Source: a virus
Reading direction: 5' to 3' (one strand)
DNA length: 28,835 nt
Virus record (IMG/VR): IMGVR_UViG_3300032245_001238
Span: 1-28,835 of that record
How positions within the stretch are numbered: the stretch's first letter is position 1; every line of letters starts with the position of its first letter. This document shows positions 1 to 28,835 of the stretch, in pieces. The notes beneath the pieces were generated by a model that ran no database searches, was not told the DNA's origin, and saw only the letters and a list, made by a program, of their open reading frames with translations. Position numbers and translations under genes: made by a program.

Positions 1-1
1 C

Positions 2-679
2 TACACAGGAGATACCATAGCCAATCTAAAAGCTCAGTATGGTGCTGATGTGGCTGCATTCACTCGCACACCTGATGTATGGTTTGACAATGCCACATAT
101 AAAAATGTCAGCGGCACTGCCAATTTCACAGCGGAAGAACAACAGCAATTCACCGCAGGTATAGAGCAATTGAAGTCATTGTTGAACAGTGTACCAAACA
201 ATCTTTCGGCCATGTTGGGAGTGAACAAAGACTTCTTACCTTTCTTCATGCTATTCATTAATGATCAGATACGACAAGGCAAGATACCCACAGATACCAA
301 TCAATATCTAAAAGATTTTGCACAATTCTATCAAGGCAGAATGCAACAGCAGGCAGCAGGATTGAAAGCACAGAAAGCTCTACAACTGAGACAGCAGAAG
401 ATGAAAGACATGCCTTTGTTCCTAAAACAGATGCAGAAGCCATTAGCGGCTATGATGGCATTCTATAAAGAAGTTATTGCACTTAAAAATTTAACACTGG
501 CAAAATTAAACAAAGCCACATCTATTGGCACATTCGCACAGACAGATGCAGGATTAGAAGTAACTGACCCAGAAGGATTTGTAGCAGTGGGCACAGCCGG
601 AGATGCAGTTAAGTTAGTAGATCGATTAGGATTCAGCAGAAAGAATCTAACTGCGATCAACAAGTTTCAAAAAGCCTAA
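2..679 (+). CDS. Partial phage protein of unknown function (5' end outside window)
   Basis: The reading frame is open to the left edge, so the gene starts upstream; the GTG at 50 is probably an internal codon. About 225 residues are visible. The middle (after roughly residue 100) is rich in Gln, Lys and Met and predicted helical. It is followed by a Gly/Ala-rich stretch and a basic C-terminus ending INKFQKA. There is no signal peptide or clear catalytic motif. It ends by overlapping the convergent glycosyltransferase gene by about 33 nt. From position and composition it may be a virion or head-associated protein of a T4-like phage, but this is inference. I am sure it is coding (long open frame, phage-like composition) and not sure of the function. 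Confidence 0.75.
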   Translation, partial: YTGDTIANLKAQYGADVAAFTRTPDVWFDNATYKNVSGTANFTAEEQQQFTAGIEQLKSLLNSVPNNLSAMLGVNKDFLPFFMLFINDQIRQGKIPTDTNQYLKDFAQFYQGRMQQQAAGLKAQKALQLRQQKMKDMPLFLKQMQKPLAAMMAFYKEVIALKNLTLAKLNKATSIGTFAQTDAGLEVTDPEGFVAVGTAGDAVKLVDRLGFSRKNLTAINKFQKA

Positions 680-1696
680 CACAGTTTCATTCACAGCATT
701 GGATAGAGCTTTGCTATCATAGAACCTATTGCGATTGTGCTGTCTAATTGATTCTGTTTCTCTGTAGATTTTAGCTTTATCCACAGTGCGAAGGTGTTGG
801 CACAGAGACACTAGCTTTTCTATTCTTCTATTGGGATCTGTTTCTTGATCATAGCTCTCATCAAACACAGAATCAAATGTACGAAATCCCATTTCCTTTA
901 ATCTTTTTAGATATCCGTAATTGCCATGCACCACAAATATCTGCTGTGCTATGATGGGTTTCCACAGTTTCTCAGTAATGAATACATCATTATTATTATC
1001 ATTGGTTTCAGATACTAGGTTAAAAGCACAGTCATTAAATTGTGGTTCATACATGTCTTGATCGCTGCCATAACGCGGATAACGACTGGCATCTACCCAA
1101 GGCAACTCATAGGCTCGATCTAATTTGATATTGTAGGGAGGATCCAGGAAACTGATTAGACTATTATCCAGTAAAGATTCTTTACGTAGAGCATCAAACA
1201 GTTTTTTTCTATGTGTTCTAGATTGTTTGTTTAGATAAAGAAAATCATACTTTTTATTAGAGTGATTGAAATTGTATTTTCTATCCTGGTGTTTGCGATG
1301 CATTAGGAACCAAAACCAACTGATACTGCCACTCCATGTGCAGTGTTTGGTATTGCGAAGATACTCTTTATAATACTGCTGATTCTGCATGTTCTCTTCA
1401 GATTCCCACGGTTGTGCTAGAATAAAAGAGAACCCACGATCTCGTAAAACTTTGATTCTGCGCTCTGTCTCCTGCCAATATTCAGGATTCTGCCAAAGAC
1501 GATCGTTCTCTCTACGATGATCGATCAGTGCAAACAGTCTATCATACTTTTTTAAATCCACACTGTGCAGAGTATAATACTCTCCATTGCACACTATTTC
1601 TTCATTGGGTAATGATGCTCGAGCAAGGAATTGCTCAAGATCCTGGTGATTACCGGTTTTCATTAAGTCAGTGAGAAAGAAACTCTTAGTGGTCAT
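647..1696 (-). CDS. Glycosyltransferase, GT10 fucosyltransferase-like C-terminus
   Basis: A 349-residue protein. The recognisable part is at about residues 240-258, ITEKLWKPIIAQQIFVVHG, followed by YGYLKRLKEMGFRTF. This matches the nucleotide-sugar binding region of GT10 (alpha-1,3-fucosyltransferase) proteins, where [IV][TS]EK..[KN]...A...P[VI]..G precedes a Gly-Phe-x-x-Phe segment. The N-terminal half is divergent, and I see no signal peptide or membrane segment, so it would act in the cytoplasm. The sugar donor and acceptor are unknown; candidates are host surface glycans, phage DNA or virion protein. It lies alone on the minus strand among late genes, converges with the upstream gene by a 33-nt overlap, and starts back to back with a Cys-rich small gene. 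Such genes are common as cargo in marine T4-like phages. The glycosyltransferase call is fairly safe; the family is less so. Confidence 0.7.
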   Translation of the reverse strand: MTTKSFFLTDLMKTGNHQDLEQFLARASLPNEEIVCNGEYYTLHSVDLKKYDRLFALIDHRRENDRLWQNPEYWQETERRIKVLRDRGFSFILAQPWESEENMQNQQYYKEYLRNTKHCTWSGSISWFWFLMHRKHQDRKYNFNHSNKKYDFLYLNKQSRTHRKKLFDALRKESLLDNSLISFLDPPYNIKLDRAYELPWVDASRYPRYGSDQDMYEPQFNDCAFNLVSETNDNNNDVFITEKLWKPIIAQQIFVVHGNYGYLKRLKEMGFRTFDSVFDESYDQETDPNRRIEKLVSLCQHLRTVDKAKIYRETESIRQHNRNRFYDSKALSNAVNETVLGFLKLVDRS

Positions 1697-1712
1697 TTAT
1701 TATATGTATCTC

Positions 1713-1720
1713 TATAAATA
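1713..1720 (+). promoter_or_regulatory. T4-type late promoter box TATAAATA
   Basis: An exact TATAAATA, the T4 late (gp55/gp33-dependent) consensus. It ends 5 nt before the ATG of the Cys-rich small gene. With T4 spacing (box at about -13 to -6) transcription would start at the ATG itself, giving a leaderless mRNA. No Shine-Dalgarno sequence could fit. Confidence 0.7.
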
Positions 1721-1725
1721 TTGTC

Positions 1726-1860
1726 ATGATAGAATGTATATGTGAAAAATGCAGTTGTGAGCATCATTGCGAAACTGAGTGTTTTGAGTGCTTAAATTGT
1801 GGTTCTTGTGCCTGTGAGCACTGCAAGGATGAAAAAGAGAGCATTCCTTCCGAAAATTAA
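1726..1860 (+). CDS. Small cysteine-rich protein (11 Cys in 44 residues)
   Basis: A 44-residue ORF, ATG to TAA, directly downstream of a perfect late promoter box. Cysteines are at 4, 6, 9, 11, 15, 19, 22, 25, 28, 30 and 33, as CxC and CxxC pairs with three His (13, 14, 32); the last 11 residues are charged and Cys-free. This pattern suggests a metal-binding peptide, metallothionein-like or a compact zinc-binding protein, acting in the reducing cytoplasm. Because the box-to-ATG distance is 5 nt, translation would be leaderless. It is divergent from the glycosyltransferase gene. It resembles no family I can name. A Cys-rich substrate of the radical SAM enzymes further downstream is possible but speculative. 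Confidence 0.6.
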   Translation: MIECICEKCSCEHHCETECFECLNCGSCACEHCKDEKESIPSEN

Positions 1861-1890
1861 TATAATACAGTAGAATTTACCAATCTTTAC

Positions 1891-1898
1891 CATAAATA
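1891..1898 (+). promoter_or_regulatory. Late promoter box CATAAATA
   Basis: CATAAATA about 60 nt upstream of the 1960 gene. It gives a leader that contains a short hairpin (CCAC-TGAGC-GTGG, 1910-1922) and a strong Shine-Dalgarno (AAAAAGGAG), so this transcript is leadered, unlike several other late genes here. Confidence 0.6.
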
Positions 1899-1959
1899 AT
1901 TGCAACAGATCCACTGAGCGTGGATTTGCCATTTAACAAGAGAAAAAGGAGAAAATAAA

Positions 1960-2289
1960 ATGGCTAGCTTAACAAGTAACGCAAATGCTAAATCAGGAAA
2001 TGGTTTAGGCCCAAAAACTTTCGTTTTAACATGTGGTGTAGGTGGTGGAGCAATATCACAAGCACAACTTAACGGAATCGTTAACGGTTTAACATCAGGT
2101 GCTTCATTGCAAACTGCTGATACATCACCAGATGTATTCACAGTTGCAGGTATCGGATCGTTCACTGCTGCATCATCAACAAGTGTTGTGATTTTAGTTC
2201 AAGGAACTGGAACACCAAGCACAGTAACTGGTGACTATTATGCATCAGCAACTGTTGCAATTACAGCAACTATTGATAACTCATTCTAA
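1960..2289 (+). CDS. Probable abundant virion protein, Ala/Ser/Thr-rich
   Basis: A 109-residue protein beginning MASLTSNANAKSG, rich in Gly, Ala, Ser and Thr, with alternating beta-prone segments and no charged clusters, Cys pairs or membrane segment. It has its own late promoter, a strong ribosome binding site (AAAAAGGAG, 11 nt before the ATG) and its own rho-independent terminator, the layout of a highly expressed structural or decoration protein. The next gene is built the same way and also starts MAS-F/L-T, so the two may be ancient paralogs, though the rest diverges. A role as head decoration or tail component is inference from layout and composition only. Confidence 0.7.
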   Translation: MASLTSNANAKSGNGLGPKTFVLTCGVGGGAISQAQLNGIVNGLTSGASLQTADTSPDVFTVAGIGSFTAASSTSVVILVQGTGTPSTVTGDYYASATVAITATIDNSF

Positions 2290-2313
2290 TTAATTAGAAT
2301 AGAAATAATCATT

Positions 2314-2345
2314 AAAAGGGTGGGCATTTATTTGCTCACCCTTTT
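2314..2345 (+). terminator. Rho-independent terminator
   Basis: Stem AAAAGGGTGGGC (2314-2325) with GCTCACCCTTTT (2334-2345), one G-U pair, loop ATTTATTT. It lies 25 nt after the stop of the 1960 gene. The T-run is short because it forms part of the stem. Confidence 0.85.
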
Positions 2346-2366
2346 ATACACAAAGGAAAAAACAAA

Positions 2367-2735
2367 ATGGCTAGTTTTACTAGAACCAACAGCACAACAC
2401 CTTTTGCAGTGGGAGCATACGTTCAAACTTCAAATGTGGGAGCTTACATCATCACTGTGAAAAACAGCGATAACAACGTACAAGATCTAAGAACGGCAAC
2501 AGGAAGTTTAGAAGCAATCGAAATGCTTGTTTCTAACCTAAACGTACTTGGATACACAATCACTGACAGTGCTGCAGGAACTATCTCTATATTAGTAGAT
2601 AATTCACAGCACAATGCAACATCAATACGAGATCTTGTAAGAAATTTCGTATCAGCTGACAGAGACGATTCAACTGAAAATTTAGGTTTTGGTGGATCAA
2701 CAGTTGTTGCGGCAACTACAATCACAGTAGCGTAA
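2367..2735 (+). CDS. Probable abundant virion protein, second cassette
   Basis: A 122-residue protein beginning MASFTRTNSTTPF, rich in Ser, Thr, Asn and Val, with predicted beta strands and a small central helix (about residues 45-60). No catalytic motif, signal or membrane segment. It has a ribosome binding site (AAAGGA) and is followed by a terminator that is almost a copy of the preceding one. I see no separate late box between the first terminator and this gene, so expression probably comes from readthrough of the 1891 promoter. The layout suggests a structural or decoration protein. Function unassigned. Confidence 0.7.
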   Translation: MASFTRTNSTTPFAVGAYVQTSNVGAYIITVKNSDNNVQDLRTATGSLEAIEMLVSNLNVLGYTITDSAAGTISILVDNSQHNATSIRDLVRNFVSADRDDSTENLGFGGSTVVAATTITVA

Positions 2736-2756
2736 TTAAGTTTATTAAACTGATCG

Positions 2757-2789
2757 AAAGGGTGGACATTTATTTGTTCACCCTTTTTT
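2757..2789 (+). terminator. Rho-independent terminator, near copy of the one at 2314
   Basis: Stem AAAGGGTGGAC (2757-2767) with GTTCACCCTTT (2776-2786), loop ATTTATTT identical to the upstream terminator, then a T6 run. One base pair has changed in both strands relative to the first copy (G-C to A-T), so the structure is conserved by covariation. Confidence 0.88.
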
Positions 2790-2797
2790 GTTTTGCG

Positions 2798-2805
2798 AGT
2801 AAATA
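2798..2805 (+). promoter_or_regulatory. Late promoter box AGTAAATA
   Basis: The TAAATA core ends exactly 5 nt before the ATG at 2811, right after the terminator of the previous cassette. It predicts a leaderless late mRNA. Confidence 0.55.
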
Positions 2806-2810
2806 GTAAT

Positions 2811-3272
2811 ATGCACACATATTGTATTACCACGCTGGTGGACATCACGGAGAACGGAGTACTACGCAGTCAATTCCCATTCAAAACCAAGAGTGGAGAA
2901 CTGGTGCATGACTCTGCCACTCTTGCCATTGCTCGTAATCAACAGGCCAATTTTACCACACTGTTACAATTACTACAGATGAGAAGTAACATTGATTGGG
3001 AATCCACTCCCAAGAAACAGATGGATAATATAGTGAACTGGCGTTTTGGATCTGTGTTCGAAGGTCGTCATACCATATGGCAGTTCGAATGGCAGGTGGA
3101 ACAATCAGAAGTGTATGCTTTTGATAGTGATCCTGTGGGCGGATTGATAGAAGATTTTGATCAGATACCCATAATAAATTTTTGCAAAGAAACAGCCGCA
3201 TTTCCTAAGAATGTTTTTAACACACAAGACCCACGTTATATAAACACCTACTTTACGAAAATAACGGTTTAG
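2811..3272 (+). CDS. Conserved-looking late protein of unknown function
   Basis: A 153-residue protein starting MHTYCITTLVDITENGVLRS. The ATG at 2811 is preferred over upstream alternatives because the late box TAAATA sits 5 nt before it. It is globular, rich in aromatic residues (FEWQVEQSEVYAF) and mildly acidic, with no signal peptide, membrane helix or metal motif. It sits between the terminated structural cassettes and a membrane-anchored coiled-coil protein. I do not recognise the family. Confidence 0.75.
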   Translation: MHTYCITTLVDITENGVLRSQFPFKTKSGELVHDSATLAIARNQQANFTTLLQLLQMRSNIDWESTPKKQMDNIVNWRFGSVFEGRHTIWQFEWQVEQSEVYAFDSDPVGGLIEDFDQIPIINFCKETAAFPKNVFNTQDPRYINTYFTKITV

Positions 3273-3280
3273 AATAAATA
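3273..3280 (+). promoter_or_regulatory. Late promoter box AATAAATA
   Basis: AATAAATA just after the stop of the preceding gene, about 46 nt upstream of the ATG at 3327. The predicted leader carries an AGGAAG Shine-Dalgarno next to that start. Confidence 0.5.
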
Positions 3281-3326
3281 ATGTTACTCAAGGCACAAAC
3301 AGCACTAATAGGCTCCGCAGGAAGTA

Positions 3327-3629
3327 ATGGCAAATATACAGGCTCGGTTAAGAGAAATACGTACACAAGTAACGGAAATAAAACGAGAGTTGAGAATATT
3401 AATGAGTGATTTAGAAAAAACAAATTTAGAAGCACACGTGGACCTTTGCGCCGAGCGTTATAAAGGTTTACACGATCGTCTTTCTGCCATTGAAACCAGT
3501 CTTAAACGTCTAAGTGACGATGTGCTTGAAGGACAAAAGAGCCAGAGCAAAACTCTTATAATGACTGCTGGCACTGTGGTAGCAGGTTTACTCAGCACCA
3601 TAGTAGTGGTATTAATGAAAATCAGTTAA
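3327..3629 (+). CDS. Coiled-coil protein with C-terminal membrane anchor (XhlA-like architecture)
   Basis: A 100-residue protein. Residues 1-70 form a long amphipathic heptad-type helix (RLREIRTQVTEIKRELRILM, then SAIETSLKRLSDDV), followed by a single hydrophobic helix at about 77-97 and a short MKIS tail. This is the architecture of XhlA-like phage lysis accessory proteins and of some phage membrane proteins. The sequence match to XhlA is by layout only. It would sit in the host inner membrane with the coiled coil in the cytoplasm. The start is supported by the AGGAAG just upstream. No endolysin or spanin gene is adjacent, so a lysis role is tentative. Confidence 0.7.
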   Translation: MANIQARLREIRTQVTEIKRELRILMSDLEKTNLEAHVDLCAERYKGLHDRLSAIETSLKRLSDDVLEGQKSQSKTLIMTAGTVVAGLLSTIVVVLMKIS

Positions 3630-3640
3630 TCTATAATAGA

Positions 3641-3865
3641 ATGTACGTACACATATCTCGCCATGTGCGAGTATTCATCACTGAAAAGCAACATCTGTTC
3701 ATTCACAAATGGCAGAATCATGAACACTTCCTACAATCTGAATTACCAATAGAAGAAGCTATCACAGCCAAAACACTGAGCGACAAAGGCATACTGGTAA
3801 GAAAAAAACTTGACAACGACACACAATACGCTTTAAATAAGCATATAAGATTTACTAACGAATAA
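3641..3865 (+). CDS. Small hypothetical protein
   Basis: A 74-residue basic protein, MYVHISRHVRVFITEKQHLF, with many His and Lys, an N-terminal beta-prone part and a C-terminal part that could form helix-turn-helix-like segments (IEEAITAKTLSDKGILVRKK). There is no membrane segment. It follows the coiled-coil gene by 11 nt and precedes the next gene by 6 nt, so it is probably co-transcribed. A DNA-binding role is possible from its basic nature, but I do not recognise it. Confidence 0.6.
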   Translation: MYVHISRHVRVFITEKQHLFIHKWQNHEHFLQSELPIEEAITAKTLSDKGILVRKKLDNDTQYALNKHIRFTNE

Positions 3866-3871
3866 TAAAAT

Positions 3872-4381
3872 ATGCGTAATCGCGATGAACTGTTGAGACA
3901 GATAGAGGCCTACAATCTTGACGACAAACTCAAGGCGTTGGCTGAGCATGATGAGAAACATCGTCCGTTTCGCCATCTACCGAAACAATTCAGCAAAGGC
4001 ATTCTTATTGGCAACATAGCCATTGTACCTCGACGAGCCGATGAGACTCGTTTTGTATACGTGATAGCAAACATGATACAAGCACGAATTGTGTACGAAG
4101 ATATACATCTCAAACAGAGTGCCATCCTCATAGCACATCATCTAGCAGATGGTAAAACAGTGCCAGAAAATATACTGAATTGGGATTCAGAATTTGCCAG
4201 TCGCATATTCGACATAAAGAGCTACAAAGGCAAACTGAGATCAGCAGAAAAAAGCGGCGATGAAGATCAAGCATTCATATATGAGAACAAATTCCGCGAA
4301 GCAAACCGTCAAGCGGACGCTATTAAGCAAAAAATACACAATTTATTTGATAGCACGTTCAGAACCAACCCAGCTAAATAA
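3872..4381 (+). CDS. Hypothetical phage protein, helical and basic
   Basis: A 169-residue protein starting MRNRDELLRQIEAYNLDDKL. It is mainly helical with a central hydrophobic strand-helix part (GILIGNIAIVPRR; SAILIAHHLADGK) and a charged helical C-terminal third (residues about 115-160) that may form a coiled coil. There is no signal peptide or recognisable active site. It is closely spaced with its neighbours in the same direction. Its stop overlaps a TAAATA sequence that could act as a weak late box for the next gene. Function unknown. Confidence 0.7.
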   Translation: MRNRDELLRQIEAYNLDDKLKALAEHDEKHRPFRHLPKQFSKGILIGNIAIVPRRADETRFVYVIANMIQARIVYEDIHLKQSAILIAHHLADGKTVPENILNWDSEFASRIFDIKSYKGKLRSAEKSGDEDQAFIYENKFREANRQADAIKQKIHNLFDSTFRTNPAK

Positions 4382-4402
4382 ACACAGTAAAAGGAACAAC
4401 AT

Positions 4403-4702
4403 ATGGCCACAGTAACTGAAACTTACATACTGGAACAAAACGAAGGATCAACCAACTTTCCTGCTTCTGCTATCGCAAGACGAGAAGCAGCTAAAAATAG
4501 TGGAGCGGTAATATCTAGAACCAAAACACCGATCGCAGATCCAGCAGAAGTGGTTGAAGGTAAATCAAGATTTAATATGACCATCATTTATAGATCAGAA
4601 GCAGATAGACTGCAAATTGCAAATGAAAATGACGCTGATGCAGAATTGCAAGCATATCTTATATCAAGTGGATATAGAAAAATTAATAGAACTCTTACAT
4701 AA
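4403..4702 (+). CDS. Small hypothetical phage protein
   Basis: A 99-residue protein starting MATVTETYILEQNEGSTNFP, with ribosome binding site AAAAGGAAC about 8 nt before the ATG. Composition is mixed alpha/beta with a small Ala-rich helix (SAIARREAAKNSG), no Cys and no membrane segment. Only 2 nt separate it from the next gene, suggesting co-translation. The position in a run of probable virion genes suggests a minor structural or assembly role. I do not recognise it. Confidence 0.7.
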   Translation: MATVTETYILEQNEGSTNFPASAIARREAAKNSGAVISRTKTPIADPAEVVEGKSRFNMTIIYRSEADRLQIANENDADAELQAYLISSGYRKINRTLT

Positions 4703-4704
4703 AA

Positions 4705-5556
4705 ATGAAAGCAACAGAATTAACAAAAAACATCACCACAGAAGGCTTACTAGCTCAATTTGAATCACGATTTGGTCAGACTATGAACCTACAAGGTCTT
4801 CCGGTAGAACAATTAGAAGATATGGCAAACATGGTTAGAACTAAAATTCATGAGATTACAAACAATCAACATTTTGGACAAGAATTAAAAGATGACAATT
4901 ATCACAAACATCAAATGATGTTAGACATATTAAATCAAGCAGTGAAAGAAGCACAAGGTATCAATACAATGATATCTCCTCAGCAACAAGCTATTGCTAA
5001 AAAGATTCAAACTGTTCCAGGTCTTAAACCACAAGACAAAGATCAAATTATTGGAGCAATGGTACAGAAAGAAACTGCAGTTAAAGAAGGCATCGAAAAT
5101 CAATCAGAATTAATTCTAGCTGCCAAAGACATGATGGACAAAGTGACAGCATTCTTAGAAGATTTAGCAAAAATGAAAACTGAAAGTATGTTAGAATTAT
5201 CTGACAGAATTAGAGATGAAATGGGAGCAGACAAAGCAGATGCTTTCATACAAAAAGTTAAACCAGCTCTAGAGTCTGCAGAACAAACACTGACTTCTAC
5301 AAGAACAGAATTAGATCAAGCAGTAAGAATATTAACTGGTGAAGAGATTGCAGCAACTGAACCAATGGGATCGTTAGATGAGCCATTAGATACTGCAGGC
5401 GATGAATTAGATTCTTTAGAAGCACCAGCTTCAGATGAATTTGCAGCAACAGATGCTAATGCAGGCGGCACAGAACCAGAAGGTAGACAGAAGAGAGAAA
5501 GCCGTGAAGTTTTCGAAGCCAGCAACAGAATTTATTCAAGACTAGCTGGGAAGTAA
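4705..5556 (+). CDS. Helical, Gln/Glu-rich probable virion-associated protein
   Basis: A 283-residue protein starting MKATELTKNITTEGLLAQFE. Residues 1-210 are almost entirely helical with coiled-coil character (EQLEDMANMVRTKIHEITNN; ESAEQTLTSTRTELDQAVRI). They are followed by an acidic, Pro/Ala-rich disordered stretch (about 215-262) and a short basic helical tail (REVFEASNRIYSRLAGK). There are no Cys and no membrane segment. This resembles internal or scaffold-type head proteins of T4-like marine phages in style, without a specific match. It is followed 4 nt later by another helical protein that may be a partner. Confidence 0.7.
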   Translation: MKATELTKNITTEGLLAQFESRFGQTMNLQGLPVEQLEDMANMVRTKIHEITNNQHFGQELKDDNYHKHQMMLDILNQAVKEAQGINTMISPQQQAIAKKIQTVPGLKPQDKDQIIGAMVQKETAVKEGIENQSELILAAKDMMDKVTAFLEDLAKMKTESMLELSDRIRDEMGADKADAFIQKVKPALESAEQTLTSTRTELDQAVRILTGEEIAATEPMGSLDEPLDTAGDELDSLEAPASDEFAATDANAGGTEPEGRQKRESREVFEASNRIYSRLAGK

Positions 5557-5560
5557 TCCC

Positions 5561-5920
5561 ATGCGTTTCTCTGAGTTTCTCAACAATACTAATAATGAAT
5601 TAGAGTCGGTGATTGTTAATACTCTACAAAATCTTAGAGGCGATGCTGATGAGCAAGGAGAAACAGCAGAGATTAGTTTCGATGCTCTACAACAAATAAT
5701 TAAAAACACAGGTTATGCTACTTTCAACTACAATCTATTTAAAAGTATCTATGACAAAGGCACTGCTCTAAAGAATGTTGTGGATGATTTTAACCAAGAA
5801 AAAATTGTTCTCAAAACAGAGAAACAGGCAGAAAAAGATCCTGCAATGAACAAAGACAATATTGGCAGTACAGATACTGTAAAAAAGATGGCTAAAGCAG
5901 CCATGAAAAGAAGAAGTTAA
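5561..5920 (+). CDS. Small helical hypothetical protein
   Basis: A 119-residue protein starting MRFSEFLNNTNNELESVIVN, 4 nt after the preceding gene. The N-terminal two thirds could form a small globular helical domain. The C-terminal third is Lys-rich and probably disordered (EKQAEKDPAMNKD; KKMAKAAMKRRS). It ends by overlapping the convergent radical SAM gene by 4 nt. No motif is recognised. Co-location suggests it works with the large helical protein just upstream. Confidence 0.7.
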   Translation: MRFSEFLNNTNNELESVIVNTLQNLRGDADEQGETAEISFDALQQIIKNTGYATFNYNLFKSIYDKGTALKNVVDDFNQEKIVLKTEKQAEKDPAMNKDNIGSTDTVKKMAKAAMKRRS

Positions 5921-7227
5921 ACTTTATCCAACCACTCGGCAATCGTAGGAAATGTTTTTTTATAATCAGTTCCTCTTCTACGATCTAATTCTGTTAGATA
6001 AATTTTAAATTGTTTTTGTCTAAATAGATCAGGTTGTCTGTTTTCAAATTCGTTCATTATACCATTCATATAATTTTTATGATTAAGTTTAACAGAATCA
6101 GGATATCCATGACTATTAACATCAAAAAGATCCACAGCTTCTTTTAAACCAATGTCGTTAATTTTCCTACCAAATATACCCGGATATAGATATGGTCTTG
6201 GTCCAAAATTATGTGTACTGGCTTTCATCATAGACCAATAAACCGGTCTAATTTTTGACCATTTGTTTATATTTTTTACAAGCTCTGGCATGCCTGGCAC
6301 AGCAGTTGCAGTCAATGCAGAATTAATATTTTGTAGAGTATTAGATTCATTTAATATGTATTCAAAGTTTTTTTGAAATAACTTTAAATCTAATCCATTC
6401 CTAACATATTCTGCTTCAGCACCCCACGAATCAAGAGATCCTATGATCTGTAATTTGTCTAATCTTTTTTCTTGCACAAGACGATTTAATCTTTGTACCC
6501 AATTTTTAACTCTTTCATGATCCACAGTTAAATTACTAAAGAAACATAGAGTAAGATCTGGTAATTCTTTTTGTTCTAAAAAAGCAATCATTCTTTCTGT
6601 TTCTTTTTGTATGAAAGGCTCTCCTCCTAAAATAATTAATTTGTGTAAATGATGTATATTTTTTTCAAACCAAAGAAATAATTTCTCTGTAGCTTCTTCA
6701 ATGCGTGTAAAATTTGCAAATTCTCTGTTCCATTTTGCATCCATAACTACACCTTCTGTATTAAATGGTCCAAATCGTTTTTCCTCTTGATGTATTTTTG
6801 AACTAAAAATTTGACTACAATATATACATTTTAAATTACAAGTGTTTCCCCAGTATACTTCTAATATTCGAGGAGTAAGTTCAACTGCATCTAAATTATG
6901 CTCTAATTCTGGAGGTGCAGTGGTACCTTCCATATTAAGATGTATAGTTCTATCACTAGCTCCTCCAGCTTGTTCTATATGTTTACAATGTTCACAACCA
7001 TTACCGGGCCACTCTCCCTTCAACATCTTTTTTCTTTCCTCAATCTTGTTAGGTATGTTATGAAAACCCAATACTTCTCCGCTTAGATCTAAAGGTCCAT
7101 ATCCTGCTCTATGACAACTAGCAGTATATCCGTCTGTAAGATAAACTGTGGAATGTGTCCATTTGAGTTGGCAAGCTATGCCTTTTTTTACAGGAAAAAT
7201 TTTAGGAGGTTGTTGAGATATTCCCAT
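5917..7227 (-). CDS. Twitch-domain radical SAM enzyme
   Basis: A 436-residue protein from the ATG at 7227; a TTG six codons earlier is possible. The chosen start overlaps the stop of the upstream gene as TAATG, a coupling arrangement. The radical SAM 4Fe-4S motif is CNLKCIYC (Cys 130, 134, 137), and LGGEPF (about 200-205) supplies the SAM-binding GGE. An N-terminal cysteine-bearing part (Cys 19, 38, 78, 81, as SCHRAGYG and GCEHC) precedes the barrel and looks like the twitch-type auxiliary cluster of phage radical SAM proteins that carry it N-terminally. The substrate is unknown. It is AT-rich relative to the flanking structural genes and pairs with a second radical SAM gene, suggesting a two-enzyme modification step on a shared substrate. 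Confidence 0.88.
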   Translation of the reverse strand: MGISQQPPKIFPVKKGIACQLKWTHSTVYLTDGYTASCHRAGYGPLDLSGEVLGFHNIPNKIEERKKMLKGEWPGNGCEHCKHIEQAGGASDRTIHLNMEGTTAPPELEHNLDAVELTPRILEVYWGNTCNLKCIYCSQIFSSKIHQEEKRFGPFNTEGVVMDAKWNREFANFTRIEEATEKLFLWFEKNIHHLHKLIILGGEPFIQKETERMIAFLEQKELPDLTLCFFSNLTVDHERVKNWVQRLNRLVQEKRLDKLQIIGSLDSWGAEAEYVRNGLDLKLFQKNFEYILNESNTLQNINSALTATAVPGMPELVKNINKWSKIRPVYWSMMKASTHNFGPRPYLYPGIFGRKINDIGLKEAVDLFDVNSHGYPDSVKLNHKNYMNGIMNEFENRQPDLFRQKQFKIYLTELDRRRGTDYKKTFPTIAEWLDKV

Positions 7228-8240
7228 TAGTTTACTCCACAACAATGATAACAGGCATTTAATCTTACATCAGTATTGGTGCCATTTATACCTTGTTCTA
7301 ATTTACGAAAAAAAGATCCTTTTAATATTTCATCTAGTGATGTTTTATTTAAATTTATTTTATCATAATCGTTTATTAATTTTTGTGATTCGTGTGTTTT
7401 TGGATCACCTATCCAACAGCAAGGAGTAACATAACCAGAGGCTAATAGATATATTTCAAATTTATTATTAGAACACGACACACAAGATATTTTTCTTGTT
7501 GCAAAATCATTTACTATCTCATTTGGAAGAATTTTTTTATTAATTTTTTCTACAACAGTAGTAAGTTTTTTTTCGAATGACGGTTTTTCGATATAATAAT
7601 CATCCACTTGAATTTTATCAACATCTCTAAAGGTACCATCATAATCATAATCTTTCCATCTGGATGTAAAATCTAAATGAAAATTTTTAAATCCCATACT
7701 TTTTGCTAAATCTTTTGCTTCTGTTGATTGTTGCTGATTATGTTTAAAAGAGAACATTCTCCATCCAGCTTTGCCACCAGCTGCTATAAAAGCTCGAGCA
7801 TTTGCCATGAGCTTGTCCCATTTAACATTCCTTCTGTAGAGATGATTAGTATCCTCTAAGCCATCGATATGAAAAAGGACCTCAACTCTTAACTTTGCTA
7901 ATTCTGCCCAAAACTCTGGTGTTCTAGCACCGCCGTTAGTAAAAAGTTCCAACTGACATGTACTATTGTTTTGTCTAAGATGTTCATATATCTCTAGGCA
8001 TTCTGGATTCATAGAACCATCACCATATGTGCCACAAGAATAAAAACGATTTAATCTTTTTATGATGTTCAATCCAATTTTATCTTTTATTAAATCCAGT
8101 GATGTGTGAGAGTTATTGGTAACATCTTTTCTCAGCTCTAATTTAAAATTAAATCTAGAACACATAGGACAGGCAGCATTACAGTAGTTAGACAGCTCTG
8201 CATTGATACTGTTAATATTATCGATTGTGATATATGACAT
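7227..8240 (-). CDS. Radical SAM enzyme with Cys-rich SPASM-like C-terminus
   Basis: A 337-residue protein starting MSYITIDNINSINAELSNYC. The radical SAM motif CNAACPMC has Cys at 20, 24 and 27, and YGDGSMNPE stands where many families have GGEP. C-terminal cysteines (ISCVSC; TPCCWIGD; ACYHCCGVN) fit a SPASM/twitch auxiliary Fe-S region, as in peptide- or protein-modifying radical SAM enzymes. The stop codon overlaps the start of the second radical SAM gene (TAATG), so the two are translationally coupled. The gene is divergent from the PD-(D/E)XK nuclease with only 14 nt between starts. What it modifies is not evident; no obvious precursor peptide is adjacent. Confidence 0.85.
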   Translation of the reverse strand: MSYITIDNINSINAELSNYCNAACPMCSRFNFKLELRKDVTNNSHTSLDLIKDKIGLNIIKRLNRFYSCGTYGDGSMNPECLEIYEHLRQNNSTCQLELFTNGGARTPEFWAELAKLRVEVLFHIDGLEDTNHLYRRNVKWDKLMANARAFIAAGGKAGWRMFSFKHNQQQSTEAKDLAKSMGFKNFHLDFTSRWKDYDYDGTFRDVDKIQVDDYYIEKPSFEKKLTTVVEKINKKILPNEIVNDFATRKISCVSCSNNKFEIYLLASGYVTPCCWIGDPKTHESQKLINDYDKINLNKTSLDEILKGSFFRKLEQGINGTNTDVRLNACYHCCGVN

Positions 8241-8254
8241 TCTAATATATAATT

Positions 8255-8965
8255 ATGCTAATGAAATTTACCAATGATACTCTCCTGGCTCAAGGCATAG
8301 CCTATGTAGCCAAATACCCTTATAATGAACTGAATCGTACATCACCCGAAGGGCGAAGACACTACACCACACCAGATGGTCGCACAGTGCCTTCGGTAAC
8401 CACAATACTGAGTCAAACCAAAGACATGACACATCTCAATGCTTGGAAGAAACGAGTAGGTGAACAAGAAGCACAAAGGATAGCCACAGAATCAGCCAAC
8501 ATTGGCACAGTGATGCATCGCAGTCTTGAAAAGCATGTGAAAGGCGAAGCTCGAGTGCCCGGTTCAAATCTTATACAACAACAGGCTCATGCAATGGCCA
8601 ATGTGATCATAGAGAATGGATTGAAAGATGTGTCAGAGGTATGGGGATCAGAAATTAATCTTTATTATCCTGAATTGTATGCAGGTACCACAGATTTAAT
8701 AGGAGTATATAAAGGTGCTCCTGCAATAATGGATTTTAAACAAGCTCGTAAATTAAAGAAAAAAGAGTGGGTAGAAGATTACTACCTACAATTGGTGGCC
8801 TATGCAGAAGCACACAACAAGTTATTTGACACACAAATAAGACACGGTCGTATATTCATCTGCACACAGAATAACGAGTATCAAACCTTTGAAATTGACA
8901 ATTACGATCAGTGGGTAGGCAAGTGGTTCAATAGAGTAGAGCAATATTACAAGTCCATCTTATAA
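8255..8965 (+). CDS. PD-(D/E)XK exonuclease (RecB/Cas4-like)
   Basis: A 236-residue nuclease. Visible motifs are H88 in GTVMHRSLE, E133 in GSEINLYYPE, D147 in YAGTTDLIG, D160-F-K162 in IMDFKQARK and Q179xxxY183 in QLVAYAEA. These are the five canonical elements of RecB-type PD-(D/E)XK nucleases. It would cut DNA with Mg in recombination, repair or host DNA degradation. No iron-sulfur cysteines are present, unlike Cas4. The start is ATG at 8255, with another ATG two codons later; there is no clear Shine-Dalgarno. It is divergent from the radical SAM pair. Similar small exonucleases are widespread in T4-like marine phages. Confidence 0.85.
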   Translation: MLMKFTNDTLLAQGIAYVAKYPYNELNRTSPEGRRHYTTPDGRTVPSVTTILSQTKDMTHLNAWKKRVGEQEAQRIATESANIGTVMHRSLEKHVKGEARVPGSNLIQQQAHAMANVIIENGLKDVSEVWGSEINLYYPELYAGTTDLIGVYKGAPAIMDFKQARKLKKKEWVEDYYLQLVAYAEAHNKLFDTQIRHGRIFICTQNNEYQTFEIDNYDQWVGKWFNRVEQYYKSIL

Positions 8966-8973
8966 CATAAATA
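8966..8973 (+). promoter_or_regulatory. Late promoter box CATAAATA
   Basis: CATAAATACTG directly after the nuclease stop, 25 nt before the GTG start of the tail spike. The short leader carries AAGGAG (8983-8988). Confidence 0.65.
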
Positions 8974-8998
8974 CTGTAAATTTAAGGAGCAATTTACA

Positions 8999-10588
8999 GT
9001 GCCTATAGTACAGATTTCAAGGATCCAGCATAGAAGAGGCAAAGCCACGGACCTACCGCAATTAGCGGCTGGAGAGTTGGGTTGGGTTATTGACGAACAA
9101 AAATTATACATAGGTAATGGCACAGTAGCAGATGGTGCTCCTGCAGTGGGTAACACAGAGATTTTAACATCAGGTTCTTCAGCATTTTCATCAGCTCTAA
9201 AATATGTTTACAAAGGATATCTAGGAGATGCCACACCAATAGTAACCGGAGCAGGTGTAGACATTCTAAGAACTCTACAAGAGAGACTGGATGACTACGT
9301 TTCTGTTAAAGCATTTGGTGCTGTGGGCGATGGAGCTACCGATGATACAGCAGCTATACAAAGAGCCCTAGAAGAATTATATTCAGACATAGTGGATCAA
9401 GACGACACAAGATCATCAAGAATATTATTTTTTCCAGCAGGCACTTACAATATATCCGCATCTCTAAAAATACCTCCTTATGCTCGATTAGCAGGAGAAG
9501 GTATTGACGGATCGGTGATATATCAATCAGGTGGCAATGCACCAGTAGCTGTAACAGAAGACAATGGAGGCAATGTTTATGGCAACATAGGTGCCTCATC
9601 AGCCGCAACACCCACACAAATCTTTATAGAAGGAATTCAATTTTGGAATGGAGAAGCCTATGCAGGTTTTAGCATAGACTGTGCAACCAATATAAGATTT
9701 GTAAACTGTGGATTCAAAGGTACGTATGCAGCAGGTGGAGCAGATAATTCTAACAGTCGAGCTGTCACTGTGAGAAGTACATCGGTATTACCTTGCAGCA
9801 ATATAATTTTTGACAGCTGTCAATTCACTAAATTTTCTAGATTAGTAGATTTAAGTTATGATATAACTTCAATAAAATTTATTAATTGTGATTTTTCAAT
9901 AGCTGTATATGGAGCCTATGTAGGCGAAACCACAGATGGTTCAACCAATGGATTACAAAATGGTCCAAGTAACGTACAATTTTTATACAGTACCTGGAGC
10001 AATATAGGTAGAAATGCAATCAAAATTGTTGCAGGAGGAACCATAAGAAATATTGTTAGTGTGGGCAACTGGTTTGGCAGTGATATTGGAAATAATTTCA
10101 GTGATTATAACACTACCAATAATACATATCCAGAGATTGATTTTGGCACCGATGAATGCTCTAGCCAATTTGATTATTTTGCAAAAACAGATTTAAGATC
10201 TTCATCTATTGCGCCAGCAACGAATGTGGATGGTATTGGTATAATAGACCGTCCAATCAAACAGATTACATTGGCTGACAATACAGGATCTGCCACAACC
10301 ACAGGAATAAGAATTAAAGCCACCAGTGGTTCTGCTCTATCAGTAAAATATAAAATTGAGAGAGGATCTAATTTCCGAACAGGCACGCTGACAGTGATTG
10401 GCCGAGAAGGCACCACGCCCACCTACAATGATGACTACGAAGAGACTGCTGATATAGGAGTAACTCTGTCTGTTACCACAGATGATCTTGATTCCACAGC
10501 AGGCAATGAAACATTTGTAGTAAAATATACCACTACCAGCACAGGCTCATCGGCCACAATGGATTATCAAACTACAATAATTGCATAA
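8999..10588 (+). CDS. Tail spike / fiber with pectate-lyase-type beta helix
   Basis: A 529-residue protein with a GTG start supported by AAGGAG 10 nt upstream. Residues 1-50 (RIQHRRGKATDLPQLAAGEL, then KLYIGNG) match the N-terminal virion-attachment module seen in many phage fiber proteins. At about 98-130 a sequence VKAFGAVGDGATDDTAAIQ is the hallmark start of the pectate-lyase-3 / right-handed beta helix fold of tail spikes. It continues with FFPAGTYN and many short Gly/Asn turns. The last ~120 residues form a Thr/Ser-rich beta domain that may trimerise or bind receptor. It probably recognises or degrades host surface polysaccharide; catalytic residues cannot be assigned by eye. Confidence 0.88.
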   Translation: MPIVQISRIQHRRGKATDLPQLAAGELGWVIDEQKLYIGNGTVADGAPAVGNTEILTSGSSAFSSALKYVYKGYLGDATPIVTGAGVDILRTLQERLDDYVSVKAFGAVGDGATDDTAAIQRALEELYSDIVDQDDTRSSRILFFPAGTYNISASLKIPPYARLAGEGIDGSVIYQSGGNAPVAVTEDNGGNVYGNIGASSAATPTQIFIEGIQFWNGEAYAGFSIDCATNIRFVNCGFKGTYAAGGADNSNSRAVTVRSTSVLPCSNIIFDSCQFTKFSRLVDLSYDITSIKFINCDFSIAVYGAYVGETTDGSTNGLQNGPSNVQFLYSTWSNIGRNAIKIVAGGTIRNIVSVGNWFGSDIGNNFSDYNTTNNTYPEIDFGTDECSSQFDYFAKTDLRSSSIAPATNVDGIGIIDRPIKQITLADNTGSATTTGIRIKATSGSALSVKYKIERGSNFRTGTLTVIGREGTTPTYNDDYEETADIGVTLSVTTDDLDSTAGNETFVVKYTTTSTGSSATMDYQTTIIA

Positions 10589-10637
10589 CCATAGGTTGTT
10601 TACCTAAAAAAATCTATAAAAATATTTTTCTTACCAA

Positions 10638-10666
10638 TAGACAAGACCTTCTTTTAACGTTATAAT
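10638..10666 (+). promoter_or_regulatory. Sigma70-type promoter upstream of nrdA
   Basis: -35 TAGACA (10638-10643), 17-nt spacer, -10 TATAAT (10661-10666), 46 nt before the nrdA ATG. The rest of the 124-nt gap is AT-rich without an ORF. This suggests nrdAB can be expressed early by host-type polymerase although it lies among late genes. Confidence 0.6.
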
Positions 10667-10712
10667 CAAATAAAAAAATAAAGATAACACTTATAAAATT
10701 TTTAAGCTAAAT

Positions 10713-13121
10713 ATGCACAGTCAAACAAGAGTAAAATCAGAAACAAAAACAAAAACGAGTATGCCAGGCAACAGTTCCACCATCAGAGTCAAGAAAAGAG
10801 ACGGTCGCCTAGAGCCATTGGACATTAACAAGATCCATTTTGTTGTGGAAGAAGCCTGCGAAGAATTACCAGGAGTATCAGCATCACTGATTGAGATGCA
10901 TGCCAACATACAATTCTATGATGGTATGAGTTCCAAAGACATTCAACATATTCTTGTGAGATCTGCCAATGATCTAATCACTCTGGAAAATCCCAATTAT
11001 CAGTATGCCGCAGCAAGACTGTTAAGTTATGACATTCGTAAAGAAGCTCACGGCCAGTATGAGTACATACCTCTATTGAAATTAATCATGAGAAACATTC
11101 GTCATGGCGTGTATGACAAAGCTATTGTGGACAAATACAACATGACAGAAATTAAAAAACTCAATACCTGGATAAGAAGAGACCGAGACCTTAACTTTAC
11201 CTATGCTGGATTGAGGCAGATAGTGGACAAGTATCTAGTGCAGGACAGGAGCTCTGGGCAGTTGTTCGAAACACCACAAGACATGTATATGATGATTGCC
11301 GCTACCCTGTTCGCGGATTACCCAAAAAACAAAAGGATGACTTATGTTAAAAAATATTATGATGCGATTTCAACACACAAAATCAACATTCCAACACCTG
11401 TCATGGCTGGTGTGCGAACTCCTATTCGTCAGTTTGCTAGTTGTGTGCTTGTTGACAGTGACGATACTCTTTCTTCTATTTTCAGCAGTGATATGGCTAT
11501 TGGACTCTATGTGGCAAGGCGTGCGGGCATTGGTATCAACTCTGGCAGGATCCGTGGGATCAACTCAAAAATAAGAGGCGGTGAAGTACAGCACACAGGA
11601 GTAATTCCCTTCCTTAAAAAATTTGAAAGCACAGTGAGATGTTGCACACAGAATGGAGTGAGAGGCGGCAATGCCACTGTACACTTCCCTATTTGGCACA
11701 CAGAGATTGAAGACATTCTAGTATTAAAAAATAACAAAGGCACCGAAGACAATCGAGTGCGAAGAATGGATTACTCTATACAGATATCTAAATTGTTCTA
11801 TGAGAGATTTATTAGAGAAGAAGATATCACTCTGTTCTCTCCACACGATGTGCCTGGATTGTATGATGCATTCGGTACAGATAGATTTGATGATCTATAT
11901 CGAAAATACGAAGCAGATAAAGAGGTTCCTAAGAAGACCATCCCAGCACAAGAATTATTTTTTGATCTACTGAAAGAGCGAGCAGAAACAGGTAGAATCT
12001 ACATAATGAATATTGATCACTGCAACTCACACTCTTCGTTCAAAGACAAAGTTTATATGAGCAACCTATGTCAAGAGATCACACTGCCTACCAAACCTAT
12101 ACAGCATATCGATGATGTGAATGGAGAGATTGCTCTATGTATATTAAGTGCTATTAATGTGGGTGCTATCAACGATTTGAGTGAATTAGAATCTGTGTGT
12201 GATCTAGCAGTGAGAGCACTGGACGAAATTATAGATTATCAAGACTATCCGGTAAAAGCCGCAGAAGTATCTACCAAAGCAAGACGTTCATTGGGTATAG
12301 GTTATATTGGATTGGCACATTATCTTGCTAAACTAGACTTAAAATACAGCGATCCCAAAGCATGGGAAGCAGTGGATCGTCTAACAGAAGCATTCCAATA
12401 CTATCTATTGAGAGCAAGTTGTGCTCTTGCAGAAGAAAAAGGCAAGTGCTCTGCATTTGATAGAACGAAATATGCAGATGGACAGTTACCTATAGATCAT
12501 TATAAAAAAGAAATTGACGATATTGTGCCACACAAAACAAGAATGGCGTGGGAATCATTGAGAAAAGACATTGCTAAACACGGATTGAGACACTCCACAC
12601 TGTCAGCACAGATGCCAAGTGAGAGTTCTTCTGTGGTTTCCAATGAGACCAACGGTATTGAGCCACCGCGAGCTATACTGTCTGTAAAGAAAAGCAAAAA
12701 AGGACCACTGAAACAGATAGTACCAGGCTATCCTAAGTTAAAAAATTCCTATACTCTATTGTGGGATATGAAGAGCAATGAAGGTTATATCAAAATTGTG
12801 GCTATGATGCAGAAATATTTTGATCAAGCTATATCAGGCAACTGGAGTTACAATCCATTAAATTATGATAATAATGAAGTGCCACTATCAGTGATGGCTA
12901 CGGACATGTTGACTGCTTACAAATATGGTTGGAAAACATCTTATTATCAAAACACTTATGATTTCAAAGGCGAAGAAGAAGATTTACAGCCATCGGGTAT
13001 AGCACCTATCCATGCCAAAGATGATGGAGAAGATGTGGAATTGACAGATCTTGGAAACAATGCTAAATTAAACAACACAGCTTCAGATGATTCAGAAGAG
13101 TGTGAGGCTTGTACAATTTAA
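10713..13121 (+). CDS. nrdA: Ribonucleoside-diphosphate reductase class Ia, alpha subunit
   Basis: An 802-residue protein that reduces NDPs to dNDPs with NrdB. An N-terminal ATP-cone (about 23-115, IRVKKRDGRLEPLDINKI) gives allosteric control. Catalytic residues by alignment with E. coli NrdA are C244 (FASC, = C225), C453-x-E455 (NLCQE, = C439/E441) and C476 (ALCILSA, = C462). The radical-transfer tyrosines are Y744-Y745 in SYYQNT, and the C-terminal shuttle pair is C797/C800 in CEAC. All key residues are present, so it should be active. It is about 40 residues longer than the E. coli enzyme. The ATG at 10713 is used; the Met at residue 17 is an alternative. nrdB follows 3 nt later. Confidence 0.97.
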   Translation: MHSQTRVKSETKTKTSMPGNSSTIRVKKRDGRLEPLDINKIHFVVEEACEELPGVSASLIEMHANIQFYDGMSSKDIQHILVRSANDLITLENPNYQYAAARLLSYDIRKEAHGQYEYIPLLKLIMRNIRHGVYDKAIVDKYNMTEIKKLNTWIRRDRDLNFTYAGLRQIVDKYLVQDRSSGQLFETPQDMYMMIAATLFADYPKNKRMTYVKKYYDAISTHKINIPTPVMAGVRTPIRQFASCVLVDSDDTLSSIFSSDMAIGLYVARRAGIGINSGRIRGINSKIRGGEVQHTGVIPFLKKFESTVRCCTQNGVRGGNATVHFPIWHTEIEDILVLKNNKGTEDNRVRRMDYSIQISKLFYERFIREEDITLFSPHDVPGLYDAFGTDRFDDLYRKYEADKEVPKKTIPAQELFFDLLKERAETGRIYIMNIDHCNSHSSFKDKVYMSNLCQEITLPTKPIQHIDDVNGEIALCILSAINVGAINDLSELESVCDLAVRALDEIIDYQDYPVKAAEVSTKARRSLGIGYIGLAHYLAKLDLKYSDPKAWEAVDRLTEAFQYYLLRASCALAEEKGKCSAFDRTKYADGQLPIDHYKKEIDDIVPHKTRMAWESLRKDIAKHGLRHSTLSAQMPSESSSVVSNETNGIEPPRAILSVKKSKKGPLKQIVPGYPKLKNSYTLLWDMKSNEGYIKIVAMMQKYFDQAISGNWSYNPLNYDNNEVPLSVMATDMLTAYKYGWKTSYYQNTYDFKGEEEDLQPSGIAPIHAKDDGEDVELTDLGNNAKLNNTASDDSEECEACTI

Positions 13122-13124
13122 ATT

Positions 13125-14225
13125 ATGACAAAAACAGTATTCAATAGAAATCAAGTGGATTGGTCTAAGGAACCCATGTTCTTTGGAGAAGATCAAGCCA
13201 TTCAAAGATATGATGTGTTCAAATATCCACAGTTCGATAAATTAAATCAAACCATGTTGGGTTATTTCTGGAGACCCGAAGAAGTATCATTACAAAAAGA
13301 TCGCTCAGACTATGCTAACTTTCGTCCAGAGCAGAAACACATATTCACTTCAAATTTAAAATATCAAACACTGTTAGATTCTGTGCAAGGTCGAGGACCA
13401 TGTCTTAACTTCCTACCTTACTGTTCTAACTCAGAACTAGAAGGCTGTATCGTAACTTGGGATTTCTTTGAAACTATACATTCGCGAGCCTACACACATA
13501 TTATGAAAAATATATACTCAGACCCATCAGAAGTGTTTGATACTATATTGAATGACAAAGAAATTTTAAAAAGAGCAGTGTCAGTGACTGAGAACTATGA
13601 CTCATTTGGAGAAATGGCTTTGCAATACACAGTGAATGGCAAAGGTGATGTGGACGAATTAAAGAAACAACTGTATCTAGCCATGATTAATGTCAATCTG
13701 CTAGAAGGTTTAAGATTCTATATATCATTCGCTTGTACATTCGCATTTGGAGAATTAAAACTAATGGAAGGATCTGCCAAGATACTTTCATTGATTGCCA
13801 GAGATGAAGCTACACATTTAAATCTAACCACTCATGTGATCAAAGCATGGCAAAAAGGTGATGACCGAGACATGCTGAAAGTAATGAAAGGACAGGATAA
13901 AAAAGTTATTGAGATGTTCCATGCTTGTGTGGAAGAAGAAAAAGCCTGGGCCAAACATCTATTCAAGGATGGTTCTATCATAGGATTGAATGAAAAGTTA
14001 TTAGGACAGTATGTGGAATACACAGCAAACAAAAGATTAAAAGCACTGGGATTTGACCCAGAATTTGATATACCTGGTAATCAAAATCCTCTGCCATGGA
14101 CACAGCATTGGTTAAGTTCTAAAGGCATGCAAGTGGCTCCCCAAGAGACAGAAATAGAAAGTTATATCATCGGCGGTATTAAACAAGACATCAAAAAAGA
14201 CGAGTTTAAGAAGTTCAAGTTATAA
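13125..14225 (+). CDS. nrdB: Ribonucleoside-diphosphate reductase class Ia, beta subunit
   Basis: A 366-residue diiron-tyrosyl radical subunit partnering NrdA. It aligns along its length with E. coli NrdB (EPMFFG, FFWRPEEV-like YFWRPEEV, KHIFTSNLKYQTLLDS). Metal ligands include D85 (LLDS), E116 and H119 (FETIHS), and the radical Tyr is Y123 in SRAYTH. Further ligands lie in ISFACTFAFGE and IARDEATHLNL. The C-terminus DEFKKFKL would dock on NrdA. It begins 3 nt after nrdA in one operon. Phage RNR supplies dNTPs for genome replication, and its presence agrees with a lytic T4-like lifestyle. All key residues look intact. Confidence 0.97.
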   Translation: MTKTVFNRNQVDWSKEPMFFGEDQAIQRYDVFKYPQFDKLNQTMLGYFWRPEEVSLQKDRSDYANFRPEQKHIFTSNLKYQTLLDSVQGRGPCLNFLPYCSNSELEGCIVTWDFFETIHSRAYTHIMKNIYSDPSEVFDTILNDKEILKRAVSVTENYDSFGEMALQYTVNGKGDVDELKKQLYLAMINVNLLEGLRFYISFACTFAFGELKLMEGSAKILSLIARDEATHLNLTTHVIKAWQKGDDRDMLKVMKGQDKKVIEMFHACVEEEKAWAKHLFKDGSIIGLNEKLLGQYVEYTANKRLKALGFDPEFDIPGNQNPLPWTQHWLSSKGMQVAPQETEIESYIIGGIKQDIKKDEFKKFKL

Positions 14226-14243
14226 TAGCACATAATTACTATC

Positions 14244-14251
14244 CATAAATA
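14244..14251 (+). promoter_or_regulatory. Late promoter box CATAAATA
   Basis: CATAAATACTGGT then ATG: the box ends 5 nt before the start of the PAAR gene, predicting a leaderless mRNA. Confidence 0.7.
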
Positions 14252-14256
14252 CTGGT

Positions 14257-14541
14257 ATGCCAGCAGTAGCCAGAGTAGGAGATCTAGAAGCCACACATTG
14301 TAGCCCACCAGCAAGAATGGGTCATGTGCGATCAGTGTTCGCTAATAGCAAGCCATTGAGCTGTGCTGGACATCTGAATACTCCTCATAAAAAACCCTGT
14401 GGACCAAAGTGTTGTAATCACCAAGCACCATTAATGGGTGGATCACGATCAGTGTTCGCAGAAGGCATGAGACTGGGCAGAGTAGGAGATAAAACTTGTA
14501 CTGTGGTTATTCAAGGATCTCCCAACGTATTTTCAAATTAA
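14257..14541 (+). CDS. PAAR-domain baseplate spike tip protein
   Basis: A 94-residue PAAR protein. Typical elements are MPAVARVGDLEATHC at the start, repeated GSRSVFAEGM and VRSVFANSKP segments, and GRVGDKTCTVVIQGSPNVF at the end, which form the three-fold beta sheets of a PAAR cone. Several His/Cys (CAGH, CGPKCCNH) can bind the apical metal ion. It would cap the central spike of the myovirus baseplate and help pierce the outer membrane. It has its own late promoter 5 nt upstream, with no Shine-Dalgarno. The following large gene starts 3 nt later and is probably another tail component. Confidence 0.92.
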   Translation: MPAVARVGDLEATHCSPPARMGHVRSVFANSKPLSCAGHLNTPHKKPCGPKCCNHQAPLMGGSRSVFAEGMRLGRVGDKTCTVVIQGSPNVFSN

Positions 14542-14544
14542 AAA

Positions 14545-15753
14545 ATGTCTGTACAACAAGGTTTAAAATCATTAGCAGAAACAAGTCCTAATTTCGGCAA
14601 TGTAGGAGTAGAATCTGCAATCACAGCAGCCAATATTGGATTCGTTACAAAAACAAAAACTTTAAACTATCTTGTGGATATTAACAGCACATTGACCGAC
14701 ACACAAAAGACCACAATACAAGCATCTCTAAACATACAACCATATCTCAATGCTGGTAGATATCTGCAGGATCTCAGCAATCACACTTATAAAATATTGG
14801 ATGGTTCATTGGGAGAAGTAGATGAGGGAGATCCAACACCTACATTCCTAGAACATCTAGGAACCGTGGATGGCATACAGAGCTCATATCTATCGTTGTA
14901 CGGTGTAGAAGCCAGCACAGTGGGCAAAGGTGTGGATGATTATTTTGGTACTCTCAGAGAAACCATGAATGATAAACTTTCTGAAATAAAAGTTGCTGTG
15001 CAAACTATAACGAATGCATCATTAGCCGCTGATACGGCTTTTCAAAATGCCACTCAAGCATTGATTGATTTTGTAAATGCTCTAGGAGACAGTACCACTC
15101 TTGATGTCAGCACACTAAACAGCCTATTGAGTGCATATGAATCTGCTGCCAACAGCTTTAATACTATACTGTCAGGAGCAGCCTATTCCAATCAAAAAAC
15201 TATACTGGTTAATAACAGATCCGCTATTGTGACACAGATTGCTGCAGAAGTAGCCAACCTAGGCAGTGTTAGAACCTATTCAGAATCGTTGGTTAATTTA
15301 ATATCCTATCAAGGATTGGCAGGCAACAGTAAAATTAGAGATCTAATTGGCAAGTCAGCACAGACCACAGAGTGGAAAGATTATTATGAGAATTACGAAA
15401 CAAGATTTGCACAATTGAATGTCAAATATGAGAACACTGCAGGTGACAGTGAAAATGAAACCATAATCAATAATGAGTTATCACAGCGTGGACTACCAGA
15501 TGTTAAAGATTACACAGATTTAAGAGCAGTAGCAGCCAAAGCTTCTCGAGATACTCGATTATCCACAGTAAAATTTAATGGTAGAACCATAGCAGAAATA
15601 ATCAAAGATTCTTGTGTACAGTTAGGTATAGAAATCAAAGGTTTAGATGTTTATGGTCAGAGTCAAAATTTATTGAACAACATGAACAGTTACGACAGAG
15701 AATCTATAAGAACCGAATTAAATCTACATCAAGAATCCAATACTCTTTCATAG
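14545..15753 (+). CDS. Probable tail/structural protein, Ala-Asn-rich and helical
   Basis: A 402-residue protein starting MSVQQGLKSLAETSPNFG, 3 nt after the PAAR gene and so co-expressed with it. It is mostly helical with low-complexity Ala/Asn/Thr/Leu runs (NASLAADTAFQNATQALIDF) and no Cys pairs or membrane segments. One Cys-containing stretch near the end (KDSCVQLGIEIKG) looks more globular. Composition and the PAAR neighbour suggest a baseplate or tail-associated virion protein. No family is recognised. The tRNA promoter begins two bases before the end of this gene. Confidence 0.7.
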   Translation: MSVQQGLKSLAETSPNFGNVGVESAITAANIGFVTKTKTLNYLVDINSTLTDTQKTTIQASLNIQPYLNAGRYLQDLSNHTYKILDGSLGEVDEGDPTPTFLEHLGTVDGIQSSYLSLYGVEASTVGKGVDDYFGTLRETMNDKLSEIKVAVQTITNASLAADTAFQNATQALIDFVNALGDSTTLDVSTLNSLLSAYESAANSFNTILSGAAYSNQKTILVNNRSAIVTQIAAEVANLGSVRTYSESLVNLISYQGLAGNSKIRDLIGKSAQTTEWKDYYENYETRFAQLNVKYENTAGDSENETIINNELSQRGLPDVKDYTDLRAVAAKASRDTRLSTVKFNGRTIAEIIKDSCVQLGIEIKGLDVYGQSQNLLNNMNSYDRESIRTELNLHQESNTLS

Positions 15754-15778
15754 ACAAATATCCAAACAGTGTTATAAT
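15751..15778 (+). promoter_or_regulatory. Sigma70-type promoter for the tRNA cluster
   Basis: -35 TAGACA (15751-15756), 16-nt spacer, -10 TATAAT (15773-15778), 9 nt before tRNA-Thr. The -35 variant TAGACA is the same as that before nrdA. Confidence 0.65.
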
Positions 15779-15787
15779 AAAGACAAA

Positions 15788-15863
15788 GCCCTAATAGCTC
15801 AATTGGTAGAGCAACTGATTTGTAATCAGTAGGTTTGCGGTTCAAGTCCGTATTAGGGCACCA
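15788..15863 (+). tRNA. tRNA-Thr (anticodon UGU)
   Basis: Acceptor GCCCTAA/TTAGGGC pairs fully. The D arm is AGCTC..GAGC, the anticodon stem ACTGA/TCAGT with loop TTTGTAA (anticodon TGT, reads ACA), and the T arm contains GTTCAAGTC. The encoded 3' ACCA is present. Confidence 0.95.
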
Positions 15864-15865
15864 CT

Positions 15866-15940
15866 GCTCCCATCGTCTATCGGTTAGGACATATGGTTTT
15901 CATCCATAAAAGCGGAGTTCGATTCTCCGTGGGAGCGCCA
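15866..15940 (+). tRNA. tRNA-Glu (anticodon UUC)
   Basis: Acceptor GCTCCCA/TGGGAGC, anticodon stem TATGG/CCATA with loop TTTTCAT (anticodon TTC, reads GAA), T arm CGGAGTTCGATTCTCCG, encoded GCCA end. It lies 2 nt after tRNA-Thr. Confidence 0.95.
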
Positions 15941-15943
15941 AGG

Positions 15944-16020
15944 GCACCTGTAGCTCAACTGGATAGAGTGTTGGTCTTCGAAACCAAAGGTTATAAGTTC
16001 AAATCTTATCAGGTGCACCA
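15944..16020 (+). tRNA. tRNA-Arg (anticodon UCG)
   Basis: Acceptor GCACCTG/CAGGTGC, anticodon stem TTGGT/ACCAA with loop CTTCGAA (anticodon TCG, reads CGA and possibly other CGN), T arm ATAAGTTCAAATCTTAT, encoded ACCA. CGA is visibly frequent in the phage genes, for example several times in nrdA. Confidence 0.93.
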
Positions 16021-16033
16021 AATAAGTAATGAT

Positions 16034-16243
16034 ATGAGATATCTATTCCTTTTACTATTATTAATTTCTTGCAGTGTGAAAGATTGCAGAGTTGGTCCTA
16101 ATGCTACCGTACAAACAAAAACAGAGACCAAAACAGATTCTAAAACAACAGATACAAAAACTGAATCAAAGAGTATTATAGACCAAGTTAGAGATCTTCG
16201 AGATAATCTACAGCCTGGTGCTCAGTTGCAGTGTAATTTTTAA
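16034..16243 (+). CDS. Small outer-membrane-type lipoprotein
   Basis: A 69-residue protein MRYLFLLLLLISC...: a signal peptide with a lipobox (L-I-S-C13), so the mature N-terminal Cys would be lipidated. It is followed by a Thr/Lys/Ser-rich linker (TKTETKTDSKTTDTKTESKS) and a short helix (IIDQVRDLRDNL). The ATG at 16034 is chosen because longer readings run back through tRNA-Arg and tRNA-Glu. This looks like an o-spanin/Rz1-type lipoprotein in size and style, but no i-spanin partner is adjacent, so a lysis role is only a suggestion. It converges with the PP-loop gene with 1 nt between stops. Confidence 0.7.
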   Translation: MRYLFLLLLLISCSVKDCRVGPNATVQTKTETKTDSKTTDTKTESKSIIDQVRDLRDNLQPGAQLQCNF

Positions 16244-16244
16244 A

Positions 16245-17402
16245 TTATTTTTCTAGGAAATAAGGCCTAGATAAATTACCTTTGACACCTCTAAGAATGT
16301 CATTGGGGTTATTTTTCCAATAACCATTAGCACTTTTTGTCAATACTTCGTCTAACTTTTTTAATCCTGCAAGATAATTTCTAGCAGAACTATTCCATGA
16401 TATGGTTTTAAAAAACCAACGATCACGTTCACTGAAAATTGTATTTTTAGGTTTCCCTACACTAAAAGTTTTTATATCCCAATCTTCATATAATAATCTA
16501 TTAATTCCATTAGGTAAAAGATAAAAAGTTTTTCCTTCTCTAATGGTCATACCATAATAGTATTTTTGATTATACTCGGTGAAATCTAACGGATTTATTT
16601 CTGCAAATTTTAAATATTTCATTATAATATGTGATTGTTTTATAATGCCTTTTGTAAAATCTGTACTCCAATAAAATAATTCATCAAACTCTCCAGGAGA
16701 AGAAAACTGTTGTAGATAAGGAGATACTGAATTATCAATTAAATCCTGAAAACGAACACAATATTTGCCATTAATATAATGTAATCTTGGTTTTTCTGCA
16801 CCCCAAATAAAACAAACAGACTTACCTTCATCTATTAATTTTTTATATTCTGGTATTAATCTTCGAAGATGACTTCTCACATAATTGTTTGGGCTAAAAT
16901 TAGAATTCATAAAATAAATCCAATTAAACAATATATCTTTTTCACTAAAAACTTGATTCGTTATCTCGCTTAAATCTATTAATCTATGTTTAATATAAGA
17001 TAATTCTTTCATACGAGGTATGGCTACTCTAGATATTTCTGCACTAAAATGACTATCATATGATTTGTCGCCTTCATAAGCCCAAAAACTGGCTACTTCG
17101 TCTAATTTAATATTATTTTTAACAAAAACATCAAGTATGTTTGACGAATCAGATCCACCACTAAAGAACAATACTAGATAGTCATACTTGTCTCTTATCT
17201 GTTGTGCTCTATTTCTATAAAGTTCGTTTAAACTTTCAGCGGGTTCTTTGCTCCAATCATAACAAGAAAATTCTGCAGAATTAAATTCCCACTCTGGATG
17301 TATACCTGTACGATCATGTAACTCAATAGCTTCTAATTTACTGTAAGTCTTTTTATCCCCAATCTTGTAATAGCCAAACTTATCTATATTATTTTCTATC
17401 AT
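16245..17402 (-). CDS. PP-loop ATP pyrophosphatase-like enzyme (asparagine-synthase/alpha-hydrolase fold)
   Basis: About 385 residues from the ATG at 17402, which overlaps the stop of the upstream DUF2061 gene by 14 nt. ATGs at 17414, 17441 and 17459 would give up to 404 residues with a 71-nt overlap. The PP-loop is LFFSGGSDSSNIL, about 80 residues in from the preferred start, the SGGxDS signature that binds ATP in N-type ATP pyrophosphatases (asparagine synthase, GMP synthase, QueC, ThiI, PAPS reductase relatives). The flanking FGYYKIGDKKTYSKLEAIE is distinctive. No glutaminase domain is present. It would adenylate a carboxylate, carbonyl or sulfur-accepting substrate in the cytoplasm; the substrate is unknown. 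It is AT-rich and on the minus strand. Confidence 0.8.
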   Translation of the reverse strand: MIENNIDKFGYYKIGDKKTYSKLEAIELHDRTGIHPEWEFNSAEFSCYDWSKEPAESLNELYRNRAQQIRDKYDYLVLFFSGGSDSSNILDVFVKNNIKLDEVASFWAYEGDKSYDSHFSAEISRVAIPRMKELSYIKHRLIDLSEITNQVFSEKDILFNWIYFMNSNFSPNNYVRSHLRRLIPEYKKLIDEGKSVCFIWGAEKPRLHYINGKYCVRFQDLIDNSVSPYLQQFSSPGEFDELFYWSTDFTKGIIKQSHIIMKYLKFAEINPLDFTEYNQKYYYGMTIREGKTFYLLPNGINRLLYEDWDIKTFSVGKPKNTIFSERDRWFFKTISWNSSARNYLAGLKKLDEVLTKSANGYWKNNPNDILRGVKGNLSRPYFLEK

Positions 17403-17838
17403 ATCTTTTACCATAGGAGATTTTATTCCAAACTCTCTCATGCAAATAATATATTGCAATGTTGATTATTGTGGCCAATCCTAAAAACACTAAAGCCTGC
17501 CCAAAAGAACCTGTAGTAAAATATGGAATTAAAACATTACTCATTGTAATCAATATTCTCCAAGTTAAAGATTTACCTATACTTCTAAAGATGCCCTCAA
17601 TGAATAATAGAATTTTGTTATACTTTCTGTTCCACTGACTCTTATTCCAAAATCTTTCGTGGAAATAATAAAGTCCACTGTTTATGAATAATGCTGTGCC
17701 GGCTATTTTAAATCCTGTAGACCATGTTCCTGAAATTATAAAACCATTTAAAATATGGCTTAGAGTGAACAGTATTCTTATGGTTAGTGTTTTAAGTAAT
17801 GACCTACTATGATATTCATTATATTTTTCTAAAAACAT
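17389..17838 (-). CDS. Membrane protein with two DUF2061 repeats
   Basis: A 149-residue protein with two copies of the same unit: residues about 13-67 (SLLKTLTIRILFTLSHIL ... YYFHERFWNK) and 87-141 (SIGKSLTWRILITMSNVL ... YYLHERVWNK). Each unit has two hydrophobic helices and ends in the HERxWNK motif typical of DUF2061, giving about four membrane segments. The usual family member has one unit. DUF2061 is known fused to or near APS kinase in bacteria, which links it loosely to sulfate assimilation; its biochemical role is not established. It has a good ribosome binding site (AAGGAAAT) and its end overlaps the PP-loop gene, so the two are coupled. Confidence 0.85.
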   Translation of the reverse strand: MFLEKYNEYHSRSLLKTLTIRILFTLSHILNGFIISGTWSTGFKIAGTALFINSGLYYFHERFWNKSQWNRKYNKILLFIEGIFRSIGKSLTWRILITMSNVLIPYFTTGSFGQALVFLGLATIINIAIYYLHERVWNKISYGKRYDRK

Positions 17839-17872
17839 TTTATTTCCTTAATTTTAAAATGCTTGTAGAAAT

Positions 17873-17968
17873 CTACTCACGGTTGGCGTTCTGCGTGTAA
17901 TAACAGCAGTAAAAAGGTTTTACCCTAAGCGTCAATTTAATCCGACGTCGCATCGAGCGGCGTTGCAT
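17873..17968 (-). CDS. Tiny basic ORF downstream of a late box (candidate)
   Basis: A 31-residue ORF starting MQRRSMRRRIKLTLRVK and ending QNANRE, strongly basic in its first half (8 Arg/Lys among the first 12 residues) with a central YCCYY. A late box AATAAATA lies 3 nt before the ATG on the same strand. The DNA here is visibly richer in GC than its surroundings. It is the first ORF of the minus-strand DUF2061 / PP-loop transcript. It could be a real small protein or a structured leader RNA; I cannot choose from the sequence alone. Confidence 0.35.
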   Translation of the reverse strand: MQRRSMRRRIKLTLRVKPFYCCYYTQNANRE

Positions 17969-17971
17969 GAA

Positions 17972-17979
17972 TATTTATT
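17972..17979 (-). promoter_or_regulatory. Late promoter box AATAAATA (minus strand)
   Basis: On the minus strand the sequence reads GAATAAATATTC then ATG. It would drive the tiny basic ORF, the DUF2061 gene and the PP-loop gene, so this cargo block is probably late-expressed. Between it and the DUF2061 start is a leader of about 130 nt. Confidence 0.55.
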
Positions 17980-17998
17980 CGATTTAGAATCGACGTTA

Positions 17999-18202
17999 TT
18001 AATCGCGGTCCCACTGAATAGAACGAAAAGGCATTGGTTTACCATTTGCATCCACAATCAATTCACCATTAATTGCTGCTGACATATATGTGCCTTGTCC
18101 CACAGCTTTACCTACATATTTAGACGCTCGTACTTCTTGTCCTTTGTAGTAACGTTTCTTCTGTTCCTGTCTTAATCCAGGATTGTTTTTTGATACACCC
18201 AT
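17999..18202 (-). CDS. Small hypothetical protein next to tmRNA
   Basis: A 67-residue protein from the ATG at 18202, starting MGVSKNNPGLRQEQKKRYYK and ending RSIQWDRD. It is basic and beta-prone with no membrane segment. A longer reading to 18286 would run into the acceptor piece of the opposite-strand tmRNA and adds an unrelated Thr/Leu-rich stretch, so the shorter start is preferred. The sequence before it (AATTATAGTATC) has a TATAGT -10-like element. I do not recognise the family. Confidence 0.6.
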   Translation of the reverse strand: MGVSKNNPGLRQEQKKRYYKGQEVRASKYVGKAVGQGTYMSAAINGELIVDANGKPMPFRSIQWDRD

Positions 18203-18249
18203 GATACTATAATTAGCAGAATTTGACAACAATGTCAATATATGTTTAA

Positions 18250-18552
18250 ATAACCGTGTAAACGTTGAAGTGATTGTAATAATCATTTGGGACTCGGCTC
18301 GATGCCGACACCTCCACCAAAGTTATTATTGGTGGCTTATGTAATCCCTATCGGGGGTGAGATGTTTCGACCTGTGAGTAAAAGATCATGGAGTTTATCA
18401 GTTAGGTACCCTGTAAAGGTCCAATGTTATAAATGCTACTAAAAAAGCATTTGGATTCGCTGACTTAACAGTTGGTAGATCTAAAATGAGATTAGCTGCT
18501 TAATAACCAGCTACCTCGGGGCACGGGCAACGCCTGGCAACAGAAGTTGCCC
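18250..18552 (+). ncRNA. ssrA: Circularly permuted (two-piece) tmRNA
   Basis: Gene order is acceptor piece, short spacer, coding piece, the alphaproteobacterial permuted arrangement. The acceptor piece ends CACCTCC-A-CCA (18309-18319) after a T-arm hairpin TCGGC/GCCGA. After a 33-nt spacer the coding piece starts GGGGGTG (18353-18359), which pairs with CACCTCC over all 7 positions (one G-U), then a D-like TTTCGAC. Helix P2 can form between GATCAT/GTTTA (18384-18397) and TAAAC/GTGATT (18259-18275). The tag frame runs 18435-18503: resume codon GCT preceded by TA at -5/-4, 22 residues starting ATKKAFGFAD and ending SKMRLAA, then TAATAA within a hairpin AGCTG/CAGCT. The 3' end GGGCAAC/GTTGCCC (18525-18552) looks like the last pseudoknot. 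The outer 5' edge is approximate. It should rescue stalled ribosomes. Confidence 0.88.
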
Positions 18553-18560
18553 ATAAAATT

Positions 18561-18743
18561 ATGAGCTACTACGTGATAGAAGGTGAACACATGGACCCGA
18601 ATGATCGGGATACCATAACAGAATCTACAAAAAAGAGACACGGGCCATTTGATGATGAGAGTATGGCCAATCAATTAGCCACATCATTGATACGAAAGAA
18701 TATAGACAATTACTACCATCGAGCATGGGTAATTAATGAATAA
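18561..18743 (+). CDS. Small hypothetical protein after tmRNA
   Basis: A 60-residue, highly charged protein, MSYYVIEGEHMDPNDRDTIT, starting 8 nt after the tmRNA 3' end and therefore possibly on the same transcript. The C-terminal half is helical (DDESMANQLATSLIRKNIDN). Its end overlaps the next start by 8 nt, supporting that it is translated. No recognisable motif and no clear Shine-Dalgarno. Confidence 0.6.
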   Translation: MSYYVIEGEHMDPNDRDTITESTKKRHGPFDDESMANQLATSLIRKNIDNYYHRAWVINE

Positions 18744-19539
18744 ATTAAAAATAATCTTTAATAACAATAATAAAAAGCAAGAGCTATTATATAATATAGT
18801 TCTTAACCCAGTATCTGAACGCTGGATTAAAAAAATTAAACATCTTAGTAAGATAAAACACAGTCCTATAGAAACCACAGGTTTATCTTTTGCTGAAAAT
18901 ATAGAACATATACATCGTGAGTTCTGTCAGTTTGCTGGAATAGAATATAACTCTATAGATTATAATGAACAACAATCATTGAATCTATTACATGAATTAT
19001 ATGTGAGTAATCACGATAGATTAAGCACCGTAAAAAATAATGATACTTTATATAAATTTCATAATGCTATACATGAATTAGAAAAGAAAAACAGAAATGT
19101 AAGATTTTACATAGGGTGGGGGACCAGCGAAGGCCCACTGGAAGAGCAGTTTAATTGTAATGAATATTATGCTGAAACATTTGTTAAAAATAATTTATAT
19201 CTGCCATGGACAGAATTGGGAAAAACACCACTGGATTATTACAATAACAACGAACCAGCAGAATTCGATAGATTCTGTGAGTTATCCAAACCGCATGTGA
19301 CTCTTCGAGCCAAGTTTATGATTGCAATGAAAGATTTTGATCCTCCCGCATTGTCTCAGGAGTTTGAGCAGTGGTTTGCTCAATTTAAGACACAGTGGAC
19401 ACGACATTATAATATCAAAGATTGGCGAGCTCGTGACGAATATCTAGGAGTATTACTAGCAGAACCACAGGATCAAACTGTAGATATTGAACGAGTAGTA
19501 AAAGAATATCCCACATTCCATTCCGTAGAATTAGTATAG
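18736..19539 (+). CDS. Hypothetical phage protein, 267 aa
   Basis: A 267-residue soluble protein starting MNKLKIIFNNNNKKQELLYN, coupled to the preceding small gene by an 8-nt overlap. The first 100 residues are helical and Asn/Lys-rich. The middle has RFYIGWGTSEGPLEEQFN and the C-terminal half many aromatic residues (WFAQFKTQWTRHYNIKDWRA) and LGVLLAEPQDQ. There are two His-containing stretches (HIHREFCQF; HELYVSNHDR) but no arrangement I can name as an active site. It resembles conserved unknown proteins of marine T4-like phages in style. Confidence 0.75.
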   Translation: MNKLKIIFNNNNKKQELLYNIVLNPVSERWIKKIKHLSKIKHSPIETTGLSFAENIEHIHREFCQFAGIEYNSIDYNEQQSLNLLHELYVSNHDRLSTVKNNDTLYKFHNAIHELEKKNRNVRFYIGWGTSEGPLEEQFNCNEYYAETFVKNNLYLPWTELGKTPLDYYNNNEPAEFDRFCELSKPHVTLRAKFMIAMKDFDPPALSQEFEQWFAQFKTQWTRHYNIKDWRARDEYLGVLLAEPQDQTVDIERVVKEYPTFHSVELV

Positions 19540-19566
19540 TAGCATTTAATTTTTCAACTGCCGAAC

Positions 19567-19574
19567 CGTAAATA
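19567..19574 (+). promoter_or_regulatory. Late promoter box CGTAAATA
   Basis: TAAATA core 21 nt upstream of the ATG at 19596. The short leader holds CAGGAG as Shine-Dalgarno, so this is a leadered late gene. Confidence 0.5.
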
Positions 19575-19595
19575 GTTGCACAAACAGGAGCGTGC

Positions 19596-19910
19596 ATGGC
19601 CAAGAGACGTGTGAAAAGTTTACCCAAATACGAGCAGATATGGAATAAAATACGAAAAAAAGCTCCGCGAGTGCCTGACATCACTTGCCCATCCATAGAT
19701 GATGTTATATCTAGACTGGACACACTCAGCAGCACCACTAAAAAACTCACAACAGCACAAAATAAAGTATTAAACAAAAAGATGGAAAAACTACGTGATG
19801 CCAATTCAGCTTTGCGAGACAGTGGACAATACTGGCACGATGCCTGCAGAGATGTTATTGACGACTTTTACAAATTTAAAAATCACAAACGTCCAAAATA
19901 TCCTCGATAA
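19596..19910 (+). CDS. Small basic helical hypothetical protein
   Basis: A 104-residue protein starting MAKRRVKSLPKYEQIWNKIR, very basic at both ends (tail KFKNHKRPKYPR) with a central coiled-coil-like stretch (RLDTLSSTTKKLTTAQNKVL). The ribosome binding site is CAGGAG, 8 nt before the ATG. A nucleic-acid-binding or head-internal role would fit the charge, but nothing specific can be recognised. It is followed by an acidic protein gene, so the two could interact by charge. Confidence 0.65.
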   Translation: MAKRRVKSLPKYEQIWNKIRKKAPRVPDITCPSIDDVISRLDTLSSTTKKLTTAQNKVLNKKMEKLRDANSALRDSGQYWHDACRDVIDDFYKFKNHKRPKYPR

Positions 19911-19994
19911 TACTATCACAGAAACGATTATCACTCCAGATATTATTCAATCATTGCTTCATAATTACTCTTGCCAACCAACCAGGAGTGTGCA

Positions 19995-20195
19995 ATGGAA
20001 GACAATAAAAACATCATAGAACAACTGCAAGAAAAAATCGAGAAGTTGGAATCTGAAATGGAAAACATCAAATCTGTATTAGAAATACAAGATGCTGATG
20101 AGTTCGATTATGATTCTGATGAGGATGATCTTGAAGACTACGAGGATGGCGACGAAGTTGATGAAGATGAAGATGATTCTGAAGACAACGACTAA
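19995..20195 (+). CDS. Small coiled-coil protein with polyacidic tail
   Basis: A 66-residue protein. Residues 1-32 form a coiled coil (IIEQLQEKIEKLESEMENIK) and the last ~33 residues are nearly all Asp/Glu (for example DEVDEDEDDSEDND). The ATG at 19995 is chosen for its AGGAG 7 nt upstream over the longer TTG reading. An acidic tail on a dimeric coil can mimic DNA or bind basic proteins; that role here is inference. It is followed by a GC-rich hairpin and a basic membrane protein gene. Confidence 0.65.
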   Translation: MEDNKNIIEQLQEKIEKLESEMENIKSVLEIQDADEFDYDSDEDDLEDYEDGDEVDEDEDDSEDND

Positions 20196-20205
20196 GTAAT
20201 TGTGC

Positions 20206-20223
20206 GGGTGCCTTTGGGCACCC
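20206..20223 (+). other. Perfect intercistronic hairpin
   Basis: GGGTGCC-TTTG-GGCACCC, seven perfect base pairs with a 4-nt loop between the acidic protein and the next small gene. There is no T-run, so it is more likely an RNA stability or partial termination element than a classical terminator. Confidence 0.6.
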
Positions 20224-20241
20224 AAACAACAGGAGACACAG

Positions 20242-20379
20242 ATGAAGGAGATAATTGCTGCTGTAATAATGTTCATTATGATAGGCGGTTTAATCTATAT
20301 CTACTTCGATGTGCGCCTACACCCGGGCTCTTACCTAAAAAAACCACGTAAAAAGAAAAAGAATCGCAAAAGCAAATAG
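20242..20379 (+). CDS. Tiny membrane protein with basic tail
   Basis: A 45-residue ORF with an excellent ribosome binding site (CAGGAGACACAG before the ATG). Residues 4-21 form one hydrophobic helix (IIAAVIMFIMIGGLIYIY) and the C-terminus is strongly basic (KKPRKKKKNRKSK). By the positive-inside rule the tail would be cytoplasmic. It could be a holin-like or membrane-anchoring protein; no family is evident. It lies between the acidic coiled-coil gene and the secreted nuclease gene. Confidence 0.6.
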   Translation: MKEIIAAVIMFIMIGGLIYIYFDVRLHPGSYLKKPRKKKKNRKSK

Positions 20380-20384
20380 CAGCC

Positions 20385-20392
20385 GATAAATA
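20385..20392 (+). promoter_or_regulatory. Late promoter box GATAAATA
   Basis: GATAAATACTGCC then ATG. The box ends exactly 5 nt before the start of the NUC1 nuclease gene, predicting a leaderless late mRNA. Confidence 0.7.
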
Positions 20393-20397
20393 CTGCC

Positions 20398-21180
20398 ATG
20401 CTACGAATCATCACACTTATATTTGCATTGGTAATTTCTAATGCTGCATGGGCAAATCCTATCGATGACAAGTGTCCACAACATGTGCTATTGGGAGCAC
20501 CTGTATCTAAAATAAAGAAAGACACTCAATATCTATGCAAAATCAATTATGCCATTCACTACAGATACGATACCAAGACAGCAGAGTATGTGGTAGAGCA
20601 TGTGACCATAGAAGGCACCACAGGCACATCCAAACGCAAAGATGACTTTCGACCAGATCCTGCCATACCCGCACAGCATCAAAGCACACTGAAAGATTAT
20701 GCAGGCAATCCCTATGACCGAGGACATCTTGCTCCAGCAGGCAACAACACACAGAATGAAGAAGTAATGAGTGAGAGTTTCTTCCTATCCAACATGGTTC
20801 CACAGGTGCCCAATCACAACAGAGGCATATGGAAACAGTTGGAAACATTTGTGAGAGATTGGGTGGTAGACCATGGTATGGATCTATATGTGATCAGTGG
20901 CACGGCCTACAACAAAGAATACAAAACCATAGGTGAAGGTCGAGTGGGAGTGCCTGATACTCTATGGAAAGTGATAGTGGATCGTAAAGAAGGCAAAGCC
21001 ATTGCTTTCGTATTTCCCAACACAGCTCTACCTGTGGAAGATCTTCCTAAATATGCTACCACAGTAGAAGCAGTGGAAAAAATTACAGGTATAAACTTTA
21101 TGCCTAAGTTACCTAAAGAAAAAGCCAAAATAGAAAAGACCAAACCTGATCTAAGCAAATGGCCAAAATTGTCAAACTAA
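20398..21180 (+). CDS. Secreted DNA/RNA non-specific endonuclease (NUC1 / beta-beta-alpha-Me)
   Basis: A 260-residue protein. The N-terminus MLRIITLIFALVISNAAWA is a Sec signal peptide with an AxA-type cleavage site near residue 19, so the mature enzyme is periplasmic or extracellular. The catalytic signature YDRGHLAPAGN gives general base H110; N141 and E149 (HNRGIWKQLE) complete the Mg site, with spacing like Serratia nuclease (H-30/31-N-8-E). The end is a Lys/Pro-rich tail. It would degrade DNA and RNA without sequence preference. It is transcribed late from its own promoter with no Shine-Dalgarno. Export protects the phage genome inside the cell; possible uses are nucleotide recovery, clearing lysate DNA or excluding rival phages. 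Confidence 0.9.
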   Translation: MLRIITLIFALVISNAAWANPIDDKCPQHVLLGAPVSKIKKDTQYLCKINYAIHYRYDTKTAEYVVEHVTIEGTTGTSKRKDDFRPDPAIPAQHQSTLKDYAGNPYDRGHLAPAGNNTQNEEVMSESFFLSNMVPQVPNHNRGIWKQLETFVRDWVVDHGMDLYVISGTAYNKEYKTIGEGRVGVPDTLWKVIVDRKEGKAIAFVFPNTALPVEDLPKYATTVEAVEKITGINFMPKLPKEKAKIEKTKPDLSKWPKLSN

Positions 21181-21182
21181 TA

Positions 21183-21210
21183 TTGACATTTACAAAAAAT
21201 AAACTATAAT
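21183..21210 (+). promoter_or_regulatory. Sigma70-type promoter
   Basis: -35 TTGACA (21183-21188), 16-nt spacer, -10 TATAAT (21205-21210), both perfect consensus. It is 6 nt upstream of the deacetylase ATG, so the transcript would have almost no leader. Confidence 0.8.
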
Positions 21211-21216
21211 ACAAGT

Positions 21217-22263
21217 ATGAGAACGCTATTATTATTGTTATTTTTTGCAATTAATAACGTTGCTCTATCTTTAGAACCTCATCAAGAACCTGGTGTGATT
21301 GGATTGATGTATCACAAGTTCGACGAGAACCGATATCCCACAACGAACGTTAAAGTTAAAGAATTTGAAAAGCAGATCCAAATGATTCGTAAGATGAATC
21401 TAGACTTTATCTCTATAGAAGAGTTTGATGACTACATGCACGGACACAGAGAACTGTACAATAAAAGAGTGCTATTAACTGTGGATGACGCATGGGCTAG
21501 TTTCTATAAAAATGCTTGGCCTATATTAAAAAGAGAAGGCATACCTTTCGTGCTGTTCATCAACACCAGAGAGATCAATTCTAAGAATCGTAATTACATG
21601 ACCTGGGCACAGATACGAGAAATACATGCGTCAGGGTTGGGAGTGATAGGACACCACTCTTACAGCCATGACTACATGGTAGGGTGGGACTCTGATAATA
21701 TACGCAAAGACTTAGAGAGAGCGTCGCAGGATTTCATGAGAGAGTTAGGTTCTATACCCGAATACTTCTCATACCCATTTGGAGAGTACAGCTTAGAATT
21801 TAAAGAACTGGTTAAAGATATGGGATTCAGATTGGCATTTGGACAGCATTCAGGAGTAGTAGATAGTCGTAAAGATCGATTTGAGCTGCCACGATTCCCT
21901 ATCAATGAGAATTGGGGCAAAGCAGATCGATTTGAAATGGTGTTGAACACACTGCCCATGCCCTACAAAGAGTTTTTACCTGCAGATAAAAAAGTATCAG
22001 AATTCAAAAATCCTCCACAATTAGAGATAGAGTTTGTGCCAGGATTAAGGAATCTTAAGAATATAGTGTGTACCACCAACGATGGAGACAGCTGGCCCAC
22101 TGTACCTATTAGATTCATGTCAGAAAATAGAATAGTCATAGAACCTCTAAATCCTTATAAAGTAAGAACTGCTAGAATCAATTGCAGTTTTGCTGACAGT
22201 GCCAAAAAATATCGTTGGCTGGGCATACAGTTTGTGTTGCCACACATACCATCCGACAAGTAA
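21217..22263 (+). CDS. Secreted polysaccharide deacetylase (NodB homology domain)
   Basis: A 348-residue protein. The N-terminal hydrophobic stretch (MRTLLLLLFFAINNVALS) is a signal peptide. NodB motifs are LLTVDDAW (D90, D91; motif 1, normally TFDDG), GHHSYSH (H147xxxH151; metal ligands, motif 2), SYPFGEYS (motif 3) and LPRFPIN (motif 4). A C-terminal ~100-residue beta-rich part has two Cys (INNIVCTT-like NIVCTTND and RINCSFAD) that could form a disulfide. It would remove N- or O-acetyl groups from a cell-envelope polysaccharide in the periplasm. A strong sigma70 promoter suggests early expression, so a role in altering the host envelope during infection, rather than in lysis, is plausible. 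Confidence 0.87.
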   Translation: MRTLLLLLFFAINNVALSLEPHQEPGVIGLMYHKFDENRYPTTNVKVKEFEKQIQMIRKMNLDFISIEEFDDYMHGHRELYNKRVLLTVDDAWASFYKNAWPILKREGIPFVLFINTREINSKNRNYMTWAQIREIHASGLGVIGHHSYSHDYMVGWDSDNIRKDLERASQDFMRELGSIPEYFSYPFGEYSLEFKELVKDMGFRLAFGQHSGVVDSRKDRFELPRFPINENWGKADRFEMVLNTLPMPYKEFLPADKKVSEFKNPPQLEIEFVPGLRNLKNIVCTTNDGDSWPTVPIRFMSENRIVIEPLNPYKVRTARINCSFADSAKKYRWLGIQFVLPHIPSDK

Positions 22264-22279
22264 AACATTAAATAACAGC

Positions 22280-22450
22280 ATGAAGAAGAAACACGAACAG
22301 GTGATAGACCCTTGCATTCAAATATGCACTATAGATCCAAACAGTGGATTGTGCATAGGGTGTTCACGAACACCAGAAGAAATCAATAATTGGTTCCTAA
22401 TGACTCCAGAAGAAAAGATAGAACTTGTAAAGCAATTGTCAAAAAGATAG
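22280..22450 (+). CDS. DUF1289 small Cys4 protein
   Basis: A 56-residue protein. Cys 12, 16, 25 and 28 (DPCIQICTIDPNSGLCIGC) followed by RTPEEINNWFLMTPEEK is the complete DUF1289 pattern (PCx3C ... CxGC.RT.EEI..W...). Family members are small predicted Fe-S or zinc proteins, common in proteobacteria, without established function. The ATG at 22280 gives the usual family length. It follows the deacetylase by 16 nt and is probably in the same transcript. Host-derived origin is likely. Confidence 0.88.
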   Translation: MKKKHEQVIDPCIQICTIDPNSGLCIGCSRTPEEINNWFLMTPEEKIELVKQLSKR

Positions 22451-22453
22451 CAA

Positions 22454-22482
22454 TTGACACGAAGCACAAAGCCATATATTAT
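22454..22482 (+). promoter_or_regulatory. Sigma70-type promoter
   Basis: -35 TTGACA (22454-22459), 17-nt spacer, -10 TATTAT (22477-22482), just 6 nt before the ATG at 22489, so a near-leaderless transcript. Confidence 0.7.
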
Positions 22483-22488
22483 ACACTT

Positions 22489-22791
22489 ATGAAAATACCA
22501 GAAAATGATAAAATCGTTACAATCAAAATGAGCACTGGCGAAGAAGTGGTTGCCAAGATCAAAGATCAAGACGAGCTTACTATAACATTGGACAGACCAG
22601 TGGTGATAATGATCAGCCAACAAGGATTGGCATTCGGAGCATTCATTCCCACAATGGACAGTGTCGATGGAGTAGCAATTAATAAATCAGCCATAGTGGC
22701 CATAGGACCTAGTTTAGACAAAGTATCCACAGAATACTCTAATGCTGTAAGCCCTATTAAAACTGTACCAAAAAGTCCACTGATTGTTTAA
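22489..22791 (+). CDS. Small Sm-like beta-barrel candidate
   Basis: A 100-residue protein MKIPENDKIVTIKMSTGEEV. The first ~45 residues (VTIKMSTGEEVVAKIKD then ELTITLDRPVVIMI) have the strand and turn pattern of an Sm/LSm fold, including the G-E-E-V turn after strand 1. The C-terminal part is Ala/Ile-rich with a Pro-rich end. The ATG at 22489 is supported by the promoter immediately upstream. RNA binding would follow if the Sm fold is right; this is inference from sequence pattern only. Confidence 0.65.
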   Translation: MKIPENDKIVTIKMSTGEEVVAKIKDQDELTITLDRPVVIMISQQGLAFGAFIPTMDSVDGVAINKSAIVAIGPSLDKVSTEYSNAVSPIKTVPKSPLIV

Positions 22792-22819
22792 TTGACAGAT
22801 AATCGTTATCTGTTATAAT
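22792..22819 (+). promoter_or_regulatory. Sigma70-type promoter with operator-like palindrome in the spacer
   Basis: -35 TTGACA (22792-22797), 16-nt spacer, -10 TATAAT (22814-22819). The spacer is almost entirely the inverted repeat CAGATAA-TCG-TTATCTG (22796-22812). The predicted 5' UTR of about 60 nt holds a second inverted repeat AATAAC-CGAT-GTTATT (22837-22852) and a Shine-Dalgarno (TAGGAG). Confidence 0.75.
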
Positions 22820-22885
22820 AATAAAACATTGACTGAAATAACCGATGTTATTTTTCGTCATACTATAAACTTATAGGAGAATAAG

Positions 22886-23974
22886 ATGCAAGACAATAAA
22901 ATAAAGACTTTAAGTCAAGTTGTAGAAGAATTCTACCGAGAAGGCGAAGAAGAGTTACCCAATTTTAAAACAAGATTAGCCACAGCTCGCGATAAATTAG
23001 ATCCTAATAAAAAATTGCCTGAAGGCATTAATAAAATTACCATAGATGATAATCTCTGTTTCAACTATTCTGTACAGCGAGATTTAAGACCCGCTCACGT
23101 GTTAAGGATCTGTGAAAAGTTCGATCCACGAGTGGTTCGTCCTGCATCGGCAGTAAAGAGAGACGGAAAATATTATCTATTTGATGGACAGCATACTTCT
23201 GTTGCTCTAGCAGTATTAGGATACAATGCAATACCATTAACATATGTAGAGACATTGGAACCATCGTTTGATGCTCTAGCATTTGAAATATTAAATGACA
23301 CAGGTATTTTAAGAGCTGGCACAGAAGAGATACACCGAGGATTATTACATCGATGGCATAATGACCCTACAGGAGAGAATGATAGGAATCAAGCTAGAGT
23401 TAAAATAGCATTTGCTGTGGATACTCTGTTTAAGAAATGTGCTATTGACTTAGAGCCTAAACGAGTTAGAAAATCGTCAGGCAAGTGTGGCCCTAATAAA
23501 CATTACTTCTCACATTTTGATTATGCTTATAAAGGATTAGAAATGATTGGAGATGTGGATGTGTTAGAAAAAATTCTATTAGGTATTAAAAAATACTATG
23601 GTGATGAAGACGGTGGAGAAATCAACCAAGGTCTTTACATAGGATTGGTTAAGATGTATGCTCTAGCCAAAGAAGATGGATCCACTAAGTTCTTACCACA
23701 AGACTGGGTAGATAGAATATTAGAAGCCACAATAAAAGTATGTGGAAGAAATGCCAACGGTATACACTCAGCAGCCAAGAAACAATGGCAACACACTCGA
23801 GGCACTTCTTGGGACGCACCTGTGGCTATGAGTACACTGATGAGAGAAATATATCTTGTACAAGCACCACAGCAAGATTTATTCAATCCACCACACGAAC
23901 CCAAAGTTTCTATGGGTATAATGACTGGTGACGTGTGTAGTGAATTTAGACCATACTTTAAAAAAGCAGCCTAA
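22886..23974 (+). CDS. ParB/sulfiredoxin-fold domain protein
   Basis: A 362-residue protein. At about 60-115, YSVQRDLRPAHVLRICEKFD, then DGKYYLFDGQHTSVALAVLG matches the ParB-like N-terminal nuclease fold: an xQR motif, a short helix, and DGQH (100-103) in place of the ParB GERR/DGxHR loop. The remaining 240 residues are a unique helical region with two Cys-containing stretches. Members of this fold act as partition CTPases, DNA nucleases or regulators. The classical CTP-binding GERRxRA box is not present. Start ATG with TAGGAG, 8 nt away. It overlaps the next gene by 1 nt (TAATG). Confidence 0.78.
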   Translation: MQDNKIKTLSQVVEEFYREGEEELPNFKTRLATARDKLDPNKKLPEGINKITIDDNLCFNYSVQRDLRPAHVLRICEKFDPRVVRPASAVKRDGKYYLFDGQHTSVALAVLGYNAIPLTYVETLEPSFDALAFEILNDTGILRAGTEEIHRGLLHRWHNDPTGENDRNQARVKIAFAVDTLFKKCAIDLEPKRVRKSSGKCGPNKHYFSHFDYAYKGLEMIGDVDVLEKILLGIKKYYGDEDGGEINQGLYIGLVKMYALAKEDGSTKFLPQDWVDRILEATIKVCGRNANGIHSAAKKQWQHTRGTSWDAPVAMSTLMREIYLVQAPQQDLFNPPHEPKVSMGIMTGDVCSEFRPYFKKAA

Positions 23975-24534
23975 TGCTGAAGAGATATCAGCAATTAGAT
24001 AACAAAGTAAGTGGCAGGTTACAATTTAAATCTGCCAACGATACTTCTGTAGAAACTGATTGTGAGATATTGGATCGTTTTAAAAATCAGTTATTGAGTG
24101 AAAATGTTTCTCGAGAAGCCAAAGGCAGATATTTTTATTTCTTACAAAGATTTTTAAGAGATACACAAAAAGATAGATGTAAGCCCAACGGTTCTCATTA
24201 TGCGGCAGTAGATATAGGAGATGTTAAAAAACATTTAGAACACCCAATACCACAGAATAAAATCCTAGCAGAGTATATGGAAGGCAATATATCAGCTCTA
24301 GAAGCCATACACATGCCACTGTGTGTTATTGCTGATTCTGATAAACATACTCTACAAGGAGAATGGGAGCAGAATGCCACGTGGACTCACCCATTTAAAA
24401 GATATCGATTGGCAGGATTTACCAAACAAATCAAAAATTTACGTGGAGAAGTTATAGATCCTAACACATGGACTATAGAGGATCATTTCCGAATGTTGGG
24501 CATTGACAATTTAATAAAAGACTATAAAATATAG
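23974..24534 (+). CDS. Hypothetical protein coupled to the ParB-like gene
   Basis: A 186-residue protein starting MLKRYQQLDNKVSGRLQFKS; its ATG overlaps the preceding stop (TAATG). Basic, with a helical N-terminal half (FKNQLLSENVSREAKGRYFY). The C-terminal half has His and Trp (EGEWEQNATWTH-like GEWEQNATWTHPFKRYRLAG). No family is recognised. The gene lies between the ParB-like and CTP-synthase-like genes in one operon (2-nt gap to the latter), so it may belong to the same function. Confidence 0.7.
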   Translation: MLKRYQQLDNKVSGRLQFKSANDTSVETDCEILDRFKNQLLSENVSREAKGRYFYFLQRFLRDTQKDRCKPNGSHYAAVDIGDVKKHLEHPIPQNKILAEYMEGNISALEAIHMPLCVIADSDKHTLQGEWEQNATWTHPFKRYRLAGFTKQIKNLRGEVIDPNTWTIEDHFRMLGIDNLIKDYKI

Positions 24535-24536
24535 AT

Positions 24537-25181
24537 ATGATTCACACAATCATATTGAATGGAGTGCATTCTGCAGTGGACAAAGTGGAATTAGCAAGAG
24601 CCATACAAACAGCATCCAAAGCACAAACAGATTACAAATATCTAGATCCCTGTCTAAATGTATCCAAGAAAGTCACAGCAGAATATAAAACTGTGGGACA
24701 CATCATTGCTGAAGTATTGGACAAAGAGCGAATGGGCGATTACAAAGGTGGCACAGTGCAGGTTACTCCTCACATCACAGAAGAAATTCGTAATTGGATT
24801 GTAAAAACTCGAGCAAAGAACACTGTCACAGTGATAGGTGGTAATGTGGGTGACTTAGAAAACCAATTAGCCATAGAAGCAGTGAGAGAGATGACACTGA
24901 AAGAAGATGTGAGAATTGTGTTGTATGTACCAGTACCATACCTAAAAGCCGCAGGAGAGATCAAAACCAAACCTGTGCAACACTCTGTAAAAGAATTAAT
25001 GCGTATGGGTATCATGCCCTATGCACTGTGCCTAAAGAGTGATATGGATCTACGAGATAATGAGATAAGAAAAATAGCCATGTTCACAGGTGTACCACAG
25101 GACAGAATAGCATGGCACACTAATGGCTTGGGCGAGTGTGGTAAGAAACTATCAAAATATATATACGGAAACAAGAAATGA
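24537..25181 (+). CDS. CTP-synthase synthetase-domain pseudoenzyme
   Basis: A 214-residue protein equivalent to roughly the first 230 residues of CTP synthase (PyrG). Shared blocks are DPCLNV (37-42, PyrG DPYINV), KERMGDYKGGTVQVTPHIT (63-81; PyrG KERRGDYLGATVQVIPHIT), GGNVGDLEN (101-109; GGTVGDIES) and GEIKTKPVQHSVKEL (140-154; the UTP/CTP-binding KTKPTQHSVKEL). Differences matter: the P-loop GGVVSSLGKG is NGVHSAVDKV (Lys kept, two Gly lost), the Mg-ligand segment TEDGAETD is deleted, E140 is V99, and the glutaminase domain is absent. It should bind UTP/CTP but not catalyse. It may join host CTP synthase tetramers or filaments, or sense CTP. The gene overlaps the next by 4 nt. Confidence 0.88.
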   Translation: MIHTIILNGVHSAVDKVELARAIQTASKAQTDYKYLDPCLNVSKKVTAEYKTVGHIIAEVLDKERMGDYKGGTVQVTPHITEEIRNWIVKTRAKNTVTVIGGNVGDLENQLAIEAVREMTLKEDVRIVLYVPVPYLKAAGEIKTKPVQHSVKELMRMGIMPYALCLKSDMDLRDNEIRKIAMFTGVPQDRIAWHTNGLGECGKKLSKYIYGNKK

Positions 25182-25387
25182 TTGTGCAATTAAATCCAGC
25201 TCTGCCGATATTGACTCCCAAAGGAGAAGCCTATGCTCATTTCTTAATTGATTATGGCATGGAAGAACATCTACTATGGGTATGCTTTATTAATGAGACT
25301 GGAGAGTGTTGGACATTTAGGAATCCACAAATAAGATTAAAACCTAACGAGACTTTTAATAGATTAAAAACGTCAGATATACAATGA
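25178..25387 (+). CDS. Small hypothetical protein
   Basis: A 69-residue, beta-prone protein MIVQLNPALPILTPKGEAYA containing DYGMEEHLLWVCFINETGE and a W-x-F-x-N-P motif. It is overlapped by 4 nt on each side (ATGA type) with the CTP-synthase-like gene and with the DNA ligase gene, so it is translated in a coupled chain. Conserved-looking, but no function is visible. Confidence 0.75.
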   Translation: MIVQLNPALPILTPKGEAYAHFLIDYGMEEHLLWVCFINETGECWTFRNPQIRLKPNETFNRLKTSDIQ

Positions 25388-26664
25388 AACCATACGAAAT
25401 TATAAAAGAATTAGAAAGCGATAACTCACGCAAATTCAAAGAGTCTGTGATTGCTCGTGAAGATAAAAACAATAATACAGAATTCTTTGAAGGTGTTAGT
25501 ATGGCCATGGATAAATTGAGAACATTTGGATTAAAACAAGTGCCGGAATCTCAACAGGATGGTCCAGGATTAGAATGGGACACATTTTTAGAAATCACTA
25601 ATCAATTAGAACTTAGAACATTAACCGGTAATGCAGCACGAGACAAAATTGATTATCTTGTAGGACTAGCTACTCAAGACGAGTGGAATCATTGGTATCG
25701 TAGAATACTAATCAAGGATCTAAGATGTGGAGTCACAGAAAAAACTGTGAATAAATTTAGTAAAATCAAAGTACCAGTGTTTGAATGTATGCTGGCCGAC
25801 GACAGCAAAAAGCACGAGAGCAAATTACGAGGACAGGTATTTGTAGAACCTAAACTGGATGGTGTAAGAGTTATAGCGATCTGTGACACAGAGAAAGATG
25901 AAGTGATTCTAATGAGTAGGAATGGCAAAGAGCTTGTAAATTTCCCTCATATCAATACTCAACTGTATCATTTATTGGGAGAATTAGATCGTAGTTGGGT
26001 ATTTGATGGAGAAATAATGAGTGCAGATTTTCAAAGCCTAATGAAACAGATACATAGAAAAGGTGATGCACAAACCGATGATGCGATATTAAATCTATTT
26101 GATTGTATGCCTTTGCATATATTTCAACAAGGTGAATGCACAGAGCCACTTACAAAAAGAAAAGAATGGTTAGAATCCTTTCAGTTTGGACCAAACATTC
26201 AAACGATTGAGAGTGTTCCGTTTGATCTAGACCGAGACTATGACCGGTTTATGAATTACAATCGATCATGCATAGACAAAGGGTATGAAGGCATCATGAT
26301 CAAACCACAAAACGGTGTGTATGAGTGTAAGAGATCCTCACTGTGGTTAAAAGTAAAACCTTTTATAGAAGTAAGTCTTAAGGTTGTAGATGTGGAAGAA
26401 GGCACAGGCAGAAATTCTGGCAAACTAGGAGCTCTTATTGTGGAAGGCACCGACGATGGCAAGTTTATTAGAACCAACGTGGGATCAGGATTAACTGATG
26501 AGGATCGTGAAACTTTTTGGAAAGACACACAAAAATTAATAGGACAAATAGTGGAAGTGAGAGCAGATGCCATTACACAGAACCAAGATGCTGTAGATGA
26601 GTATTCACTGCGTTTTCCACGATTCCTAAGATTTAGAGGATTTGAAAAGAATGAAAAACTTTAA
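25384..26664 (+). CDS. ATP-dependent DNA ligase
   Basis: A 426-residue nucleotidyl-transferase ligase. Motif I EPKLDGVR carries the AMP-accepting Lys157, motif III is SRNGKEL (178-184), motif IV FDGEIM (207-212), motif V EGIMIKP, and motif VI lies near the C-terminal LWLKVKP. An OB-fold region follows (KVVDVEEGTG ... TNVGSGLTDEDRE). The N-terminal ~140 residues are helical. It seals nicks in duplex DNA during replication and repair, equivalent in role to T4 gp30. It is coupled by a 4-nt overlap to the small gene upstream and overlaps the next by 14 nt. Confidence 0.93.
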   Translation: MKPYEIIKELESDNSRKFKESVIAREDKNNNTEFFEGVSMAMDKLRTFGLKQVPESQQDGPGLEWDTFLEITNQLELRTLTGNAARDKIDYLVGLATQDEWNHWYRRILIKDLRCGVTEKTVNKFSKIKVPVFECMLADDSKKHESKLRGQVFVEPKLDGVRVIAICDTEKDEVILMSRNGKELVNFPHINTQLYHLLGELDRSWVFDGEIMSADFQSLMKQIHRKGDAQTDDAILNLFDCMPLHIFQQGECTEPLTKRKEWLESFQFGPNIQTIESVPFDLDRDYDRFMNYNRSCIDKGYEGIMIKPQNGVYECKRSSLWLKVKPFIEVSLKVVDVEEGTGRNSGKLGALIVEGTDDGKFIRTNVGSGLTDEDRETFWKDTQKLIGQIVEVRADAITQNQDAVDEYSLRFPRFLRFRGFEKNEKL

Positions 26665-26866
26665 AATAGAAATAAATGTAGGAGATACTGTAGAAGTGGG
26701 TAGATTCCGTAATGTTGTAGCTAAGATCAAAGATATTTCAATTGACGAAAATGGACAACCTGTTATTATTACAAATAAAGGACCAAAAAAATTGTTTAGT
26801 TGTCGATTGAGTAAGTTAATACCGGGTGCAAAAACACCCAAACAAATTCTGCAGGAGAAACGATGA
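26651..26866 (+). CDS. Small beta-barrel-like hypothetical protein
   Basis: A 71-residue basic protein MKNFKIEINVGDTVEVGRFR, starting inside the ligase 3' end. A pattern of short strands with Gly turns (VGDTVEVGRFRNVVAKIKDI) suggests an SH3- or KOW-like barrel that might bind nucleic acid. The next gene overlaps it by 4 nt. Unassigned. The ATG at 26651 is preferred over TTG at 26642. Confidence 0.68.
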   Translation: MKNFKIEINVGDTVEVGRFRNVVAKIKDISIDENGQPVIITNKGPKKLFSCRLSKLIPGAKTPKQILQEKR

Positions 26867-27063
26867 GTTCAGATGCGGCTGTACTATTAGGCATTGTGAT
26901 GCTGTTGTGGCTGGGTGGTATCATAGGTTGGTGGTTGAGCTCTAAGTTTTATGAATCAAGATACAAAGAGCTTTTAGATGCTAGTATAGAAGTAAATAAA
27001 GTGACTATAAACTCATTAGCACAAAGCATGAAAGATATTAAAGCAAGAAAAGAGAATGATTAA
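26863..27063 (+). CDS. Small membrane-anchored protein
   Basis: A 66-residue protein with one transmembrane helix (about residues 6-25, AVLLGIVMLLWLGGIIGWWL) followed by a helical charged domain (ELLDASIEVNKVTINSLAQS). The ATG overlaps the preceding stop by 4 nt and its end overlaps the next small ORF by 8 nt. A holin- or anchor-like role is possible; nothing specific is seen. Confidence 0.68.
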   Translation: MSSDAAVLLGIVMLLWLGGIIGWWLSSKFYESRYKELLDASIEVNKVTINSLAQSMKDIKARKEND

Positions 27064-27235
27064 TAATAAAGATTTAGATTTTTTTACTCGCAACGCACAG
27101 CAAGACAAACGAGCAAGACAGATACAAGATCAAATCATAGAGGAAAGAAAGATTAAGATGAATGAAGTAGCCATAGAAATACTACACGAGATAATTAAAG
27201 AATCACAACAAAGAGCAGAACGAGAGAATGGCTAA
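27056..27235 (+). CDS. Small charged helical protein
   Basis: A 59-residue [23 protein letters not shown], one long charged helix ([20 protein letters not shown]) rich in Arg, Lys, Glu and Gln. It overlaps the upstream membrane protein by 8 nt and the IF-1 gene by 8 nt (ATG inside GAGAATGGCTAA), so it belongs to the same overlapping chain and is probably translated. Function unknown; a regulator or partner of IF-1 cannot be excluded. Confidence 0.65.
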
Positions 27236-27446
27236 AGAAGAAGTATTAAAATTCACAGGTACAGTAGAAGAAGTATTACCTAATCAAATGTTTAGAGTAA
27301 AATTAGAGAATGGGCATACTGTATTAGGATATGCCAGTGGTAAGATGAAACAGAACAAGATTAAGATACTCACAGGGGATAAAGTCGAAGTTGAAGTTAG
27401 CCCCTATGATTTGTCCAAGGGCCGAGTAACCTATAGGTTCAAGTAA
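27228..27446 (+). CDS. infA: Translation initiation factor IF-1
   Basis: A 72-residue S1/OB-fold protein, exactly the bacterial IF-1 length. [20 protein letters not shown] aligns with E. coli [55 protein letters not shown] and [15 protein letters not shown] cover the rest, and the YRFK end is alphaproteobacterial in type. IF-1 binds the 30S A site with IF-2 and IF-3 during initiation; a phage copy could alter start selection on phage mRNAs. It is in a chain of overlapping small genes and its TAA overlaps the next ATG (TAATG). No key region is missing, so it should fold and bind ribosomes. Confidence 0.95.
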
Positions 27447-27565
27447 TGGTACTAGGTCATTTTAAAATGCATACAAGAGACCCTTTAGGTCGAGATTTGG
27501 GGGCCTTCGTTGGCCGATCTACTCTGTGCTTGAATGCGGTTACTGGCTCTGGGATAACTCTATGA
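27446..27565 (+). CDS. Overlapping 39-residue ORF between IF-1 and the next gene
   Basis: [18 protein letters not shown] continuing to GSGITL. Its ATG shares a base with the IF-1 stop (TAATG) and its TGA overlaps the next ATG (ATGA type), so it fills exactly the gap between two genes with coupling at both ends. The DNA is richer in GC than its surroundings. It can also fold: GACC-CTTTA-GGTC (27479-27491), an alternative upstream GGTC (27455), and AGAT..GGCC-TTCGTT-GGCC..ATCT (27493-27520). Either a small protein with structured mRNA or an RNA element is possible. No recognised family. Confidence 0.5.
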   Translation: MVLGHFKMHTRDPLGRDLGAFVGRSTLCLNAVTGSGITL

Positions 27566-27885
27566 ACGCAACTGTTAATACACCCAGCACACCAGCACCT
27601 GTGAACACACGCACAGTGATTGAGAGCAATCACATGGGCGGTCGATGGATTGATAGGTTATATCAATTGGGGATAACCGATGCTGTGGAATTAATTAATA
27701 AAGATTCTTCCAAATATCAAGGTAAAGTATATCGTAGAAGAATTACTCTTCAAAATAATGAAGGACAAAATTTCTTTGCTGTAGCATATGAATCAGCAGA
27801 TGGTCGTTGGTTTGACAACTGCGGCATGCCCATGAAGAAACCCACAAATATAACCAAAGAGTTAGAAGAGGAATTAATTCAATGA
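27562..27885 (+). CDS. Hypothetical protein
   Basis: A 107-residue protein from the ATG at 27562 (an in-frame GTG at 27526 is less likely). The first ~18 residues are Pro/Thr-rich and disordered (ATVNTPSTPAPVNTRTV), followed by a compact domain (GGRWIDRLYQLGITDAVEL) and a Lys-rich end. It is coupled to the preceding ORF by an ATGA overlap and to the acetyltransferase by 4 nt. Unassigned. Confidence 0.68.
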   Translation: MNATVNTPSTPAPVNTRTVIESNHMGGRWIDRLYQLGITDAVELINKDSSKYQGKVYRRRITLQNNEGQNFFAVAYESADGRWFDNCGMPMKKPTNITKELEEELIQ

Positions 27886-28388
27886 TATTTGTAGGAAAAA
27901 TAAAAAATAAAAATTATAATGATTTTTTAACAATATATAGATCTGAAAAAATTTCTTCAAATGGTTCAGCAATATTATTGCCATTTATATTAAGAGGATG
28001 GGCAGAAATATTAGATAACCAAACTGCTTATTCTAAAGAATTATCGATAGAATTCTTACAACAATCTATACCATTTACTAATAATAGTAGAGCTGTGTGG
28101 GTTGAATCAGCAGATAAAAAAATACTTGGAGTTATTTGTTATGATTATAAAGAACAAGATAAATGTGGTTGGATACACATGAGTTTTACTGATATTAATG
28201 AACGAAAAAAAGGTATAAACAAAATTTTATATAAAGTTTTAGAAAATGATTGTAAAAAACTTGGAGCTCTTTATCTATCAAGTTTTGTTAGTATAAAAAA
28301 TAAAATGAGATTAGATTCTTTTACTACTATTGGTATGATTCCAACACACTATAGAATGTATAAAAAGTTAAATTTTGATCAGTCTTAA
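27882..28388 (+). CDS. GNAT-family N-acetyltransferase-like protein
   Basis: A 168-residue protein. Central strands carry KKILGVICYDY and CGWIHMSFTDINERKKGINK, where R-K-K-G-I-N-K matches the acetyl-CoA pyrophosphate-binding R/Q-x-x-G-x-G/A loop, followed by the helix ILYKVLENDCKKLG and a strand ALYLSSFVS. A C-terminal Tyr (THYRMYKKLNF) fits the GNAT aromatic region. The acceptor is unknown. The codon composition is more AT-rich than its neighbours, suggesting recent transfer. It overlaps the previous gene by 4 nt. Confidence 0.78.
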   Translation: MIFVGKIKNKNYNDFLTIYRSEKISSNGSAILLPFILRGWAEILDNQTAYSKELSIEFLQQSIPFTNNSRAVWVESADKKILGVICYDYKEQDKCGWIHMSFTDINERKKGINKILYKVLENDCKKLGALYLSSFVSIKNKMRLDSFTTIGMIPTHYRMYKKLNFDQS

Positions 28389-28434
28389 GAATTTCTAAAC
28401 ATAATTATTCTAAAAAATTATTACCAATAAGATC

Positions 28435-28497
28435 ATGAGCAAAATAATTGCCATAATAATTGCTGTTTTTATAGTCATATTCTTCTATACATTATGA
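28435..28497 (+). CDS. Tiny 20-residue hydrophobic peptide (candidate)
   Basis: MSKIIAIIIAVFIVIFFYTL, nearly all hydrophobic, long enough to span the membrane once. No good Shine-Dalgarno (AATAAGATC precedes). It may be chance, though phage genomes do carry such mini membrane proteins. The rest of the 28389-28556 gap is AT-rich and shows only the promoter below. Confidence 0.3.
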   Translation: MSKIIAIIIAVFIVIFFYTL

Positions 28498-28507
28498 CAA
28501 GCAATGG

Positions 28508-28535
28508 TTGACAAAATACCAAAACCTGTTACAAT
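28508..28535 (+). promoter_or_regulatory. Sigma70-type promoter
   Basis: -35 TTGACA (28508-28513), 16-nt spacer, -10 TACAAT (28530-28535), followed by a full-strength AGGAGG Shine-Dalgarno (28547-28552) for the last gene. Confidence 0.78.
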
Positions 28536-28556
28536 AATGGTAACTTAGGAGGAAAT

Positions 28557-28835
28557 ATGAACTACAAATGTTCAGCACAAGCAAGACTGGTTTTAGATCA
28601 AGTGGCAGCGAGATGTCAGAAGGATACTAAGACTAATAATAAGTGGTCTGGAAATTCTGGCAGCTACATGTACATCATGGGCAGAGAAAATTCAGATGGT
28701 AAGGCTACAGGTGTGGTACACAAATTCCAAGCCGATGGCAGCCATAAATTAGCAGGATCATTCAAGATTCTTGCTGATGGTACCATAACAAGATTCACAG
28801 GTTTGAGTAAATCAAACTGGAATGAATATATGTCC
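28557..28835 (+). CDS. Partial hypothetical protein (3' end outside window)
   Basis: The first 93 residues of an ORF running off the right edge, starting MNYKCSAQARLVLDQVAARC. It has a short helical N-terminus with two Cys, then a beta-prone Gly/Ser-rich part (GRENSDGKATGVVHKFQADG). No signal or membrane segment. The promoter and AGGAGG Shine-Dalgarno are the best in the window, suggesting strong early expression. I do not recognise the family. Confidence 0.72.
   Translation, partial: MNYKCSAQARLVLDQVAARCQKDTKTNNKWSGNSGSYMYIMGRENSDGKATGVVHKFQADGSHKLAGSFKILADGTITRFTGLSKSNWNEYMS

Follow-up and report, generated by a model that had tools for sequence, protein, structure and literature searches.

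A long conserved tag encoded by permuted tmRNA genes of aquatic phages, and its possible pairing with a phage ClpX

The tmRNA gene analysed here raises the question of why a phage would encode its own tmRNA with an unusually long tag, and what would read that tag. The candidate purposes of the catalogued phage tmRNAs are extra rescue capacity, inhibition and selective degradation; the tmRNA database lists 79 phage sequences, with 10 amino acids as the commonest tag length (PMC11915505). That marine phages can carry two-piece tmRNA has been published before and is not new: Buchholz et al. reported a two-piece ssrA in Methylophilales phage Melnitz and counted 53 such tmRNAs across phage genomes, of which 50 are marine or aquatic, in a paper on Melnitz and Mosig that contains no discussion of tag peptides or Clp proteins (PMC9004378). 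In the openly accessible literature, we found no report of a GFADLTV tag or of its pairing with a phage ClpX.

The permuted tmRNA gene and its surroundings

The window, i.e., the whole stretch of DNA that was analysed, is an IMG/VR virus record of 28,835 bp. The original prediction held that it carries a circularly permuted tmRNA gene of the alphaproteobacterial form, and a covariance-model search (Rfam cmscan of the window) bears this out, with matches above the cut-offs to RF01849 (alpha_tmRNA) at 18204-18555 (+) (87.5 bits, E 1.1e-22, gathering score 50) and to RF04321 (tmRNA_permuted) at 18258-18503 (+) (80.1 bits, E 4.4e-14, gathering score 47). The segment 18256-18552 (+) is a permuted, two-piece tmRNA of the alphaproteobacterial type. 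ARAGORN missed it and listed only three tRNAs in the window, at 15788-16020. The window phage resembles Melnitz and pelagimyophage Mosig in the complete permuted alphaproteobacterial-type tmRNA, the aquatic setting and the lack of obvious lysogeny (PMC9004378); unlike the phage tmRNA of that study, which adjoins a glutamine riboswitch (PMC9004378), the gene lies in a window where cmscan detected no riboswitch at Rfam thresholds. The features of the locus are as follows.

18240-18249 (+): TGTTTAAATA box directly upstream of the tmRNA 5' piece, a putative promoter element; position conserved in most relatives
about 18256-18319 (+): acceptor piece, including the T arm, with the 3' end CACCTCC-A-CCA; from the sequence and the RF01849 and RF04321 alignments
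18320-18352 (+): intervening sequence of exactly 33 nt, with GGTGGCTTATGTAATCCC; from the sequence
18353 to about 18552 (+): whole coding piece, starting GGGGGTG (GGGGGUG); from the sequence
18353-18434 (+): 5' part of the coding piece, with the GGGGGTG acceptor strand, TTCGAC and internal helices, up to the resume codon; from the covariance-model alignment and covarying helices
18435-18506 (+): tag frame ATKKAFGFADLTVGRSKMRLAA followed by TAA TAA; from the sequence, the tag family in 54 IMG/VR contigs and purifying selection at codons 5-13 and 19-22
18507-18552 (+): 3' domain, with the GGGCAAC/GTTGCCC stem (18525-18552) and the conserved CCTGGCAACAGAA; from the sequence and the RF01849 alignment

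The predicted closure of a 7-bp acceptor stem across the 33-nt spacer can be read directly in the sequence: all seven pairs form, one of them a G3-U70 wobble, the known AlaRS (alanine) identity pair, and both A73 and an encoded CCA are present. Likewise, the tag frame ends in LAA-TAATAA as had been proposed, with the resume codon GCT at 18435, 22 codons up to 18500 and the stops TAA TAA at 18501-18506; the frame GCT...TTAGCTGCT TAA TAA thus runs from an alanine resume codon to a stop and ends in RLAA, the hydrophobic-AA ending of a degron. SAR11 tmRNAs have exactly this context at the resume site, TTATAAAT|GCT. The gene shares with alphaproteobacterial permuted tmRNAs the upstream acceptor piece, the intervening sequence, CCA, G3-U70, GCT after ATAAAT and the LAA end. 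It differs from them in its 22-residue tag of the K/R-A[L/F]GFADLTV...RLAA form (9-10 residues in the sampled hosts), in a conserved 33-nt spacer (about 7-10 nt) and in a T stem that has one base pair fewer in the window subclade than in the family model (TCGG-CTCGATG-CCGA, about 18294-18308). Among other relatives the T loop alternates between GGCAGTA and TTCGATT, and the tag is kept throughout.

The upstream box stands at an equal distance from the tmRNA in most relatives, as TGTTTAAATA, GCTTAAATA or GGTATAATTA, and the other TTTAAATA-like motifs of the window lie inside genes, besides one TATAAATA at 1713; the TGTTTAAATA box is probably a dedicated promoter for the tmRNA. A small conserved gene (17999-18286, -) is divergent from the tmRNA; the start listed for it overlaps with the tmRNA, and translation more likely begins at an internal ATG (18202). 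At most 10 nt past the 3' end of the tmRNA begins the gene for a DUF4170 protein (18561-18743, +; 25.6 bits, barely above the cut-off). Two neighbouring radical-SAM proteins, encoded at 5917-8240 (-) against the direction of the genes around them, are conserved in relatives.

The window shares most of its genes with the records G135, G140, G148, G172 and G175 as well as with the 172-kb record G176, and in these relatives the tmRNA keeps its position behind nrdA, nrdB and the genes for a PAAR protein and a protein of 402 aa. Mosig has the closest match to the nrdA of G176 (71%), a further likeness to this pelagimyophage. The T4 gp9/10-like and baseplate proteins encoded by G176 suggest a contractile-tail phage; a search for the T4-type capsid protein Gp23 gave no match, and the controls were silent too.

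Conservation of the RNA fold and of the tag peptide

Both the acceptor stem and the tag frame are conserved in the relatives. In an alignment of 35 sequences related to the window tmRNA, the six-pair helix that connects the acceptor piece with the coding piece shows pairing in 209 of 210 cells, with as many as five standard pair types at a single pair and numerous compensatory changes; one of these pairs, for instance, occurs as U-A (16), U-G (12), A-U (3), C-G (3) and G-U (1). The T stem also covaries, and two relatives have G-C in place of C-G at one pair of the acceptor stem.

The spacer, GGTGGCTTATGTAATCCCT, is one of the best conserved regions of the gene, though it is presumably removed on maturation, and 49 IMG/VR stretches match its motif. 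GGTGG occurs in 42 of 144 distinct viral spacers, against 1.0 expected from shuffling, and in none of the host spacers. Given that GGTGG, which lies within GGTGGCTTATGTAATCCC, is complementary to CCACC of the acceptor strand, a CCACC/GGTGG hairpin that competes with the acceptor stem in the pre-tmRNA is possible; its pairs are near invariant, which makes covariation indecisive on this point. The motif is not required, because relatives without it retain the tag.

The tag of the window has 22 residues, with five Lys/Arg and a single Asp/Glu, in line with its original description as carrying several Lys/Arg and being about twice the usual length. A DNA pattern for the tag matched 65 stretches in IMG/VR, 54 of which are tmRNAs with the long tag, and these contigs yield the consensus A-x-x-K/R-A[L/F]GFAD[L/F/V]T-(variable)-RLAA with 22, 23 or 25 residues. 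These contigs show a conserved long tag in a group of phages that are mostly uncultured. Permuted tmRNA genes in general are common in viral contigs, since at least 119 IMG/VR stretches match a DNA pattern for them, and many of these encode short tags that resemble those of hosts, for example ANESYALAA and ANDNFAPSGFALAA. Among named phages, blastn with the window tmRNA gave only chance-level matches, blastn with a second family member and with an ANESYALAA-type tmRNA gave none, and tblastn with the 22-aa tag, a query so short that the sensitivity of the search is unproven, gave none either.

Selection on the tag was assessed in a set recruited through the spacer, with no use of the tag sequence, given that the tag pattern itself fixes residues and would make the test circular. 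The 44 readable tags of this set comprise 37 of the ALGFADLT type, three of the variant ALRFADLV...LRLAA and four short ones, ADESYAHEELALAA. For the 24 distinct 22-codon tags, pN/pS is 0.054 in A[L/F]GFADLTV and 0.0 in RLAA, compared to 0.58 in residues 1-4 and 0.64 in the linker, and pS is level along the tag (0.26-0.33 in all blocks). The low ratios at level pS indicate that selection acts on the peptide in two blocks and preserves the peptide rather than the RNA. Moreover, RNA scaffolds that differ in acceptor stem (CCACTCC/GGGGTGG), T loop and spacer carry the long tag as well. The start of the tag is free of an AANDN-like (SspB-type) adaptor motif, reading ATKKAFGF in the window and AN(K/T/R)(K/R)ALGF in most relatives. 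A conserved, phage-specific degron is well supported. A two-block peptide under selection on divergent RNAs, unlike the tags of the sampled hosts, argues that some phages write their own message on rescued proteins.

The bacterial tags available for comparison have nine residues in SAR11 (ANNKLALAA, ANNKVALAA, ANDELALAA, ANDDLALAA and ANESYAIAA) and ten in the MED657 order (ANDNEMALAA, ANDNTMALAA and ANDNEMVLAA). On this comparison, the long phage tag is unrelated to the tags of the sampled bacteria, SAR11 and the MED657 order, which may not include the host of the window phage. Across 84,980 species genomes scanned, the long tag was found in only three contigs, all labelled as parts of MAGs, two of them assigned to the 'Rickettsiales' MED657 MAG and the third to a Pelagibacter MAG. 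One of the MED657 contigs and the IMG/VR record G133 are both 46,675 bp long, with identical coordinates of tmRNA and ClpX, and the MED657 MAG possesses a separate tmRNA (tag ANDNEMALAA) and a separate ClpX. A host origin of the tag was rejected on these grounds. The contigs in question (L185, L187 and L192) look like phage contigs binned into GTDB species genomes (MED657 and the Pelagibacter MAG), to which they add extra copies of ssrA and clpX.

The suggestion that the gene probably came from the host lineage is weakly supported. In a midpoint-rooted tree of the core RNA, the phage group lies beside the SAR11 and MED657-order genes (support 0.92), which is weakly in its favour; the long-tag group and seven other viral genes, including the ANAFKPEV...ELVAA-tagged ones, form a virus-only clade that is nested in neither host group, and the tag, unrelated to those of the sampled hosts, is not host-derived. 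Because this clade falls outside SAR11 and the MED657 order, a host-lineage origin of the tmRNA is plausible only at the level of the alphaproteobacterial type, and would be old.

ClpX in the long-tag phages

No SmpB was found in 48 records, whereas control genomes gave matches, and host SmpB must therefore be used. A family scan with phrog_4871 gave matches of about 20 bits in 14 records that looked like noise at first and proved to be ClpX. The 427-aa ClpX of G176 contains zf-C4_ClpX (PF06689, 52 bits) and AAA_2 (PF07724, 108 bits) domains and matches structures of ClpX from E. coli and other sources in the PDB with E of about 1e-124. The same record also encodes a full ClpA of 768 aa (L279, 4554-6860, +), and G169 encodes a ClpP (L283, 1136-1681, -; 250 bits).

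Of 47 long-tag records, 16 encode ClpX, as against one of 38 other tmRNA-bearing viral contigs. When only long-tag records whose tmRNA is flanked on each side by 20 kb or more are considered, all 13 encode a full ClpX, 10-22 kb from the tmRNA; among the other tmRNA contigs with 20 kb on both sides, one of five does, at about 33 kb. Fisher's test for 13/13 versus 1/5 gives 0.0016, but the members of the lineage are not independent, so the result denotes an association and not a cause; it may reflect mere shared ancestry of one phage lineage. ClpX is present in many other phages too, including Bacillus phage G, which is likewise listed with ssrA (PMC4131195) and whose gp258 is matched by the phage ClpX query at 45% identity; phage G differs in having another host and a ClpX that is only distantly similar.

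The phage ClpX proteins form a clade of their own (support 1.0) and are 50-52% identical to host ClpX. In an alignment of 15 proteins, the Walker A and B motifs, the GYVG pore loop, the RDVSGEG segment, the RKH loop and the (I/M)GF ClpP-docking loop are intact, and the proteins look like active, ClpP-docking unfoldases. As the usual ssrA-binding loops are kept, the phage ClpX need not prefer the phage tag.

No ClpX was found in the window or in the available sequences of its subclade, which stop before the syntenic place of the gene in G176: L325 and L397 both end short of it, L325, the closest syntenic relative, by a few kb, and extension of L325 by two DNA-pattern scans still did not reach the expected place. 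The predicted pairing of tag and ClpX is accordingly based on the long-tag relatives outside the window's own subclade.

Proposed mechanism and competing explanations

On balance, we favour the view that the gene is a working phage ssrA that uses host SmpB and AlaRS and encodes a phage-specific tag, the unfoldase being probably the phage ClpX in long-tag phages with enough flanking sequence. Transcription would start from the TTTAAATA/TATAAT-like box just upstream, and the transcript would be cleaved into two pieces that are held together by base-pairing. Charged with alanine by host AlaRS, the tmRNA would enter stalled ribosomes together with host SmpB during infection and append the 22-residue phage-specific tag to the fragments. 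The tag appears to be bipartite, with an N-terminal recognition block, K/R-A[L/F]GFADLTV, a tolerant linker and the C-terminal degron RLAA. Degradation would proceed via RLAA, with the GFADLTV block read by the phage ClpX or an adaptor, and in long-tag phages with enough flanking sequence the phage ClpX would be paired with host ClpP. The outcome would be recycling of ribosomes in infection, with the tagged fragments sent to a proteolytic machine of the phage's choice. The earlier idea that the phage replaces or modifies host trans-translation is sharpened by this scheme: the phage brings its own RNA and conserved tag, no SmpB, and, in relatives, ClpX.

It is conceivable, although it remains a rather tentative extension, that this aquatic phage lineage has its own branch of trans-translation and proteolysis, consisting of the tmRNA, the bipartite tag (K/R-A[L/F]GFADLTV and RLAA) and a co-evolved ClpX, to which the host supplies only SmpB, AlaRS and ClpP. 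Were this the case, rescued fragments would be diverted from host control, and the tmRNA and ClpX may amount to a virus-owned rescue-and-degrade pathway. A partial parallel is Pseudomonas phage pf16, which also supplies a part of the ssrA-ClpXP route, the adaptor SspB; it does so without a tmRNA (PMC5587285), whereas the long-tag phages with enough flanking sequence have both tmRNA and ClpX.

Host ClpXP should read the phage tag too, via its LAA end, and this bears on the first rival explanation, under which the phage tmRNA merely raises the amount of tmRNA during infection, host ClpXP reads LAA and the extension, a habit of the lineage, is not specially recognised. The ending of the tag, the presence of ClpX and permuted tmRNA in the hosts and the retention of short host-like tags (ANESYALAA, ANDNFAPSGFALAA) by other phages all fit such a role. 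We nevertheless consider it unlikely, if worth serious attention, given that pN/pS of 0.05 in A[L/F]GFADLTV versus 0.64 in the linker, at equal synonymous divergence, points to selection of the extension as a peptide, and that the block is kept across scaffolds differing in acceptor stem, T loop and spacer. Alternatively, the tag could serve as a non-degradative or other kind of mark, for instance by stabilising, inhibiting or relocating a host factor, or tagged products could block the host protease. The block is indeed long, basic, conserved and unlike SspB-binding AANDN-type tags, but the invariance of RLAA (pN 0.0) is what is expected for a C-terminal AAA+ degron, and long-tag phages with enough flanking sequence encode ClpX, which renders this explanation quite improbable.

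As a decoy, the RNA would titrate SmpB and inhibit trans-translation in the host. This role has a precedent in the one proposed for the tmRNA of mycobacteriophage DS6A, which is limited to a tRNA-like domain (PMC4131195), and agrees with the lack of a phage SmpB; a full tag frame under strong purifying selection and a complete two-piece fold with the alanine identity pair make it very improbable here. Hardly credible is a functionless host ssrA remnant left by imprecise prophage excision, even though integration at ssrA is common and prophages contain fragments of the gene (PMC9004378): it is already contradicted by the same genomic place of the gene in relatives, and the virus-only clade and the conserved tag unlike those of the sampled hosts also speak against it.

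The nearby ClpX is a candidate reader of the tag, a question accessible with purified proteins. Furthermore, the tag offers a peptide signature for infection proteomes and a 10-residue block that calls for a receptor.

Other long phage tags, ANAFKPEVTVP(M/V)S(V/I)FAD(Q/A)ELVAA and ANANFKPEAFTSIDMSMDSELLAA, are encoded in L046, L061 and L095, and possibly represent a second long-tag family. An unrelated phage contig, L096 (G209, 181,816 bp), combines a permuted tmRNA (tag ANDRNVNDNEPAMAVAA), an ACCAGGTGG spacer hairpin and, at a distance of about 33 kb, a ClpX.

Follow-up and report, generated by a model that had tools for sequence, protein, structure and literature searches.

A phage homologue of the CTP synthase synthase domain with a predicted UTP/CTP pocket and a degenerate ATP site

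CTP synthase carries out the last step to CTP and is feedback-inhibited by this product, and the E. coli enzyme is switched off by the formation of filaments. What might a phage do with a gene that encodes the synthase domain of this enzyme and little of what is needed for catalysis? Such a gene is located at positions 24537–25181 of the viral DNA analyzed here, a stretch of 28,835 nucleotides that we call the window. A sequence-only reading had proposed a catalytically dead domain that keeps the CTP/UTP site and could co-assemble with the host enzyme to relieve or impose inhibition, and we followed up this proposal by computational analysis.

The open reading frame (ORF; plus strand, ATG start, TGA stop) encodes 214 amino acids and its sole Pfam match is PF06418 (CTP_synth_N; E 7.9e-39, residues 48–193, 134 bits with a cut-off of 26). 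The closest solved structures in a PDB sequence search are CTP synthases (best E 4e-31), and the best phage-protein family is PHROG 28378 (E 1.2e-34), whose model of 547 positions is as long as a complete CTP synthase and is covered by the ORF at positions 89–235 only. An AlphaFold (AF2) model built with 24 relatives showed a mean pLDDT of 90.7 and a pTM of 0.88, all 50 PDB matches listed for it by Foldseek are CTP synthases, and superposition on the nucleotide-bound E. coli enzyme gave a TM-score of 0.89 over the query (E 4e-18). Family match and fold together establish, well above chance level, synthase-domain homology to CTP synthase (EC 6.3.4.2, PyrG), as had been proposed for this phage locus. 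The first 47 residues fall outside the Pfam match and were placed with the help of the fold, of profile–profile alignment and of relatives from an intermediate branch. A different P-loop amidoligase family was rejected, as there is no second Pfam match and the PDB matches listed are all CTP synthases. The ORF product stops after the synthase domain and has no glutaminase domain, also in agreement with the earlier proposal. A split enzyme with a separate glutaminase was considered and rejected too, since PF00117 has no match on any of 12 viral contigs, the window among them, all of which are fragments, and the protein has lost its catalytic residues in any case.

Table 1: Positions of the CTP synthase-like gene, its sequence elements and related features (window positions except for the second-branch loci; substitutions in E. 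coli numbering).
Feature	Position	Strand	Remarks
CTP synthase synthase domain, predicted pseudoenzyme, 214 aa, without glutaminase	24537..25181	+	PF06418, PDB, AF2, Foldseek
Degenerate P-loop NGVHSAVDKV, aa 8–17	24558..24587	+	G10>N, G17>D, G19>V; K18 kept; V13>H invariant in group
YLDP, aa 35–38	24639..24650	+	catalytic K40>Y; uracil-contacting D42 kept; roles from PMC8325340
9-residue bridge, aa 43–51	24663..24689	+	replaces E. coli residues 48–90
KERMGDYKGGTVQVTPH, aa 63–79	24723..24773	+	conserved core and L4 loop; R105>M, L109>K here
VIGGNVGDLE, aa 99–108	24831..24860	+	E140>V, T144>N; UTP ribose contacts D147, E149 kept
EAVR, aa 114–117	24876..24887	+	E155 (CTP feedback) and R158 kept
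KTKPVQH, aa 143–149	24963..24983	+	UTP/CTP triphosphate-binding motif K187–H193 kept; PMC8325340
K179	25071..25073	+	E. coli K223, kept; alignment
WH, aa 193–194	25113..25118	+	invariant in group; start of adenine-binding loop region (E. coli 237–241)
ATP-dependent DNA ligase	25384..26664	+	constant downstream neighbour in the window's group
Extended -10 sigma-70-type promoter	22792..22819	+	perfect consensus match; upstream of the gene run containing the ORF
Second-branch locus L036	3986–4696		glutaminase-less CTP synthase domain
Second-branch locus L037	3151–3873		glutaminase-less CTP synthase domain
Second-branch locus L038	3666–4388		glutaminase-less CTP synthase domain

For the residue comparison the short forms were set against 67 full-length sequences, in which the ATP, Mg and catalytic residues K18, K40, D72, E140 and the P-loop glycines are conserved in 66–67 cases; from this set the ORF retains K18 alone. 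The losses named before could all be found again, namely two P-loop glycines (with a third substitution, G10>N, at the same loop), the segment carrying D72, and E140, which is Val. The comparison adds K40>Y, R211>K, a replaced adenine-loop region and the disappearance of the ammonia gate P54/H57/V60 from both branches of short forms. The bridge amounts to a net deletion of 34 residues that removes the Mg ligand D72 together with the gate, and a bridge of equal length sits at the same site in the second-branch loci L036–L038. In the window's branch G17, G19, K40, E140 and R211 are thus substituted and D72 is deleted, and K18 and G143 remain. Residue roles were taken from PMC8325340, which also describes the adenine contacts, PMC9138612 and PMC4126345.

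The UTP/CTP site shows the opposite picture, with 12 of 13 residues kept in every member (S14, D42, Q114, D147, E149, E155, R158, K187, T188, K189, Q192 and K223), the exception being T144>N in the window's branch, and with E155 and R158 invariant in the short forms. R158, Q192 and K223 are our own assignments to this site, based on the E. coli structures. The E. coli variant E155K binds CTP poorly (PMC4126345). Retention at the UTP/CTP site differs from that at the ATP and catalytic positions (2 of 8; Fisher p 0.003) and equally from that at all other undeleted conserved positions (p 0.003), both values being a guide only, because R211 was added to the ATP list after the alignment and the positions are not independent. 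Five residues are newly invariant in the group (V13>H, K40>Y, Y44>C, S237>W and L238>H), which hints at a pocket reshaped for a separate function. By sequence, the UTP/CTP pocket is kept, and the ammonia channel is gone together with the site for ATP, Mg and catalysis. The ORF product belongs to the PF06418 superfamily by homology and yet is no CTP synthase, because the glutaminase domain, the catalytic residues and the ammonia gate are missing.

The ORF is under purifying selection and is constrained, not decaying: dN/dS is 0.04–0.13 for close pairs in the window's group and 0.02–0.05 for wider pairs, in which dS is saturated or nearly so, and 0.25 in the second branch (one pair). These values reject a pseudogene, and the retained nucleotide pocket falls under the same selection. 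Loss of catalytic residues in a fold under purifying selection, as seen from the AlphaFold model, the alignment and dN/dS, is a trait that the protein shares with regulatory, prozyme-like pseudoenzymes, and it would be a candidate for one that acts on host CTP synthase.

The search for other glutaminase-less homologues was productive, as the domain-only pattern is present on 17 viral contigs including the window and divides into two branches, with the losses of D72, G19 and K40 in both and with no complete ATP site in any of them. A scan of viral contigs gave nine close loci (82–92% identical, one truncated); L032, L033 and L034 (54–59%) came from a search pattern for the group-specific motif GGNVGD together with a wider scan, and L036, L037, L038 and the partial L055 are more distant (about 37%). 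The products of these seven more distant loci, all domain-only, measure 211–240 aa where complete. The second branch retains G17, K18, E140, G143 and R211 and is without G19, K40, D72 and the gate; with its better P-loop and E140 it looks like an intermediate state in the alignment, and its AlphaFold model (pLDDT 84) has the strand and helix order of the window's protein. The remaining viral matches (L039–L054) are full-length PyrG or cut by the contig end, and the pattern-scan loci L011, L013, L015–L017 and L021 were rejected as chance matches. A bacterial origin of the short form was rejected as well, as all 52 loci from a scan of bacterial and archaeal genome contigs have full PyrG length or are cut by the contig end. 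A tblastn search of annotated phages gave host-like full-length pyrG records and no short form, true matches in the BFVD structure library are full-length viral CTP synthases only, and no similar short form was among the matches listed for 284 genomes of one bacterial phylum, a set not aimed at the presumed host group. In the phylogenetic tree all short forms are located on one side of a branch with a support of 50 only, which allows a single origin.

Regarding the genomic context, the gene sits between a gene for an Hfq-like small protein and the DNA ligase gene in the window's group, and the ligase is present in all eight relatives that are not cut by the contig end. As this position is conserved in nine relatives and the adjoining ParB-like and HNH-like genes vary, the CTP synthase-like gene is a unit by itself; a functional unit with these neighbours was rejected, since they are absent, replaced or rearranged in the relatives. 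In the window a ParB-like/DUF6551 (DGQH) gene (22886–23974) and an HNH-like gene for 186 aa (23974–24534) form a pair upstream of the gene, which in L008 is split to both sides of it (4910–6004 and 6633–7193) and in L003 is absent; it is possibly a mobile endonuclease-type module. In L034 the gene overlaps the end of dnaK. The window also encodes nrdA and nrdB, and the uncultured phage is T4-like because these are nearest to those of the pelagiphages Mosig and HTVC008M and of cyanophages (63–70% identity), with a SAR11-type host being plausible. Near-perfect sigma-70-type promoter matches lie on the plus strand at 21183, 22792, 24503 and 28508, compared to 0.14 in shuffled sequence, and these four would fit what is expected for phage early promoters; the one at 22792 is a match to the consensus only, and at the equivalent place the strict pattern found no promoter in close relatives.

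Several other genes of the window may be mentioned. The minus strand at 5917–8240 encodes a neighbouring pair of radical SAM proteins that overlap slightly; one of the two contains a SPASM domain. The product of 8999–10588 starts with a domain of the Mtd_N type (major tropism determinant), has a pectate-lyase-like fold and is likely a receptor-binding or tail protein. The product of 16245–17459 (minus strand, 404 aa, no Pfam match) carries the PP-loop-like motif LVLFFSGGSDSSN and is possibly an ATP-pyrophosphatase-type enzyme. A predicted DNA/RNA non-specific endonuclease (20398–21180) and a predicted polysaccharide deacetylase (21217–22263) both begin with a signal-peptide-like start, and between the two L003 has an AMP-ligase/methyltransferase-like fusion of 694 aa (678–2762) and a dioxygenase-like gene (2764–3438), which are missing in the window.

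How could a protein of this kind act? Active CTP synthase is a tetramer with its nucleotide site at the interface of synthase domains (PMC9138612, PMC5405848), and the L4 loop of PyrG reaches over and acts on the adjacent protomer (PMC9138612). We tentatively favour a model in which a dead, glutaminase-less synthase domain binds CTP/UTP, enters the host tetramer and most likely keeps the host CTP synthase active. The ORF product would bind CTP and/or UTP without converting either and, through its retained synthase-domain surfaces, would probably dock into the host tetramer, whose nucleotide site is shared by several protomers; we infer both the docking and the direction of the effect. A mixed tetramer missing at least one glutaminase/linker region would stack abnormally into the inhibited filament and show altered CTP feedback, and the host enzyme kept active would deliver CTP to the phage ribonucleotide reductase and to replication. 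That the protein acts as a phage 'prozyme', which from within the tetramer and with CTP/UTP bound blocks filament stacking and releases the host enzyme from inhibition by CTP during infection, is possible and is put forward with considerable doubt.

The favoured model is consistent with the exclusive match to the CTP synthase family and fold, with the unequal fate of the two sites, with the same net deletion in two branches under low dN/dS, with the conserved gene position, with an L4 loop that is largely retained in a protein without its own glutaminase and with the nrdA and nrdB genes of the phage. There are also precedents: mixed complexes of human CTPS1 and CTPS2 show changed activity and CTP feedback (PMC12442307), a CTP synthase mutated at the N-terminal residue 20 is dominant negative for filaments (PMC5405848), and in other systems enzymes are activated by their dead paralogues (PMC5201418, PMC3663545). 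The earlier idea that the synthase domain itself forms the filament interface was wrong, because the known contacts are found in the linker helix, through which CTP drives the filaments of E. coli (PMC4126345), or in the glutaminase domain of eukaryotes (PMC7619001, PMC9138612), both absent here. Thus, the earlier interpretation stands as far as a dead synthase-domain homologue with a kept pocket is concerned and falls with respect to the filament interface. At odds with the model are the group-specific invariants at the former ATP site, which point to another function, in addition to or in place of the one proposed.

These invariants (H11, Y35, C39, N103, W193 and H194 in the ORF product), together with the kept pocket, would also suit a free-standing protein that binds CTP/UTP as a homo-oligomer, responds in this way to the pyrimidine nucleotide pool and has a target in phage or host that is not CTP synthase. 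Such a sensor would fit a gene that adjoins a DNA ligase gene in the window's group and directly follows that of a T4-type DNA polymerase in the second branch (L036, L038); we consider it unlikely, as neither a partner nor a fused output domain can be seen and the neighbours vary between the branches.

Inhibition is the main rival to activation within the favoured model itself. In the window, the trans-acting L4 loop has M and K in place of R105 and L109, the residues that couple to the glutaminase of the adjacent protomer, and therefore uncoupling or inhibition is favoured over activation by this evidence; in E. coli, L109A loses much of the glutamine-dependent CTP formation and leaves ATP/UTP-dependent tetramer formation unchanged (PMC9138612). 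An inhibitor would block ammonia transfer or completion of the active site in the tetramer and lower CTP, for example in order to retune the UTP/CTP balance or to restrain host synthesis. Less CTP costs the phage too, however, and L109 remains Leu in L032–L034 and L036–L038, so that we regard this reading as distinctly unlikely.

An enzyme with altered chemistry, acting on UTP or CTP in the remodelled pocket, might be supported by the retained K18 and G143, by the invariant group-specific His, Cys, Tyr and Trp at the former ATP site and by G17, K18, R211 and E140 in the second branch. It appears improbable, since both branches are without G19, K40, D72 and the ammonia path and the window's branch has additionally lost G17, E140 and R211. 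A functionless, decaying remnant of full-length PyrG, as the short protein and its many losses might indicate, is very improbable indeed in view of dN/dS values of 0.02–0.13, a length and position conserved in many contigs and 87 invariant columns among ten members.

Viral and parasite pseudoenzymes are known kinds of proteins. To our knowledge no viral pseudoenzyme derived from CTP synthase is known, and the ORF product would be the first such regulator of CTP synthase. The favoured model of a dead domain in the host tetramer, if true, shows a viral route to retune the host pyrimidine supply by using a domain of CTP synthase itself, and provides a natural tool for studying the coupling of the CTP-binding site, the tetramer contacts and filament assembly. 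The two branches, one with a near-complete P-loop and E140, seem to record steps from an enzyme domain to a non-enzyme. As the sequence-only reading had supposed, searches of the open-licence literature found no description of a phage-encoded CTP synthase regulator; the nearest is gp64 of mycobacteriophage Giles, which is reported to contact the host CTP synthase in a yeast two-hybrid assay, with no biochemical confirmation there (PMC5705681), and which is likened to the ORF product as a phage protein in contact with host CTP synthase. Compared to PyrG, which joins the PF06418 synthase domain to a class I glutaminase, the ORF product has the synthase-domain fold and the UTP/CTP pocket in common and is without the glutaminase, the linker, G17, G19, K40, D72, E140, R211, the adenine loop and the ammonia gate, with a net loss of 34 residues. 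The human CTPS1/CTPS2 pair differs in that both partners are full-length active enzymes; co-assembly of the ORF product is a prediction from its retained surfaces. The trypanosomatid prozymes, dead paralogues of AdoMetDC and deoxyhypusine synthase (PMC5201418, PMC3663545), resemble it by analogy only, as dead relatives of an enzyme that are kept by selection; their folds are unrelated, and in their case the partner and the activation are proven, while the dead copy described here is viral and its partner is a predicted one.
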